From assembly GCA_024640845.1 (NCBI GenBank), contig JAHEEE010000010.1, positions 1-64,000 of the forward strand: DNA of 64,000 bases, read 5' to 3'. This document shows positions 1 to 64,000 of this stretch, piece after piece; position 1 is the stretch's first letter; every line of letters begins with the position of its first letter. Position numbers and translations under genes: made by a program. A model generated the notes under the pieces. It saw only the letters and a list, made by a program, of their open reading frames with translations, had not been told where the DNA came from and ran no database searches. The stretch is from Myxococcales bacterium. GTDB lineage: Bacteria > Myxococcota_A > Polyangia > Polyangiales > Houyiibacteriaceae.

Positions 1-2046
1 TATCCGGATGACGCGAGGCTCGCACCATCGACGGCGACGCACGTTCGACCTACCGCATCGCTCTCATCGGCGCCGAGCGCGAAACCCTCTCGCCCCTCCG
101 CCCGCCGGAGCGCCGACCCCGCGCCTCTCATCGAGCTTCGTGTCGAGGAAGTCGACGCAGAACACGAAGAGCCCATCATCGACGCGCAGCTTCGAGGCCC
201 GTTGGAGCCGGAGGACGACCTGATCGTTCCTTCGTCCTCGCCGTTCAGCCTCGATGCGCGGATGTACCCGACGCTCGCCAAGCTCGGCCGGAATCTCACC
301 GAGATGGCATCTCTAGGACGCATCGACGAAGTGATCGGGCGTGACGGCGAGATCGAGCGACTGCTCGACGTGCTTGCCCGTCGCCGTTCGAACAATCCGA
401 TTCTCGTAGGCCCGCCTGGTGTGGGAAAGACTGCAATCGTGGAAGGCCTCGCGCGGCGTTTGGCGCTCGGGGGCGAGGGCGTACGTGGCCTCGAGGGTAC
501 GATCATCGTCGAGCTGTCCGCGGGCGGCCTGGTTTCGGGAACCGGCGTTCGAGGCGCTCTCTCAGAGCGAATGCGTCGCCTTCAGTTCGAGGTGAAACGC
601 GCCGAGGGCAAGATCGTGCTGTTCATCGACGAGGTGCACGCGCTGTTCACCGGCGGCGATTCGCCGGACGACCTCGCACACGAGCTGAAAGCATCGCTGG
701 CACGGGGGGAGCTACCTTGCATCGGCGCGACTACCGATGTGGAATACCGGAAGTACGTCGAGAAGGACGCCGCGCTCGCGCGCCGCTTCTCGCCGATTCA
801 TGTCGCCGAGCCGACGCCCGAGGACGCCATCGAGATCTTGCGGGGGATCGCTCCGAGGTACGAGGTACATCACGGCGTCGCGTATGACGCCTTGGCGGTC
901 GAGTCCGCGGTCGAGCTCTCGGTCCGCTACGTCCCGGACCAGAGCTTGCCGGACAAAGCGATCGGGCTGCTCGATCTAGCCGGCGCTCGCTGCCGGCGCC
1001 GCGGGGGCGCCGTGGTCGACCACGAAGCCATCGCCGAGGTCGTGGCGGAGAAGGTTCGCGTGCCCGTCGAGCGCCTGCTGGTGACCGACTCTCAGAAGCT
1101 GCTGGATCTCGAGCGCCACCTCGCAGAGCACGTCGTCGGACATGCCGACGTGATGACTCGCGTATCCGACGCTCTTCGCAAGGGTGCGGCCGGATTCCAC
1201 GGTCGTCGACCGCTCGCGACATTCTTGTTCCTGGGGCCCACGGGCGTCGGAAAGACCGAAACGGCCCGCGCGTTGAATGAGCTCTTCTTCATGGGATGCC
1301 CCATGACTCGAATCGACATGAGTGAGCTGAGCGAATCGCATGCTGTCGCCAAGCTTGTCGGCGCGCCCCCGGGCTACATCGGCCACGACACCGGCGGCCA
1401 ACTGACCGAGGCTATCCGTCACCGCCCATATCAGTTGGTTCTGCTCGACGAGGTCGAAAAGGCGCACCTCGACGTGCTGCAGTCGCTGCTGCCCTTGCTC
1501 GAAGACGGCCGCCTCACCGATGGCAAAGGCAGGACCGTCGACTGCACACATACGATTGTCGTGATGACCTCGAACCTCGGCGCTCAGGGATCCGCGCGAA
1601 GTCAGAGCTCGATCGGTTTTCGCGGTGGGTCGGAAGGAGAGGGCGATGAAAGCTCCGCCGCTCTTGCCACGGCCCGAAGAGCGCTTCCGCCAGAGCTCTG
1701 GAATCGAATCGACGAACCGCTTTACTTCGGTCCGTTGAGCCGCGACGAAGTGGCCGAGATCGCAGGTCGAATGTCGACCGGGGTCGCCGCCCAACTTCGC
1801 GAGCGGCAGGGGGTCGACCTCGTATTCGACCCGACCGCGATCGACGCGCTTCTCGCTCTTGGGGGCTACGATGCCGACCTCGGGGCGCGTCCGATGCGAA
1901 GGATTATCGGTCGCAAGGTCGAGGCGCCGCTTGCGGCCGCGATTCTGGCCGGCGAGTTCCAGAAGGGCGATCGAATCGTCGCGATCGGCTGCGCCGACGG
2001 CATTCGCTTCGAGAGGGCGGATGGGTCGGTCGAAGCGGCGGAGTGA
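1..2046 (+). CDS. ClpA/ClpC-like AAA+ unfoldase, 5' end outside the window
   Basis: ATP-driven protein unfoldase with two AAA+ modules. Module 1 has Walker A GPPGVGKT (nt 409-432) and Walker B VLFIDE. Module 2 has Walker A GPTGVGKT (nt 1234-1257) and LLDEVEKA, followed by a ClpB_D2-small-like C-terminus. The tripeptide IGF (nt 1612-1620) lies between Walker B and sensor 1 of module 2. That is where ClpA carries its ClpP-docking IGL loop, so a partnership with ClpP is likely. No Clp N-terminal repeat and no ClpB-type coiled-coil middle domain are visible. The frame is open to base 1 without a convincing start (TTG at 202 is an internal candidate), so the gene probably begins upstream. The first ~120 nt look more protein-like in another frame. 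Confidence 0.85.
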   Translation, partial: YPDDARLAPSTATHVRPTASLSSAPSAKPSRPSARRSADPAPLIELRVEEVDAEHEEPIIDAQLRGPLEPEDDLIVPSSSPFSLDARMYPTLAKLGRNLTEMASLGRIDEVIGRDGEIERLLDVLARRRSNNPILVGPPGVGKTAIVEGLARRLALGGEGVRGLEGTIIVELSAGGLVSGTGVRGALSERMRRLQFEVKRAEGKIVLFIDEVHALFTGGDSPDDLAHELKASLARGELPCIGATTDVEYRKYVEKDAALARRFSPIHVAEPTPEDAIEILRGIAPRYEVHHGVAYDALAVESAVELSVRYVPDQSLPDKAIGLLDLAGARCRRRGGAVVDHEAIAEVVAEKVRVPVERLLVTDSQKLLDLERHLAEHVVGHADVMTRVSDALRKGAAGFHGRRPLATFLFLGPTGVGKTETARALNELFFMGCPMTRIDMSELSESHAVAKLVGAPPGYIGHDTGGQLTEAIRHRPYQLVLLDEVEKAHLDVLQSLLPLLEDGRLTDGKGRTVDCTHTIVVMTSNLGAQGSARSQSSIGFRGGSEGEGDESSAALATARRALPPELWNRIDEPLYFGPLSRDEVAEIAGRMSTGVAAQLRERQGVDLVFDPTAIDALLALGGYDADLGARPMRRIIGRKVEAPLAAAILAGEFQKGDRIVAIGCADGIRFERADGSVEAAE

Positions 2047-2844
2047 TCAGCGCTCCGTCTCGCGAAGGATCTGCGCTGCTTTCGCTTTGGAGAGACCTGC
2101 AGCGCGCGCACATCGCACGATGATCGGGGCTACGGCGTCGTAAGCGGACAACGCGCCAAGGTTGACGCGACGAACTGCGCTTCGATGTTTTGCAACGGTC
2201 GCGGCGTCGCCACGCGCGATTGGACCCGTGAGTGCGTTCGGTACGCCGAGCCGCTGCACGTTTTCTCCCACGCTTTGGAGTAGCCCACCGATGGCGCGCT
2301 CGGCGGCGCGTTGGTCGAATCCGAGCCGGGCCAGGATCGAGACCGAGAAAAACGCAAGCGCCGCGGCGCCGTTGGCCGCCAGCGCGGCCGCAGCGTGATA
2401 CGCTGGGTCGCTGGTTTGCGCGACTACCACACGCGCTCCGCATGCGGACGCGATGCGTCGGCTGGCTGCGATCGCGCCCCGATCACCGCTGACCGTGAAG
2501 GACGTGCCCCGAAGGCTTGGATGGGTGCGCGTGCTTGGAAACGAAACGAGTGGGTGCATGACGCCGACCGCCGCGCCGCGAGATGCGCACGCGCGAAGCT
2601 CGTCGACGCTTCGAGCGCCAGCGCAGTGCACCACGGCCGCCTTGGGGCTCACGTGGGGGGCGATGCATTCGGCAACCTCTTCGATCGCATCGTCGGATAC
2701 CGCGAGCACGATCGTATCTGCCCTGCGCACCGCGGAGGCTGGAATCGTTCGACCGACCGATCTCAGCTCGATGCCTGCACTCTTCCGGAGCGTTCGAGCA
2801 AGCCCGTTTCCGACTCGTCCGCGTCCGATGATGAGGACGTTCAT
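2047..2844 (-). CDS. Rossmann-like/DUF2520 domain oxidoreductase-like protein
   Basis: 265 aa. The N-terminus has a dinucleotide-binding fold (VLIIGRGRVGNGLARTL, residues 3-19), followed by a beta-alpha region resembling ketopantoate reductase or pyrroline-5-carboxylate reductase (TIVLAVSDDAI). The C-terminal half is helical and fits DUF2520. The substrate is unknown for this family. The ATG overlaps the nadD stop by 4 nt (2841-2844), so it is the last gene of the coupled minus-strand run that begins with the giant TPR proteins. It ends one base after the convergent Clp gene stops, leaving no room for a terminator between them. Confidence 0.85.
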   Translation of the reverse strand: MNVLIIGRGRVGNGLARTLRKSAGIELRSVGRTIPASAVRRADTIVLAVSDDAIEEVAECIAPHVSPKAAVVHCAGARSVDELRACASRGAAVGVMHPLVSFPSTRTHPSLRGTSFTVSGDRGAIAASRRIASACGARVVVAQTSDPAYHAAAALAANGAAALAFFSVSILARLGFDQRAAERAIGGLLQSVGENVQRLGVPNALTGPIARGDAATVAKHRSAVRRVNLGALSAYDAVAPIIVRCARAAGLSKAKAAQILRETER

Positions 2845-3404
2845 TCGCTGCTCGCGTAAAGGTCATGCTCCCGGATGTACGCAATGACGGCGGTCGGGAC
2901 GAGACCGTCGAGATCTCCTGCGCCATCGAGCGCGGCGCGCACATCGGTCGAGCTCACGTTGGGAATGGAGATGGGACAGCCCTCGGGCACCGGGTATCCC
3001 TCCCGGCCGACGACCAGCGGTGGCGCCAGGGCTACGATGTCGTTCCATCGGTACCACCGATCGACCGTCTGCAGAACATCGCCCCCGATCAGCAGTCGAA
3101 GCTCTACGTCGGGATGCCGTGACCGAATCGTTTCGAGCGTGTGCAGCGTCCGGCTGACGTCCCTGAGCTCACGCTCGATGTCCATCGTCCTGACATCTCG
3201 AAATGGAGCGAAGCCAAGTTCGCACATCGCCATGCGGGCATCGAAAGGGGCTCCGTGCGCTTTGCCGAACGCGTGCTTCCAAGTAGGGATCGCCCACACC
3301 TCGTCGATGTGCGCTGCCGACAACGCCCAGGCGACCGAAAGCACGTGCCCTAGGTGAGGAGGGTCGAAGCTTCCGCCGTAGATGGCAACCCGCCTGCGCG
3401 TCAC
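2841..3404 (-). CDS. nadD: Nicotinate-nucleotide adenylyltransferase
   Basis: 187 aa. It adenylates nicotinate mononucleotide to deamido-NAD, an essential step of NAD synthesis. The nucleotidyltransferase signature GGSFDPPHLGH (about residues 9-19) holds the ATP-binding HxGH motif, and the C-terminal SSTDVR matches the family ISST.iR motif. I chose the GTG at 3404 because it overlaps the upstream stop by 4 nt and yields a normal N-terminus, VTRRRVAIYGG. A longer frame to 3452 adds 16 residues not typical of the family. It sits in an operon with a DUF2520 gene and a phosphoesterase-like gene. Confidence 0.93.
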   Translation of the reverse strand: MTRRRVAIYGGSFDPPHLGHVLSVAWALSAAHIDEVWAIPTWKHAFGKAHGAPFDARMAMCELGFAPFRDVRTMDIERELRDVSRTLHTLETIRSRHPDVELRLLIGGDVLQTVDRWYRWNDIVALAPPLVVGREGYPVPEGCPISIPNVSSTDVRAALDGAGDLDGLVPTAVIAYIREHDLYASSE

Positions 3405-3994
3405 GGCGCCACCATGACCTTTGCACCGCGCCCCTGGATCGGCTCCGTCCACAGGATCTCGCCGCCGATGTCGATCGCCCTCAGCTCGACGCCGCCTGCT
3501 TCCGATCGGTCGTCCAGCAGGCCCAGGCGGCCTCCCGTGAGGGGGCCTGGGGAGAAGAAGCAGCGGGGGCCGAACCGCTTGAACATCAGCTCACGAGCGT
3601 CGCCGAAGATGACGACGTTCGAGTTCACGACGTCGTCTTCTCCGAGGGTCGTCTTGTTGCGCACGATCAGAACGATACGGTCGTCCAGCATCTCCATCGC
3701 GCGGGTAGGGGGACGGGGCGCCACTCGAAGCTTCTCGAGGTAGCGCGCACCGCGGAGCTGAACGAGCACATCTTCGATGTCGGATGGTGACCCGGTTGCA
3801 GCCACTCGAGCCACCTGCCGCTCGATGGGATGTCCGTTCCCCTCCGACTCGTGCGCCATGACGAACTCGCGCAGGGCGTCGTCTTCGCCGAGATAGATGA
3901 CTTGGTCGACCTGGTATTCGACGATCAAGAGCTTGGCCGCCCGTTCGAGGGCGGCAGTGTCCGTGTTCGCGGGTCCGATGAGGCCGAGTCGCAT
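3401..3994 (-). CDS. Conserved hypothetical, degenerate metallophosphoesterase-like protein
   Basis: 197 aa from ATG 3994; a TTG at 4003 would touch the upstream stop. The N-terminus MRLGLIGPANTDTAAL and the following VDQVIYLGEDDALREF follow the alternating pattern of a YfcE-like calcineurin phosphoesterase (DxHG...GD). However, the metal-binding Asp and His positions are Gly, Pro or Ala here. Later segments such as VVIFGDARELMFKRFGPRCFFSPGPL resemble the family's last strands, again without HxH. The fold assignment is an inference from pattern, and no catalytic activity can be supported. It lies between the giant TPR genes and nadD in a tightly coupled operon. Confidence 0.55.
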   Translation of the reverse strand: MRLGLIGPANTDTAALERAAKLLIVEYQVDQVIYLGEDDALREFVMAHESEGNGHPIERQVARVAATGSPSDIEDVLVQLRGARYLEKLRVAPRPPTRAMEMLDDRIVLIVRNKTTLGEDDVVNSNVVIFGDARELMFKRFGPRCFFSPGPLTGGRLGLLDDRSEAGGVELRAIDIGGEILWTEPIQGRGAKVMVAP

Positions 3995-3999
3995 CGCTC

Positions 4000-6900
4000 T
4001 CAACGATCTACACCAGCTAGGGCCCTCGCTTCAAAATGTGCGTCACTGATCGCGAAGCGGATCAGCGCCCAGGCCTCCGGGGTTTCGCGGATCGCTTCGA
4101 GTCGGTCCGCTTTCGAGGTCGGAACAGGGTGCCCCGTGATCTTCAGAAGAGCGTCGATGGCGGTTGGCACGTCGCCGGTGAGCGTGAGCGCTGCGCGATC
4201 TCCGAGAGCGCTCACCGCGAAGGGGACGAGCCTGGTCGAAAACGCCGAATTACCGCGCAATTCGAGGACCAAGCTCTCGACCTCATCGCGCCAGCGTCGC
4301 GGCACCGCCTTGATCAGCCTCTTGCGAAGGTCTTGAAGCTGTTGGGGTTCGGCCCCGCTCGGTCGGCTGGGGTCGTGCCCTTGAAGCAGCGCCAGCAAGG
4401 CAGCATCGAGCTCTTCGGGGCGCGCGCGAAGGGCGGGGGCGAGGTGGTTCGCGGCCACCTTGAGCGCACGCGCGAAGAGAAAGACACGCTGCTCGGGCGT
4501 GGTCATCTCGTGGAGGTTCCCACCGACGACGAGCGTTGGCGGGTCGCCGCTTATCGGCATGCACGAGGCGGGCGCGATGTAGGTGACCCTGAGCTTCGGC
4601 TCGCTGATCCCGAGCGCCTCCGCGACCGCGCCAGCTTCTTCGACGAGACTCCGGTGCGGACCCGACGGCCGGCGCAGACGCCATGCGCTGGCGTCGAACG
4701 GGAGCATCTTGTCGAACGCGTGCTCGCACAGCGTAAACAGACGACACAGGGTTTGCGGAAGACTCCTCGGAGCGACGAGGTTGTCAACGCGCGGTGTGAG
4801 CGGTGTCTCGGGCTCGCCGAATGCCTCGTTCCGGTCGCCAACGTCTCCCTCGAAGAGCGAGGCGGGGTGACCGATCGCGATCCCTGCGCTTGCAGCACAG
4901 GACGCGGCTGCGGACCCGTGGCGGCGGTTGAGCACTCGCACCAAGGTCGTCCACAACGCCTCGTCGCCCGGTTGCGCCTCGATGGCATCACGCAGGTCGT
5001 TCGCGGCGCGATTGAGGTGCATGGACTCGGCGGGACCGGTGCCCTGTCGCGCGTAGTAGTCCGCGACGGCAAGGATGACATCTGGGTCCGTCGGCTGTTC
5101 CGACCTGAGCTGCTCGAGCATTGCTTCGGCTTGGCGGCTTTGTCCGGCGAGCTCCACCGTGGCGGCCAAACGTATGCGGTAGTCGCGTCTCTCCGTGTCA
5201 CTCGGCGCGCGCCGAACGAGCTCTTGGAGAAGTCGCGCCGCGTCGCGGGGCTTGTCTTGCTCCGTAAGCACGGAGGCGAGGCGGTCGATCGTCTCGACGT
5301 GCGCAGGCGCCAGCTCGAGCGTGCGTCGAAGAGAGGCTTCTGCCCGCGGCAGATCGCCGAGATGCTCGTGGTAGATCTCCGCGAGCTGCGAGAACGCCCA
5401 GACCTGCTCGTCGACGCTTCGCTTGAGCCGCGCGATTCGGATCAGCGCCTCGGCCGCTCCCTGCCAATCTTGTCGTTCGCGATGGGTCTCCACCAGCTCG
5501 CGGAGCGCGGCAAAGTGGTGCGGGTCGAGCTCGAGGCATTCTGCGAGGGCCTCGATGACCCCGGCGACGTCGCCGCGCTCGCGCCGCTGCGCAGCCTTTT
5601 CGAGTAGCAGGCCCACGAGCGTTGGCGTGTCGGCCCCTGCGTCGATTCGTGCGTCCGTGAGCTCCTCGAGCTCGTCGACGAGACCCCGCTGTCGATAGAC
5701 GCCGGCGAGCCGACGGTAGACGTCGAGATAGGTGATGTCGCTGTTCGCCGCCGACACCCAGGCTCGCAGCGCGCGCTCCTGGTCCCCGAGATCTTGCTCG
5801 AAGATGCAGGCTGTCTCACGCCAAAGAGACGCAGCCCGCTGTTTGTCTTTCGCGTGGGTCGCCGCTGTTTGATAGCCAGCAGCGGCGTCCTCATACCGCT
5901 TGGCCGCGCGGAGCAGCTCAGCCTCGGCCTCCAACGCGAGTGGGTGGTCGCTCGCCGTGTTTAGGGCTTCGAGGGCCCGACCGGGATCGCCCGCCCGCTG
6001 AAGCAAGTGCGCGGCTTCCAGGGCCACCGCGGCGCGCTCGAGATCATTGCGCAACGAACCCTGAAGCGCGATGAGAGCCCCGAGGGCGAGCTCGGTGTCC
6101 CCCTTCGCGTAAGCGGCGCCTAGCACTTGGCGCGCCAATCCCGGGTCGGCCTCCAGGTTGTCGTCGATGCCGCACAATACTCGATCGATGTGGTTCTGAA
6201 GGATGTCCGGATCCGCTTTGAGGAGCTCGACTCGCAGCCTCTGCCTGGCGAGCCGATCCGCCGAACCCTCGGGGAGGGCGAGCATGAGTCGTTTCGTGCT
6301 CGAACGGATGCGCTCGGGATCTCGTTCCCGGAGGGCGTCCCACTCGAGAGCGCGGCTCGTTGGGATGTGGTCGGGCCTAGCCTCGGCGATCGACTGAAGA
6401 GAAAGCCTCGCGCTCTGCATGTCACGCCTCACGAGGCGGTCGACTTCGGCCATCGCTGACGAAGCGCGCAGCTCTTCTGCCTCGCTCGTCGCCTCTCGAG
6501 CCCGTTGCATCGCCGATTCCGCAAAGCGCGCGTACTCCGAAGCCTGAAGCTCAGCGTCCTTCTTGCGAACGCGAAGGGCGATGTTGTTCGGCGCGTCCTT
6601 TGCCGCCTCACGTAGCGATCGCGCTGCTTCAGTGGCTAGACCGGCAGCGCGATAAGACTCGGCGGCACGCGGAAGGTAGCCCGCGGAACCGAGCTTGCTT
6701 GCCGCGAGGGCCATGAGGTCTCCGGCGGCCTTCGTGTCGAAGCCCGCCGAATCGAAGAGGTGCTCGATGAGAAGCGGGTCCGGCTTGTTTCGATCGAGCG
6801 CGGTTTCCGCGTATCTCCCACGCCGCTCCGAGGACTCGGTCCACATCGAAGCACGCAGTTGATGCGCGTTCCGACTGCCCGGATCGATCTCTGCCTGGAG

Positions 6901-8670
6901 CGACGCGGCGAGCGCGCGCCACTCGGAGTCACCAGATGCTTCTTCGAGGGCCCACAACGCGGGCGGATAGTGCGGTTCGCGCTCGAGTGCGGCCTCACAC
7001 GCTTGTCGCGCGGCTTCCGTCCCGCGTGTGAGTCGCGCGGCCATGGCGAGCGCGAAGGCGCTGCGGCCGCCAACCGTAGCATCCGCTTCGTCTCGCCATC
7101 GGAGCGCGCACCGAGCCGCGTCGTCGTCGAGCAGCGTCAGGGCGCGTCGCACCAACACGCTCCCGGGGCGGCGTTCTTCGGCGGCCAGTAGCGCGTTGAT
7201 GCGCCTGTCCGGGGGCGCGACCTCGGCGAGCGCGAGAGTCGCGCCCTCGGTCGGCGTTTCGATGGCAGCGAGCTCTCGTTCGAGCGCCTGTGCAAATCCG
7301 GTCATGTCGCCGCTTCGCGCAGTTGCGTCCGCATGGGCCATGGCAGCAGTCTTGCCCATCTGGTCGGGCATGGTTTCGAGGAGGCGATTGAGCTCGTCCT
7401 CGCCTTGCTCGGCCGTGCGCAGTAGCCCTCCGAGCGCCTCCACATATGCGCTCAATGCCGGGTGCGCGGAAGCTTCTGCGGGACTGAGCTCGCCGAGCTC
7501 TACTTCGAGGCGGGCGCGGCGTGCCGCCTTGACGCCTTCGATCTCGGGCGTGTCATCGAGGGCGCGCACACCGAGTGCGTCGGCTGCGGCTCGAAGGTCG
7601 CCTCTCAGCATACAGGCTTCTGCAAGCGTCCAACACGAAGCTGCGTTGCTTGCCCCTTCGAGCATTGCGCGCGCCTCGCTCGGCTGTCCGGCGGCCTCGG
7701 CAGTGACCGAAGCCATCCGCCGTAGCGCAGCCGCGATTGGCGCCGTTGCCCCTTCGGCTGCAGCCAGCAACCGAGCGACCGCGCTTGGCTCCTCTCCAAG
7801 CGCGCGCGAAGCTCGAACGATTCCCAGTTGCGGCCCAAGCGACTCTGAGCGCGCCTCGAGCACCCGCTCGAAGAGAGCCTTCGCCTCAGCTGGCTTCGAG
7901 GCTTCTTCCATGAGCTCGGCGGCGTGCGCGAGAATGACACCTTGGGCCTCGGTCGACGGCCAGCGTTCCGCCGCTGCCGACAACGCGCGTGCCGCGTCGC
8001 CCTTCTGACCGCGTGCAAGGCGCGCTCCCGCGGCCACGATCCAGGGGATGAAGCTCTGTGGTTCGATCTCGGCCGCGTGTGAAGCCGCCTGCTCTGCGGC
8101 GGCGGCATCGCCAAGCTTCGTCAGCTGGATTTGTGCCAATAGCCCGAGCGCCGCCGCGCGCTCGGCTGCCGTCAGGTCGAGTGCGGCCTCTCTCTCGAGC
8201 GCTTCGACCGCGGCTGCCCAGTCCTCGCGCCGCATCGCGTGCCTTCTCAGGGCTCTCAGCACCACCACGTCCCGTGCATCGGCGGCGAGCGCCTGCTCGT
8301 AGTTTCGGGTGGCGGAATCGAGATCACCGAGCTGCTCGCACAACTCCGCGGCGGAGGTGAGCAGGCGGGCGCGCGAAGAGCCGACCGTGCGTTTCGCTAG
8401 CGCATCCAGGAGCTCGATCCGGCGCTTCTTGGCTTCGGCGGTGTCTCCAACGAGCGGCAAGGCTTCATGGCGAGAGGTGTGCTGGAACACCGTACGCTGA
8501 GCCGCTTGTGCGCCGACGTCATCGGGGTTTGGCGGCTTGCTGACATGCTTGGCTTGCGGGCCGGTCTGAGTCTCGACGAACGTGTCGAGCAAGCTCGCGA
8601 TCGCGTCGTCGTCGAAATCAAAAGACGGCGGGGTCGATCCGCGGTCCGTTCCGGAGAGCTCGTCAGGCAT
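4000..8670 (-). CDS. Giant tetratricopeptide-repeat protein (1556 aa)
   Basis: No signal peptide or membrane segment is seen, so it is probably cytoplasmic. An acidic, low-complexity N-terminus (residues ~1-60, SFDFDDDAIASLLDTF) is followed by more than 1100 residues of helix pairs with the TPR pattern (A-L.. A..  .P), including clear copies such as AESYRAAGLATEAARSL and AVDPG-like turns. The last ~230 residues form a separate non-TPR domain (TPEQRVFLFARALKVAANHL ... ALIRFAISDAHFEARALAG). A weaker form of this domain recurs at the end of the neighbouring TPR protein. The start overlaps that gene by 8 nt. Such proteins normally act as scaffolds; the partners are unknown. Confidence 0.85.
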   Translation of the reverse strand: MPDELSGTDRGSTPPSFDFDDDAIASLLDTFVETQTGPQAKHVSKPPNPDDVGAQAAQRTVFQHTSRHEALPLVGDTAEAKKRRIELLDALAKRTVGSSRARLLTSAAELCEQLGDLDSATRNYEQALAADARDVVVLRALRRHAMRREDWAAAVEALEREAALDLTAAERAAALGLLAQIQLTKLGDAAAAEQAASHAAEIEPQSFIPWIVAAGARLARGQKGDAARALSAAAERWPSTEAQGVILAHAAELMEEASKPAEAKALFERVLEARSESLGPQLGIVRASRALGEEPSAVARLLAAAEGATAPIAAALRRMASVTAEAAGQPSEARAMLEGASNAASCWTLAEACMLRGDLRAAADALGVRALDDTPEIEGVKAARRARLEVELGELSPAEASAHPALSAYVEALGGLLRTAEQGEDELNRLLETMPDQMGKTAAMAHADATARSGDMTGFAQALERELAAIETPTEGATLALAEVAPPDRRINALLAAEERRPGSVLVRRALTLLDDDAARCALRWRDEADATVGGRSAFALAMAARLTRGTEAARQACEAALEREPHYPPALWALEEASGDSEWRALAASLQAEIDPGSRNAHQLRASMWTESSERRGRYAETALDRNKPDPLLIEHLFDSAGFDTKAAGDLMALAASKLGSAGYLPRAAESYRAAGLATEAARSLREAAKDAPNNIALRVRKKDAELQASEYARFAESAMQRAREATSEAEELRASSAMAEVDRLVRRDMQSARLSLQSIAEARPDHIPTSRALEWDALRERDPERIRSSTKRLMLALPEGSADRLARQRLRVELLKADPDILQNHIDRVLCGIDDNLEADPGLARQVLGAAYAKGDTELALGALIALQGSLRNDLERAAVALEAAHLLQRAGDPGRALEALNTASDHPLALEAEAELLRAAKRYEDAAAGYQTAATHAKDKQRAASLWRETACIFEQDLGDQERALRAWVSAANSDITYLDVYRRLAGVYRQRGLVDELEELTDARIDAGADTPTLVGLLLEKAAQRRERGDVAGVIEALAECLELDPHHFAALRELVETHRERQDWQGAAEALIRIARLKRSVDEQVWAFSQLAEIYHEHLGDLPRAEASLRRTLELAPAHVETIDRLASVLTEQDKPRDAARLLQELVRRAPSDTERRDYRIRLAATVELAGQSRQAEAMLEQLRSEQPTDPDVILAVADYYARQGTGPAESMHLNRAANDLRDAIEAQPGDEALWTTLVRVLNRRHGSAAASCAASAGIAIGHPASLFEGDVGDRNEAFGEPETPLTPRVDNLVAPRSLPQTLCRLFTLCEHAFDKMLPFDASAWRLRRPSGPHRSLVEEAGAVAEALGISEPKLRVTYIAPASCMPISGDPPTLVVGGNLHEMTTPEQRVFLFARALKVAANHLAPALRARPEELDAALLALLQGHDPSRPSGAEPQQLQDLRKRLIKAVPRRWRDEVESLVLELRGNSAFSTRLVPFAVSALGDRAALTLTGDVPTAIDALLKITGHPVPTSKADRLEAIRETPEAWALIRFAISDAHFEARALAGVDR

Positions 8671-11600
8671 CGTCCCCCCCTAGCGGCGAGTCCGGTGCTG
8701 CCCAGAAGCGCAGAAGATCGAGGCTGCGCGCCGAGTTTTGGAGCGCTGTGATAGACGTACGACCGCCGGATAGGGTCGTCAGCGCCGTTCCGATGTCCCC
8801 GCAGGCAAGGAGGCCGACTCGGTCGGCGCTTCGGTGGAGCTTCCTCGCGGCCGACAGCAACGCCGAAGGCTCCACGCGCGCGTTTCCGACCGCCTCTTGG
8901 ACGCTTTTTCGGACCGCCCGGCGGAGCTTGACGACCACGGCTGGAAGGATGGGACCTCCTTCGGCCAGGTGGCATTTGGACGCGCGCAGGATCGCCGCGA
9001 GCGTCCCTGCGGCCCTCTCCGGCGATTCGTCGAGGAGCGAGCCGCCTCCGCGCGGCACGGCCCATGCAAGCCGCCCGGCACGGAAGCGCCCCATCGGATC
9101 GAGCCCTTCGCGCGCGGAGTGGGGGACGACGAAATGAACCTCCCCGTTGCGGCCGGCATACGCGGCGATACTCTCCAAGTCCTCCGCCGCGCTCACCGAG
9201 CCGAGGCGCGCGCCGAAGCGCTCGACGAGCTGCTCCAGCTCCCCAACCACCCCATCACTCGCTCCGAGCTTCTTGGCGCGGACGCGTGGTGCGCCGAGGT
9301 CCGGGCCGGCGAGCCGCGTGACATCCTCGATCAAGGCGTCTGTGTCGCGGTCCGAGACCGCTGCCATCGAGATGTGCGAGAGATCCGTCGCGCCTTGCGC
9401 TGGTGCCGCCTGAGGGTCGAGCGCAGCCTGGACCGCCCTCAGCGCAGAGCCTCGTTCCAGGTCGCCCCGCCAGTGAGCTGCCTCTCGCAAGTCCTCGAGC
9501 AAGGCCGCGTCGAGCTCGCCTGCGTCGATGCGAGTCCAAATCGCCCGCTCGTAGCGCTGCAGCGTCGAGTCGCGCTCGGAGCCGTCCATCAAATCCGCGA
9601 GGCGCGCAGCCGCCAATGCTGCGGTCGGCTCTGCGTCGAGGGCCCGCGAGTAAGCACCGATGGCGGCTCCGGAGTTATTGAACCCTTCCTCGAGTGCCCC
9701 GATTCGCAGCCAGGTCTGCACGTCCGCCAACCCGAGCGCCTCGACGGCGCGGAGCTCCACGAGGGCTTCATCGTTGCGCCCGAGTCGAGTCTGCAGGAAA
9801 TCCGCCGCACCGAGGTGCGCGACACGACGCTGTTCGTCAGGAATCCCAGACTGCGAGAGCCGCCGAAGGCAGTCGACGGCCTCCGCCCACTGCTCGAGCG
9901 AAACGTGCACTTCCGCCGCCAGGGCCAGCGCGCCACAGTGGTCAGGCTCGGAGCTGAAGAGCTCCTCGAGAACCTCGAGCGCGCCCGGTCGATCGCTGAA
10001 ACCGCGCAACAATCGAGCCCGTTCGTAGAGGAGGTCGGGTCGGTCTTTGGGACCGCCAAGGGCGAGGCGCGCCGACACGAGCTCCTCGAGCCCCGCTGCG
10101 TCTTCACGTTCGGCAAGGAGGTCGTGGAGTCGCCGAAACGCGATGTTGCGGGACGGGTCTGCTTCGAGCGCTCCACGCAACGCGTCCTCGGCTTGTTGGT
10201 GCTGCTGGAGACAGTCCAAGCGTACGGCGCCGGCCTCCTCGAGGAGGTCCGCCTTGAGTGTGCCCTCGACGAAGAGCGCGAGTCGTTCGCAGGCCTGCGC
10301 GACCAATGCCCATTGACCCGCCTGCCGTGCTGCGGTTCGGAGCGTCTCCCAAAGCGCGAGGTCGTCGGGGCGCTCGTCGACCGCGTTGCTCAGCAGGGCG
10401 ACGGCCTCGGCCCCGCGACCAGCTTCGACTAGCGCGCGGCAATGAGCTGCGTCGAGCGCGCTGCGCCCTAGGTCTGTGCTGTGCCGTAGCTTTCGCCGTA
10501 GCGCCGCAGCCCGGAGCTCCGGATCGTCGCCCGGTGCTAGCGTCTCGTCGATCGCGATCGCGGCCTCGGGGTAGTCGTCAGCCAGCTCCTCGGATTCGTG
10601 CGCCAACATGAACAGCTCGTCGACGGCTTGCTCGCCGCGCGCGATGCGCATCTCCCGGAGCCCGTGAAGCAGGGCGCCCGCGCGAAGGGCGTCGTTTGGT
10701 GCAACCGTCGCGAGCTTGAGCCAAGCGTCGTCCCCCGAAGAGCCCCGCTCGTCGAGCGCGCCTCGAAGGGCTGCGTACGCGGACGAAAAGCCGTTGGCTT
10801 CGACAGCGGGAGCGCGAGTGTCCGCGAGTATCTCCTCGGCGAGAGCGCGCTGATCCTCAGTGGTGTCAGTCCGAGGCGTCGAGAGCAGCGCAACAGCGCT
10901 CGGGACGGCGGTCACAGCGTGCTCGAGCGCGCGCTCGTAGGAGGCGCTCGCGTTGGCCGAGTGTCCGTTCGCGAACGCAAGCGCGTCTCCTCGGAGCAAT
11001 GCGAAGAGCTCGGGCACACCACCCCCGAGCTCGGCGCCCGAGAGCTGCTCGTAGGCGCGGAGCCTCGCGACCCGGTCTGCCTGACGCCGGGCGACGTCGG
11101 CGAGCGCGAGCGCCGCCGAGGAGGACTGTGGCGACTGGCGAAGGGCTTGCTCGCATGCGTGTTGTGCGGCGGAGAGGTTTCCGCTGCGTTCCGCTGTCGC
11201 CGCGGCAAGCAGGAGCGATGCCTCGCTCAGCGCGGTACCCGCCGAGCTGCCTGATCGCCTCTGCGCGAGCGTGACGACGTCTTCGGGGCGACCCCCTTCG
11301 AGCAGGACACTCTCCAGCAAGGCGATGACATGCTCGTCGTCAGGCGCGTATTCGAGGGCCTCGCGAAGCACCTGTTCTGCGGCGTTCCAATCGCCAAGGC
11401 GCGCGTGCGCCCGGCCGGCCGCGAACAGGTGGCCCACGCGGTGCTGCGGCGCGACGCGCGGCGCTAGCGATTTGTGGGCGAGAGCGAGGAGCTCGCCGTC
11501 ATCCGAGCACGCGGCACGCGCGCGCGCCACACGAGGTGCCCAATCCGAGCAGCTCTCATCGCGAAGCGCCTCGCGCAGGAGCGCCCTGGCGGGTTCCGTG

Positions 11601-13075
11601 TCGCCAAGCAGGTGCTGGGTGACATCGTACCTCGAAAACATGAGCATCGAACGCTCGTCCGCGGGAAGGTCACACGCGAGTAGGTCGCCGGCGCGTTGCA
11701 AAATCGCCCCGAGGTCCCGCTCGTGAATAGCCGCCCCGAGAGCATCGCGCAGGATGGCGGGCTTCCGTTCGCGCGCCCCTTCGGCGGCTTGCGCGAAGAG
11801 CGCTTGCGCGTCCTCCGGTGCGCGAGCAGACGCCGCGACGAGCCTCGCGGCGTGCCACAGGACTAAGGTTCGTTCTTCGCCCTCAGCGTGCTCCGCTCGC
11901 TGCAGGAGGCGTTCGACTCGTTCCGAGCGAGCCTCAGCTCGAAGCAGCGCGACGTCGAGCGCAGCCTGGGCATACTCGGAGCTCGGATAGCGAGCCGCGG
12001 CACCGCGCAGCAACGCGAGGGAGGACTCAAGTGCATCGCTCTCGAGCGCGCGTCGAATCTCGTGCGTCACGAACGCAGGGTCGTCTGGCGCGTTCTCGTC
12101 GAACCACCGAGCGGTGCGGTGAGCTTCGTCCTCGTCGCCTCGTGCTTCCGCGAGAAGGAGTGCTTGAAGCCGAAGCGCTCGGTCTTCGGGACACAATCGG
12201 AGCGCGGAGGCCAAGTAGCCTGCCGCCGCCTCGGTGTCGCCGAGCTTCGTGGCGCTCTCGGTCGCCGCCTCTTGCCACAGGAAAGCCGCGAGCGGCAGCC
12301 GCTCTTCATCCGGTACCGAGCAACTCAAGGGGTCGTCTGGGGGCGCGGCCTCGAGCAGTCGTGCCATCGAGGCCGAAGCTGCTATGAGCGCACCCCAACG
12401 CCCATGCTCACGCGCGGCGCGACGCTGAAGCAAGCGGGCAGACCACGCGACCTGCGGGGAGTCGCACGCGAGGTCCAAAGCATCGAGGGCGTCGTCGACC
12501 TTCCCGCTGTCGATCCTGGCTAGCGCCACGTCGAGCCACAGGGCAGCGCTGAGAGCCGGCTCGGTCGCGTGCTCGGCCTGGCCGCGAAGCGCCTCGTGCA
12601 ATGCGTCGGGAGCGCTCCGGGCTCCCGCGAGCCACTCGAGGATCAGCGCGGGGACCGCGGGTTCGGGAGATCCGGCCACGGCCTCATGCAGAAACCTCTC
12701 CCAATCGCCAGAGCGCAGTGCCAAATCGAGAAGCGCCGTCGCGCGACTGGCAGGGTCCTTTGCTGCTCCGAGGCGGGTCATGCAGAGCGATTCGACGTCA
12801 TCTGCACCAGTGGAGCGCTCGGTTCGGCGCATTCTCGCGATCGCCGCCGGTTGAAATCCGGGCGCCTCGTCCTGCGCTTTCGCGTAGCAGTCGCGCGCGT
12901 CCGACGAACGGCCGAGCTCGTGTTCGTAGAGGCAGCCCAGATGGTGCAAGATCGCCGCGCGAATGGAGGGATCGGTCTCCGCACCGAGCTCGCGGCGGAG
13001 ATTATCCATCCGTAGCTCGACCAAGTCGAGCTTCCGCGGGCCCCCTGGAGGGCTCGGTGGCGGCTTTCCGATCAT
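8663..13075 (-). CDS. Giant tetratricopeptide-repeat protein (1470 aa)
   Basis: The first gene of the minus-strand run down to 2047. Residues ~20-1230 consist of TPR-type helix pairs (for example AEQVLREALEYAPDDEHVIALLESV), often spaced 34-36 residues apart. The N-terminus is Pro-rich (IGKPPPSPPGGPRK), with no signal peptide. The C-terminal ~230 residues resemble the tail of the downstream paralogue: GRFRAGRLAWAV, LRRAVRKSV, GLLACGDIGTALTTL and LDLLRFWAAPDS align with TPEQRVFLFARAL, LRKRLIKAV, LTLTGDVPTAIDALL and WALIRFAISDAHF. The two genes therefore probably arose by duplication. ATG 13075 is 13 nt downstream of the SDR stop, so the SDR may be co-transcribed. Confidence 0.85.
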   Translation of the reverse strand: MIGKPPPSPPGGPRKLDLVELRMDNLRRELGAETDPSIRAAILHHLGCLYEHELGRSSDARDCYAKAQDEAPGFQPAAIARMRRTERSTGADDVESLCMTRLGAAKDPASRATALLDLALRSGDWERFLHEAVAGSPEPAVPALILEWLAGARSAPDALHEALRGQAEHATEPALSAALWLDVALARIDSGKVDDALDALDLACDSPQVAWSARLLQRRAAREHGRWGALIAASASMARLLEAAPPDDPLSCSVPDEERLPLAAFLWQEAATESATKLGDTEAAAGYLASALRLCPEDRALRLQALLLAEARGDEDEAHRTARWFDENAPDDPAFVTHEIRRALESDALESSLALLRGAAARYPSSEYAQAALDVALLRAEARSERVERLLQRAEHAEGEERTLVLWHAARLVAASARAPEDAQALFAQAAEGARERKPAILRDALGAAIHERDLGAILQRAGDLLACDLPADERSMLMFSRYDVTQHLLGDTEPARALLREALRDESCSDWAPRVARARAACSDDGELLALAHKSLAPRVAPQHRVGHLFAAGRAHARLGDWNAAEQVLREALEYAPDDEHVIALLESVLLEGGRPEDVVTLAQRRSGSSAGTALSEASLLLAAATAERSGNLSAAQHACEQALRQSPQSSSAALALADVARRQADRVARLRAYEQLSGAELGGGVPELFALLRGDALAFANGHSANASASYERALEHAVTAVPSAVALLSTPRTDTTEDQRALAEEILADTRAPAVEANGFSSAYAALRGALDERGSSGDDAWLKLATVAPNDALRAGALLHGLREMRIARGEQAVDELFMLAHESEELADDYPEAAIAIDETLAPGDDPELRAAALRRKLRHSTDLGRSALDAAHCRALVEAGRGAEAVALLSNAVDERPDDLALWETLRTAARQAGQWALVAQACERLALFVEGTLKADLLEEAGAVRLDCLQQHQQAEDALRGALEADPSRNIAFRRLHDLLAEREDAAGLEELVSARLALGGPKDRPDLLYERARLLRGFSDRPGALEVLEELFSSEPDHCGALALAAEVHVSLEQWAEAVDCLRRLSQSGIPDEQRRVAHLGAADFLQTRLGRNDEALVELRAVEALGLADVQTWLRIGALEEGFNNSGAAIGAYSRALDAEPTAALAAARLADLMDGSERDSTLQRYERAIWTRIDAGELDAALLEDLREAAHWRGDLERGSALRAVQAALDPQAAPAQGATDLSHISMAAVSDRDTDALIEDVTRLAGPDLGAPRVRAKKLGASDGVVGELEQLVERFGARLGSVSAAEDLESIAAYAGRNGEVHFVVPHSAREGLDPMGRFRAGRLAWAVPRGGGSLLDESPERAAGTLAAILRASKCHLAEGGPILPAVVVKLRRAVRKSVQEAVGNARVEPSALLSAARKLHRSADRVGLLACGDIGTALTTLSGGRTSITALQNSARSLDLLRFWAAPDSPLGGDDA

Positions 13076-13088
13076 CCGCCGCCTCCGG

Positions 13089-13850
13089 TTATGCGAGTGT
13101 CCAACCGCCGTCGATCACCATGACATCCCCCGTCACGTAGTCGGATTCATCGGAAGCGAGGAACACGGCGCCCCCCGCGATGTCGCGGGGCTGCCCCACG
13201 CGGCCCGCCGCGGTTCGGTTCACGATGCTGCTGCGGATCTCGTCGTTGTCGACCAGCACCTGGGCGAACTTCGTCTCGACGAGGCCGGGGGCGATCGCGT
13301 TCACACGGATGCCGGAGGCGCCGAGCTCCATCGCGAGCGTCTTGGTCATCGAGATCACCGCGGCTTTGGTCATCGCGTAAACGCCCTGCATCGGCGCTGC
13401 CATCATTCCCACCACGCTTGCGACGTTCACGATGGAGCCCTTCGCTCGGCGCTGCTGAAGATGCCCGGCCACGAGTTGGATCATCCCGAAGTAGCCCTTC
13501 ACGTTGACCTCGAAGGTCTTGTCCCAGGCGCCTTCGTCGATGCTGAGCATCGGGCCGAAGTGAGGATTCGTCGCCGCGTTGTTCACCAGGATGTCGACCT
13601 GCCCATAGGCTTCGAGCGCCCGGTCGAGCATGGCTTCGCGCTGGTCGCGATGACCGGCATGGCATGCGATTGGCGTCGCTTCGCCGCCGTTTTTTCGAAT
13701 CTCGTTCGCGACGGCCTCGAGGCCCTCGATCTTGCGGGACACCAAGACGACCTTCGCGCCCTCCTCGGCCATGTAGTTGGCAATGGCGGCGCCGATACCC
13801 CGGCTCGCGCCCGTGATGATCGCCACCTTGCCCTGTAGCCGCTCGCCCAT
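13089..13850 (-). CDS. SDR family oxidoreductase (DHRS4/FabG-like)
   Basis: 253 aa short-chain dehydrogenase/reductase. It has the cofactor loop TGASRGIG (residues 13-20), NNAATNPHFG (90-99) and a catalytic Ser145-Tyr158-Lys162 triad (VNVASVVG, YAMTK). The C-terminus ends in the usual VTGDVMVIDGG. The NNAATNPHFGP stretch resembles DHRS4-type carbonyl reductases rather than strict FabG. NADP(H) use is likely but not proven. The ATG at 13850 is preceded by GGGGAGG seven bases upstream, which decides the start over a longer frame to 13919. It lies just upstream of the giant TPR genes and may lead that operon. Confidence 0.9.
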   Translation of the reverse strand: MGERLQGKVAIITGASRGIGAAIANYMAEEGAKVVLVSRKIEGLEAVANEIRKNGGEATPIACHAGHRDQREAMLDRALEAYGQVDILVNNAATNPHFGPMLSIDEGAWDKTFEVNVKGYFGMIQLVAGHLQQRRAKGSIVNVASVVGMMAAPMQGVYAMTKAAVISMTKTLAMELGASGIRVNAIAPGLVETKFAQVLVDNDEIRSSIVNRTAAGRVGQPRDIAGGAVFLASDESDYVTGDVMVIDGGWTLA

Positions 13851-13924
13851 GCTGATTCCTCCCCTGAGTCCAAGAGGGTATAGCGCCCTGCGGGGTGCTT
13901 TTGCCAGCGCGAACTGCACGGTGG

Positions 13925-13948
13925 TTGCGCATGGGTGGCCCTGCGCAA
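13925..13948. repeat. Inverted repeat in a divergent promoter region
   Basis: Perfect 7-bp arms TTGCGCA (13925-13931) and TGCGCAA (13942-13948) flank a 10-base loop containing GGG and CCC. The dyad lies between the SDR (minus) and the Ca/Na antiporter (plus), where an operator would be placed. There is no T-run, so it is not an intrinsic terminator. Confidence 0.45.
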
Positions 13949-13984
13949 CACTGAGCCTTCGCCTGAGCCCTGGATGAGGTCGTC

Positions 13985-14965
13985 CTGCCGCTGTTCTACG
14001 CCATTATCGCGATCATCGTGGGTTTCGTCGCCGTGGTATGGGGCGCAGATCGTTTCGTCCACGGAGCCGCTGGTCTCGCGAGCAACTGGGGGGTCAGCCG
14101 GGTCGTGATTGGTCTGACCGTGGTCGCGTTCGGGACCTCGGCACCCGAGATGTTGGTCTCAGGCATGGCCGCGGTCGCGGGCAGTGGTGAAATGGGCATC
14201 GGCAACGCCATCGGCTCGAACATCACCAACGTCACCCTCGTGCTCGGAGCCTCTGCTGCGGTCGGAACGCTTGGCATCCACTCGCGATTGCTCGTCCGCG
14301 AGATTCCGATCTTGTTCCTCGCCATGGCGGTGTCTTGGTGGTTTCTTTGGGACGGTGACCTCAGCCGGGTCGAAGGCCTCGTCCTTTTCGGCGGATTGAT
14401 TGCCGTGATCGTGTGGCTCAGCGTCGAGGGCGCCAAGGAACGCTCGGACGCCGCGAGCGTGTCGTTCGACGACGACATCCCCGATTCGCTGCCCACCGCG
14501 AGGGCGGTTCCTCTGTTCCTAGTCGGGCTCGTCTTTCTCTTGGTCGGTTCTCGAATCTTGGTGTGGGGCGCGGTCGAGCTCGCCTTGTCGCTCGGGGTGA
14601 GCGAGCTCGTCGTGGGCCTCACGCTCGTCGCGCTCGGCACCAGCCTTCCGGAGCTGGCCGCTTCCGTCGCAGCATCTCGGCGCGGCGAGCAAGACATCGC
14701 GGTAGGCAACGTCGTCGGGTCGAACATCTTCAACCTGCTCGGCGTGCTCGCCCTGCCGGGGATTATCGCACCAGGCAAGGTGTCGCACGTGGTCGTGCTC
14801 CGCGACTTCCCGATCATGCTGGGAGCCACGCTCTTGCTACTCTTCATGGCCGTCAACGAGGCGAACGAGATCGGCCCGAAGCGTGGCGCGACCCTCGTGC
14901 TGGTCTTCATCGTGTACTTCGTGATGTTGTTCGTGCACCCGTCGTTCGCGGGCATGCCAGGTTAG
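13985..14965 (+). CDS. Calcium/sodium antiporter, CaCA family (YrbG-like)
   Basis: About 326 aa inner-membrane cation exchanger with the two inverted alpha repeats typical of the CaCA superfamily: VVAFGTSAPEMLVSGMAAV and VALGTSLPELAASVAA, each followed by a G-N-.-.-GSN segment (IGNAIGSNITNV, VGNVVGSNIFNL). About ten hydrophobic helices are present. An in-frame GTG at 14018 would cut off half of helix 1. The upstream codons LPLFYAIIAII restore a normal YrbG-length N-terminus, and the CTG at 13985 has GGATGAGG five bases before it. I therefore favour CTG, with GTG 14018 as the fallback. It is convergent with the DUF938 gene, overlapping by 4 nt. Confidence 0.88.
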   Translation: MPLFYAIIAIIVGFVAVVWGADRFVHGAAGLASNWGVSRVVIGLTVVAFGTSAPEMLVSGMAAVAGSGEMGIGNAIGSNITNVTLVLGASAAVGTLGIHSRLLVREIPILFLAMAVSWWFLWDGDLSRVEGLVLFGGLIAVIVWLSVEGAKERSDAASVSFDDDIPDSLPTARAVPLFLVGLVFLLVGSRILVWGAVELALSLGVSELVVGLTLVALGTSLPELAASVAASRRGEQDIAVGNVVGSNIFNLLGVLALPGIIAPGKVSHVVVLRDFPIMLGATLLLLFMAVNEANEIGPKRGATLVLVFIVYFVMLFVHPSFAGMPG

Positions 14966-15579
14966 CTCGCCCGCCGCCACACCAACGTCATGTTGTTCGC
15001 GGGCATCAAGACGCTCTCTTCGAGGGTAAAGCCAGTTCGCGTTGCAAGCGCGCTGAGCTCGTCGATGTCGCGAACCCCCCAACGCGGATTGCGCGAGCGA
15101 AGGCTTTGGTCGAACGCGGCATTGCTCGGCGCAGTGTGTTTGCCGTGCACGCGGTACGGACCGTAGGTGACGAGCGGGGCATCGGCGCTCAGCAGCCTCT
15201 GCGCGCCCTCGAACAAGGCCTCGCTCGCTTCCCAGGGTGAGACGTGAATCATGTTGATGCAGAGCATCGCGTCCGCACGAGCCACCGGCCAAGGCTTCGA
15301 GCGCACGTCCAGCTCGATCGGCGCGAGAAGGTTTTCGCGCGCCTCCTCACTCACCCAGGCCCGGATGCTTCGAAGGGCGTCGGCAGCAGGATCGGACGGT
15401 TGCCACCGGAGCTGTGGGAGGCGCTCCGAGAAGAACACCGTGTGCTGGCCGGTGCCACTGGCGATTTCGAGGACCGTTCCGCTCGCGGGCAAGACGCGCC
15501 GAAGGACCTCTAGAATCGGTTCGCGATTTCGCTCCGCGGCTGGCGCAAAACCCTTTGCCATGGGCAGTGCATAGTCCAT
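14962..15579 (-). CDS. DUF938 family SAM-dependent methyltransferase-like protein
   Basis: 205 aa. The family hallmark APAAERNREPILEVL (residues ~12-26) precedes a class I methyltransferase fold, with motif I VLEIASGTGQHTVFF (about 37-51), LRWQPSDP and, later, a central strand MLCINMIHVSPWEA. The substrate of DUF938 proteins is unknown. ATG 15579 is used; ATG 15561 (MAKGFAPAAERN) is an alternative. It is convergent with the antiporter and divergent from the LTA-synthase-like gene. Confidence 0.85.
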   Translation of the reverse strand: MDYALPMAKGFAPAAERNREPILEVLRRVLPASGTVLEIASGTGQHTVFFSERLPQLRWQPSDPAADALRSIRAWVSEEARENLLAPIELDVRSKPWPVARADAMLCINMIHVSPWEASEALFEGAQRLLSADAPLVTYGPYRVHGKHTAPSNAAFDQSLRSRNPRWGVRDIDELSALATRTGFTLEESVLMPANNMTLVWRRAS

Positions 15580-15647
15580 AACTGCCCGTCATCGAAACGG
15601 AACACCAGGACGAAAGCCGGACTGGGGCCTGGTGGCTCGTCGTCGCG

Positions 15648-17816
15648 GTGTGCCTCGCGGCGCCGTGGGTCACCCGTGGCCTGCTGCTTGGCGAGAAGCG
15701 TCTGGCCGTACGCGCGGTCGATTTGCGAGGCGTGTTTGCCGACGGATCCGTCGCGCTTGGCGTGATGGGCCTCGTAGGCCTCTTGCTCCTCACACGGCGA
15801 TGGTGGGGCCGAGCGCTCGGGTGGCTGGCGCTGGTGGCTTTCGTGTTGGCGAGCTTCGCGATCTACGAATTCGTCTCCGTCTTCGATTCGCTGTACGCGC
15901 TCAGTCACGCCGCTTATCTCGGCGATGCGACGTTCTTCGGCGGGTCGGTGCTGCACATGCGACATCCGATTCTCATGGGCTCGATGCTCGTCCTCGGCAC
16001 CGTTGGAATTGTTGGGGCCAACCCTCCCCGGGCGAGCTGGTGGCAAGGTTGGGCAATCTCGCTTGGGGTCTGTATCCTCGGGCACGCGGTAATGCCCATG
16101 TCGCACGTCTACGATGGCTGGCGACAGCGCCACGCGGTGCATGCCCAGGCCTCCCTTCTCCCGGCTTCCTCGAAGCTCGGTGCGGCCGGCACGGTCGGGG
16201 CCGAGGTTCGCGAGGTCTTCCGCGCCGATTTGAACGCAGAGCGTTGGCTCGGCCCTCTGATCGACAGGCCCAACGTCATCCTCATCATGGTCGAGGGGGC
16301 TTCGGGCGCGGTGCTGCCGTCCGTCGCGAAGAAGGCCAAGCTGAAAAGCAGCGCAAACATGCCGAAGCTCGACGCGCTTGCCGAGCACCACCTCCTGTTC
16401 AGCCAGGTCGTCGCCCACCAGCGACAGACCAACAGGGGCGAATACGGCATCCTTTGCGGCGACTACCCGAAGCTCTTGACCGATCAGTCCAAGATGAGCG
16501 AGCAGGTGTATGGGGAAGGGCGACGATGCTTGCCTGCCGTGCTGCGCGACGCGGGCTACGCCACGACCTATCTCCAGGCTGCCCCGCTCGGCTTCATGCT
16601 GAAGGATCAGTTCATGAAGAAGGCCGGGTTCGACGAGCTCGTCGGCGATTCATGGTTCGAAAAGAGTTACGCGCGGACCGACTGGGGCGTGGACGACAAA
16701 GCGTTCTTCGAGCAAGCGATAGACCGTGTCGCCGAGCTCCACGATGCGGAGCAGCCGTTCTTCGCGACGTTGCTCACCGTGGGTACCCACCACCCCTTCA
16801 CATTCCCAGCGGGGGACGCGGACGACAAAGGGAAAAGTCGCCACGCACGAGCCTTCGAATATGCGGACGATGCTCTCGCCGATTTCCTGGAGGCTCTTCA
16901 GGAGCGGGGAGTGCTGGAGGACACTGTAGTCATCATCACGTCGGACGAGTCCGCCGGCCTCGTCGAGACGTCGGTCTCCGCGATGCGCTTGCTCGCCCAG
17001 AGCTGGTCCTTCGTGATCGTGATGCTCCCGGAGCCGAAGGCCAAACAGGTGGACACGCTCTATGCTCACGTCGACACCGCGCTTTCGATCGCCGATCTTC
17101 TTGGTCTCGAGAGCGAAGCGTCGCGCTTCATCGGACGCAGTTGGCTCCGAGACTACGAAAGCCCACGCAACGTGTTCGGCGGAAACACCTATGCGCGTAA
17201 AACGATGATGTGGACGCGCTCCGAGGAAGTGGTGGTATGTGATGAAGCGTTCGACGACTGCAAGCGCTACGACACGCCCAGTATCAGGTTCAATCCAAAG
17301 AGGAAGGGAAAGCCCGCGTTGCCTCGCGAGCGGAGGCTCCTAGCCGAAGTGGCCCGGTTGACGCGCTCGGGCCGGGCCGAAATGGATGCGTCGGAAACGT
17401 TGGCGTTGTTGGTCGCCAGCGAGGTGTCGGTTGCGGCTTCCGATGGCAAGAAGCTGCTGACGGGTGGACAGTACCTCCGTGTGCCCGCTGGGACGATCCT
17501 CGAGGTGAGCTTCGACATCGAGGTCGAAGGCTCCGATGCAGAGGTCGAGCTTCACCAAGACGTCTTCTTGAACGGGCACGAGCGTTTCGCCCGCAAAGGA
17601 AAGCGCATTGGTACGGGGCAGCGATGGCGGTTGAGCTACTTGATCCACGTTCCCGAGCCGTCCTCGCAACTCGTGGTTCAACTCTACGCGACGACGGTGT
17701 CCGGAGAGCGCGTGACACTTCGTTTTCACTCGGCGCAGTTGTCGATGAGCCAGGGTGCTGAGCCTGACGGACCGGTGAACGTTCTCGTCGACGAGGTGTC
17801 TACGGCTCTTCGTTGA
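15648..17816 (+). CDS. LTA-synthase-like membrane sulfatase-superfamily protein with altered active site
   Basis: 722 aa. Four or five membrane helices in the first ~160 residues are followed by a periplasmic alkaline-phosphatase-superfamily domain. The domain has PNVILIMVEG (metal-binding Glu), QTNRGEYGILCGD (Thr at the LtaS nucleophile position), a DxGVDD-like segment and VGTHHPFTFP. The next motif reads VVIITSDESAGL, where LtaS and most relatives have D-H, so one metal ligand is apparently Glu. The last ~140 residues form an extra, probably beta-rich domain. Phosphoglycerol or phosphoethanolamine transfer is likely, but activity is uncertain. Open hydrophobic codons (AWWLVVAV) precede GTG 15648, so translation may begin earlier, at CTG 15582. 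Confidence 0.8.
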   Translation: MCLAAPWVTRGLLLGEKRLAVRAVDLRGVFADGSVALGVMGLVGLLLLTRRWWGRALGWLALVAFVLASFAIYEFVSVFDSLYALSHAAYLGDATFFGGSVLHMRHPILMGSMLVLGTVGIVGANPPRASWWQGWAISLGVCILGHAVMPMSHVYDGWRQRHAVHAQASLLPASSKLGAAGTVGAEVREVFRADLNAERWLGPLIDRPNVILIMVEGASGAVLPSVAKKAKLKSSANMPKLDALAEHHLLFSQVVAHQRQTNRGEYGILCGDYPKLLTDQSKMSEQVYGEGRRCLPAVLRDAGYATTYLQAAPLGFMLKDQFMKKAGFDELVGDSWFEKSYARTDWGVDDKAFFEQAIDRVAELHDAEQPFFATLLTVGTHHPFTFPAGDADDKGKSRHARAFEYADDALADFLEALQERGVLEDTVVIITSDESAGLVETSVSAMRLLAQSWSFVIVMLPEPKAKQVDTLYAHVDTALSIADLLGLESEASRFIGRSWLRDYESPRNVFGGNTYARKTMMWTRSEEVVVCDEAFDDCKRYDTPSIRFNPKRKGKPALPRERRLLAEVARLTRSGRAEMDASETLALLVASEVSVAASDGKKLLTGGQYLRVPAGTILEVSFDIEVEGSDAEVELHQDVFLNGHERFARKGKRIGTGQRWRLSYLIHVPEPSSQLVVQLYATTVSGERVTLRFHSAQLSMSQGAEPDGPVNVLVDEVSTALR

Positions 17817-19803
17817 GGCGAAGACGGCACTGAATTCGCTCGAGCTGGTCATGCTCCCAGCGTTCGAGCTCGCTCAGTAGGAGCCCGGAGCGCTCTGGCG
17901 TCTGGATCGCGCCCACGCGGGTCTCGCTTCCGTCCCGAGCACGATCGTAGAGCAGGGTTGCGCCGGCTCCCCGGTGGTGAATCAGGCGCTGATCGTCGAG
18001 CGTGATCGCGCCCTTCGGTTCGTAGCCCTCGCTAGCGACCCGGATGCCCCGAAGGCGGGCCCGGATTGTCGCTTCCCGCGCAGTGAGACGGAAGCTGTCG
18101 AAGAGCGCGTCACCGCGAACCGGAAAGGCTTCTGAATAGGACGCTCGCCCCTTGGCGTCCGGCTCGAGCGTGAAGAGGCTTCGCGCTGGCAGGTCCGCGG
18201 GTCGCGGGATCCCGAGGAAGTGCAGTATCGTCGGCGCGACGTCGGCGAGGCTGACGCCGACCCGCGGCTTGGAGGGCTCGAGACTCGCATGCCAAAGAAC
18301 GAGCGGAACGTCGACCATCCACCCGTTGAGGTAAACGTGGTGCCCGAAGTATGATTTCTCTCCGAGCGCTTCGCCGTGGTCGGAAAAGAAGACCACGAGC
18401 GTGTCGTCGAGCCAACCGTCGCGCTCGAGGTATTCCATCAAGCGCCCGAGTTGCCGATCGAAGAAGGCGACCTCGCTGAGGTACGCGTTCTTCCGTCCCC
18501 TGCCGAACGAAAACGAGGGGTGCGATCGATAGGGAGAATGCGGTGAATAGTAGTGGACCCAGGCCATGACGGATTCGCCGTTCGCCCTGGAAGCTTTCAA
18601 TTCCCGCACGAGCGCGCGTGTCGCTTCGGCGTCGGACCGGACGAAGCTGGTGTCGGCTTCGGGAGCGAGGAAGTCATGAACGATGGGAATCCGAAACCAA
18701 TAATCGTCGGGCAGGATGACTAGCTCACGGTCGACGTACGTTCGGGCCCACGTAAAAATCGTCTCGGGGATCGTTGGTGAGAGGTAGATCTCGGCCGGAC
18801 TGAGCCCCGTAAAGGCGCTCCCAACGGCGAAAAACGTCGCCGGGTAGGTAGTGGTGGCGTTCTCAAACGAAACGCCGCGCTCCTGCAGGCGCGCAAGCTC
18901 GGGCGTGACCGGCTTCCCCGACTTCTCCGCGCCCACGGCGTCCTTTCGAAGAGCGTCGACACTGATGACGAGCACGTTGCGCCGCTCATTGGCGGGCATC
19001 CTGATCGGTGACTGCTCGAGGACACGGCCCGCGGGAGGGCAATCGAGATCGCCGTCGTTCCACTGCTCCTCGTCTTGCGCGTGAGGGAGCACGTAAAGCG
19101 TCGCCAATGCCCCGGCGCGGCTCTCTTCGATGACTTGCCTCTCGCCGGTGGAGACCCAGTCGGGGCTCAATCGCGAGCCCGCTCCGAAGAGCGCGAAGAA
19201 AAGAGCGAGACCAGGCGCAGCCCATCCGTATCGATCAGAAGAGCGACAGAACACGTGAATCGAGCCGGCGCAGAGCACTCCCCCCGGGAACACCGCCTGT
19301 GCAAGTGTGTAGTCGTAGGCCCGGAAGCGCCCAATGGCGACCGATAACAAAACGGCTCCCGCGGAGCTGGCGAACAACCAGACGGCTCGCTTGATGCGAC
19401 CGTGGGTTTGCGCTCCCACGACGAGCCACAGCCAACCTCCTGCGCCGAGAAGGCTGAGCAGAGCGGTGATCGCGATCTGAAGCAACGCCCGCTGCGGGTG
19501 GACGGCCCAGCGAGGTCCCGAGAGCAGGAAGTCCGCGTGCTCCCAGCCCACGGCCAGCCCCAAGCCTGCGATCGCAGCCCCGACCGCCACCACGATGAGC
19601 CGCGGCGCCTGTGAGGCGCGAAGTGCGGACCCGAGCACGAGTGTCGTTGGGATGGAGCCGAGCAAAGCGAGCCACGCGAGCTCGGCGAACAACTCCGCCG
19701 AGAGCAGTGCGCTCGGGAACAGGCCGATCAGCAGGAACGCAGCGCAGCCGAGGTATGCAGACGACCAGAGTCTCAGTAGAGGAGCGAGCACGCTAGGGGG
19801 CAT
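17800..19803 (-). CDS. Membrane-anchored sulfatase/phosphoethanolamine-transferase-like protein
   Basis: 667 aa. About six hydrophobic helices (residues ~8-225) are followed by a complete sulfatase-superfamily domain: NVLVISVDALRKDAVG (metal-binding Asp), NATTTYPATFFAVGSAFTGL (nucleophile region, with Thr rather than a sulfatase Cys-x-Pro-x-Arg), VVFFSDHGEALG (Asp-His) and YFGHHVYLNGWMVDVPLVLW. The Thr nucleophile points to a phosphotransferase or phosphodiesterase acting on envelope lipids or glycans rather than a true sulfatase. It overlaps the GT39-like gene by 11 nt and converges on the LTA-synthase-like gene with a 17-nt overlap. Confidence 0.82.
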   Translation of the reverse strand: MPPSVLAPLLRLWSSAYLGCAAFLLIGLFPSALLSAELFAELAWLALLGSIPTTLVLGSALRASQAPRLIVVAVGAAIAGLGLAVGWEHADFLLSGPRWAVHPQRALLQIAITALLSLLGAGGWLWLVVGAQTHGRIKRAVWLFASSAGAVLLSVAIGRFRAYDYTLAQAVFPGGVLCAGSIHVFCRSSDRYGWAAPGLALFFALFGAGSRLSPDWVSTGERQVIEESRAGALATLYVLPHAQDEEQWNDGDLDCPPAGRVLEQSPIRMPANERRNVLVISVDALRKDAVGAEKSGKPVTPELARLQERGVSFENATTTYPATFFAVGSAFTGLSPAEIYLSPTIPETIFTWARTYVDRELVILPDDYWFRIPIVHDFLAPEADTSFVRSDAEATRALVRELKASRANGESVMAWVHYYSPHSPYRSHPSFSFGRGRKNAYLSEVAFFDRQLGRLMEYLERDGWLDDTLVVFFSDHGEALGEKSYFGHHVYLNGWMVDVPLVLWHASLEPSKPRVGVSLADVAPTILHFLGIPRPADLPARSLFTLEPDAKGRASYSEAFPVRGDALFDSFRLTAREATIRARLRGIRVASEGYEPKGAITLDDQRLIHHRGAGATLLYDRARDGSETRVGAIQTPERSGLLLSELERWEHDQLERIQCRLRLNEEP

Positions 19804-21487
19804 CGAGCTTGGCTGCCTTCCTACGGAGTGCGTGCTCCGCGGCGACTAGCCGCGTTGCGCGCACCGGCGGCTCGAACGCGCTGTGAAAAAGCCACCAGCG
19901 TAGCCCAGGGGCGACCGGAGTGAGCGACCAAGCCTCCACCGAGGTCTCTTCTCGTCGGAGATCCACCATGAAGTAGTCCCCGTACTGTCGATATGGGTAG
20001 CGCGCCGCGAATGCCGCGCGCGCTTCTTCAGGGAACGCGTCGAGCGCAGCGACGAAAACCCACCCGCTCACGCCTTTGTCGTTGGGGATCTCGGGACGCG
20101 GGTTCTGTACCCATCGATGCGTCACGCGATCCAGGGTGATGTCGAAGCGCGGTTCCAGTCGGCGGGGCTTCAAGCTCGTGTGAAGCTGAACGCCGGTCTC
20201 GCGATCGGTCCATGCTTTGATTCGCCTGGCGAGTCGAAGCTCGGGACGGCCCGAGTCGTAGGTATCCATCGCGCCGCGGACCGGGGTAAAGAACCACATC
20301 GATCCGCCGACGTAGCGGCCCTCGGGAACGATCTCCGCCACGCGGATGCCGAGGGGCACCAAGAGCAAAAGCACGCTGAAGCTTGCAGCAACGCCCACCC
20401 GCGCACGCAGCCATCGACCTCCGGCAAACAGTGAGACGGCTACGATGATCGCGACTGCGGGCAGCATCGGCCATGCCCAGTAGGAATGCACGATCGCGCT
20501 CCAACGGAATGTCCAATAGTGAATCAGTCCAGCGGCCAAGAACGCGAACGGAACCAAGTCTCGCCCTCGGCCGAGACCCTTGGCCGTTCTAGCCGCCAAC
20601 GCCCCCAGCCAAACAGCACAGAGCGCCAGCACGGGCGCGGTGAACATCAACTCAGGCACCACGAGGAGGTGCGTTCTGAACCGCGCCCACGAGAGCGCGC
20701 GTCGCGCATTGAAGGTCCCCGTCAGCTCGTCGAGGTTCCCGGTCAGCACCTCGACAAGGACGAAATGCCCCACGAACAACAGCCCCACCCAGAAACAAAA
20801 CACCGCGAGCTGCCCGAGCGTTCCCGCGGACTCCGAACGCCTCAGCGTCCAGGCCCAGTGCAGGGCGATGCAGGCGGCCACGTAGTAGGCGGGCCAGTCC
20901 CAGGTGGCTGAGATCGTGAACGCGGCGAGGAACAGGAGAAACGCGCCAGCCGACCAAGGGGAGCCGCGAGGCGCCCGAAGATAGAGAAGCAAAGTGAGTA
21001 GCGACCAGAAGATGAAGCCGGCGGAGTGGCTTGCCATGTTGGTGTAGATGGCGTTGATCGGGAGCGCGACGTACACGGCGCATGCGACCAGCGCGTGTCC
21101 GTCATCCCAGAGGCGGCGAACCACCGCGAACAACATGCACAGCGCGGCCACGTTCCAGAAGGCGGCGACCAATCGAATCGACACTTCTCGATCGCCGAAG
21201 AGCGCCATGCTGGCGACGTTGTGTACGTGCAGGGCCAGAGGTGCGTGAGTGTACAGTTGCTCCTTCTTCGGCGGTGTGTTGGCGGTTTCGTACTGCAACG
21301 GGAACAGCACATCCCACCGAAGGGTGTTGCGCGCTGCGTTCTGGTAGGCCGCGCCATTCCAGCCGTTGTGGCCGCGGGTCCACTGGTCGGCGATCCCCCA
21401 CACCGCCAAGAAGACCTGGAGCGCGAGCACGATCGCGAAGGCGACGCGCACCGGCCTTCGCCTGTCGCTGACGCGAGCAAGGCTCAT
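19793..21487 (-). CDS. GT39/PMT-like integral membrane glycosyltransferase-like protein
   Basis: 564 aa with about eleven hydrophobic helices and a soluble C-terminal domain (~residues 400-564). The first periplasmic loop region has NGWNGAAYQNAARN and later YTHAPLALHVHNVASMALFG, the ordering seen in dolichyl- or polyprenyl-phosphate-dependent PMT/ArnT-type transferases (H-P-P-L like). The acidic catalytic pair of ArnT is not obvious, so the sugar-transfer role is inferred from topology. It lies upstream of, and overlaps, the sulfatase-like gene, suggesting a joint role in decorating a surface glycan or lipid. It starts 33 nt after the acyl-CoA dehydrogenase stop. Confidence 0.65.
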   Translation of the reverse strand: MSLARVSDRRRPVRVAFAIVLALQVFLAVWGIADQWTRGHNGWNGAAYQNAARNTLRWDVLFPLQYETANTPPKKEQLYTHAPLALHVHNVASMALFGDREVSIRLVAAFWNVAALCMLFAVVRRLWDDGHALVACAVYVALPINAIYTNMASHSAGFIFWSLLTLLLYLRAPRGSPWSAGAFLLFLAAFTISATWDWPAYYVAACIALHWAWTLRRSESAGTLGQLAVFCFWVGLLFVGHFVLVEVLTGNLDELTGTFNARRALSWARFRTHLLVVPELMFTAPVLALCAVWLGALAARTAKGLGRGRDLVPFAFLAAGLIHYWTFRWSAIVHSYWAWPMLPAVAIIVAVSLFAGGRWLRARVGVAASFSVLLLLVPLGIRVAEIVPEGRYVGGSMWFFTPVRGAMDTYDSGRPELRLARRIKAWTDRETGVQLHTSLKPRRLEPRFDITLDRVTHRWVQNPRPEIPNDKGVSGWVFVAALDAFPEEARAAFAARYPYRQYGDYFMVDLRREETSVEAWSLTPVAPGLRWWLFHSAFEPPVRATRLVAAEHALRRKAAKLDAP

Positions 21488-21520
21488 GACCGCCGAGTAT
21501 GGCCGCTCGGACCGACTACG

Positions 21521-23134
21521 TCAGCTTTCGAGAAGCCTGCGCGCAACCACGTGGGCCTGGATCTCGTTCGCACCCTCGAAGATGCTCAGCACGCGCGCGT
21601 CGACCAAGAGGCGCGATGCGGTGTACTCCTCGGCGTAACCGTTGCCGCCATGGATCTGTACGTTGGCGTCGGCGGCCTCCCACGCGGCGCGGGTGGCCAA
21701 GAGCTTGGCCATCCCGGCCTCGAGGTCGCAACGCTTCTCCTGGTCCTTCTCGCGCGCGCTGAAGTAAGTGAGCTGCCGACCCGCCTGAACGCGGCAGACC
21801 ATGCGTCCGATCTTTCGTGCCACCCGGGGGAACTGGAAGATCGGTCCGCCGAACTGCTCTCGCTCGGTCGCGTAGAGGATCGCGTCCTCGAGGGCCGCTT
21901 GCGCGACGCCAACGCCGCGCGCGGCGGTCTGGATGCGGGCGCTCTCGAAGGTGCGCATCAGTTGCTTGAACCCAGCGCCTTCCTCGCCGCCGAGCAGCGC
22001 TTCTGCTGGAACCTGGAAGTCCTCGAAGCTGAGCTCGTATTCCTTCATGCCGCGGTAGCCGAGAACGACGATCTCGGTGCCCGTGAGACCCTCGTCGACG
22101 AACTCCTCTTCGCCGTCCTCACCGGTTCGCCGCGTCTTCTCGGCGAGAAACATAGAGAGGCCGCGATAACCGGGCTCGTTGGCGTCGGTTCGTGCGAGCA
22201 CGGTCATCAAGTCCGCTCGCACGGCATGCGTGATCCAGGTCTTCTGCCCGTTGATTACGTAGCTGCCGTCGTTTTGCTTCGTCGCTCGCGTACCGAGATG
22301 CGCGAGGTCGGACCCGGTGTTCGGCTCCGTGAACACCGCGGTTGAGAGCACTTCGCCGGCCGCGATCGCCGGGAGCCACCTCTGCTTCTGCTCTTCGGTG
22401 CCGCCGCCCATGATGAGCTCGGCGGCGATTTCCGAGCGCGTTCCGAGCGATCCGACGCCGATGTAGCCGCGCGAGAGCTCCTCGGTGACGACGCACATCG
22501 CGACCTTGCTCATGCCGAGCCCGCCGTACTCCTCGGGAATCGTGAGCCCAAACACGCCGAGCTCGCTCATTTGATCGAGGATGCTCATCGGTATCAGAAC
22601 GTCGTTCCGATGGATTTCTTGAGCTTGCGGGATCACCTCTGCGTCGACGAACTTCGAGAACTGTGAACGGATCTCGTCGAGCATCTCGTCGTCGAAACCC
22701 GGGTTGGGCATGCCGTGGTCGCGCGCGTGGGCCGCGATCTCGAGGTACACTTGTCCGTTGGCGTGCTCGGCGGAAAATGCCGCGACTTCCGGAAGTAGGA
22801 CGGTTTCACGAAGGTCGCCCTCGGTGATGCCGAGGTCCGCTAGGCTGACGCTCTCGCAGGGGCCTAGATCAACTCCGCCCACGACGGAGCGTGCCACCTC
22901 GCCGATGTACGCGCGTGCCACCTTGGCCTCGTACTCACCGCCTACGCGCTCCGCCCAGCCCGCCATTTGCCGGCAGGCCTCGAGCTCGGTCGCGAGGTAT
23001 GCGACGGCGTGCGCCGGGAGTTGGTTCTCGTTCAGCTTCTTGGCGCTGATACGATCGCCCTCCATCACGGTCGCTTTCACGTTGTCGTGGGCGCGCTGGT
23101 ACAAGCGCTCGATGGCTTCGATGACTCGCTGCAT
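21521..23134 (-). CDS. mcd: Acyl-CoA dehydrogenase, probable (2S)-methylsuccinyl-CoA dehydrogenase
   Basis: 537 aa. An acyl-CoA dehydrogenase core (from about residue 150) follows a ~150-residue N-terminal extension, the layout and length of methylsuccinyl-CoA dehydrogenases (~550 aa) rather than ordinary ~380-aa enzymes. Family motifs are TAVFTEPNTGSDLAHLGTRA (flavin loop), WITHA and IFEGANEIQAHV, where the FEG glutamate corresponds to the usual catalytic base. The predicted reaction is FAD-dependent oxidation of methylsuccinyl-CoA to mesaconyl-CoA. The assignment rests mostly on the operon with ccr and ecm. ATG 23134 has TTAGGAG six bases upstream, excluding the 420-nt longer frame, which is out of character and antisense to ccr. 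Confidence 0.8.
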   Translation of the reverse strand: MQRVIEAIERLYQRAHDNVKATVMEGDRISAKKLNENQLPAHAVAYLATELEACRQMAGWAERVGGEYEAKVARAYIGEVARSVVGGVDLGPCESVSLADLGITEGDLRETVLLPEVAAFSAEHANGQVYLEIAAHARDHGMPNPGFDDEMLDEIRSQFSKFVDAEVIPQAQEIHRNDVLIPMSILDQMSELGVFGLTIPEEYGGLGMSKVAMCVVTEELSRGYIGVGSLGTRSEIAAELIMGGGTEEQKQRWLPAIAAGEVLSTAVFTEPNTGSDLAHLGTRATKQNDGSYVINGQKTWITHAVRADLMTVLARTDANEPGYRGLSMFLAEKTRRTGEDGEEEFVDEGLTGTEIVVLGYRGMKEYELSFEDFQVPAEALLGGEEGAGFKQLMRTFESARIQTAARGVGVAQAALEDAILYATEREQFGGPIFQFPRVARKIGRMVCRVQAGRQLTYFSAREKDQEKRCDLEAGMAKLLATRAAWEAADANVQIHGGNGYAEEYTASRLLVDARVLSIFEGANEIQAHVVARRLLES

Positions 23135-23142
23135 GTCTGCTC

Positions 23143-24363
23143 CTAACCGTTGGCAATGGCCGCGCGGGTTTCCTCGAGGTTCTTCAAGCCGGGGCGGGGG
23201 GCGCCCACGAGGGCGGACACGGTCCCGTAGATCTTGTTCTCGTACATCAATTGGTGAGCGTTGGCGATTTCGTCCCACGTGAAGAGGCGGGTCATCACCG
23301 GCTTTACCTTGCCCTGAATCATCAGTCGATTTGCGCGGCCCGCCGAGTCTGCGTCGGCGAAGTGCGAGCCGATGATTTGCTTTTGGCGCATCCAGAGGTG
23401 CCGCACGTCGAAGTTCAGGTTGTAACCGGTGGTCGCGCCACAAATCACGATGCGTCCGTACTTCGCGGCCAGGAAGACGCTGGCGGGGAAGGTGGCCTTG
23501 CCGACGTGCTCGAAGACTACGTCCGGCCCTTTGCGCTCGCCGAGGATGTCCCAAATGCGCTTGCCGAATCCCTTTAGGTCGGCCTTGTGCCTTTGCTCCT
23601 CCTCTTTCGTCATGTCGTCTTTGTACTGAACGCCGGGGAACTCCTTGCGGTTGATCACCCCGTGCGCCCCGAGTTGCATGCAGAGCTCGGCCTTGTCGTC
23701 ACTCGACACGACCGCGATCGCACGCGCACCCATGAGGGCGCAGAGTTGAACCGCGAACACGCCGAGCCCGCCGCCTGCACCCCAGATGAGAACATCCTCG
23801 CCTGGTTGCACCTTTGCGCGGTCGACCAGCATGCGATGCGCGGTGTAGTACGTGAGACCGTAACTCGCCGCTTCCTCCCAGTTGAGCTGCGGCGGCTTCG
23901 GAAGCACCTGTTGGCCTTGAACCTTCGTGAACTGCGCGAACGATCCGTCGGGCGTCTCGTAGCCCCAAATCGTCTGGAGGTCGTTGGTGCCTGGATAGAG
24001 AAGATGGTTGCAATGCAGCACGACCTCGTCGCCGACCTTGTGGTCGGTAACCCCAGGCCCGACCGCCCAAACGACGCCCGACGCGTCCGAGCCGGCGATA
24101 TGGAAGTCGAGGCCGTGCCCCTTGAGTATGTTCACCGGTTCGCCTAGTCCCGCCCAGATTGCGTTGAAGTTGATTCCGGCCGCCATCACCTGGACCAACA
24201 CCTCGCCGGGAGCGAGTTCCCATACGGGCATCTCTTCGGTTTGGAACGACTTCGTGGGCTCGCCGAAGCGCTCTGGACGAATGACCCAGGCATGCATCTT
24301 CTCGGGCACCACACCGAGCTCTGGGATCTGGCCTACGGGTACAATCTCTGGACGTTCACTCAT
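23143..24363 (-). CDS. ccr: Crotonyl-CoA carboxylase/reductase
   Basis: 406 aa medium-chain dehydrogenase-type enzyme. It uses NADPH to reductively carboxylate crotonyl-CoA to ethylmalonyl-CoA, the defining step of the ethylmalonyl-CoA pathway. Diagnostic stretches are GINFNAIWAGLGEPVN, YPGTNDLQTIWGYETPDGSF, a Rossmann loop WGAGGGLGVFAVQL, and WMRQKQIIGSHFAD near the C-terminus, whose GSHFA histidine is conserved in Ccr enzymes. These features separate it from plain quinone or crotonyl-CoA reductases. It lies 7 nt downstream of meaB and 8 nt upstream of mcd, in one transcription unit with the mutase gene. Confidence 0.92.
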   Translation of the reverse strand: MSERPEIVPVGQIPELGVVPEKMHAWVIRPERFGEPTKSFQTEEMPVWELAPGEVLVQVMAAGINFNAIWAGLGEPVNILKGHGLDFHIAGSDASGVVWAVGPGVTDHKVGDEVVLHCNHLLYPGTNDLQTIWGYETPDGSFAQFTKVQGQQVLPKPPQLNWEEAASYGLTYYTAHRMLVDRAKVQPGEDVLIWGAGGGLGVFAVQLCALMGARAIAVVSSDDKAELCMQLGAHGVINRKEFPGVQYKDDMTKEEEQRHKADLKGFGKRIWDILGERKGPDVVFEHVGKATFPASVFLAAKYGRIVICGATTGYNLNFDVRHLWMRQKQIIGSHFADADSAGRANRLMIQGKVKPVMTRLFTWDEIANAHQLMYENKIYGTVSALVGAPRPGLKNLEETRAAIANG

Positions 24364-24370
24364 GTCTTCC

Positions 24371-25378
24371 TCATGCTGTTTGGCCGAGCGCTGCTACATA
24401 CTCCCGGCTCAACTGTTCGCAAAGGCTCAAAGGCGTTTCACCGCCATCGAGCTCTCGTTCGGCGCGAGCCTTCAACAAACGCCTCCCACCTAGGGTCGAA
24501 ACGCCGTGCTCGCCATGCTTCCGGATGAAAAGGTCGAGGGTCCATTGGACCTCGCCTCGTCGACGGCGCGCCAGCAGCGCGGTCTCCACGTGCTTCCGGT
24601 GTGCGTCGAGCTGAGCGATCAGCTCGTCAATTCCGCTGCCCTTCGTCGCGCTGGTCGCGACGATCGGGGTCTCCCACGCCCCGTCCTGCGCGCCCCCGGC
24701 CCCGACCGCATGTGCGGTTCGAAGCGCGCCGCGGAGATCCGCAACGGCGCGCCGCGCAAGCTCGTCCTGGTCGGCCTTGTTGACGACCAGAATGTCGGGA
24801 ATCTCCATGATTCCGGCTTTCAGAAATTGGAGCACATCGCCGCTTCCAGGCTGAATGACCAGGACGACGGTGTCCGCCACGTGCACGATGTCGATCTCGG
24901 ACTGGCCGACACCCGTCGTCTCGATGATCACCGTGTCATACGCGGCCCCGAGTACTCGCACCGACGAGTTGGCCGCGTAGGCAAGCCCGCCGACTTCGCC
25001 GGCCGTTGCGAGGGATCGAACGAAGAGCCCGTTGTCCGTCGGGTCGAAGCTCATGCGCGCACGGTCACCAAGGAGCGAGCCGCCAGAGCGCATGCTCGAC
25101 GGATCGACCGCGACCACCCCCACGGTGCGATCTCGAAGGCGAAGCCCCCGCGCAAGCACCGAGGTGAGCGTGCTCTTTCCGACGCCGGGAGGACCGGTGA
25201 GACCCACGCGGTGGCCGCCCGCTGCCTTGGGCGCGTCCTTGAGCGCAGCCAACAGCTCGGCGACGCGAGCGTGTGATTCGGCCCGCCGGTCCTCGACGAG
25301 ATTCAGTGCGCGGGAGACGGCTGCCTTGTTCGCCGACATCACCTGCTGCGCGTCCTCGGCGATGTCACTCAGCGGCAT
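24371..25378 (-). CDS. meaB: Mutase-associated G3E GTPase MeaB
   Basis: 335 aa chaperone GTPase that loads and protects B12-dependent acyl-CoA mutases. It has the P-loop GPPGVGKSTL (about residues 62-71), VVAVDPSSMRSGGSLLGDRARM (the MeaB/ArgK signature; here only cited by its first and last residues), IIETTGVGQSE (switch region) and NKADQDE (base recognition). It overlaps the ecm gene by 14 nt (25365-25378), so its natural partner here is the ethylmalonyl-CoA mutase. Confidence 0.93.
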   Translation of the reverse strand: MPLSDIAEDAQQVMSANKAAVSRALNLVEDRRAESHARVAELLAALKDAPKAAGGHRVGLTGPPGVGKSTLTSVLARGLRLRDRTVGVVAVDPSSMRSGGSLLGDRARMSFDPTDNGLFVRSLATAGEVGGLAYAANSSVRVLGAAYDTVIIETTGVGQSEIDIVHVADTVVLVIQPGSGDVLQFLKAGIMEIPDILVVNKADQDELARRAVADLRGALRTAHAVGAGGAQDGAWETPIVATSATKGSGIDELIAQLDAHRKHVETALLARRRRGEVQWTLDLFIRKHGEHGVSTLGGRRLLKARAERELDGGETPLSLCEQLSREYVAALGQTA

Positions 25379-27371
25379 GCTGGCGGTCGACCAGGTCGAT
25401 CAGGTCGCTCATGATGTTGTCGAGCTCGAAGTCCTTGGGCGTATAGACGGCGGCAACTCCCTCTTGCCGAAGCCGTTCGGCGTCGGCTTCCGGGATGATG
25501 CCGCCCGCGACCACGGGCACATCGCCCAGGCCGGCGGCCCGAAGCCGTTTCATCACTTCGGGGACCAGCGCTAGGTGCGAGCCGCTGAGAATGCTGAGGC
25601 CGATGAGATGGACGCCTTCTTCGAGAGCGGAAGCCACGATCTGCTCGGGCGACACCCGAATCCCTTCGTAGACCACGTCGAAGCCGACATCTCGAGCCTT
25701 GATTGCGATCTGTTCGGCGCCGTTCGAATGACCGTCGAGCCCGGGCTTGCCCACGAGCATCTTCGGGCGACGACCCATGCTCGCCTCGAGTGCGTGGATT
25801 CGGTCGCGCAGGCGCGCGACGGTCTCGGCGTTTGCTCCGGTTGCGGCCGTCTTCACGCTGGCGCCGGAAACGCCCGTTGGCGCGCGATACTCCCCCCAGA
25901 CCTCCCGCAGCAAGTTGGCCCACTCTCCGGTCGTGACGCCCGCGTGCGCGGCGGCGATCGAAGGGACCATCATGTTCTCATCACTCTTTGCGACGCGCTG
26001 AAGCTCCGCGAGCGCCTTGTCGACGGCGTCGTTGTCGCGCGTCTCTTTCCACCGGGCCAAGGCCGCCCGCTGATCCGCATCCACTTTCGGGTCCACCGTG
26101 AGGATCGCTTCGTCGAGATTCTCGGTGAGGGGAGAGGGTTCGCTCTCGACGAACTTGTTGACGCCGACGACAATTTGCTCGCCAGCCTCGATAGCGCGTA
26201 GCCGCGCGGCGTTGGACTCGACGAGCCTCTGCTTGATGTAGCCGCTCTCCACCGCTTCGACAGCGCCACCTCTTTTCAGAACTTCCTGCACCTCCGCCCA
26301 TGCGGACTCGACGAGATCCTGCGTATGCGCTTTCACGACCTCGCTGCCTGTGAAGAGGTCGTCGTACTCGAGCAGGTCCGTTTCGTAGGCGAGGATTTGC
26401 TGCGTTCGCAGCGACCACTGCTGGTCCCAAGGCCGCGGAAGGCCGAGGGCCTCGTTCCAGGCCGGAAGCTGAATCGCGCGGGCGCGCGCGTCCTTGCTGA
26501 GCGTGACCGCGAGCATCTCCAGCACGATTCGAATGACGTTGTTTTCGGGCTGCTGTTCGGTGAGGCCGAGCGAGTTCACCTGAACCCCGTAGCGGAACCG
26601 CCGTTGCTTCGGGTCGGTGACGCCGTAGCGCTCCTGGGTAACTCGATCCCAGAGCTCGACGAACGCGCGCATCTTGCAGAGCTCTTCGACGAAGCGGATG
26701 CCGGCGTTGACGAAGAAGCTGATACGCCCGACGACCTTCCCGAACTCGGCTTCGGGGATGCGCCCGGTTGCTTTCACGGCGTCGAGGACGCCGATCGCAG
26801 TGACCAAAGCGTAGGCGAGCTCTTGAGTCGGCGTCGCTCCTGCTTCCTGCAAGTGATAGCTGCAGATGTTGATCGGGTTCCACTTCGGAACCTCGTCGAC
26901 CGTATACGTGATCAAGTCGGTGATGAGCCGCATCGACGCTGCCGGCGGGAAGATGTGGGTGCCGCGCGAAAGGTACTCCTTGATGATGTCGTTTTGCGTC
27001 GTGCCGCGGAGCACGCGCGGGTCGACCCCCTGATCTTCAGCGGTCGCGATATAGAGTGAGAGAAGCCAGACCGCCGTCGCGTTGATCGTCATCGAGGTGT
27101 TCATTTGATCGAGCGGAATCCCGTCGAACAGCGCGCGCATGTCCCCGATATGCGATATGGGGACCCCGACTTTGCCGACCTCGCCGCGCGCGAGTGGGTC
27201 GTCTGCGTCGTATCCGGTCTGGGTCGGCAAATCGAAGGCGACGCTGAGACCAGTTTGGCCCTTCGCGAGGTTGGTACGATAGAGCTCGTTCGATGCGGCG
27301 GCCGTGCTGTGACCCGAGTAGGTCCGCATGATCCACGGTCTGTCACGCTCCCGCTTGCCGTCCTGCGCCAT
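25365..27371 (-). CDS. ecm: B12-dependent ethylmalonyl-CoA mutase (MeaA type)
   Basis: 668 aa single-chain mutase that rearranges ethylmalonyl-CoA to methylsuccinyl-CoA. The N-terminal catalytic domain has PWIMRTYSGHSTAAASNELY and SVAFDLPTQTGYDADDPLAR. Methylmalonyl-CoA mutases instead read QYAGFST and DLATHRGYD, which favours Ecm. The C-terminal cobalamin domain carries DGHSNG (DxHxxG, His548) and SILSGSH. The length is close to known Ecm proteins (~650-680 aa) and shorter than typical Mcm large subunits. First gene of the ecm-meaB-ccr-mcd run. ATG 27371 is preceded by AAGGA nine bases upstream. Confidence 0.92.
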   Translation of the reverse strand: MAQDGKRERDRPWIMRTYSGHSTAAASNELYRTNLAKGQTGLSVAFDLPTQTGYDADDPLARGEVGKVGVPISHIGDMRALFDGIPLDQMNTSMTINATAVWLLSLYIATAEDQGVDPRVLRGTTQNDIIKEYLSRGTHIFPPAASMRLITDLITYTVDEVPKWNPINICSYHLQEAGATPTQELAYALVTAIGVLDAVKATGRIPEAEFGKVVGRISFFVNAGIRFVEELCKMRAFVELWDRVTQERYGVTDPKQRRFRYGVQVNSLGLTEQQPENNVIRIVLEMLAVTLSKDARARAIQLPAWNEALGLPRPWDQQWSLRTQQILAYETDLLEYDDLFTGSEVVKAHTQDLVESAWAEVQEVLKRGGAVEAVESGYIKQRLVESNAARLRAIEAGEQIVVGVNKFVESEPSPLTENLDEAILTVDPKVDADQRAALARWKETRDNDAVDKALAELQRVAKSDENMMVPSIAAAHAGVTTGEWANLLREVWGEYRAPTGVSGASVKTAATGANAETVARLRDRIHALEASMGRRPKMLVGKPGLDGHSNGAEQIAIKARDVGFDVVYEGIRVSPEQIVASALEEGVHLIGLSILSGSHLALVPEVMKRLRAAGLGDVPVVAGGIIPEADAERLRQEGVAAVYTPKDFELDNIMSDLIDLVDRQHAAE

Positions 27372-27580
27372 CCGCCGGTCCTTTCCTCTGTGCTCCGCCC
27401 GAAGGGGCCGAGAAGCCTACTCTTCTTTGGCTCTGCCTGCGTCCCGGACCCCAGCGACCGTTGCGGTGCTCTTTACAGCTTCACACGGCCAAGCCCGATG
27501 GCTTTTTGATTATCATACGGCGGTTGGGGGTCAAGCGCCCTCGCACCAGGGCTTTTGCAGGATCGGAGGCACTGGTAGAT

Positions 27581-27600
27581 CTTGTAAAGTTGCGGTAAAC
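27581..27600. promoter_or_regulatory. Candidate ScfR operator between ecm and its regulator
   Basis: CTTGTAAA (27581-27588) and GCGGTAAA (27592-27599) form a direct repeat with an 11-bp period, ending 8 nt before the regulator's ATG. Known ScfR/RamB-type sites are built from TTTGCAAA units; the first unit matches 6 of 8 and the second 4 of 8. A lone TTTACA occurs at 27472-27477 in the opposite orientation. Position suits autoregulation; sequence support is weak. Confidence 0.3.
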
Positions 27601-27607
27601 GACCCCG

Positions 27608-29116
27608 ATGGCCGAGACCAACGCCGCGATGGGACGACGTCTGCGGGAGCTTCGCCTTCGGCGCGGGCTCCAGCAGAGCGAGGTGGCACGCCGCCTCAAG
27701 ATCTCGCCCGCGTATCTCAGCCTGATCGAGAAGGGCAAGCGGGTCGTCCAGCTCCCGTTGCTCTTTCAAGCGCTCGAGCTCTACGGCATCGCGGTCGAGG
27801 ACTTCATGCAAAGCCTCGGCGAGCGTCACGTCGACGACGGGCTCGCCCGATTGCTCGACGAACCGCTCCTCCGGTCGCTCAATCTCAGCGAGGAGGACCT
27901 CGCGAGCATCAGCGCCGAGCCGCGCATGGTGACGACGATCACTGCGCTCTTCAATCTCTACAAGAACACTCGAAGCCAGCTCGACCACGTCATGACGAGC
28001 ATCGCGCAGCGCGAGCTACGCGAGGACGAGGATGAGTCGGTCCGATTCGACTACAACCCCTACGATGAGGTGACCGACTTTCTCGAGCAGCACGACAACT
28101 GGTTCGGCTCCCTCGAAGAACGCGCGCAGCAATTCCGACGGGACTGCGCCTTCGGCCGCCGGGTGACGAGCGAAGATCTCGAGCGCGGCTTGCTCGAGCA
28201 AGCAGACGTGCGCGTTCGACGCATCCTGGAGCGCGCGGAGAGCTCCGTCATTCGTGCCTGGAATGCGGAAGACCGAATCCTCACGATCTCGAATGATCTC
28301 TTCGAACAACGGGCGAAGTTCCAGCTCGCCCACACGGTAGCGTTGGCCCTGTTCGACGAGGAGAAGCTTCATGAGCCGATCCTGGAGGGGTACAGCGGGC
28401 AGCATGCAGAGACGCAAACCCTCATCAAAATCCATCTCGCAAACTACTTCGCCGGCGCGTTGCTGCTCCCGTACCCCGAGTTCTATCGCGAGGTGACCAG
28501 CACGCGTCACGATGTCGAGCTCTTGGCTCAACTCTTCGAATCCTCCTACGAGACCGTGGCGCACCGTATGTGCAACCTGTCGGATCCGCGGAGGCGCGGT
28601 GTGCCGATGCACTTCCTGCGCGTCGACGTCGCGGGCAACATCTCCAAGCGCTACTCCGGCGACGGGATCCACTTCCCTCATCAAGGGGGGTCGTGTCCCA
28701 AGATGTCGGTCCACCTGGCGTTCCTCACGCCGAACGTGATCACAAAGCAGTATTCGGCCTTTCCCGATGGCTCGACTTACTTCTGCTTCGCAAAGGTGGT
28801 CAGTGAGCCGCAACAAGGCTCATTGGTCAAAGGGACGACCTACAGCATCGGCCTCGGTACCCACGCCGATAACGCCAAACACTTCGCCTACGCCGACGAC
28901 ATCCCGTTCGCCGACCCGAAGAAGATGGCGGTTCCGGTTGGCACGACTTGCCGCTTCTGCGAGCGGACCGATTGCAACATGCGTTCGGCGCCGAGCTACA
29001 AGTTCGCGTTTCGCGTCGACGAATACACCAAGAAGGACAATTTTTTCTCGCCGCTGGTCCGAGCTGACGCCGACGCCGACGCTCCCAAGTCGGCTCGCCG
29101 CAAACCAACGGCGTGA
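27608..29116 (+). CDS. ScfR/RamB/PrpR-family XRE regulator, probable ethylmalonyl-CoA pathway regulator
   Basis: 502 aa. An N-terminal XRE helix-turn-helix (about residues 8-62, LRELRLRRGLQQSEVARRL ... SPAYLSLIEKGKR) is followed by an IrrE-like helical region lacking the HExxH metalloprotease motif (QLAHTVALALF). The C-terminal DUF2083-type domain has the cysteine cluster CRFCERTDC. This architecture defines short-chain fatty-acyl-CoA-sensing regulators (RamB, PrpR/MccR, PccR) that control acetate or propionate metabolism. It is divergent from the ecm operon across 236 bp, so it is inferred to sense a pathway acyl-CoA and control ecm-meaB-ccr-mcd. No clear Shine-Dalgarno precedes the ATG. Confidence 0.85.
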   Translation: MAETNAAMGRRLRELRLRRGLQQSEVARRLKISPAYLSLIEKGKRVVQLPLLFQALELYGIAVEDFMQSLGERHVDDGLARLLDEPLLRSLNLSEEDLASISAEPRMVTTITALFNLYKNTRSQLDHVMTSIAQRELREDEDESVRFDYNPYDEVTDFLEQHDNWFGSLEERAQQFRRDCAFGRRVTSEDLERGLLEQADVRVRRILERAESSVIRAWNAEDRILTISNDLFEQRAKFQLAHTVALALFDEEKLHEPILEGYSGQHAETQTLIKIHLANYFAGALLLPYPEFYREVTSTRHDVELLAQLFESSYETVAHRMCNLSDPRRRGVPMHFLRVDVAGNISKRYSGDGIHFPHQGGSCPKMSVHLAFLTPNVITKQYSAFPDGSTYFCFAKVVSEPQQGSLVKGTTYSIGLGTHADNAKHFAYADDIPFADPKKMAVPVGTTCRFCERTDCNMRSAPSYKFAFRVDEYTKKDNFFSPLVRADADADAPKSARRKPTA

Positions 29117-29142
29117 TATGGTCCCCTGCCTGGAGGAAGAGA

Positions 29143-29628
29143 ATGCCGTCGTTCGATGTCGTTTCCAAGGTCGACTCCCACGAGGTCGACAACGCCCGCA
29201 ACCAAGCCAGTAAAGAGATCGCGCAGCGCTTCGATTTCAAGGGCACAGAGACCACCATCGAGCAGACCGACGAGGGAATCGTCATTCGCTCCAACAGCGA
29301 GGGGCGACTCGACGCTGCTCGTGACGTGCTCGAGAGCAAAATGGTCCGTCGCCAGGTGTCGTTGAAGTCTCTCGATCCGCAGGAGCCGCATCAAGCGGGC
29401 GGCAGCACGTGGCGTCAGCTGATCAAGCTCAAGGAAGGCGTCTCCAAGGAGAAGGCCAAGGAGATTGTGAAAGCCGTCAAGGACACCAAGATCAAGGTGC
29501 AGGCCTCCATTCAGGGAGACGCGGTGCGCGTGTCCGGCAAGAAGCGCGATGATCTACAAGAGACGATTTCCTTCCTGAAGGAAAGGGATTTCGATCTGCC
29601 TTTGCAATTCGTGAACTTCCGGGACTGA
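29143..29628 (+). CDS. yajQ: YajQ-family nucleotide/cyclic-di-GMP-binding protein
   Basis: 161 aa, the usual length of the family. It shows both ferredoxin-like repeats: MPSFDVVSKVDSHEVDNA, SKEIAQRFDFKGTE and later KEIVKAVKDTKIKVQASIQG, KKRDDLQETI. Members bind c-di-GMP or other nucleotides and can act as effectors; the partner is unknown here. ATG 29143 has TGGAGGAAGAGA directly upstream, so the ten extra codons of the longer frame are not used. It lies 26 nt after the ScfR regulator and 11 nt before pheA. Confidence 0.93.
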   Translation: MPSFDVVSKVDSHEVDNARNQASKEIAQRFDFKGTETTIEQTDEGIVIRSNSEGRLDAARDVLESKMVRRQVSLKSLDPQEPHQAGGSTWRQLIKLKEGVSKEKAKEIVKAVKDTKIKVQASIQGDAVRVSGKKRDDLQETISFLKERDFDLPLQFVNFRD

Positions 29629-29639
29629 GGCGGCGCACA

Positions 29640-30503
29640 TTGACCGGGTCGAACCAAGAGCTGCTCGTCGGCTACCAGGGCACCGAGGGCGCGTACAGCG
29701 AGCTCGCTGCAAAGCGTCATTTCGCAGATGCCGGTAGGCCGGTTCGTTGCGTCGGCTACCATAGCTTCACCGAGATGCTCGAGGCTCTGAGGGCCGGCTC
29801 CGTGGACTACGCGGTGCTTCCGATCGAAAATTCCATCGCCGGATCGATCAACGAAAGCTACGACTTGCTAGCCAAGATGGGTTTGTTCCTCGTAGGCGAG
29901 GAATTTCAGCCGATCGCCCACTGTCTCATCGGCGCAGCCGATGTGCCCGTGTCCGACATTCGCCGCGTCTACTCGCACCCGGTCGCGCTGGCGCAGTGTG
30001 GCGAGTTCCTCGAAACGCTCGAGGACTGTCACGTGGAGGCGTTCGTCGACACCGCGGCGGCGGTCGAGAAGGTCAAACAGGATGGCGACCCCACGCAGGC
30101 AGCCATCGCGAGCGAGCAAGCGGCGGCGCTCCACGGTCTGCCGATCTTGCGCCGGCACATCGCCGACCATCCCGAGAACTACACGCGGATGGTCATCGTC
30201 GCGCCTGAGGCAGCCCACTACGATCGCGGCGTGCCGTGCAAGACCTCGCTCATCTTCTCGACGACTCACGAAAAAGGGGCGCTTGCGCGGTGCATCGGAA
30301 TTTTTGCCGAGCGCGGTTTGAACCTCACCAAAATCGAATCGCGTCCCAAACCCGACACGCCATTCGAGTACATCTTCTACATGGACTTCGAAGGCAATAT
30401 CGACCGCGAGATGACGCAGGCTGCTCTCGACGATCTAGAGGAAGTGACGACGTTTCTGATCGTCCTGGGATCGTACCCGATCGGGCGACCGCGCGTCAGC
30501 TAG
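29640..30503 (+). CDS. pheA: Prephenate dehydratase
   Basis: 287 aa monofunctional enzyme (no chorismate mutase domain) making phenylpyruvate for phenylalanine synthesis. The catalytic domain has GYQGTEGAYSE, VLPIENSIAGSINESYDLL and NYTRMVIV (the conserved TR pair, with Met in place of Phe). The C-terminal ACT domain (about residues 195-280) has KGALARCIGIFAERGLNLTKI and ESRP, the phenylalanine-binding motifs, so feedback inhibition is expected. The start is TTG 29640, with GAGG about ten bases upstream. It converges with the AAA/TPR gene, overlapping by 8 nt. Confidence 0.93.
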   Translation: MTGSNQELLVGYQGTEGAYSELAAKRHFADAGRPVRCVGYHSFTEMLEALRAGSVDYAVLPIENSIAGSINESYDLLAKMGLFLVGEEFQPIAHCLIGAADVPVSDIRRVYSHPVALAQCGEFLETLEDCHVEAFVDTAAAVEKVKQDGDPTQAAIASEQAAALHGLPILRRHIADHPENYTRMVIVAPEAAHYDRGVPCKTSLIFSTTHEKGALARCIGIFAERGLNLTKIESRPKPDTPFEYIFYMDFEGNIDREMTQAALDDLEEVTTFLIVLGSYPIGRPRVS

Positions 30504-32811
30504 CCACCGCCTCGGCAACGTGCGCCAAGCGGTCTGCGTCGGTTTCCAATCCGGCCGCCAGGCACGTGGCGGATACCATCTTCAACGCGGCGGCTTCCCC
30601 TCCGCCATCTTGCGCAGACCTCGCCGCCGACAGCGCTTCGAGTGCGTCGATCATCGCGTCGCGCCCACGTCCCTGAGCCAAGTGCAAGCACGCGGACGCG
30701 ATCGAGACGCGAATCTGCGCGCTTGGCGCCTGCCCGGGTGCCCGCTTTGCTGCGATGAGGGCAGCCTTCGCGGCGTCCAGGTCCTCGCGGACCACGTAGG
30801 ACAAGACCCGAAGGCAATGCGCACCCGTGAGATCGCCCCCCGCGGCAATCGATTCGTCGATCAAGTCGTCGAAGGTCATGTGGTCCTGCGCCTTCAGCGC
30901 GCGCACCACGTCGAGACCCGGTCGCTCGGGGGGCGGGACTGGGTTCGTGGGTCTCTCTTCATCCTCTTCCTCAGGCGGGCCGGAGGGCAAATGGACCGAT
31001 TTGCTGATCTCGGATGCGACGGATCGCGTGTCGCGGTCGGGTTGGTACTGCACGGCCGCAGCGGCCAAGCGTACGGCCGCGCTCTTGTACCCCTGTTCGG
31101 CGGCCAAGGAGCCCGCCGTGAGGATTGCGTGCGCGCCGCGCTCGAGGTCGCCGCCTTCGCAGAGGTACGCGCCCACCGTGGCTGCCATCGAGGGGCCAAG
31201 CAGCGGCTCGGCGCTGTGAATGGCTTGAGCCACGAATCGATACACCTCCGTGCGTCGCGCCGGCGGCATGCGTTGCACCACGGCTCTTCGCAGAAGCTCG
31301 GACTCGGGCTTGCCGTGCATGTTGAGGAGCCCGTCGTTGACCAACGCCTCGAATGCACGCTGCCGGATGTCTGCTGGGATGCCGTCTAGCTCGACAGCCG
31401 CGTCGATGACCTGCTGCGAGGAAGCGGGAAGGGCCGAGCATGCGACCTCGAGGACGCGCATGGACGAAGTGTCGAGCGTCGCGAAACGCTCTTCGAGCAG
31501 CGCTCGGGGACCCAAGTGTTGGCGCCGCTCGCTCGACTCTTCTCTCCAGTAGAACCGATGTCCGTCGTGAATGATGTCGCCGGTCGCAATCATGGTCCGC
31601 GCGGCCTCGACGATGCCGAGGACCGTCGTTCCGCCGGTGATCACGAGCTGCTTCGCGATCTCGATGTCGGGTTCAGGGCCGAGAATTCCCGTGGCGACCA
31701 GCAACGCTTCGTTGGGGTCGAGCGCGGGTAGCTCGATGAGCACCGATCGTCTGATTGGGCGCAGTGCGGCTGGCGCCGTCGATTCGGTCGTGCGGATGCA
31801 GAGGAGCCCGACGACTCCCTCCGCGGTCAGCGCAGCCCCGAGGACATCCAGCGTGGCGGGATCGACCGCTGATATCCTATCGACGTAGATCCACGGAACG
31901 CCTCGTCCGTTCCCGAGCGCGCCCAAGGTCACCTTGAGCGCGTGGACGACCGCATCGCGCCTCGGCGGCGTCGCGCAAGCGATCGCTTTCAGCGCGTCTG
32001 CAACTCCCGGCTCGGTCTGTTTGAGGAGCTGTCGCGTCGGCTCGAGGTTTCGCCAAGCTTTGAGGAGCGCGAGACGGAGCCCCCCAAGCGGTTCCAGTCC
32101 GCCGGGGACGGCTCCAATCTCGAGAAAGGCGCTGGGGCGAAGCTCGTCGCGTAGGGCGAACACGGCGGAACGTGCACCGACACCAAGCGGCCCTTGAAGA
32201 TAAAACGCATGCGTCTCCGACCCCGCCGCGGCCTTCTTGAGCGGCTCGAGCGCGTGACGAATGCTCGCCGGTATCGGCGCGGGTTGGAGGAGGCCGACCG
32301 CGCTCCTGCACTGTTCGAGCAACGGGCGGCTTCGGTCGATCGCCTCACCGCTCAACGCGAACGAGCTCGTACTGACGGTTCTGCCGAACAGATATGTCCG
32401 GGAGGCCGCCTCCCGGGATTCGACGTCGAGCACGACTTCGCCGGCCCGTGCCTGGTTGGCCAAGAGCTGGGCCCGGTCGATTGCGCTGCCGCTGCTGGTG
32501 ACCTGTCCTGCGGGGTCCTCCTGACGCTGCACGTCGCCGGTTGCGATCCCGAACGCGATCGGCAGCCCGCCGGCGGGCACGGGCTGTGACTCGGCTTCGG
32601 CGAGCAGGCGAAGCGCGAGGTTGATCGCGGCCTTGAGCTCGTGAAGCGTGAAATTGGCGACGACGGTTCCCGCCAGCGAGGAAATGACCTCGCCACCCGT
32701 GTTCTCGATCTCGTTGGTGACGTAGCGTGCCCACTGACCGGCTGCCGCGGTCGTCTCCTCCTCCTCGAATGCGGGGGGCAGGATGCGATGCCAGAGGACG
32801 AAGCGTTCCAT
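30496..32811 (-). CDS. Degenerate cyclase-homology/AAA/TPR protein
   Basis: 771 aa without a signal peptide. Residues ~1-170 resemble a class III nucleotide cyclase homology domain (ERFVLWHRILP, NTGGEVISSLAGTVVANF, AFGIATGDVQ, RAQLLANQARAGEVVLD) but lack the paired metal-binding aspartates. Residues ~190-480 resemble the AAA module of multidomain kinase/LuxR-type regulators; the P-loop reads GPLGVGARS, so the nucleotide-binding Lys is missing. The remainder is TPR-like, with an acidic Pro-rich linker near residue 625. It looks like a signalling scaffold that has lost both catalytic activities. It begins 8 nt after pspA in the same direction, so the two are probably co-expressed. Confidence 0.6.
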   Translation of the reverse strand: MERFVLWHRILPPAFEEEETTAAAGQWARYVTNEIENTGGEVISSLAGTVVANFTLHELKAAINLALRLLAEAESQPVPAGGLPIAFGIATGDVQRQEDPAGQVTSSGSAIDRAQLLANQARAGEVVLDVESREAASRTYLFGRTVSTSSFALSGEAIDRSRPLLEQCRSAVGLLQPAPIPASIRHALEPLKKAAAGSETHAFYLQGPLGVGARSAVFALRDELRPSAFLEIGAVPGGLEPLGGLRLALLKAWRNLEPTRQLLKQTEPGVADALKAIACATPPRRDAVVHALKVTLGALGNGRGVPWIYVDRISAVDPATLDVLGAALTAEGVVGLLCIRTTESTAPAALRPIRRSVLIELPALDPNEALLVATGILGPEPDIEIAKQLVITGGTTVLGIVEAARTMIATGDIIHDGHRFYWREESSERRQHLGPRALLEERFATLDTSSMRVLEVACSALPASSQQVIDAAVELDGIPADIRQRAFEALVNDGLLNMHGKPESELLRRAVVQRMPPARRTEVYRFVAQAIHSAEPLLGPSMAATVGAYLCEGGDLERGAHAILTAGSLAAEQGYKSAAVRLAAAAVQYQPDRDTRSVASEISKSVHLPSGPPEEEDEERPTNPVPPPERPGLDVVRALKAQDHMTFDDLIDESIAAGGDLTGAHCLRVLSYVVREDLDAAKAALIAAKRAPGQAPSAQIRVSIASACLHLAQGRGRDAMIDALEALSAARSAQDGGGEAAALKMVSATCLAAGLETDADRLAHVAEAVAS

Positions 32812-32819
32812 CGGACCGT

Positions 32820-33500
32820 CTAGCCGCCGAGCTTCGCCTTGAGGGCCGCGAGCTCGTCGTCGATGCCGCTCTCGCCCTGTTCAGACTCGAGGGCACGGAA
32901 CTTGGCGTCGAGCTCGGCTCTTCTGGGATCCTCCAGCAGCTCGTGGGCCTCGACCTCGGAGTCCAGCCGGTCGATGTGATCCGCCATTCGCTCGAGGTCC
33001 GAGAATGCGCCGCCGCCGAGTCTTTCGCCCGCTGGGCGATCGGGCGCCGTCGGCTCAGTGCGCGCTCGACGCACTTGGGCGGCCAGCGTCTTCTGGCGCG
33101 CCTTCAGATCATCGAGCTTCTCCTCGATGCGTTCAAGCTGCGCTTTCATCGCGTCGGCGGCCGTAGCCTGATCGGCAGCGCGGGCACGGACGCTTTGGGC
33201 CTCCTTCAAGGCGCGCGCTTTTCGCCGTAGCGCCTCACGAGCCAACTCCTCGTCGTCTTGTTCCAGGGCGAGGACCGCCTTGCGCTCCCACTCCGCGGCT
33301 TCGGCACCGAGCTCTTTTTCCTTCTTGTCGAGGCGCTTGGCGCTTCCCATCGCCTCGATGAGCTCCTTGCGCGCGCGCCCGAGGGCCGATTTCATGTCGG
33401 TCACCGTCTGTCCGATCAGCTTGTCCGGATCCTCCGCTTGGTCGATGAGCGCGTTCAGGTTGGACTTGATCACCCTGTTCAGCCGACTGAAGATAGCCAT
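32820..33500 (-). CDS. PspA/IM30 (ESCRT-III-like) family protein
   Basis: 226 aa, almost entirely coiled coil. It begins with the amphipathic helix and helix 1 typical of the family (MAIFSRLNRVIKSNLNAL, DQAEDPDKLIGQTVTDM), with the EDPxK motif. PspA/Vipp1 proteins coat and repair the inner membrane under stress. ATG 33500 has AGAGGGGGA just upstream, which rejects a 24-codon longer frame. No sigma-54-type promoter was seen upstream. The pairing with a degenerate cyclase/AAA/TPR protein instead of the usual PspF or PspBC is unusual. Confidence 0.9.
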   Translation of the reverse strand: MAIFSRLNRVIKSNLNALIDQAEDPDKLIGQTVTDMKSALGRARKELIEAMGSAKRLDKKEKELGAEAAEWERKAVLALEQDDEELAREALRRKARALKEAQSVRARAADQATAADAMKAQLERIEEKLDDLKARQKTLAAQVRRARTEPTAPDRPAGERLGGGAFSDLERMADHIDRLDSEVEAHELLEDPRRAELDAKFRALESEQGESGIDDELAALKAKLGG

Positions 33501-33598
33501 CGTCCCCCTCTCGACTCCAAGATCCCACGCCCGAAGCCCCCTGTAAAGGGACTGAGGTTTCTCGACTTCCAAGCTCTCAGTATGCTAGCCCGGGGGTC

Positions 33599-34564
33599 AT
33601 GATGAAGGGGGCACACGTCCTGATTACAGGGGGGGCGGGTTTCATCGGGACTGCGCTGACCGCGCGTCTTGCGGAGGACAACCACGTTCGGGTGCTCGAC
33701 ATCCTGAGGCGGAACGCGCTGTCCAAGGCGGGCCTCGATAGGCATCCGAATGTCGAGCTCATCGTCGGCGACGTGCGGGACATGACGGCCGTGCGCCGCG
33801 CAGTCACCGGCTGCGACTACGTCATCCACATGGCCTCCATCGCCGGCGTCGACACGGTCCTCAAGAATCCGGTCCTCACGATGGAGATATCGCTCGAGGG
33901 AACCATGAATGTGCTGCGCGCAGCGAATGACTGCACGGCTATCAAGCGCGTCATCGACTTCTCGACGAGTGAGGTCTTCGGTTCCTATGCCTTCCGAGTG
34001 CGCGAGGCCGACGTCACGAGTCTCGGCGCAGTCGGTGAGGCGCGATGGACCTATGCGGTCAGTAAGCTTGCGACCGAGCACCTAGCGCACAACTACTGGA
34101 AACAGTTCAAGCTGCCGACGTGCGCAATTCGTCCTTTCAACATCTACGGTCCCGGCCAAGTTGGAGAGGGCGCCGTGCACGCTTTCGTCGTCCGAGCGCT
34201 GAAAGGTGAGAAGATTCTCATCCACAACGAAGGCGATCAGATTCGCTCTTGGTGCTACATCGACGACATCGTCGATGCGATTCTCCTAGCCATGACACGC
34301 GACGAGGCTATCGGCGAGAGCTTCAACATCGGCAACCCTCGAAGCACGATCACGATCTATCAGCTCGCGCAGCTCATCGTGCGGCTGACGGAGAGCAAAT
34401 CCCCCATCGAGTTCGTCGGATGGGACTTCCCCGACGTCGAGCTTCGCATCCCTGATGTGAAGAAGGCCGAGCAACTCCTTGGATTCCGTGCGCACGTGGA
34501 GCTCGAACAAGGGCTGGGCGACACCATCGAGTGGTACCGTCGCAAGCTCGCCGGCGAGGGGTGA
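33599..34564 (+). CDS. NAD-dependent nucleotide-sugar epimerase/dehydratase
   Basis: 321 aa extended SDR. It has the Rossmann loop VLITGGAGFIG (residues ~7-17), HMASIAGV, the S-T-S active-site segment IDFSTSEVFGSY and the catalytic YAVSK. RPFNIYGPGQVGEGAV and RSWCYIDDIVDAI are substrate-binding segments common to UDP-glucuronate decarboxylases and dTDP/UDP-sugar 4-epimerases. The exact sugar cannot be told. It is followed by a TPR gene with one base between stop and start, suggesting a functional link. GGGGG precedes the ATG by a few bases. Confidence 0.85.
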   Translation: MMKGAHVLITGGAGFIGTALTARLAEDNHVRVLDILRRNALSKAGLDRHPNVELIVGDVRDMTAVRRAVTGCDYVIHMASIAGVDTVLKNPVLTMEISLEGTMNVLRAANDCTAIKRVIDFSTSEVFGSYAFRVREADVTSLGAVGEARWTYAVSKLATEHLAHNYWKQFKLPTCAIRPFNIYGPGQVGEGAVHAFVVRALKGEKILIHNEGDQIRSWCYIDDIVDAILLAMTRDEAIGESFNIGNPRSTITIYQLAQLIVRLTESKSPIEFVGWDFPDVELRIPDVKKAEQLLGFRAHVELEQGLGDTIEWYRRKLAGEG

Positions 34565-34565
34565 C

Positions 34566-35666
34566 GTGACCGGCGTCGGTCCCCTGGTTTACGATCTCAG
34601 CGCTGCGCGTCCAGACGGCTGGTTCGACGAAGTGCTGAAGCAGTCGCCCGACTTCGAGCGAGCCTGCCAGATCATCGGTCGCTCGACCCTCGGCCTCGCG
34701 CTGATTGCCGGCGCGCGAATCGCGAGCATCACCCCGAGCCAGCAATCGCAGAACCTGACCACGATCGAATTCTCGATCGGTGCCGACCCGGCGGCGCGTA
34801 GTGTCGCGCTGCCCGAGTTCAGAGAGACCATCGCGCGCTACCTCCTTGCCCCGCTCGAAAACACCCCCCTCGGCAACGATCCGGACATGGAGGCGCTGCA
34901 AGCGCACGTCGGGGGTCGATACATGCTCGAAGCTGCGCTCTTCGCAGTGCGTCCGACCGAGCTTCGGCACGATCTTGGACTGTCGGAGGTCACGGTCGAG
35001 TTCAACGGCCTTCGCCACGTGTTGACTCTCGAGGATTTTCGCGAGGTCATCGACGAGCGCGTCCGCGCCGAGCTTGGCCTCGGTCGACAAGACGATGGGA
35101 TGGCAATCGACTTGGCCCTGGTCGACAAAGCCGAGCAAGCCAACGCAGCGGAGAACTGGAGCGCCACGGTTGCGATGTTGACCCCATGGCTCACGCCGAT
35201 CTCGATGCTCCTTCGCACCGGCGAGGCCGACGAGCTGAGCGAAGAGGTGCATGGTCGGCTGTCCGATGGCCTCGATCTACTGGGCACCGCCTACGCCAAC
35301 ATGGGCGACCTAGATGCGGCCAACGAGGTGTTGCGGCTCGGCGTCCAGTGGGCGGGCGAGTCCGGTAAAGCCGCCGATCTCTTTCTCGCGCTGGGTCGGG
35401 CGTCTGTTGCAGCGCAGAAGCATGGCGAGGCGATCGGCCTCTTGCGCCGAGCGATACGGCTTGGCGCCGACGAGGAGATCGCGATGCCGCTCTTGGCGCA
35501 ATCGCTGGCCGCCCGCGACCAGGCTCTGGCGGCCGTGGTTTGCCTCGACCGGGCCCGCGAGCTCGGAGCCGACGCCGAGGACCTTGGGGCGCTCGGGCCC
35601 GATTTGCAGGCCCGGTTCGGTGACGCATGGTCGCGCTTCGAGGCCTGGATGAACGACGCAGAGTAG
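34566..35666 (+). CDS. TPR-containing protein of unknown function
   Basis: 366 aa. GTG 34566 follows the epimerase stop by one base, giving VTGVGPLVYDL at the N-terminus. The first ~190 residues form an unrecognised alpha/beta domain (ITPSQQSQNLTTIEFSIG, VTVEFNGLRHVLTLEDF). The rest is TPR-like (GLDLLGTAYANMGDLDAANE, ALGRASVAAQKHGEAIGLLR). No signal peptide or membrane segment is visible. Translational coupling to the epimerase suggests a related role, but none can be named. Confidence 0.75.
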   Translation: MTGVGPLVYDLSAARPDGWFDEVLKQSPDFERACQIIGRSTLGLALIAGARIASITPSQQSQNLTTIEFSIGADPAARSVALPEFRETIARYLLAPLENTPLGNDPDMEALQAHVGGRYMLEAALFAVRPTELRHDLGLSEVTVEFNGLRHVLTLEDFREVIDERVRAELGLGRQDDGMAIDLALVDKAEQANAAENWSATVAMLTPWLTPISMLLRTGEADELSEEVHGRLSDGLDLLGTAYANMGDLDAANEVLRLGVQWAGESGKAADLFLALGRASVAAQKHGEAIGLLRRAIRLGADEEIAMPLLAQSLAARDQALAAVVCLDRARELGADAEDLGALGPDLQARFGDAWSRFEAWMNDAE

Positions 35667-35709
35667 TCGCTTTACTTTGGCTGCCAGGCTTCGTACCGTA
35701 GCCATTCGC

Positions 35710-37209
35710 ATGCCGGGCTTTCTTTTGTCGATCGATCAGGGAACCACTGGTTCCACTGCCTTGCTCTTATCGCCGGACGGGCGGATCCTCGGCCGCGCCA
35801 ATCGGGAATTTCCCCAGCATTTTCCGAAGCCTGGCTGGGTCGAGCACGATCTGGACGAGATTTGGCAGAGCGTCGGAGAGGCCGTCGGCCGCGCGATCGA
35901 GGAAGCCGGGGTCAACCCGAGCCAGTGCCTCGGGATCGGAATCACCAACCAGCGCGAGACCACCGTGCTCTGGGATCGAAAGACCGGCCGAGCGGTCCAC
36001 AGGGCGATCGTGTGGCAGGACCGCCGAACCGCGGACCGCTGCCAGGAGCTCAAGGACGAGGGCAAGGAGCCGCTGTTTCGCGAGCGGACGGGCCTGGTGC
36101 TCGACCCCTATCTTGCCGGAACGAAGCTCGAGTGGCTTCTCGATCACGTGGACGGGGCCCGTAAGAGGGCGGAGAAGGGCGAGCTCGCATTCGGCACCAT
36201 CGATTCATGGCTGGTGTACCGATTGTCCGGCGGCAAGGTCCACGTCACCGACGCCAGCAACGCATCGCGCACGCTTCTCTACGACATCTCCGACCAGCGC
36301 TGGGACGAAGAGCTCGCGGCGGTGCTCCGAGTGCCGATGGGTCTCTTGCCGGAAGTGCGGAGTTGCTCCGAGGTGTATGCGCACACGTCGGGCGTTCCTG
36401 GCGTTCCGGATGGCATTCCGATCGCAGGAATGGCCGGCGATCAACAAGCCGCCTTGTTCGGCCAGACTTGTTTCAACGTCGGCGACGCCAAATGCACCTA
36501 CGGCACAGGTGCATTCCTCTTGACGAACACCGGAGCTGAAGTCGTCCATTCGAACAACGGATTGCTGACCACGATTGCCTGGCGCATCGGTGACGAGACG
36601 GTGTATGCGCTCGAGGGAAGTGCGTTCATCGCCGGGGCCGCGGTGCAATGGCTTCGAGACGGTTTGGGGCTCATCTCCTCGTCGAGCGAAATAGAAGCCA
36701 AGGCGATGGAGGTCGACGAAAGCGGCGACGTGGTCTTCGTCCCAGCCCTTGCGGGCCTCGGTGCGCCACATTGGGACCCTCATGCGAGGGGCCTAATTTA
36801 CGGGCTGACGAGGGATACGACCGCCGCGCATTTGGCTCGCGCAACCCTCGAAGGCATCGCGTTCCAGATCGTCGACTTGGTGGACGCGATGCAGGCGGAT
36901 GCGGGCCGTCCTATAACACGCTTGAGGGTCGACGGTGGTGCGGCCCGCAATGACCTCTTGATGCAATTTCAGGCTGACATGCTCGGGGTGACGATCGATC
37001 GCCCGGAGAATGTCGAAACCACTGCCTTAGGTGCTGCTTACTTAGCTGGCATGGCCGTCGGGGTATTCGACGGTCTTGATTCTGTCGTGGATGCTTACCG
37101 TATCGAACGTAGCTTTGAGCCTCAGGTGACCCAGGGCGAGAGAGATGGTCACTTGAAGCGTTGGCGTGACGCGGTACGGCGGGCGCGAAGTGAAACGAGA
37201 ATAACATGA
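35710..37209 (+). CDS. glpK: Glycerol kinase
   Basis: 499 aa FGGY kinase phosphorylating glycerol to sn-glycerol 3-phosphate. Motifs are LSIDQGTTGSTALL (phosphate loop), PGWVEHDLDEIW, GITNQRETTVLWDR (glycerol-binding Arg-Glu) and AIVWQDRRTA, followed by GMAGDQQAALFGQ and YGTGAFLL. Length and motif order match the family throughout. ATG 35710 gives the standard MPGFLLSIDQG start; a TTG at 35677 adds an atypical 11 residues. No glpF or glpD is beside it. Codon use near the 3' end (about 37000-37200) becomes visibly less GC-rich than in the neighbouring genes. Confidence 0.95.
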   Translation: MPGFLLSIDQGTTGSTALLLSPDGRILGRANREFPQHFPKPGWVEHDLDEIWQSVGEAVGRAIEEAGVNPSQCLGIGITNQRETTVLWDRKTGRAVHRAIVWQDRRTADRCQELKDEGKEPLFRERTGLVLDPYLAGTKLEWLLDHVDGARKRAEKGELAFGTIDSWLVYRLSGGKVHVTDASNASRTLLYDISDQRWDEELAAVLRVPMGLLPEVRSCSEVYAHTSGVPGVPDGIPIAGMAGDQQAALFGQTCFNVGDAKCTYGTGAFLLTNTGAEVVHSNNGLLTTIAWRIGDETVYALEGSAFIAGAAVQWLRDGLGLISSSSEIEAKAMEVDESGDVVFVPALAGLGAPHWDPHARGLIYGLTRDTTAAHLARATLEGIAFQIVDLVDAMQADAGRPITRLRVDGGAARNDLLMQFQADMLGVTIDRPENVETTALGAAYLAGMAVGVFDGLDSVVDAYRIERSFEPQVTQGERDGHLKRWRDAVRRARSETRIT

Positions 37210-37964
37210 GCGAGAATGATGTCGGGCAAACGAAAGAAATCACAGAGGTACCGGTAGCTTGGGAGGCGCTAGAAGACGGCTTCGAGAACAACGCACCGGA
37301 GGTGCATAGCTATCTGCATTTCGATACTGGAGAAGTGATTCGCATCGTGGATGGTGTCGCGGATCCTGCGATGCACACGCGCATCATGAACGACAGCCGA
37401 TACTTGCGTATCGACCCCGTGTCTTCGCGCGAACAGTACCGGTGGATGGAACGGTTCATTGCGACCGTTGAAGACGAAGATCTGCGGCGACGATTGAATA
37501 TCGCGATTGACGGCAAGGGTGCCTTTCGGCGCTTCAAAGACGCGTTGATGAGCCACCCTGTCGACCGAGAGCGCTGGTTCGCCTTTCGCTCTGAGCGCCT
37601 ACGCGCGTGCATGGAGGCTTGGCTGTTGGCGCATGGCATCAAGGCTGTCGAGCGACCTACGTGGCATGTGCCATCGGCGGACGAGTTGACGGTCGAGGCG
37701 GAAACGCCGGCCAAGCCGGAGGCCAAGGCCGCACCGGAGAGCGTCGATGCGCCAAGCGTTGCGGCCCCCGTGGAGGGGGACCGACAGCGGCTTCACGCGC
37801 TGGTCGATGCCCTGCCGTCTGCCGAGGTGGAGACGGCGGCCGCGTTCCTGGAGTTCCTCGGCGAGCGGCGTCGGGTGGCGAAGCCGCGTGTGACCAAGCC
37901 CCGAGCGGCGCCGTCCGCGGCGGCGCCGAGCCCGAGCATCCCCCGAGCGGCGGAAGGTAAGTAG
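37206..37964 (+). CDS. UPF0158 family protein with a basic Ala/Pro-rich tail
   Basis: 252 aa. Residues ~15-155 match the UPF0158 pattern: VAWEALEDGFENN, VHSYLHFDTGEVIRI, RYLRIDPVSSREQYRWMERF and GAFRRFKDALMSHPVDRERW. The function of the family is unknown. The remaining ~95 residues are Ala/Pro/Lys-rich with a short helix (LHALVDALPSAEVETAAAFL) and a strongly basic end (RRRVAKPRVTKPRAAP), which could contact nucleic acid. The ATG overlaps the glpK stop by 4 nt. It sits just upstream of smc. Confidence 0.8.
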   Translation: MSENDVGQTKEITEVPVAWEALEDGFENNAPEVHSYLHFDTGEVIRIVDGVADPAMHTRIMNDSRYLRIDPVSSREQYRWMERFIATVEDEDLRRRLNIAIDGKGAFRRFKDALMSHPVDRERWFAFRSERLRACMEAWLLAHGIKAVERPTWHVPSADELTVEAETPAKPEAKAAPESVDAPSVAAPVEGDRQRLHALVDALPSAEVETAAAFLEFLGERRRVAKPRVTKPRAAPSAAAPSPSIPRAAEGK

Positions 37965-38005
37965 CCACACACCGTCGCGCGCCTAGTCCGCCAGCCACAG
38001 TTAGA

Positions 38006-38038
38006 CCACAATATGTTGTGGGGGTCATAGTCTGACCC
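38006..38038. repeat. Two tandem dyads upstream of smc
   Basis: CCACAA(TATG)TTGTGG at 38006-38021 is directly followed by GGGTCA(TAGTC)TGACCC at 38022-38038, both with perfect 6-bp arms. They share no T-tract downstream, so they do not look like intrinsic terminators. They lie ~79 nt before the smc GTG, in the 152-bp gap after the UPF0158 gene, a natural place for operators or an mRNA leader structure. Confidence 0.55.
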
Positions 38039-38116
38039 GCGCTTCTGGTCGCGTAATTCATTGCAATCCCGTATGTTCGGTGATAGCCACGTCCAGATAC
38101 TCCTTTGGGGGGCAAC

Positions 38117-41713
<3,597 letters not shown>

Positions 41714-41728
41714 GGGACGCTCTCTGCC

Positions 41729-43054
41729 ATGGGTTCATCCCATCCCGTCGGCGGGCAGCGTAGCACAGCCTTCCTCGGCCTCGGGTCCGGCATCGGCCTC
41801 GTCATCGCCAACATGGTTGGAGCTGGCGTCTTCCTTAGCGCGGGGTTCATGGCGCAGCAGCTCAGCGCCGGCTGGATCCTGCTTGCATGGTGCGTCGGCG
41901 CGCTTCTCGCGATGGCCGGCGCGCGAGCCTATGCGGAGGTCGCTTTCCTCATCCCTCGTTCGGGCGGCGAGTACCGCTACTTGTCGGAGCTCTTCCACCC
42001 TGCGCTTGGCTATCTTGCGGGCTGGGCGTCGCTCCTCGTGGGCTTCTCGGCGCCGATCGCGATCAGCGCCTATGCTGCGGCGGCCTTCTTCTTCACGGTG
42101 TCGGGCGGTGGTGATGCGCGCATCGGCGCAACTGCGCTCCTCCTCGCACTGGGACTCTTCCACGCGATGGGCCTCCGCACTTCCCAATGGGTGCAGAACA
42201 CTCTGGTGATCCTGAAGGGATCGCTGATTCTCGCGTTCGTTGGCCTCGGGTTGTCGCTCGGTGACAATCGGTGGCCGATTTGGCAACCGGCCTCGAGTGA
42301 CGAGGGCGTGGTACTGCCTTTCGCGACGAGCCTGCTGTTCGTCGCCTACGCGTTTTCTGGATGGAACGCCGCTGCGTACGCCGCCGAGGAGTTCGAGACG
42401 CCGCGTCGCGACGTGCCGCGCGCGATGTTGATTGGATGTGCAGTCGTGGGCGCCGCTTACCTCTTGGTGAATTGGGTCCTCGTTGCAAACCTCGCGCCCG
42501 AGCGCGCCAAAATCGTTTTCGAGTACGAGGAGTCGAGAGTGACGCTTGCCCATGTCGTTGCGGGGGACTTCCTGGGGGACGCAGGGTCCGCCGCGGTTTC
42601 GCTTGGCATCGCAGTCATGCTGATCTCGAGCACCAGCGCGATGGCGCTGCTCGGGCCTCGTGTCTGCGCCGAAATGGCAGGCGATGGGTTCTTGCCCCGT
42701 TGGTTGCAGGGAACTCCAGGCGCGCCGCCGCGGGCAGCAATTGCGCTTCAAGCGCTGTTCGCGATCGCGCTGCTGTACACTCACACGATCGGCGAGCTGC
42801 TCAGCAACGTCGCCGGCATTCTCATCTTGTTCTCGGGGCTGGTTGCCGTCGGTCTGTTCCGGCTGAAGCGCCGGCGGCCCGATCTTCCGGCACCTCGTCG
42901 TACCGCATTGGTCGCCGCCGCGATCTATGCTGCGTCATGCGTATGGCTGCTGTTCAGCGCTTTCGAGAACCAGACAGGTCTCCTCCCATGGGTCGCCGTG
43001 GCCGCTGCGGTGGCGATGGTCGCCTACGGATTGGCCCAAAGCCGACTCAGGTGA
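41729..43054 (+). CDS. APC-superfamily amino acid permease
   Basis: 441 aa with about twelve hydrophobic helices. The first carries the family motif [20 protein letters not shown] (unwound substrate-binding helix). Next come [18 protein letters not shown] and, in the middle, [20 protein letters not shown], the usual helix 6-7 region. The substrate is unknown, but L-type amino acid or polyamine transport is typical. It lies 15 nt after smc and converges with purL, overlapping by 8 nt. Confidence 0.87.
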
Positions 43055-45329
43055 CGATGCCGTCGAGGGCGCGACCGTGCCGTTCTGCGAGCTCCTCGAC
43101 CGGCACTTCGCAGGCTCCGTCGATCGCGAGTGTATCGCCCGTCACGATGCCGATCTTTGCGAACGGGACACCATAGCGCGCGCAGATTTCACCGACCGCG
43201 CCGACGTTGCTTGCGGGTAGGCTCACGATGATGCGTGAAGGCTCCTCGCTGAACAACAGGGCATGAGCCGGAGCGTCCTCGTCGGCCGGCAGTGAGACAC
43301 TCGCTCCGTGCCCGTGAGCGATGCATGCCTCGGCCAGACACACGGCAAAGCCGCCGTCGCTGATGTCATGCGCGCTATGAAGGAGCTTGGCGCGTGCGAT
43401 CTCGAGCACCGCATGTTGGAGCGCTGCCTCGGCCTCGAGGTCGATTCCGACCGGTGCACCCGTTACTCGCCCCGCCCGTTGCACAAGCCACTCGGAGCCA
43501 CCGAGCACGCCCCGCGAGGGACGTCCGAGATGCGCGATGACGTCGCCCTCGCGCACGAAGCCGAGACCCAGACGGTGCTCAGGGTCCTCCAACTGCCCCA
43601 CGACCGCGACCGTGGGTGTTGGCAGGATCGCGTTGCCATCGGTCTCGTTGTAGAGGCTCACGTTTCCCGACACCACCGGCGTGTCGAGGGCGCTGCATGC
43701 AGCAGCGAGACCATCGATGGCCTGAGCAAAACGCCACATCTGCTCCGGCACCTCGGGATTGCCGAAGTTGAGGCAGTCGGTGAGGCCTAGGGGCTTCCCG
43801 CCGACGCACACGATGTTACGCGTGCATTCGGCGACCGCCATCGCCGCGCCACCAAAGGGATCGAGCTCCACATGCCGGCCGTTGCAGTCGGATGACACGG
43901 CTAGGTACTTCTCGCGCATGCCCGATTCGTCCTCGCAGAAGACGCGAATCACGGCAGCATCCCCTTCTCCGGGGCGAATCACCGTCCCATCGCGAACGAT
44001 GTGGTCGTACTGGCGCCAAATCCAAGCGCGGCTCCCTATGTTCGGAGACCCAATCAACTGCAGGAGCTCGGCGCCGAGGTCATCCGGCGCGTCGCCGATC
44101 ATCGTAACGATTGACGCATGTTCCGCGCGAGACTGCTGAGGGCGGTCGTACTTCGGCGCCGCATTGGTGAGCAGGTCGACGGGCAGGTCCACGACGACGA
44201 TGGGGTCGGGCGCTCCGGTTCCGTCGAAGGGATCGTAGCCGGGGGTCGCTTTGCAGACGAAGCGTCCGGTATCGGTCACGCGGCCGACAATCGACGCGTC
44301 GAGGTCCCACTTCGCGCAAATGTCGAACACCTCCTGCTCGCGCCCCTCCTTGGCAACCATCAGCATGCGTTCCTGCGATTCACTGAGGAGCATTTCGTAG
44401 GGACTCAGCGCTTTGGTGCGGCGGGGGATCGCGTCCAGGTCGAGCTCGATGCCGTTGCCTGCGCGATCGGCCATCTCGACCGAAGACGAGGTCAGGCCGG
44501 CTGCGCCCATGTCCTGCACGCCCGAAAGGCAGTCCGTGGCGAAGATCTCGAGACATGCCTCGAGCAGGAGCTTTTCCATGAAAGGGTCCCCGACCTGGAC
44601 GGTCGGGAGCTTGCTGTCGGTTTCTTCGCCGAACTCGGCGCTCGCCATCGTGGCGCCGTGGATCCCGTCACGACCGGTCTTCGCCCCCACGTAGATGATT
44701 GGATTGCCGACGCCTTCCGCGACGCCGAAGAACAGGTCGTCGGTTTTGGCGATGCCAACGGTGAAAGCGTTGACGAGGATGTTTCCATCGTAGCTCGGAT
44801 CGAACTGCACCTCACCACCCACCGTCGGAACACCGATGCAGTTCCCATAGCCGCCGATGCCGGCGACGACTCCCTTCAGAAGGTGGGGCGTCTTTGGGTG
44901 ATCGGGTCGGCCGAAGCGGAGCGAGTTGAGTGATGCTACCGGGCGGGCGCCCATCGTGAAGACGTCCCGAAGAATACCGCCCACGCCTGTCGCGGCACCC
45001 TGATACGGCTCGATGTATGACGGATGATTGTGCGACTCCATCTTGAACACTGCGCAGAAGCCGTCACCGATGTCGACTGCGCCTGCGTTCTCTCCAGGGC
45101 CCTGAACGACTTGTGGCCCGGTCGTGGGTAGGCGGCCGAGATGCACGCGCGACGATTTATAGGAGCAGTGCTCGGACCACATCACGCTGATCACCCCGAG
45201 CTCCGCGTAGCTTGGTTGACGCGCGAGTGTGCTGAGGACGCGCTCCCACTCTTCCTCTGAGAGCCCGAACTCGCGGGCGATCTTTGGGGAGCTTTCTGGC
45301 TCTCCGGGGAAGTTCGCTGGTGTGCTCAT
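43047..45329 (-). CDS. purL: Phosphoribosylformylglycinamidine synthase subunit PurL
   Basis: 760 aa, the small type of PurL that works in a complex with PurQ and PurS in purine synthesis. It has [14 protein letters not shown] (catalytic His), ATP-binding [34 protein letters not shown], and the second AIRS-like half with [14 protein letters not shown]. It overlaps purQ by 4 nt. PurS, usually adjacent, is not found beside purQ; the next gene upstream is a signal-peptidase homologue. Confidence 0.96.
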
Positions 45330-46021
45330 TGCAACCCCAAATGACGCTGAAGCGACTGAAAGAGCGTGAGCCCGTCGTCATTGCCGAGGAGAGGCTCACT
45401 CGCGCGTTCAGGGTGAGGCATCATGCCCAGAACGTTTTTGTCGCGGTTGTAGACGCCCGCGATGTCGCTCACCGAGCCGTTCGGGTTCGCGTCCGTCCCA
45501 TTGGGGGCGTCACCGCGCCGTGTGCAGTAGCGAAACGCGACCTGGCCGTGGCGCTCGAGCTCCGCGAGGCCTGCGTCAGTGGTGTGGTAGCGCCCATCGG
45601 CGTGCGCAATGGGCAGCTTCAACACGGTGCCCTGGCCCATGTCGGTGAACGGGCCATCGCTCTCGACACGAAGATGAATGTCACGGCACTCGAAGCGAAG
45701 GTGGGCGTTGCGGGTGAGGGCGCCGGGCAGAAGGCCCATCTCCGTCAAGATTTGGAAGCCGTTGCAGATCCCCAGCACAGGCCCGCCCCGGCCGGCGAAC
45801 TCGCGAATCGAGCTCACGATGGGACTGAACCCGGCGATCGCACCGGCGCGCAGATAGTCCCCATACGAGAAGCCGCCGGGGATCACGACCGCATCGGCAT
45901 CCCCGAGGGAGGTGTTCTTGTGGAAAGCGTACCAAGCGTGCGCCCCCACGACGTCGCGCACCGTGTGCAGAGCGTCCCAATCGGCGTTCGAGCCTGGAAA
46001 TTGTACGACAGCGACTTTCAT
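45326..46021 (-). CDS. purQ: Phosphoribosylformylglycinamidine synthase subunit PurQ
   Basis: 231 aa class I glutamine amidotransferase supplying ammonia to PurL. It has [18 protein letters not shown], the nucleophile loop [13 protein letters not shown] and the His-Glu pair in GMMPHPERA. The start ATG 46021 gives the family-standard [13 protein letters not shown] longer ATG at 46054 is possible and has a GAGGA-like sequence, but adds an uncharacteristic leader. Confidence 0.95.
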
Positions 46022-46090
46022 CGGGGTGGTTGGCGTCCTCGGCGGGCGGAGCATAGATCGGACCGCGCCCGGGGCAACGCGGAACTCGAG

Positions 46091-46717
46091 CTATCGTACT
46101 GGCTCGAAATAGTGGTGGGCGATGTCGCTATCGAGGCCCTCCACCGGGGTCAGGCGAAATACGATCGTCCCGCGGCATGTCGACGCGTCCACCACGCCAT
46201 ACGCGCGGCTGTCTTGGCCCATGTAGGAGCGAAAGTCGCCGAGCAGGTAGAGCTTGCTCTCGGGAACCGTCGTCTTGCGGACGAGATGTCGGCCCCCCTC
46301 CTCGAGGAAGATCAGGTGAGCATTCCCGCCGAAATACTCCCGGCCCCATACCAAAGGCCGCTTCCGGTCGTTGTCGAGATTGTGGAAGGTCATCAAGCCT
46401 TGGTGGTCGAACTCGACCGGCTCGCCGTCGATGAGGAGCTCGCTTCCGTAGGAGTCGATTGTCATCCCTGGGGTGGCAGCGACACGGCCGACGACCCAAC
46501 CGTCCTCCGTCGGGTGTCGACAGACCGCGATCGAGCCAAGATTGGGTTTGCCGCGCTTGTTGATCAGCACCCGCTCTCCGCGAATCAGGGTAGGCGCCAT
46601 CCCGTTGTGGGCGACCGAGGCCACATCGAACCAGATGAACTTGAGGACGAGTGCGATGACGATGATTCCCGCCCCCACCCATGAAAGACATCCAAGCCCG
46701 CTTCGAACCGCACCCAC
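46091..46717 (-). CDS. Signal peptidase I homologue lacking the Ser-Lys dyad (probable pseudo-enzyme)
   Basis: 208 aa S26-family protein with one N-terminal membrane helix (residues ~11-30) and a periplasmic domain. Box B reads AHNGMAPTL where active enzymes have (P)SGSMxPTL, so the nucleophile Ser is Gly39. Box D reads WVVGRVAATPGM where active enzymes have YIKRVxGxPGD, so the general-base Lys is Gly77. Box E (LLGDFRSYMGQDSRAYGVV) is well preserved, as is the fold around it, so this is not simple decay. GTG 46717 begins 10 nt after thiE; a TTG at 46756 would overlap thiE by 29 nt. Possibly a substrate-binding or regulatory relative of LepB. Confidence 0.8.
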   Translation of the reverse strand: MGAVRSGLGCLSWVGAGIIVIALVLKFIWFDVASVAHNGMAPTLIRGERVLINKRGKPNLGSIAVCRHPTEDGWVVGRVAATPGMTIDSYGSELLIDGEPVEFDHQGLMTFHNLDNDRKRPLVWGREYFGGNAHLIFLEEGGRHLVRKTTVPESKLYLLGDFRSYMGQDSRAYGVVDASTCRGTIVFRLTPVEGLDSDIAHHYFEPVR

Positions 46718-46727
46718 GACAGTTCGG

Positions 46728-47366
46728 CTATTCGCCGTTCGGAGCCGTCTTGTCAAGCTCGCCGAGGAGGGCCTGCAGCACCGCCCTCGGGTCCGGCGCG
46801 TCGTAGATCGCGCGCCGGACCGCGACCCCGTGCGCGCCGGCGCCGATCAGCGACCTGACGTGGCGCACACCAACCCCGCCGAGCGCGTATGTCGGCAACC
46901 CGACACTCGTGATCTCGGTCGCAAAGCGATCGATGCCCATCGGTTCCGACTTGCCTGGCACCCGGAAGACCGGGCTTAGAAAGGCGAACGTCGCCCCATC
47001 CCGGGCAGCGCGGAGGAGGCCGCTGCGGTCGTGGCGAGATACGCCAATCAGAGGGATATCCGGCCATTCGCTCCGAACCTGCTCTACGCTCAGCCCCGCC
47101 TCGGGAAGATGAACGCCATCTGCGCCCACGATCTTCATGACGTCGGGCCGTCGACTGATCGTCAACGGGGAGTCTCGCTCAGCGGTTGCGGCGCGCAGTG
47201 CGCGTCCCCAGGCAACGAGATCGCGATCGGCTGCTTCCGTCGCCCGAAGCTGGACCCCGACTGCGCCGCGCGGGCAGCGGTCGAGTGCGCGAATCACCGG
47301 GGCTATTGGGCCCTCTGGGTGCTCCGGGTTGGTGATGATCCAAAGCCGCGGGAGCGCCGTTCGCAT
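46728..47366 (-). CDS. thiE: Thiamine-phosphate synthase/TenI-like protein
   Basis: 212 aa TIM-barrel. It has VGVQLRATEAADRDL at the place of the family motif (V)QLREK, then ISRRPDVMKIVGADGVHLPE, IGVSRHDRSGLLRAARDGA, FLSPVFRVPGKSEPMG and YALGGVGVRH. In canonical ThiE the Lys of QLREK contacts the pyrophosphate substrate; here it is not conserved, which leans toward TenI or a divergent ThiE. Position beside thiG and thiS supports a thiamine role: joining thiazole phosphate with HMP-PP, or thiazole tautomer chemistry. It lies 10 nt after thiG. Confidence 0.75.
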   Translation of the reverse strand: MRTALPRLWIITNPEHPEGPIAPVIRALDRCPRGAVGVQLRATEAADRDLVAWGRALRAATAERDSPLTISRRPDVMKIVGADGVHLPEAGLSVEQVRSEWPDIPLIGVSRHDRSGLLRAARDGATFAFLSPVFRVPGKSEPMGIDRFATEITSVGLPTYALGGVGVRHVRSLIGAGAHGVAVRRAIYDAPDPRAVLQALLGELDKTAPNGE

Positions 47367-47376
47367 CTTGGCAAGC

Positions 47377-48174
47377 CTAGGTTCGGCCGTCTTGATCGGA
47401 TCCGATCACGCCCTGAAGGGGGCTCGACGCCGTGGCGTAGAGCTTGCGGTCGATACGGCCTGCGAGGAACGCATCTCGCCCGGCCTCGACTGCAGCCTTC
47501 ATCGCGCGCGCCATACGGACCGGATCCTTCGCGCCTGCGATCGCGGTGTTCATCAACACCCCATCGATGCCGAGCTCCATTGCAATGGCCGCATCGGACG
47601 CCGTCCCGACTCCTGCGTCCACGATGACGGGGATGTTTGCGTGCTTCACGATGATTTCGATGTTGAAGGGGTTGCGGACACCGAGGCCGCTCCCGATCGG
47701 CGCCGCCAAGGGCATCACGGCAGCGCAGCCGAGGTCTTCGAGCCGCCGGGCCGCGACAGGGTCGTCGTTGAAGTAGGGAAGCACGGTGAAGCCATCGGCG
47801 ACCAAGGTCTTGGCGGCTTCCAGCGTCGCCGGCACGTCCGGAAAGAGGGTCTTTTCATCGCCGATCACCTCGAGCTTGAGCAACGGGGTGTCGAGCAGCT
47901 CGCGCGCGAGGCGCGCAGTGCGCACCGCGTCCTCGGCCGTGTAACAGCCCGCCGTGTTCGGTAGAAGCGTGTAGTTGCCTTCCCGGAGCACGGTCATGAT
48001 CGACTCCGATCCAGTGGCCCGTAGATCGACCCGCCTCACGGCCACCGTGACAACCTCGCACCCGGACGCGTCGAGCGCGCCTCTTGCGGTCTCGAGGTCC
48101 GGATACTTGCCCGTCCCGGTGAACAAGCGCGAGCGGAACTCGAACTCGCCGATCTTCAAGATGTCTTCCGACAC
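47377..48174 (-). CDS. thiG: Thiazole synthase
   Basis: 265 aa. It forms the thiamine thiazole ring from deoxyxylulose phosphate, dehydroglycine and ThiS-thiocarboxylate. Family stretches are [47 protein letters not shown] (with the Schiff-base Lys), [15 protein letters not shown] and [15 protein letters not shown]. Start GTG 48174 directly follows the thiS stop (TGAGTG), so translation is coupled. Confidence 0.96.
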
Positions 48175-48375
48175 TCAACCGCCTCCTACGAAATGAACCA
48201 CTTCCACACGATCACCTTCTTCGAGCTCTGTGCTCTCGTGTTCGGCGCGCGGCACGACCTCTTGGTTGCGTTCGACCGCCACCAACGTGTCGCCGAGCCC
48301 GAGTGAAACGAGCAACTGCTTCACCGTCGTACTTGAATCCACCTGTTGCTCTTCGCCGTTGACCACCAGTCGCAT
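48175..48375 (-). CDS. thiS: Sulfur-carrier protein ThiS
   Basis: 66 aa ubiquitin-fold protein ending in Gly-Gly-Gly (HFVGGG); the terminal Gly is thiocarboxylated to deliver sulfur to ThiG. The N-terminus [20 protein letters not shown] is typical. ATG 48375 is chosen; the reading frame upstream is antisense to the methyltransferase and not family-like. No TPP riboswitch is visible in the short gap upstream, which holds only a small TGCAA/TTGCA dyad. thiF, thiO/thiH and thiC are absent here. Confidence 0.9.
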
Positions 48376-48462
48376 CGGCACGGAGCGTAGGGCGGGGCCG
48401 TATCCCCTGCAAGCGGGTTGCAACGGTGGGCGCCGTCGGCGGCGGATGTTACGCTCGGGCGC

Positions 48463-49302
48463 GTGAAGCGAATCGTGCAGGGCGACAACCTGAAGGTGCT
48501 GCCAACGCTGCCTCGGGGCTTCGCGCGACTGATCTATATCGACCCTCCGTTCAACACCGGGCGCGAGCAATCGCGCGACAGGATGCAGGTCAAGGCGTCG
48601 GCTACCGGCGAGCGCACCGGGTTTGGCGGCCGTCGCTACGACGTGGAGCGCGTCAACAGCCCATCATATGACGACGCGTTCGACGACTTCGAAGGGTTCT
48701 TGATGAGCCGCATCGAAGCGGCGCTACCGTGTCTCACCTCGGACGGCTCGCTTTTCGTCCACCTGGACTATCGCGAGGTGCACTACGCCAAAGTCGCCCT
48801 GGACCGCCTGCTCGGAAGGGAGTGTTTTCGCAACGAAATCATCTGGGCGTACGACTTCGGCGGCCGCCCGAAACGACGATGGCCTGCCAAGCACGACACG
48901 ATCCTCTGGTACGTCGTGGATCCCAAGCAGTACGTCTTCCAGTTCGACGAGATGGACCGCATCCCCTACATGGCGCCCGGCCTGGTCGGCAAGGAGAAGG
49001 CCGCCAGAGGCAAAACCCCGACGGACGTCTGGTGGCACACGATCGTGCCGACGAACGGCAAGGAAAAGACGGGGTACCCGACGCAAAAACCACTCGGTGT
49101 GCTCGAACGCATCGTCAAGGTGCACTCCGAAGCGGGCGATGTCGTGCTCGACTTCTTCGCGGGAAGCGGAACGAGCGGCGAAGCCGCGGCACGGAACGAT
49201 CGAGGCTTCGTATTGATCGATGATCACCCGGACGCCATCGCCACGATGCAGCGACGGCTCGCACGTTGGGACCCCGAAGTAGAAACATCGGCCGTCGGTT
49301 AG
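48463..49302 (+). CDS. Orphan DNA methyltransferase (beta class, N6-A or N4-C)
   Basis: 279 aa. Motif [12 protein letters not shown] is near the N-terminus (residues ~23-32), and motif [16 protein letters not shown] is near the C-terminus, preceded by [17 protein letters not shown]. This circular order, with DPPF, is that of beta-class amino-methyltransferases. GTG 48463 ([14 protein letters not shown]) is chosen; the frame extends upstream without family support. No restriction endonuclease gene is adjacent, so it is likely a solitary epigenetic or repair-related enzyme. The target sequence cannot be read. Confidence 0.87.
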
Positions 49303-50141
49303 CGTGCGACCAGCTCCACCTCGAACACGTGAGGCCAGAGCTTTCCGGTCAGCAGGAAGGTGTCGGTGTCTGCCTTGTACGCAATTCCGTTGAGGACGTC
49401 GGCGCGCAGAGCCTCCGAGGGGGTGAGTAGCCCGCTCGCGTCGATGACCGCGGTCACCCGCCCGGTCTTCGCATCGATGCGCACGATCTCGTTGCTCTGC
49501 CAGATGTTCGCGTAGACGTCATCGCCAACGCATTCGAGCTCGTTGAGCTTTCGAACCGGGCGCTCGCCTCGCCAGACCGTCATCTCCTCGAGGAGGTCCA
49601 TGGACTGCGGATCGCGGCGCTCCAGGATCGACGAGCCATCGCTCATGACCAGGGCCGTCCCATCGAAACACAGTCCCCAACCTTCGCCCGGGTACCGCAA
49701 GAGCTCCTGTCGTTCGAGCGACTCGAGATCGGACACTACGGCGATGCCGGATCGCCAAGTGAGCTGCACCAATCGGTCGTCGACCAGCGCTAAGCCTTCG
49801 CCGAAGAAGCTCGGGTCGAGGCTGCGCTCGGCCAGCACCTTTCCGTCCTCGAGCCGGACACGACGCAACGACGATCGCCCGTAGCGGCCGGTGCTCTCGT
49901 AGAGCACGCCGTCGTGCCAGAGCAGGCCTTGTGTGAATGCGTCGGGGGCGTGCGGGTACTTGGCGACGACCTGCACGCGGAGGCGCTCGATCGAGGATGC
50001 CGGGGGGGATGGCGACCTGTCGCCCGGCGTGAGCTCGACCGGCGTGACGGTCTCCTCGACCGGTTCGTCGCACCCCGGCCCGAAGAGGAGCGGGATCGTC
50101 AGCAGTGCGCATATGTGCGCGTATTGTGGGGGCGTCCTCAT
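49299..50141 (-). CDS. Glutaminyl-peptide cyclotransferase, secreted/lipoprotein
   Basis: 280 aa glutamine cyclotransferase family (five-bladed propeller type) that turns N-terminal Gln into pyroglutamate. It has FTQGLLWHDGVLYESTGRYG, FFGEGLALVDDRLVQLTWR, YPGEGWGLCFDGTALVMSDG, LNELECVGDDVYANIW and LNGIAYKADTDTFLLTGKLW, all diagnostic. The first ~24 residues form a signal peptide ending ...LLFGPGCDEP, so lipoprotein attachment at Cys is plausible though the lipobox is imperfect. A long frame upstream to 50750 is antisense to alr and was not used. It overlaps the convergent methyltransferase gene by 4 nt. Confidence 0.88.
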   Translation of the reverse strand: MRTPPQYAHICALLTIPLLFGPGCDEPVEETVTPVELTPGDRSPSPPASSIERLRVQVVAKYPHAPDAFTQGLLWHDGVLYESTGRYGRSSLRRVRLEDGKVLAERSLDPSFFGEGLALVDDRLVQLTWRSGIAVVSDLESLERQELLRYPGEGWGLCFDGTALVMSDGSSILERRDPQSMDLLEEMTVWRGERPVRKLNELECVGDDVYANIWQSNEIVRIDAKTGRVTAVIDASGLLTPSEALRADVLNGIAYKADTDTFLLTGKLWPHVFEVELVAR

Positions 50142-50273
50142 CCAGCTGGAGCGTAGTCGCCTCCGCTTCCGACGCCAATGCTTGACGGGGGAGAGGCCAG
50201 CCGTTAGCCACAGACCGTGCAATCCGGTTTCCCGAGACCTCTGCGGCCGCGCGCGCACAACGCCGAAGCATCG

Positions 50274-51371
50274 ATGCGCCCGACGCGTGCCGAGGTGCTG
50301 CTCGACACAATCGCACACAACTTCCAGGTCGTGCGACAGGCAGCGAACGGCCGAAAGGTCCTCGCGGTGGTGAAAGCGGACGCGTATGGCCACGGTGTCG
50401 TCCCTGTCGCGCAGCGCTTGCAGACCGAGGGCGTCGACGGGTTCGGGGTCGCGCTCGCGGAAGAAGGCATCGAGCTCCGCGAGGCGGGCATCGATCGGGC
50501 GATTCTCGTGCTCAACGGGATCAACGGCGGCGCCCACCGAGACATCATCGCCGCAGGACTCACACCGGTCCTCTACGACATCGCCGAAGCTAGCGCCTTC
50601 GAGGCCGTCTCGAGAAGTCGCCCGATCGACGTACACTTGAAGGTCGATACCGGAATGGGGCGTTTGGGCGTACCGCTCGGCGAGCTTCCGGACTTCCTTC
50701 GCGACTTGCGGCGCTTTCCCTCGATTCGTATCGCTGGGCTCATGACGCACCTATCGACGGCCGACAGCGATCCTGACTACGTCGCCGAGCAGCTTCGAGG
50801 CTTCAAATACGCTGAGGGTCTCGTTCGGCGTTTCGGGCACGAGCCCTCGGTCCTTCACGCCGCAAATAGCGCCGCGCTTTTCCGTCATCCCGAGACCCAT
50901 TTCGATTGGGTGCGGCCTGGAATCTCGCTCTACGGTTATCCCGGTTCGAGCTCGATCGACGTGCCGCTCCGGCCGGCAATGCGCTGGCGGACGGAGGTCC
51001 TGCGCATTCGAACGTTGCGGCCTGGCGAGTCTGCCGGCTACGGACGTTCGTTTCGCGCGACGCGAGAGACCCGGTTGGCGACGATCCCGATCGGTTATGG
51101 CGACGGCCTCTTCCGCTCGGCGTCGAACCGCGGCCACGTACTGATTCGCGGGTCCAGATGCCCGATCGTGGGCAACATCGCGATGGATCTCACCACAGTC
51201 GACGTGTCGGAGGTTGCGGGTGTTGCGCTCGGGGACGAGGTGTTGCTCCTCGGAGAGCAGGAGGGCGCCGTGCTCGACGCGGTGGATCTCGCCGCTGCGG
51301 CGGGGACGATCCCATACGAGGTGCTGACGAATGTTTCCCGCCGTGTTCCACGGGTGTATTTGAATCGCTAG
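50274..51371 (+). CDS. alr: Alanine racemase
   Basis: 365 aa PLP enzyme making D-Ala for peptidoglycan. It has VVKADAYGHG with the PLP-binding Lys34, HLKVDTGMGRLG, and the second catalytic Tyr in AGYGRSF (Tyr256, where many relatives read VSYG). IPIGYGDG and CPIVGNIAMDLTTVDVS follow. ATG 50274 begins at MRPTRAEVLLDTIAHN, matching the family; the 19-codon longer frame is unlikely. It is divergent from the cyclotransferase gene and followed by a small DUF5522 gene. Confidence 0.95.
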   Translation: MRPTRAEVLLDTIAHNFQVVRQAANGRKVLAVVKADAYGHGVVPVAQRLQTEGVDGFGVALAEEGIELREAGIDRAILVLNGINGGAHRDIIAAGLTPVLYDIAEASAFEAVSRSRPIDVHLKVDTGMGRLGVPLGELPDFLRDLRRFPSIRIAGLMTHLSTADSDPDYVAEQLRGFKYAEGLVRRFGHEPSVLHAANSAALFRHPETHFDWVRPGISLYGYPGSSSIDVPLRPAMRWRTEVLRIRTLRPGESAGYGRSFRATRETRLATIPIGYGDGLFRSASNRGHVLIRGSRCPIVGNIAMDLTTVDVSEVAGVALGDEVLLLGEQEGAVLDAVDLAAAAGTIPYEVLTNVSRRVPRVYLNR

Positions 51372-51424
51372 GACCGCCCGCGCCCGCGCTTGCCAACGTG
51401 CTCTTGGGCCGCAGAGTACGCGCC

Positions 51425-51637
51425 GTGTCGGATCCCTTGCCGCCCCATGTGCTCGCTGCGCACGATGCCGCCGTCGCCCGCGGGGATGAAGGCTATTCCG
51501 ATCCGGACACCGGTCTCCTCGTCATGACTTCCGCGGCGCTAGCGGCGCGTGGCAGGTGCTGCGGCTCCGGCTGCCGTCACTGCCCCTACGACGCCGAGCA
51601 GCAAAGAGCAGCTGGGCGACCGATCATTCGACCGTGA
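51425..51637 (+). CDS. Small Cys-rich DUF5522 protein
   Basis: 70 aa from GTG 51425; GTG 51398 would give 79 aa. The segment GYSDPDTGLLVMTSAAL followed by RGRCCGSGCRHCPY matches DUF5522, whose clustered Cys and His residues suggest a metal or Fe-S site. The function is unknown. It follows alr by 54 nt and is probably co-transcribed. Confidence 0.75.
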   Translation: MSDPLPPHVLAAHDAAVARGDEGYSDPDTGLLVMTSAALAARGRCCGSGCRHCPYDAEQQRAAGRPIIRP

Positions 51638-51679
51638 TGGTCGCCCCATGTGGAACAGCCCGTGTCAGTGCTGGCGAGT

Positions 51680-51757
51680 GGGCTTGGGGGTGGCAGAGTG
51701 GTCGGTGGGTTGGGGGGCTGGTTTGGTTTAGTAACATCCACCCGCCCACCCCCGCCC
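51680..51757 (+). repeat. G-rich/C-rich imperfect inverted repeat
   Basis: GGGCTTGGGGGTGG begins at 51680 and can pair imperfectly with the C-rich run CCACCCGCCCACCCCCGCCC at 51738-51757. The loop is also G-rich (GTGGGTTGGGGGGCTGG at 51705-51721) and competes for the same C run, so alternative foldings exist. It starts 42 nt after the DUF5522 stop. Confidence 0.4.
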
Positions 51758-51871
51758 GTAATCCTCCCTCCGCGCGCTTGCTTCGCTCGCGCTTGGCGGC
51801 GCATTCGCGCCGGGCTTCGCCGTTCCGGCTCGCGCTGCCGCGCATGGCTTGTGACCGCTCGCGCTTACTTA

Positions 51872-51988
51872 GGAGAATCGGTCGGGATGCGCGGCACAGG
51901 GAGTGGGCGGGAGGCGAGTCGTACATCGGCGTATCGAGACGGCCGAGCGGGACCCGCTCCCGAGCACGTGCGTCGCGACCGATTCTCC
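51872..51988 (+). ncRNA. Candidate structured RNA: 117-nt long hairpin
   Basis: Arms GGAGAATCGGTCG (51872-51884) and CGACCGATTCTCC (51976-51988) pair perfectly over 13 bp. After one mismatch, 51886-51893 pair with 51967-51974 (8 bp). After a symmetric 5x5 internal loop, 51899-51907 pair with 51953-51961 (9 bp). A 45-nt apical region follows. All three non-Watson-Crick positions in the stem are G-U if the plus strand is transcribed, and would be A-C on the minus strand, which favours a plus-strand RNA. No known family was recognised; no target-site duplication flanks it. Confidence 0.4.
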
Positions 51989-52127
51989 GGGCCGTCAATC
52001 GCCATCCCCGGCCACCTTTGCAAGCCGAGCCGTCCCGTGAAACCTCCATCGTGTTTTTTCGAGACCCGTGTGCACCTCGACGCTCGCGCGTCCTGCATAC
52101 GAACATCGCGAGGCCGCCGGTCCAGCG

Positions 52128-52994
52128 CTAGCTGTAGTTGCGAACGACTACTTCGCTCACTTTGCCCCGCTTGCTCGCGTTGCAGTTGATCGCGCGCGGC
52201 GCCGCAACGGCGTCGATGTGGAAACCCTCGTAGAGCTCGCGGATGAAAGGTACGTCGCTGTTCGAGAGCATCAGCTTGCAGCCCCTTCGGTCGAGCGCGC
52301 TGTACACGTCGCGCAGGCGGGTCTGGTCTTCGCGGCTGAATCCGTCGCGCGTGTAGGATGTGAAGCTCGCCGTCTCGGATACCGGCTCGTACGGGGGATC
52401 GAAATAAACGAAGTCACCCGGTTTGGCGTTTTCGAGCAGCGCTTCGAACGATGCGCATCGAAGATGTGCGGCCTGTAGCGCCTGGCTCGCCGCGTCTAGA
52501 GCGTCTTCGTTCAAGATGCGCGGGTTCTTGTACGACCCAATCGGCACGTTGAACTCCCCCTTGCGGTTGACTCGATGAAGACCGTTGAAGCATGTCTTGT
52601 TGAGATAGATGAACATCGCCGCACGCTTTGCAGTCGTGATTCGAGGGCTTCGATTGTAGCGCTCGCGCACCTCGTAGTAGCAATCCTTCGAATGGCGCGC
52701 TGCCAACCCGCGGAGCGCTTGGATCACACCGCTGACGTCGTCTCGGATCGCTGTGTACGTCCCGATCAACGCCGGGTTGATGTCCGTGAGCAAAGCTCGC
52801 TTCGGTAGCCTCGAAAAGAAGAGGGCGCCTCCGCCCACGAAAGGCTCGACGTGACGCATCCGCGAGGCACCTGAGGGAAGCAACGGTCGCAGCTGGGAGA
52901 GCAATCGGCCCTTGCCCCCGGCCCACTTCAGGAAGGGGGCTGCCTCCCTCGGCTGTTGCTCGATCCTGGCTGCGACCGCTGCGGATGTCGTCAT
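52128..52994 (-). CDS. dam: Dam-type DNA adenine methylase (D12 class)
   Basis: 288 aa alpha-class N6-adenine methyltransferase. Motif I reads PFLKWAGGKGRLLSQL with EPFVGGGALFF, and motif IV is FVYFDPPYEPVS. AMFIYLNKTCFNGLHRVN lies in the target-recognition region, as in Dam. GATC specificity is the family norm but is not proven. ATG 52994 is used; GTG 53009 would start inside the palindrome that covers the start region. No restriction gene is adjacent, so it is probably solitary. Confidence 0.9.
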   Translation of the reverse strand: MTTSAAVAARIEQQPREAAPFLKWAGGKGRLLSQLRPLLPSGASRMRHVEPFVGGGALFFSRLPKRALLTDINPALIGTYTAIRDDVSGVIQALRGLAARHSKDCYYEVRERYNRSPRITTAKRAAMFIYLNKTCFNGLHRVNRKGEFNVPIGSYKNPRILNEDALDAASQALQAAHLRCASFEALLENAKPGDFVYFDPPYEPVSETASFTSYTRDGFSREDQTRLRDVYSALDRRGCKLMLSNSDVPFIRELYEGFHIDAVAAPRAINCNASKRGKVSEVVVRNYS

Positions 52995-53016
52995 GTGTAG
53001 TATGATCACCTACACA
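52994..53016. promoter_or_regulatory. Palindromic operator with central GATC at the dam start
   Basis: Arms TGTGTAG (52994-53000) and CTACACA (53010-53016) are perfectly complementary and flank a 9-bp spacer whose middle is TGATCA, with GATC at 53004-53007. The element abuts or overlaps the dam start codon and its likely ribosome-binding region, so a bound protein, or methylation of the central GATC, could control dam expression. Confidence 0.5.
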
Positions 53017-53032
53017 ATCGAGAATCCGGAAG

Positions 53033-53053
53033 AAAACGGCGCTCGTTCCGCCG
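53033..53053 (-). terminator. Weak intrinsic terminator after the aminotransferase gene
   Basis: On the minus strand, CGGCG (53053-53049) and CGCCG (53041-53037) form a 5-bp stem with a 7-nt loop followed directly by TTTT (53036-53033). Outer bases AGAATC and GATTCT can extend an alternative stem. It lies 34-54 nt after the aminotransferase stop and before the dam palindrome, where a boundary is expected. Confidence 0.4.
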
Positions 53054-53086
53054 ATTCTTAGCTGGTTTCGTGCGGTTGGGGTGGGG

Positions 53087-54364
53087 CTACGAGGCCTCCG
53101 ACACCATGCTTTGAAGGCGATCGAGGGCCTCCTCCAGCACCGCCATCGGTGGCCCGAACGAGAAGCGCACGTGCTGCACGAATCGAGAGGGCCGGCCTGT
53201 GCGTCGCTTCCCGGGATTCACATCGAAGAAGTGGCCGGGTACGCAGATCACCTGCCGGTCGAGGGCGGCCCGGAAGAAGTCATCGCTGTTGCGAAGAGAG
53301 GGAGGTAGCTCGCTGAGATCACCCCATGCGTAGAACGTCCCTTGTGGTTCCACGTCGAACCGTACCCCGATCTCCTTCAGGCCCTCGACGAGGAAGTCGC
53401 GCTTCTTTCGAAACTCGGTTTTCAGAGCGCCCGTTTCAGCGAGCGTCGGTTCCTCTTGTACCAGGTCGATCGCCGCGCGCTGCATGGGAGCGACCCCGCC
53501 GCCGTCTAAGAAAGAGCCTGCGCTCGCGGCCGATTCGATCACGCGTGTGGGACCCACGATCCAGCTCACGCGAAACCCGGGATAGCGCCAGTTCTTCGTG
53601 AGACCATCGAACAACACGATTGGATCCTCGTCGACGTTTTCGACGTACTGCGCTGCGCTGATGATCGATTGATCGCCGCTCCATACGTAGTGTGAGTAGA
53701 ACTCGTCCAGAAGTAGCGCACAGCTCGAGCTCCGTGCCGTCTCGACCCATCCTGCGAGCGTATCTCCTTGCACGACCTTGCCGGTTGGGTTGCACGGGTT
53801 GCTTGCAAGGATCGCGCTCAAGCCGCGACCGAGGATCTCGTTTTCGAGGTCTTCGCTACTGAACTCGTAGCCCTGCTTCGGGTCGAGTAGGATTGGAATG
53901 GGCAAGAACCGGCGGAAGACGTCGAGTAGCTCCTCGTATGCAGTGTAATCGGGCAAGAAGTGCCCGAGGTGAATCGGTGCGATGGCGGCACACGCGCGCA
54001 TGACCGCGACGCGCCCGCCTCCTGCGATAGCGACATTCTCCGCCGAATACTGTGATCCCATGCCGCGGCGAAAGAGACCGTTGTAGAGGCTTGCGACAGC
54101 CTCACGGAGCTCCCACACGCCGGCGACTGGTGCGTAGTCGAGATCGCTCTTTCGGACATCGATGCTCGTCACACGCTTTGGAGCGCCCGGGAGGCTTCCC
54201 GTATCCGGTTGCCCTTGACCGAGATTGCACCATTCAGGCGCATCGAGGCTGAAACCGCGTTTTTGCGCCTCGACCGTCACGTAGATCACGCCTGTTCGCG
54301 GGACTGGACGAAAGGCTGCGAGCTCCGCGACGTCGTTGACGGGGTTGTCCTTCGACTGGTCCAT
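53087..54364 (-). CDS. Class I/II PLP-dependent aminotransferase
   Basis: 425 aa fold-type I aminotransferase. It has ASNPCNPTGKVV (cofactor-pocket Asn and substrate loop), LLLDEFYSHYVW (Asp pairing with the PLP nitrogen), FDGLTKNWRYPGFRVSW (Schiff-base Lys) and VQHVRFSFGPP (substrate carboxylate Arg). The substrate is not evident. The enzyme resembles broad amino-acid or alanine-type transaminases, and an MGSQYSAENVAIAGGGRVAV segment sets it slightly apart from AspC. ATG 54364 is preferred over GTG 54376. It is divergent from the FolB-cupin gene over 49 nt. Confidence 0.87.
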   Translation of the reverse strand: MDQSKDNPVNDVAELAAFRPVPRTGVIYVTVEAQKRGFSLDAPEWCNLGQGQPDTGSLPGAPKRVTSIDVRKSDLDYAPVAGVWELREAVASLYNGLFRRGMGSQYSAENVAIAGGGRVAVMRACAAIAPIHLGHFLPDYTAYEELLDVFRRFLPIPILLDPKQGYEFSSEDLENEILGRGLSAILASNPCNPTGKVVQGDTLAGWVETARSSSCALLLDEFYSHYVWSGDQSIISAAQYVENVDEDPIVLFDGLTKNWRYPGFRVSWIVGPTRVIESAASAGSFLDGGGVAPMQRAAIDLVQEEPTLAETGALKTEFRKKRDFLVEGLKEIGVRFDVEPQGTFYAWGDLSELPPSLRNSDDFFRAALDRQVICVPGHFFDVNPGKRRTGRPSRFVQHVRFSFGPPMAVLEEALDRLQSMVSEAS

Positions 54365-54413
54365 CGGCAGCGGCACTCTAGCAGAAGTCGCGAAATGCGA
54401 TAGCCTTCCGCCA

Positions 54414-55160
54414 ATGGACGTGCTGCGAATCGAGGAGCTGATGGTGGACTGCGTCGTCGGGGTCTACCCGCACGAGCGCAATGCGTCGCAACCGCTGCGC
54501 GTCGATGTCGAGATGCGGTTGTCGACCGAGGGCTCCGCGGTTAGGGAGAGCCTCCGTTCAACGGTCGACTATGCGGCTACCGCATCTCAGTTGGTGTTCT
54601 TGCTTCGGAGCTGCCGCTTCCGGCTTCTCGAGACGGCGGCGCACGTCCTCGCGCGATACGTCCTCGCACCGCCTGCTCCCGGGGAACGACGCGCCCAAGT
54701 AGAGTCCGCGGTCATCCGCCTCACCAAGCCCGGCGCGCTTCGCGGGTTCGCAGTCCCGTCACTGGAGATCGAGCGTGACGCATCGTGGTGCTCGTTCGAA
54801 GTCGAGGACAAACCCTTTGGAACCGTCGACGTGATCTACGAAACCAAGGGGGCGGGCATCTACCGTTTGAACGTCGCTCCCGGCAAGCGGATCCCGCTGC
54901 ACGTCCATCAGCAGATGCGCGAGTCGGAGATGGTCCTCGGCGACGGATTCCTGTGCCAGGGCGAGCCTTGCCCACCGGGCACTGTGCATCGCTGGCCCCG
55001 AGGCGCCGCGCACACCTATGAAAACCCCACCGATCGGCATCAAACGATCCTCTGCGTCGACTCCCCGCGTTTCATTCCGGAGGACGAGATCGAGGTCACC
55101 GGCGAGCCCGCCGACGTACCGGCAGAGCCGCCTTGGGGCCCGATCGCGGGGTTCGGCTGA
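54414..55160 (+). CDS. folB: Dihydroneopterin aldolase (FolB)-cupin fusion
   Basis: 248 aa. Residues 1-~112 are FolB: VGVYPHERNASQPLRVDVEM (Glu21), STVDYAATASQ (Tyr53), LLETAAHVLARYV (Glu73) and IRLTKPGAL (Lys105) match the catalytic and binding residues of dihydroneopterin aldolase, which cleaves dihydroneopterin in folate synthesis. Residues ~125-235 form a cupin with PLHVHQQMRESEMVLG (His163, His165 and acidic ligands) and RGAAHTYENP (His200), a plausible metal site. Such a fusion is unusual and its second activity is unknown. It is followed after one base by an SDR gene. No frameshift or stop separates the halves. Confidence 0.82.
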   Translation: MDVLRIEELMVDCVVGVYPHERNASQPLRVDVEMRLSTEGSAVRESLRSTVDYAATASQLVFLLRSCRFRLLETAAHVLARYVLAPPAPGERRAQVESAVIRLTKPGALRGFAVPSLEIERDASWCSFEVEDKPFGTVDVIYETKGAGIYRLNVAPGKRIPLHVHQQMRESEMVLGDGFLCQGEPCPPGTVHRWPRGAAHTYENPTDRHQTILCVDSPRFIPEDEIEVTGEPADVPAEPPWGPIAGFG

Positions 55161-55161
55161 T

Positions 55162-55935
55162 ATGCGCGTCTCGGCGGGAAACGTGATCGTCACCGGAGCG
55201 ACTCGCGGGATCGGGCGGGCGACGGTCGAAGCGATCCTCGAGCGCGGCGGGCGAGTCTTCGGTATCGCCCGCAACGTCGACGCACTCGCGGCGCTCGAAG
55301 CGCTGCATCCGAATCGTTTCCGTGGAGTGGCGGCTCGCCTCGAGGACTTCGACCAGCTGCATGCGGTCGTCGATCGTGCGCGGGAGGCGCTTGGGACGAT
55401 TGACGGTCTCGTCAACTGCGCCGGTATCGCGCTCTACGAGGCCGTCGGGGCGATACGGCCCGATTCGATCGATGCCCAGCTCCGGGTGAATCTGGTTGCG
55501 CCACTGCTGCTCTCGCAGGCCGTGGCGGATCACATGCGGGAGCGGGGGGGCGCGATCGTGAACGTCTCGAGCACCCTGTCGGAGCGGGTTGCTCCGCAAA
55601 CTGCGGTCTATGCGGCAACAAAGGCTGCGCTCAACACCCTCACGAAGAGCCTTGCGCTCGAGCTCGCGCCCTACGGCATCCGCGTGAATGCGGTGCTTCC
55701 GGGTGGTGTCGATACCGACATGCTCCGTACGCCGCGTCTTCGCCCGGGAGAATCGCTCGACGAAGTCGAGCTCCAGGAGCGTGTCGAATCGCAACTCGGT
55801 GCGCTTGCCGCCTTGCACCCTCTCGGGCGCCTCGGTGTTCCGTCCGAAGTCGCGAGCGTGATCGTGGCCGCTCTCGACCAGCCGTGGCAAACGGGCAGCC
55901 TCATCACCGTCGATGGAGGCCTCTCGCTTTCGTAG
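55162..55935 (+). CDS. SDR family oxidoreductase
   Basis: 257 aa classical SDR. It has TGATRGIGRA (residues ~11-20), NCAGIALYEAV, the catalytic Ser in VNVSSTLSERV, YAATK (Tyr-Lys) and a C-terminal GSLITVDGGLSLS. The cofactor loop is TGxxxGIG, not the TGx3RxG of pteridine reductases, so a FolM-like role is not indicated by sequence despite the folB neighbour. ATG 55162 starts one base after the FolB-cupin stop (TGATATG), strongly implying coupled translation. A frame extending to 55018 overlaps folB and was rejected. Confidence 0.87.
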   Translation: MRVSAGNVIVTGATRGIGRATVEAILERGGRVFGIARNVDALAALEALHPNRFRGVAARLEDFDQLHAVVDRAREALGTIDGLVNCAGIALYEAVGAIRPDSIDAQLRVNLVAPLLLSQAVADHMRERGGAIVNVSSTLSERVAPQTAVYAATKAALNTLTKSLALELAPYGIRVNAVLPGGVDTDMLRTPRLRPGESLDEVELQERVESQLGALAALHPLGRLGVPSEVASVIVAALDQPWQTGSLITVDGGLSLS

Positions 55936-55975
55936 GCTTGAAGCCCTCAGCGTTTTCACACACACTCCGCCGAAC

Positions 55976-56512
55976 GTGGCTCGAACCCAGAAGGTCGTCC
56001 TCGATGCCGATGCTATTCAACGCAGCGTTCGGCGTATGTCCGTGGAGATCCTAGAATCCACCTCGGGGATCGAGGATCTCACGCTGGTTGGCATCCGCCG
56101 TGGGGGCGTGGCCTTGGCCGCGCGGATCGCCGAAGAGATCGCGGCAGTGGAAGGGCGATCACCGCCGGTCGGCACCGTCGATATCTCGCTCTACCGGGAT
56201 GATGCCGCGACTGCGCTACCGAACCCGAAGATCGGCCCGAGCGACATACCGTTCGATGTCCGTGGCCGGCATGTCGTGCTGGTCGACGACGTCCTGCACA
56301 CGGGGCGAACGGTTCGAGCTGCCATCGAGTGCTTGCAGGACCACGGCCGGCCGGCGCGCATCTGGCTGGCGGCTCTCTGTGATCGCGGCGGGCGAGAGCT
56401 TCCGATCGCGCCGGACTTCGTGGGACGCACGATCGAGGTCGACACGGGTCGGTTGGATGTTTGGATCGACGCCGCGGGACCGGACCGCGTGGTGCTGACG
56501 GAGGGGGAGTGA
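55976..56512 (+). CDS. pyrR: PyrR bifunctional regulator/uracil phosphoribosyltransferase
   Basis: 178 aa, the usual size. The PRPP-binding loop [17 protein letters not shown] (residues ~100-116), [15 protein letters not shown] and the SLYRDD segment are characteristic. PyrR binds pyr mRNA when UMP is high and also has weak UPRT activity. GTG 55976 is chosen. A leader with a PyrR-type anti-antiterminator was looked for upstream and not found. Its stop overlaps the pyrB ATG by one base. Confidence 0.92.
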
Positions 56513-57461
56513 TGCCCGGCTTCGCCAACCGCAGCCTTCTCGACATCGAGGGTCTGACCAGAGCCGACGTCGAGCGGATCCTCGACACCGCCGAAGCGTT
56601 TCTTCAAGTCTCGCGCCGTCCCGTTCGCAAGGTGCCAACGCTTCGCGGCAAGACCATCATCAACCTCTTCTACGAAGCATCCACACGGACCCGAACCTCG
56701 TTCGAGCTCGCGGGAAAGCGATTGAGTGCGGACGTCATCAACATGAACGTGTCGGCGTCGAGCGTGAAGAAGGGCGAAACACTGCAGGATACATGCAGGA
56801 CGCTTCAAGCCATGCATCCCGACGTCATCGTGATTCGCCATGGTGCCTCGGGCGCTCCGAACTACGTAGCCTCCAAGATCGACTGTAGCGTCATCAACGC
56901 CGGCGACGGTATGCACGCGCATCCAACCCAGGCTTTGCTCGACGCCTTCACGATCCGGCGCGACAAGGGGACGCTCGACAATCTGGTCGTCACGATCGTA
57001 GGAGATATCGCGCATTCACGCGTGGCGCGCTCGAACGCGCACCTGCTGAAGCTCTTCGACTGCGAGGTTCGGGTCGTTGGGCCCCGGACATTGCTTCCGG
57101 CTGCGGCCGACTCACTCGGGGTTCGCGTTTTCGACGACCTCAAAACCGCGCTCGACGGGGCAGATGTCGTGATGGTCCTGCGCATTCAAAGCGAGAGGCT
57201 CGAAGGGGCTCTCTTGCCGAGCATGCGAGAGTATGCGCGCACCTTTGGCATCGGCCCGCGCACGATCGCGTATGCCAAACCCGATGCGATCGTCATGCAC
57301 CCCGGCCCCATGAACCGTGGCGTCGAAATCGAGAGTCTCGTCGCGGACGGCGAGCGAAGCGTCGTGCTCGAGCAAGTGGAAGCCGGCCTCGCCGTCCGAA
57401 TGGCGCTCCTCTATCTGTTCGCAGGCGAGGGCGCAGAGCCTCCCGCGGTCGGCGAGGCGGA

Positions 57462-57465
<4 letters not shown>
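56512..57465 (+). CDS. pyrB: Aspartate carbamoyltransferase catalytic subunit
   Basis: 317 aa, making carbamoyl-aspartate in pyrimidine synthesis. Carbamoyl-phosphate site [11 protein letters not shown] (residues ~55-65), [12 protein letters not shown] (active-site Lys loop), [20 protein letters not shown] segment (here [20 protein letters not shown]), [14 protein letters not shown] and [10 protein letters not shown] are all present. The start codon shares one base with the pyrR stop. No pyrI is present. A NamZ-like gene follows with a 4-nt overlap, where pyrC would be usual. Confidence 0.96.
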
Positions 57466-58624
<1,159 letters not shown>

Positions 58625-58637
<13 letters not shown>

Positions 58638-59581
58638 CGGAATCCGGACCGGCTCACTGCGACCGGTCGGCCGCCCGCGTCGACGACATTGACGGTGCCG
58701 CTGGCGTTGATCTCGCCAATCTTCGTGGCAATGGCTTCTGCATCAGACGACGTCGGAGCGGTGAAAAGGAGCTCGTAGTCTTCGCCGCCCGCAAGCGCCA
58801 GCTCGCGAGGATCCAGCCCGAGAGATCTCGACGCGATCGCATGTCCAGGCGCGGTGGGCAGCGTGTCCGCATGGAGCATGGCGCCGACCCCGGACGCAGC
58901 GCAAACGTGCTCGAGGTCCTGAAGACAGCCGTCGGACACGTCGACTGCGGCGGTCGCAAGCGTGGCGAGCGTCTTTGCGGCCCAGCCGTTGATTGGTGGA
59001 CGCCGCCACCGCTCGATGAAATGCTCGGCGTGCTCGAGGTCGGTTCGCTTGGCGTCGAGGATCGCGAAGCCGAGCGCCGCTGCACCTAGGGTCCCGGTCA
59101 CGTACACAGCGTCGCCCACCCGGGCGCCGTTGCGCGTGACGGGTCGCTCGATCGGCAGTCCGAACACCGTCGTCGTGACCGACAACGCTTCTCCTCGACT
59201 CAAGTTGCCACCAATGACGCGAGCTCCGGTTGCGCTGGCCGCGCCCGCCAGCCCCTCGATGAGCTCCTGAAAATGCTGCTCAGACAGGTCGGCCGGCAGC
59301 GTGAGGGCGACGGTCGACGCGCTTGGCATCGCAGCCATCGCCCACACGTCGCTTGCTGCAGCGACCATGGCGCGTCGGCCGACGTCTACGAAAGAGATGA
59401 GGTCCCGACGGAAGTGGACGCGCTCGACCTGCGTGTCGACCGTGATGATCGTCGGGCGGCTGCCGAAATCGAACACAGCCGCGTCGTCCCCGATGCCCAC
59501 GACCACCCCGTCGGGCTCGGCGCCGAGCTCGAATCGGCTCTTCAGCCACTCGATCTTGTCGAACTCGTCACGCATCGTCAT
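58625..59581 (-). CDS. thiL: Thiamine-monophosphate kinase
   Basis: 318 aa PurM/ThiL-fold kinase giving thiamine diphosphate. It has VVVGIGDDAAVFDFG, TVDTQVERVHFRRDLIS (where many ThiL read VEGVHF), GRRAMVAAASDVWAMAA, VIGGNLSRGE, AVDVSDGCLQDL and AGGEDYELLFTAP. It overlaps the histidine-kinase gene by 14 nt although functionally unrelated to it. It is far from thiSGE, which lies about 10 kb away on the same strand. Confidence 0.94.
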
Positions 59582-60974
59582 CGGTCGCAGGGAGCGTCAC
59601 TGTGAAGAGTGTGCCCTGGCCGAGTGTGCTGGTCACTTCGATCTTGCCCTCGTGCCCGTCGACGAGCTGCTTGACGATGGACAGCCCGAGTCCTGCGCCG
59701 CCATGTGCGCGCGTCGTTCCTCCGTCGACCTGGTAGAAGGCGTCGAAAATACGAGCGAGCTTGCCTTCGTCGATGCCGATGCCGTTGTCCTGCACCGTGA
59801 GCACGACCGCGGGCCTGGTGGTTGCAAACAAGGCGGTGCCGAGGCCGGCTGGTCCGCCGGTTTGGAGCTCGCCTGCCATCGCGGACAGGGTCACCGTTCC
59901 GCCAGCATCGGTGAACTTCACTGCGTTGTCGGCGAGGTTGAGCAGGATCTGCCGCAAGCGGACCGCGTCGCCCCAGATTTTCGGGGTGCCTTCTGCGACT
60001 TCGATGTCGAGTGTGACGTTGCGGCGATTTGCCGCGGGCACGATCGTCGAGCCGATCGCGGAGAGCAGGGCCCGGGCGTCGACAGCCTCGTGGTCGAGCT
60101 CCAGGGTCTTGGCCTCGAGGCGCCCCAAATCGAGAAGGCTGCTGATCAGCCCGAGCAGCTCGTCCGCTTTGCCGCGAATCGTCTGCAAGAACTCGGTTTG
60201 CCCACCGTTCAGCGCTCCGGCTGCTCCGCTCTCGAGCATCTCCGTATAGCCAATGATCGAGGTAAGTGGAGTCCTGAGCTCGTGGCTTACCGTGGCGAGG
60301 AATGTCGACTTGAGCTTGTCGAGTTGCTTCAGCTCTTCGTACGATTGCTTCAGCGCCTCGTTCTTTTCCGCGAGCTCCCGGTAGTTCTCGCGGACGCTCG
60401 CAACTTGCATCGTCGAGGCGAGCTGTGCTCGATGACCGGAGAATACGAGCAGCTCGATGACACCTTTGAGATGGTTGCAGAGCTGATCTGCGATCTCTTC
60501 GCGCACGCGTGGCATGCGATCGTAGTGACCGCGCGCTGTGTTTGGGTCGACCGCGCCGTCCACCGATGTGAGGGAAGCGGGAGGGCCGTTGGCTTCCGCG
60601 GGAACATACGGACCCACGATGAAGCGACCAATCGGCCGGCCCTGATAGACCAGGGGCACGATGCGATAGGCCGCGCCGGTGAAGCAGGGGTGCACGATCG
60701 CTTCGCCTCGGGGCTCGATATCTCTCACGGTCGATACCGTGGCGGCGCACTGCTGCGCGCCGTCCACGAGCGTGTTCAGGTAGTTGCAGAGAGGTTGGTC
60801 GCGGTGGACGTCTGCGAGCAGGTCTCCTTCGTGCGAGATCACGCGGACCGGCAGCCCAAAAAGGCTGAAAAACGACTTCGAAACGGATGTGACCGAGTCT
60901 CGGCTGAGCACGTCTTCGAGACGGACGACGTCGCCCATCAAGATGTCTGCGGCGCTGGTTTCGTCCTGGATCAT
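59568..60974 (-). CDS. PocR-domain sensor histidine kinase
   Basis: 468 aa. The N-terminal ~185 residues resemble a PocR small-molecule sensor domain with Cys63, Cys76 and Cys97 (PLCNYL, AQQCAA, VHPCFTG) and GRPIGRFIVGPYVP. A coiled coil (190-222) leads to a HisKA domain with the phospho-acceptor His231 (TVSHELRTPLTSIIGY). A HATPase domain follows, with NLADNAVKF (N box), VQDNGIGID (G1) and GGAGLGLSIVKQLV (G2). No membrane segment, so it is a cytosolic sensor. No response regulator is adjacent. It is coupled to the MglA-like GTPase gene by a 4-nt overlap. Confidence 0.9.
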   Translation of the reverse strand: MIQDETSAADILMGDVVRLEDVLSRDSVTSVSKSFFSLFGLPVRVISHEGDLLADVHRDQPLCNYLNTLVDGAQQCAATVSTVRDIEPRGEAIVHPCFTGAAYRIVPLVYQGRPIGRFIVGPYVPAEANGPPASLTSVDGAVDPNTARGHYDRMPRVREEIADQLCNHLKGVIELLVFSGHRAQLASTMQVASVRENYRELAEKNEALKQSYEELKQLDKLKSTFLATVSHELRTPLTSIIGYTEMLESGAAGALNGGQTEFLQTIRGKADELLGLISSLLDLGRLEAKTLELDHEAVDARALLSAIGSTIVPAANRRNVTLDIEVAEGTPKIWGDAVRLRQILLNLADNAVKFTDAGGTVTLSAMAGELQTGGPAGLGTALFATTRPAVVLTVQDNGIGIDEGKLARIFDAFYQVDGGTTRAHGGAGLGLSIVKQLVDGHEGKIEVTSTLGQGTLFTVTLPATDDDA

Positions 60975-61645
60975 CGCTCTGCGCGCCTCACGTCATGTTT
61001 AAGCTGCGATTCGATTTCGTTCATGAGCCGCGATGGGCTGATGTCGAACTTGTCCTCGAGTTGATGCTCCTCTTCGAGCTTCGCCCAGGTCTCGCGGATC
61101 AAGCCGGTGAGCGTCTGCATCACCCCATAGCCGCGAGTCGCAATCGCCTTGTAGATCGTTTCGCGGCTCTGCTTCGCGAGTGCGGCGAGCTCGTCATCCG
61201 TGCGGATGTCTTCCAAGTCACGCTTGTTGAACTGAATGATGATGGGAATTCTCTCCGGATCGATTCCGTTGTCCTCGAGGTTCTTCTTCAAGTTGAGGAA
61301 AGACTCGCGGTTGGCGCCTGCTTCGCTTCGCTGCGAGTCGGCGATGAACGCGACTCCATCGGCCGCTTGCAGCACCAGCCTCCGTGTGGCGTCGTGCATC
61401 ACCTGGCCAGGAACGGTGAAGAGCTTCAGTCGGATCTTCAACCCACTCCGCGCGTCGATCGAGATCGGTAGCATGTCGAAGAAGAGGGTGCGGTCGTTCT
61501 GTGTCTCGAGTGTCATGAGCTCGCCGCATGCGTTCGACGTTCCCAGCCAATGAATCGCGCGCAGGTTGCTCGTCTTTCCGCTGAGCGCTGGCCCGTAGTA
61601 GACGAGCTTCACGCTCAGCTCTTTTGCGGCGAAATCGACTTGCAT
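60971..61645 (-). CDS. MglA-like Ras-family small GTPase
   Basis: 224 aa. It has P-loop VKLVYYGPALSGKTSNL (about residues 12-28), TLETQNDRTLFFDMLPI (switch I region as in MglA), LFTVPGQVMHDATRRLVL (switch II), GVAFIADSQ and IQFNKRDL (base recognition). These are the features of MglA, the polarity GTPase of Myxococcus. A ~25-residue C-terminal extension (KFDISPSRLMNEIESQL) is not in classical MglA (~195 aa), so this is a paralogue. No MglB-type (roadblock) GAP gene is nearby. The downstream kinase overlaps it by 4 nt, suggesting the two work together. Confidence 0.9.
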   Translation of the reverse strand: MQVDFAAKELSVKLVYYGPALSGKTSNLRAIHWLGTSNACGELMTLETQNDRTLFFDMLPISIDARSGLKIRLKLFTVPGQVMHDATRRLVLQAADGVAFIADSQRSEAGANRESFLNLKKNLEDNGIDPERIPIIIQFNKRDLEDIRTDDELAALAKQSRETIYKAIATRGYGVMQTLTGLIRETWAKLEEEHQLEDKFDISPSRLMNEIESQLKHDVRRAER

Positions 61646-61678
61646 CCCCTCCGGGAAGCACGCCCAACGGCTGCGAGC

Positions 61679-62005
61679 CTACACCCGCAGCAGGAGCCAT
61701 GCCCCCGCCCCCATCAACATCAACATGATAAAGAATGCGGCCCATGTCAGCGTTCTTTTGTGTTCCGTGGTCCCTCGGACGACTTTGGTGTCCTCGAGCT
61801 GCTGAGTGGCCAACACGATGAGCCTATCGATCTGACGGGCGGCGTCCTCGCTTCGCGACGCGTCGGTTTCACGGACGTGCCGGTAGCGTTTTCCTGCCTC
61901 GGGAAGCCGTTGAAGCGCGACGCAGACCCCTACGAACCGACGATGCGCCTCCTCGTCCCCCCAGTCAGCCTCCACCCGTGCCCAGGCTTCGTCGATTGGA
62001 TCCAC
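61679..62005 (-). CDS. Small tail-anchored hypothetical protein
   Basis: 108 aa from GTG 62005 (VDPIDEAWARVEADWGDEEA); longer starts at 62023 or 62080 add a poorly conserved-looking leader. A helical TPR-like segment (AHRRFVGVCVALQRLPEAGK, RYRHVRETDAS) precedes a basic stretch (TTEHKRTLTW) and a single C-terminal membrane helix (AAFFIMLMLMGAGAWLLL), so it should be tail-anchored with its bulk in the cytoplasm. The function is unknown. It lies just upstream of the MglA-like gene and may belong to the same unit. Confidence 0.6.
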   Translation of the reverse strand: MDPIDEAWARVEADWGDEEAHRRFVGVCVALQRLPEAGKRYRHVRETDASRSEDAARQIDRLIVLATQQLEDTKVVRGTTEHKRTLTWAAFFIMLMLMGAGAWLLLRV

Positions 62006-62226
62006 CGGAGAGCAGAGTAGCACGGCATGCAAGTGACATAATTGGCGCTTTTCATTTAGATTGACGCCAAGGGCGCACATGGTTGGTATCGTGGGAACAA
62101 CACCCCCGGGTCCGGCCGTTGAACCCTTGGAGAGCCTCCCTTGTATGGATCTTTCCCACATCCCATAGGCACCTACATCATCCGAAAAAGCCGTTTTAAT
62201 TCTGCCACTTGGAGTCCAGAAAGAAG

Positions 62227-62256
62227 TTGACAGAGGAGGACCTCCGGCCGTAGTTT
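62227..62256 (+). promoter_or_regulatory. Probable sigma-70-type promoter of the dcw cluster
   Basis: A perfect -35 hexamer TTGACA at 62227-62232 and TAGTTT at 62251-62256 (3 of 6 to TATAAT, including the key T, A and final T) are separated by 18 bp. A GGAGG(A)CCTCC dyad lies in the spacer. Transcription would begin near 62263, just ahead of the MraZ boxes. Confidence 0.55.
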
Positions 62257-62266
62257 CCGGGCTTAG

Positions 62267-62290
62267 TGGGAAGTAGTGGGATCAAGTGCC
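62267..62290 (+). promoter_or_regulatory. mraZ: MraZ operator boxes
   Basis: TGGGA at 62267-62271 and TGGGA at 62277-62281, then TGCCA at 62287-62291, recur with a 10-bp period. This matches the reported MraZ site of TGGGN repeats separated by 5 bp. The third copy is degenerate. The boxes lie just downstream of the promoter and 33-56 nt before the mraZ start, consistent with autorepression. Confidence 0.65.
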
Positions 62291-62322
62291 AACCCACACG
62301 CCATTAGGACGAGAGGGTTAGG

Positions 62323-62775
62323 TTGTTCCGAGGACGCTACGAGCACAGCATCGATGCCAAGGGCCGCACATCGGTGCCGTCGCGGTTCCGCGAGGTGATG
62401 GTGGCGCAGGGCGATTCGACACTCGTCGTAACGACGGGCCTCGACACTTGCTTGGTCGCGTATCCGATGAGCGAGTGGCTCGCTTTCGAGAAGCGGCTCT
62501 CGGCGCTACCGCAGTTCGACGCCGACGTGGTGACTCTCAAGCGGATCTACGTATCAGGCGCGATCGAGTGCGAGTTCGACAAGGTGGGCCGGATTCTGAT
62601 CCCTGCGTCGCTTCGCAAACACGCGGGCTTCAGCCGCGACGCCTTGTGGGCCGGTATGGGGAGCTACGTCGAGCTTTGGGCAAAGGAGAGCTTCGAGGGA
62701 CTCCGCAGTGACGTGCTTGCCGACGAAGACCGCCGTTTGGGGATCGCCAAACGGCTAGCGGAGTTGGGCTTGTGA
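62323..62775 (+). CDS. mraZ: Transcriptional regulator/division protein MraZ
   Basis: 150 aa AbrB-like protein with the two tandem SpoVT/AbrB folds: MFRGRYEHSIDAKGRTSVPS and the second copy RIYVSGAIECEFDKVGRILI, each with the conserved D-x-K/V-G-R signature. It binds direct repeats upstream of its own gene and represses the dcw cluster. TTG 62323 is preceded by GAGAGGGTTAGG, an adequate ribosome-binding site. Its stop overlaps the rsmH GTG by 4 nt. Confidence 0.95.
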   Translation: MFRGRYEHSIDAKGRTSVPSRFREVMVAQGDSTLVVTTGLDTCLVAYPMSEWLAFEKRLSALPQFDADVVTLKRIYVSGAIECEFDKVGRILIPASLRKHAGFSRDALWAGMGSYVELWAKESFEGLRSDVLADEDRRLGIAKRLAELGL

Positions 62776-63662
62776 GCGCCTTCGAGCACATCCCGGTGAT
62801 GCTGGACGAAGTGATGGAGCACATCGCGCCAGCACCCGGTGGGATCTACGCGGACGTGACGCTCGGAGGGGGAGGGCATGCGCGCGCGATCCTCGAGCGG
62901 AGCGCGCCCGATGGAACGCTCATCGGGACCGACCGCGATCCGGCTGCCTTGGAAGCAGCAGGCGCTGCGCTTCGAGCGTTCGGGGACCGAGTGACTTTGC
63001 GAAAAGCTCGCATTCGCGATCTTCGGGATGTGCTCGACGCGCTGGACGTCGGGCGCATCGATGGGGTGCTTGCAGATCTCGGAGTCAGCTCTGCGCAGGT
63101 CGATCAATCCGATCGGGGGTTTTCCCTCGCCAACGACGGCCCGATCGACATGCGCATGGACCCGACCGAGGGAGAGACAGCTCTGGAGCTCATCGGTCGA
63201 AGCGACGCGGAAGCCTTGGCGAACGTCATTTATCGATATGGCGAAGAGCACCGATCCCGACGTATCGCGCGATCGCTGAAGCGCGCCTACGAAGAAGGCG
63301 AGCTGCAGACCACGGGAGATCTTCGCCGCGCCGTCCACCGAGCCACGGGGCCGAAGAGGGGACGAATCGATCCCTCCACGAAGACCTTCCAGGCGCTTCG
63401 GATCGCCGTCAACGAAGAGCTTGCCGACCTCGAAGCGTTCCTCGACCTAATGCCGAGCGTTCTCAAGATCGGCGGCGTAGTCGCAGTGATCAGTTTTCAC
63501 TCACTCGAGGACCGAATCGTCAAACACACCTTCCGAAACACCGAGAGCCTCGACCCGCTCACCAAGCGACCCGTGGTCGCCACCGACGCCGAGCGCGATC
63601 GCAACCCGCGGTCGCGCAGCGCGAAGTTGCGAGCGGCACGGCGAGTGGAGGTGCTCGCGTGA
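62772..63662 (+). CDS. rsmH: 16S rRNA (cytosine-1402-N4)-methyltransferase RsmH
   Basis: 296 aa. It has FEHIPVMLDEVMEHI, SAM-binding YADVTLGGGGHARAIL, VLADLGVSSAQVDQSDRGFS, RAVHRATGPKRGRIDPSTKT and VAVISFHSLEDRIVKHTF, all hallmarks. It methylates the ribosomal P-site base C1402. Start GTG 62772 overlaps mraZ, and its stop overlaps ftsL, by 4 nt each, the usual dcw arrangement. Confidence 0.97.
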   Translation: MSAFEHIPVMLDEVMEHIAPAPGGIYADVTLGGGGHARAILERSAPDGTLIGTDRDPAALEAAGAALRAFGDRVTLRKARIRDLRDVLDALDVGRIDGVLADLGVSSAQVDQSDRGFSLANDGPIDMRMDPTEGETALELIGRSDAEALANVIYRYGEEHRSRRIARSLKRAYEEGELQTTGDLRRAVHRATGPKRGRIDPSTKTFQALRIAVNEELADLEAFLDLMPSVLKIGGVVAVISFHSLEDRIVKHTFRNTESLDPLTKRPVVATDAERDRNPRSRSAKLRAARRVEVLA

Positions 63663-63964
63663 GGAATCGCTTTCTGCCCCTATGGTGTGTAGCCGTTTTC
63701 GCGACAGCGGCGGCGTTCGTCGTGCACTTGTCGATTCGCTTCGAGACGGTGCGGCTCGGCTATGAAGTCAGCGAAGAACGTCAGAGACAAAGCGAGCTGC
63801 TGCAGGATCGGCGGCTCTTGTCGATCGAGGCCGCGACGCTACGCCAAAGTGGGCGCATCGAGACGATTGCCCGTGGCAGCTTGGGTATGGAGGTGCCAAA
63901 GCCCACGCGCATCATCACGATGAAGGAAGGTCGGAAGCGCACCGCCGCGGGGAGAGTGCGGTGA
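63659..63964 (+). CDS. ftsL: Cell division protein FtsL
   Basis: 101 aa bitopic protein: a short cytoplasmic end (RNRFLP), one membrane helix (about residues 7-25, LWCVAVFATAAAFVVHL) and a periplasmic coiled coil (SEERQRQSELLQDRRLLSIE). Sequence identity in the family is low, so size, topology and position between rsmH and ftsI carry the call. GTG 63659 overlaps the rsmH stop, and the next gene's GTG overlaps its own stop. Confidence 0.88.
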   Translation: MRNRFLPLWCVAVFATAAAFVVHLSIRFETVRLGYEVSEERQRQSELLQDRRLLSIEAATLRQSGRIETIARGSLGMEVPKPTRIITMKEGRKRTAAGRVR

Positions 63965-64000
63965 AGGGGCGATCCAATCGGCGCCAGCGGTGGTTTCGAG
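63961..64000 (+). CDS. ftsI: Start of ftsI (septal penicillin-binding protein), cut by the window end
   Basis: Only 13 codons are present, from GTG 63961, overlapping the ftsL stop by 4 nt. The residues (MKGRSNRRQRWFR) are basic, as before the membrane helix of FtsI. The name rests on the near-universal order mraZ-rsmH-ftsL-ftsI, not on domain evidence. Confidence 0.6.
   Translation, partial: MKGRSNRRQRWFR

Follow-up and report, generated by a model that had tools for sequence, protein, structure and literature searches.

The window analysed here is a stretch of 64,000 nucleotides from a contig of a Myxococcales bacterium. The locus under study lies on its minus strand and comprises, in order of reading, thiS (48175..48398), thiG (47377..48174), thiE (46728..47366), a gene for a signal peptidase I-like protein of family S26 (46091..46717), purQ (45326..46021) and purL (43047..45329). 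The analysis bears out an earlier note on this DNA, which had located the S26-like gene between thiE and purQ and described its frame as intact: the frame is open and encodes 208 amino acids from a GTG start at 46717, 11 bp past the stop codon of thiE, to a stop codon at 46091-46093. Since GTG or ATG occupies the equivalent place in the orthologues, the upstream TTG at 46756 is not needed. A 466-codon antisense open reading frame (45284-46684, plus strand) overlaps both purQ and the S26-like gene and is probably not a gene but a by-product of high G+C content.

The protein belongs to the signal peptidase fold family, as indicated by its match to Pfam Peptidase_S26 (PF10502; 2.8e-19, 70.1 bits against a gathering score of 22.9) and by a match to NCBIfam TIGR02227 (sigpep_I_bact; 1.5e-20). 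A predicted N-terminal membrane helix (residues 3-28, 46634..46711; AlphaFold/DSSP) is followed by box B, HNGMAPT, and box D, VVGRV, both as previously quoted. Alignment with the LepB of the same genome (L001, with PSMEPS and VKRV) and with the family places Gly39 (46601..46603) at the site of the nucleophilic Ser and Gly77 (46487..46489) at that of the general-base Lys, so that both catalytic residues are indeed replaced by Gly. Box E, DFRSYMGQDSR (residues 161-171, 46205..46237), carries one inserted residue; the view that this box is kept holds for its elements GD.R and DSR, which are present, but not for its Lys-positioning Ser (equivalent to Ser278 of E. coli), replaced by Met166 in the window protein. 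The loss is therefore not of exactly two residues, as had been thought: a third active-site residue is gone as well, and two cysteines have been gained, Cys66 in box C (46520..46522) and Cys181 (46175..46177), both invariant in the family. Because all three active-site residues are replaced, the protein cannot, judging from its sequence, be regarded as a functional signal peptidase, and peptidase activity is presumably absent.

Conservation in the genus and the order

The genus, which is the GTDB group of 'Myxococcales bacterium SG8_38' in the order Polyangiales, is represented by 18 genomes besides that of the window; 17 of them have an orthologue, and the one without is G003, a draft in 540 contigs. 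In all genus orthologues box B is HNGMAPT, in which Gly stands for the Ser, and the Lys is replaced by Gly or Ala. Identity to the window protein within the genus is 63-80%, the adjoining thiE being less conserved (53-63%), and pairwise dN/dS ratios between close pairs (Nei-Gojobori) range from 0.08 to 0.2. No stop codon interrupts any of the matches in the genus or the order. The S26 paralogue and a match scoring as LepB occur together in 16 of the 19 genus genomes, including G000, and the LepB sequences that were inspected, those of G000 and G016, are complete; a catalytically complete LepB, which the earlier note had proposed to look for, is encoded elsewhere in the genome of the window (L001). 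The missing catalytic residues could also be expected of a decaying gene or a sequencing error, but this explanation is ruled out for practical purposes by orthologues without internal stops, a dN/dS of about 0.1 and a pattern that extends across the order.

Relatives at 30-40% identity are present in several families of the Polyangiales, one of the order-level genomes (10,327,335 bases) being that of what we take to be Sandaracinus amylolyticus. More distant relatives occur in families f12 and f7, and f17, another family of the same class, also has members. We aligned 61 family members with 30 comparison proteins grouped as being of the signal peptidase I type, 28 of which have both Ser and Lys, the other two having Ala in place of the Ser (L070) or Gly and Gln in place of Ser and Lys (L109). 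Lys is absent from the Lys site of all 61 members, its place being taken by Gly (53), Ala (6) or Leu (2). The Ser site is occupied most often by Gly (28 members), then by Ser (22), which is retained in the Polyangiaceae-like f12 and in f17, and by Ala (11). The box-E Ser (column 166), found in 30 of 30 comparison proteins, is missing from every family member, whereas C66 and C181 occur in all 61 members and in none of the comparison proteins.

The Cys pair and the loss of the Lys define this family, and Gly at the Ser site is only its commonest state; the conservation of Gly at both sites, which had been suggested as a check, is thus not universal. That the Ser site admits only small residues (Gly, Ala or Ser) and the Lys site is mostly Gly speaks for constraint and not for drift. 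No orthologue retaining Ser and Lys together was found, nor a Ser/Lys pair that a shifted alignment might bring into the site: the family-invariant columns contain no Lys, and their sole Ser is Ser170, part of the box-E DSR that is common to the comparison peptidases. The proposal that the protein is a repurposed non-catalytic relative and not a product of decay is well sustained by its presence in 17 of 18 congeners and many families of the order, by purifying selection, by the separate, complete LepB and by a predicted fold that is intact despite the loss of three active-site residues.

In the phylogenetic tree the main Polyangiales clade (support 91) and a clade of f12 and f7 (support 99) were recovered. 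The common Cys pair makes a single origin of all Cys-pair proteins likely, but the deep branch that joins the main clade, f12 with f7, and f17 is poorly supported (69) and also includes other dead paralogues, so that we do not claim it.

Other types of S26 paralogue were also seen. In seven from other Myxococcota families (L098, L099, L101, L104, L105, L108 and L093), Arg takes the place of the Lys, and the Ser is replaced by Gly, Thr, Ala or Glu; these proteins do not have the Cys pair, and the paralogue L109 of genome G214 (PSAGMNPT ... IQRV) also lacks it. Dead signal-peptidase paralogues of other types therefore seem to be common in the Myxococcota.

Gene neighbourhood

The order thiS-thiG-thiE-S26-like gene-purQ-purL is found throughout the genus wherever the contig allows. 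Of 31 further order-level genomes, 19 have thiE, mostly accompanied by thiG, immediately upstream of the S26-like gene, and in three more it lies on the opposite strand at a distance of up to about 5 kb; purQ as downstream neighbour is mainly specific to the genus. Many Polyangiales loci contain a small putative lipoprotein gene (..CGS..) between thiG and thiE (L078:1820-2179, L081:3182-3442 and homologues), which is absent from the genus of the window. The neighbours are different in f12, where they include proB, a trypsin-like lipoprotein with GDSGG and an FHA/zinc-ribbon protein; at three of these loci (L063, L064 and L066) an apparently intact trypsin-like lipoprotein (AHHC, GDSGG) is followed by the S26-like gene and then by the FHA/zinc-ribbon protein.

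The gene next downstream in 17 of the 31 order-level genomes and in two of three f17 genomes encodes a protein of the YbjN/type III secretion chaperone fold. This protein has an N-terminal signal-peptide-like stretch and matches Pfam YbjN at up to 8.6e-8, and its model (pLDDT 87) gives Z scores of up to 14.9 with type III chaperones and of 12.4 with E. coli YbjN. None of the 19 genus genomes has it. Conversely, family f5 keeps thiG, the small lipoprotein, thiE and the YbjN-like gene in this order without an S26-like gene (L158-L161), thiE having been detected between the lipoprotein and YbjN-like genes in two of the four loci (L159 and L161). An obligate pairing of the two genes was rejected, given that each is found without the other; they are old neighbours.

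Predicted structure and known relatives

The AlphaFold model of the window protein (pLDDT 82, pTM 0.78) consists of the single N-terminal helix and a beta-rich domain. Its closest match among solved structures is E. coli LepB (Z 16.1, rmsd 2.8 over 168 residues), followed by SipA (Z 12.2, rmsd 2.1 over 124 residues, 24% identity) and S. aureus SpsB, in agreement with Foldseek. Besides this best fold match, the protein shares with LepB and signal peptidase I (MEROPS S26A) recognisable boxes B to E and a TIGR02227 score above the cut-off, but differs by the replacement of both catalytic residues and the box-E Ser and by the gain of the Cys pair. C66 lies at the end of one modelled strand and C181 at the start of another, and the two may form a disulfide that would stiffen the core.

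Streptococcus pyogenes SipA (PDB 4n31) is similar in its signal peptidase I fold, single membrane anchor, lost dyad and Gly at the Lys site. According to the accessible part of its published description, SipA has Asp and Gly in place of the dyad, retains the cleft, shows no peptidase activity and is essential for pilus assembly, and no counterpart of the Cys pair is reported there (PMC4049620). It differs from the window protein in that the Ser is replaced by Asp and not by Gly, and in belonging to a Gram-positive pilus locus. No such locus was seen here: sortase and pilin neighbours are missing, the context being thi and pur genes in the genus and other non-pilus genes in the relatives. S. 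aureus SpsA, a type I signal peptidase homologue without two conserved catalytic residues, has been described as inactive and as present beside an active enzyme (PMC12445088). Such a coexistence is also found here, but SpsA is a Gram-positive paralogue described as dispensable (PMC12445088), and the present comparison gave no evidence for common descent of its inactive state and that of the window family.

Possible roles of the family

By analogy with SipA, the protein most likely serves exported proteins as a peptide-binding scaffold or chaperone anchored in the membrane, a reading in which we place intermediate confidence. The protein would be a conserved pseudo-protease, held in the inner membrane by its single helix, with a signal peptidase I fold that probably faces the periplasm; Ser-Lys cleavage would be unavailable to it, and the peptide-binding cleft, which is most likely kept, would take hold of part of an exported or envelope protein, as proposed for SipA. 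In favour of this reading, beside the data on sequence, fold and conservation, is the YbjN-like gene that follows in 17 of the 31 order-level genomes. Against it, that neighbour is missing from the whole genus of the window and is kept in f5 without the S26-like gene, the steadiest neighbours, thiG and thiE, give no hint of a link to export, and the Ser is retained in f12 and f17.

The coexistence with a complete LepB of similar fold and membrane anchoring would also suit a modulator of the cell's own LepB, which would compete for pre-proteins or form a heteromer and so tune signal-peptide processing. We consider this unlikely, as the gene was not seen to be linked to lepB and f5 and some other families have LepB without the S26-like protein. 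A new chemistry, in which C66 and C181 together with H37 and H68 would form a redox or metal site, draws on the presence of the Cys pair in all members and no comparison protein, and on the occurrence of H37 in 33 and of H68 in 31 of the 39 main-clade proteins; however, f12, f7 and f17 lack H37 and mostly have Asp at position 68, yet keep both cysteines, which a structural disulfide explains better, and we regard this possibility as improbable to a similar degree. Less probable still is a component of thiamine metabolism or uptake built on the S26 fold: although thiE lies directly upstream at all genus loci and in most of the order-level genomes, a conserved operon can reflect inherited order only, the f12 copy sits elsewhere, with proB and its companions, and f5 has thi genes without the S26-like gene.

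The scaffold or chaperone reading can be carried further: the Cys-paired dead signal peptidases of the Polyangia might be an ancient family and, together with the exported YbjN/type III chaperone-like protein, constitute a periplasmic holdase for newly exported proteins, which is a tentative and on the whole doubtful suggestion.

A few Gram-positive bacteria are known to have dead signal peptidases, and one role, that of SipA in pilus assembly, has been worked out. Our search of open papers found none on non-catalytic signal peptidases in myxobacteria. Non-catalytic S26 proteins are thus already known, but a Cys-paired, order-wide Gram-negative family is new as far as these papers show. The persistence of such a family under selection beside a working LepB suggests a second, non-cutting use of the signal-peptidase fold in envelope biogenesis, and it provides defined genes with which a non-cutting role can be tested. 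If the holdase reading is true, it would amount to a pseudo-signal-peptidase chaperone system in Gram-negative bacteria.
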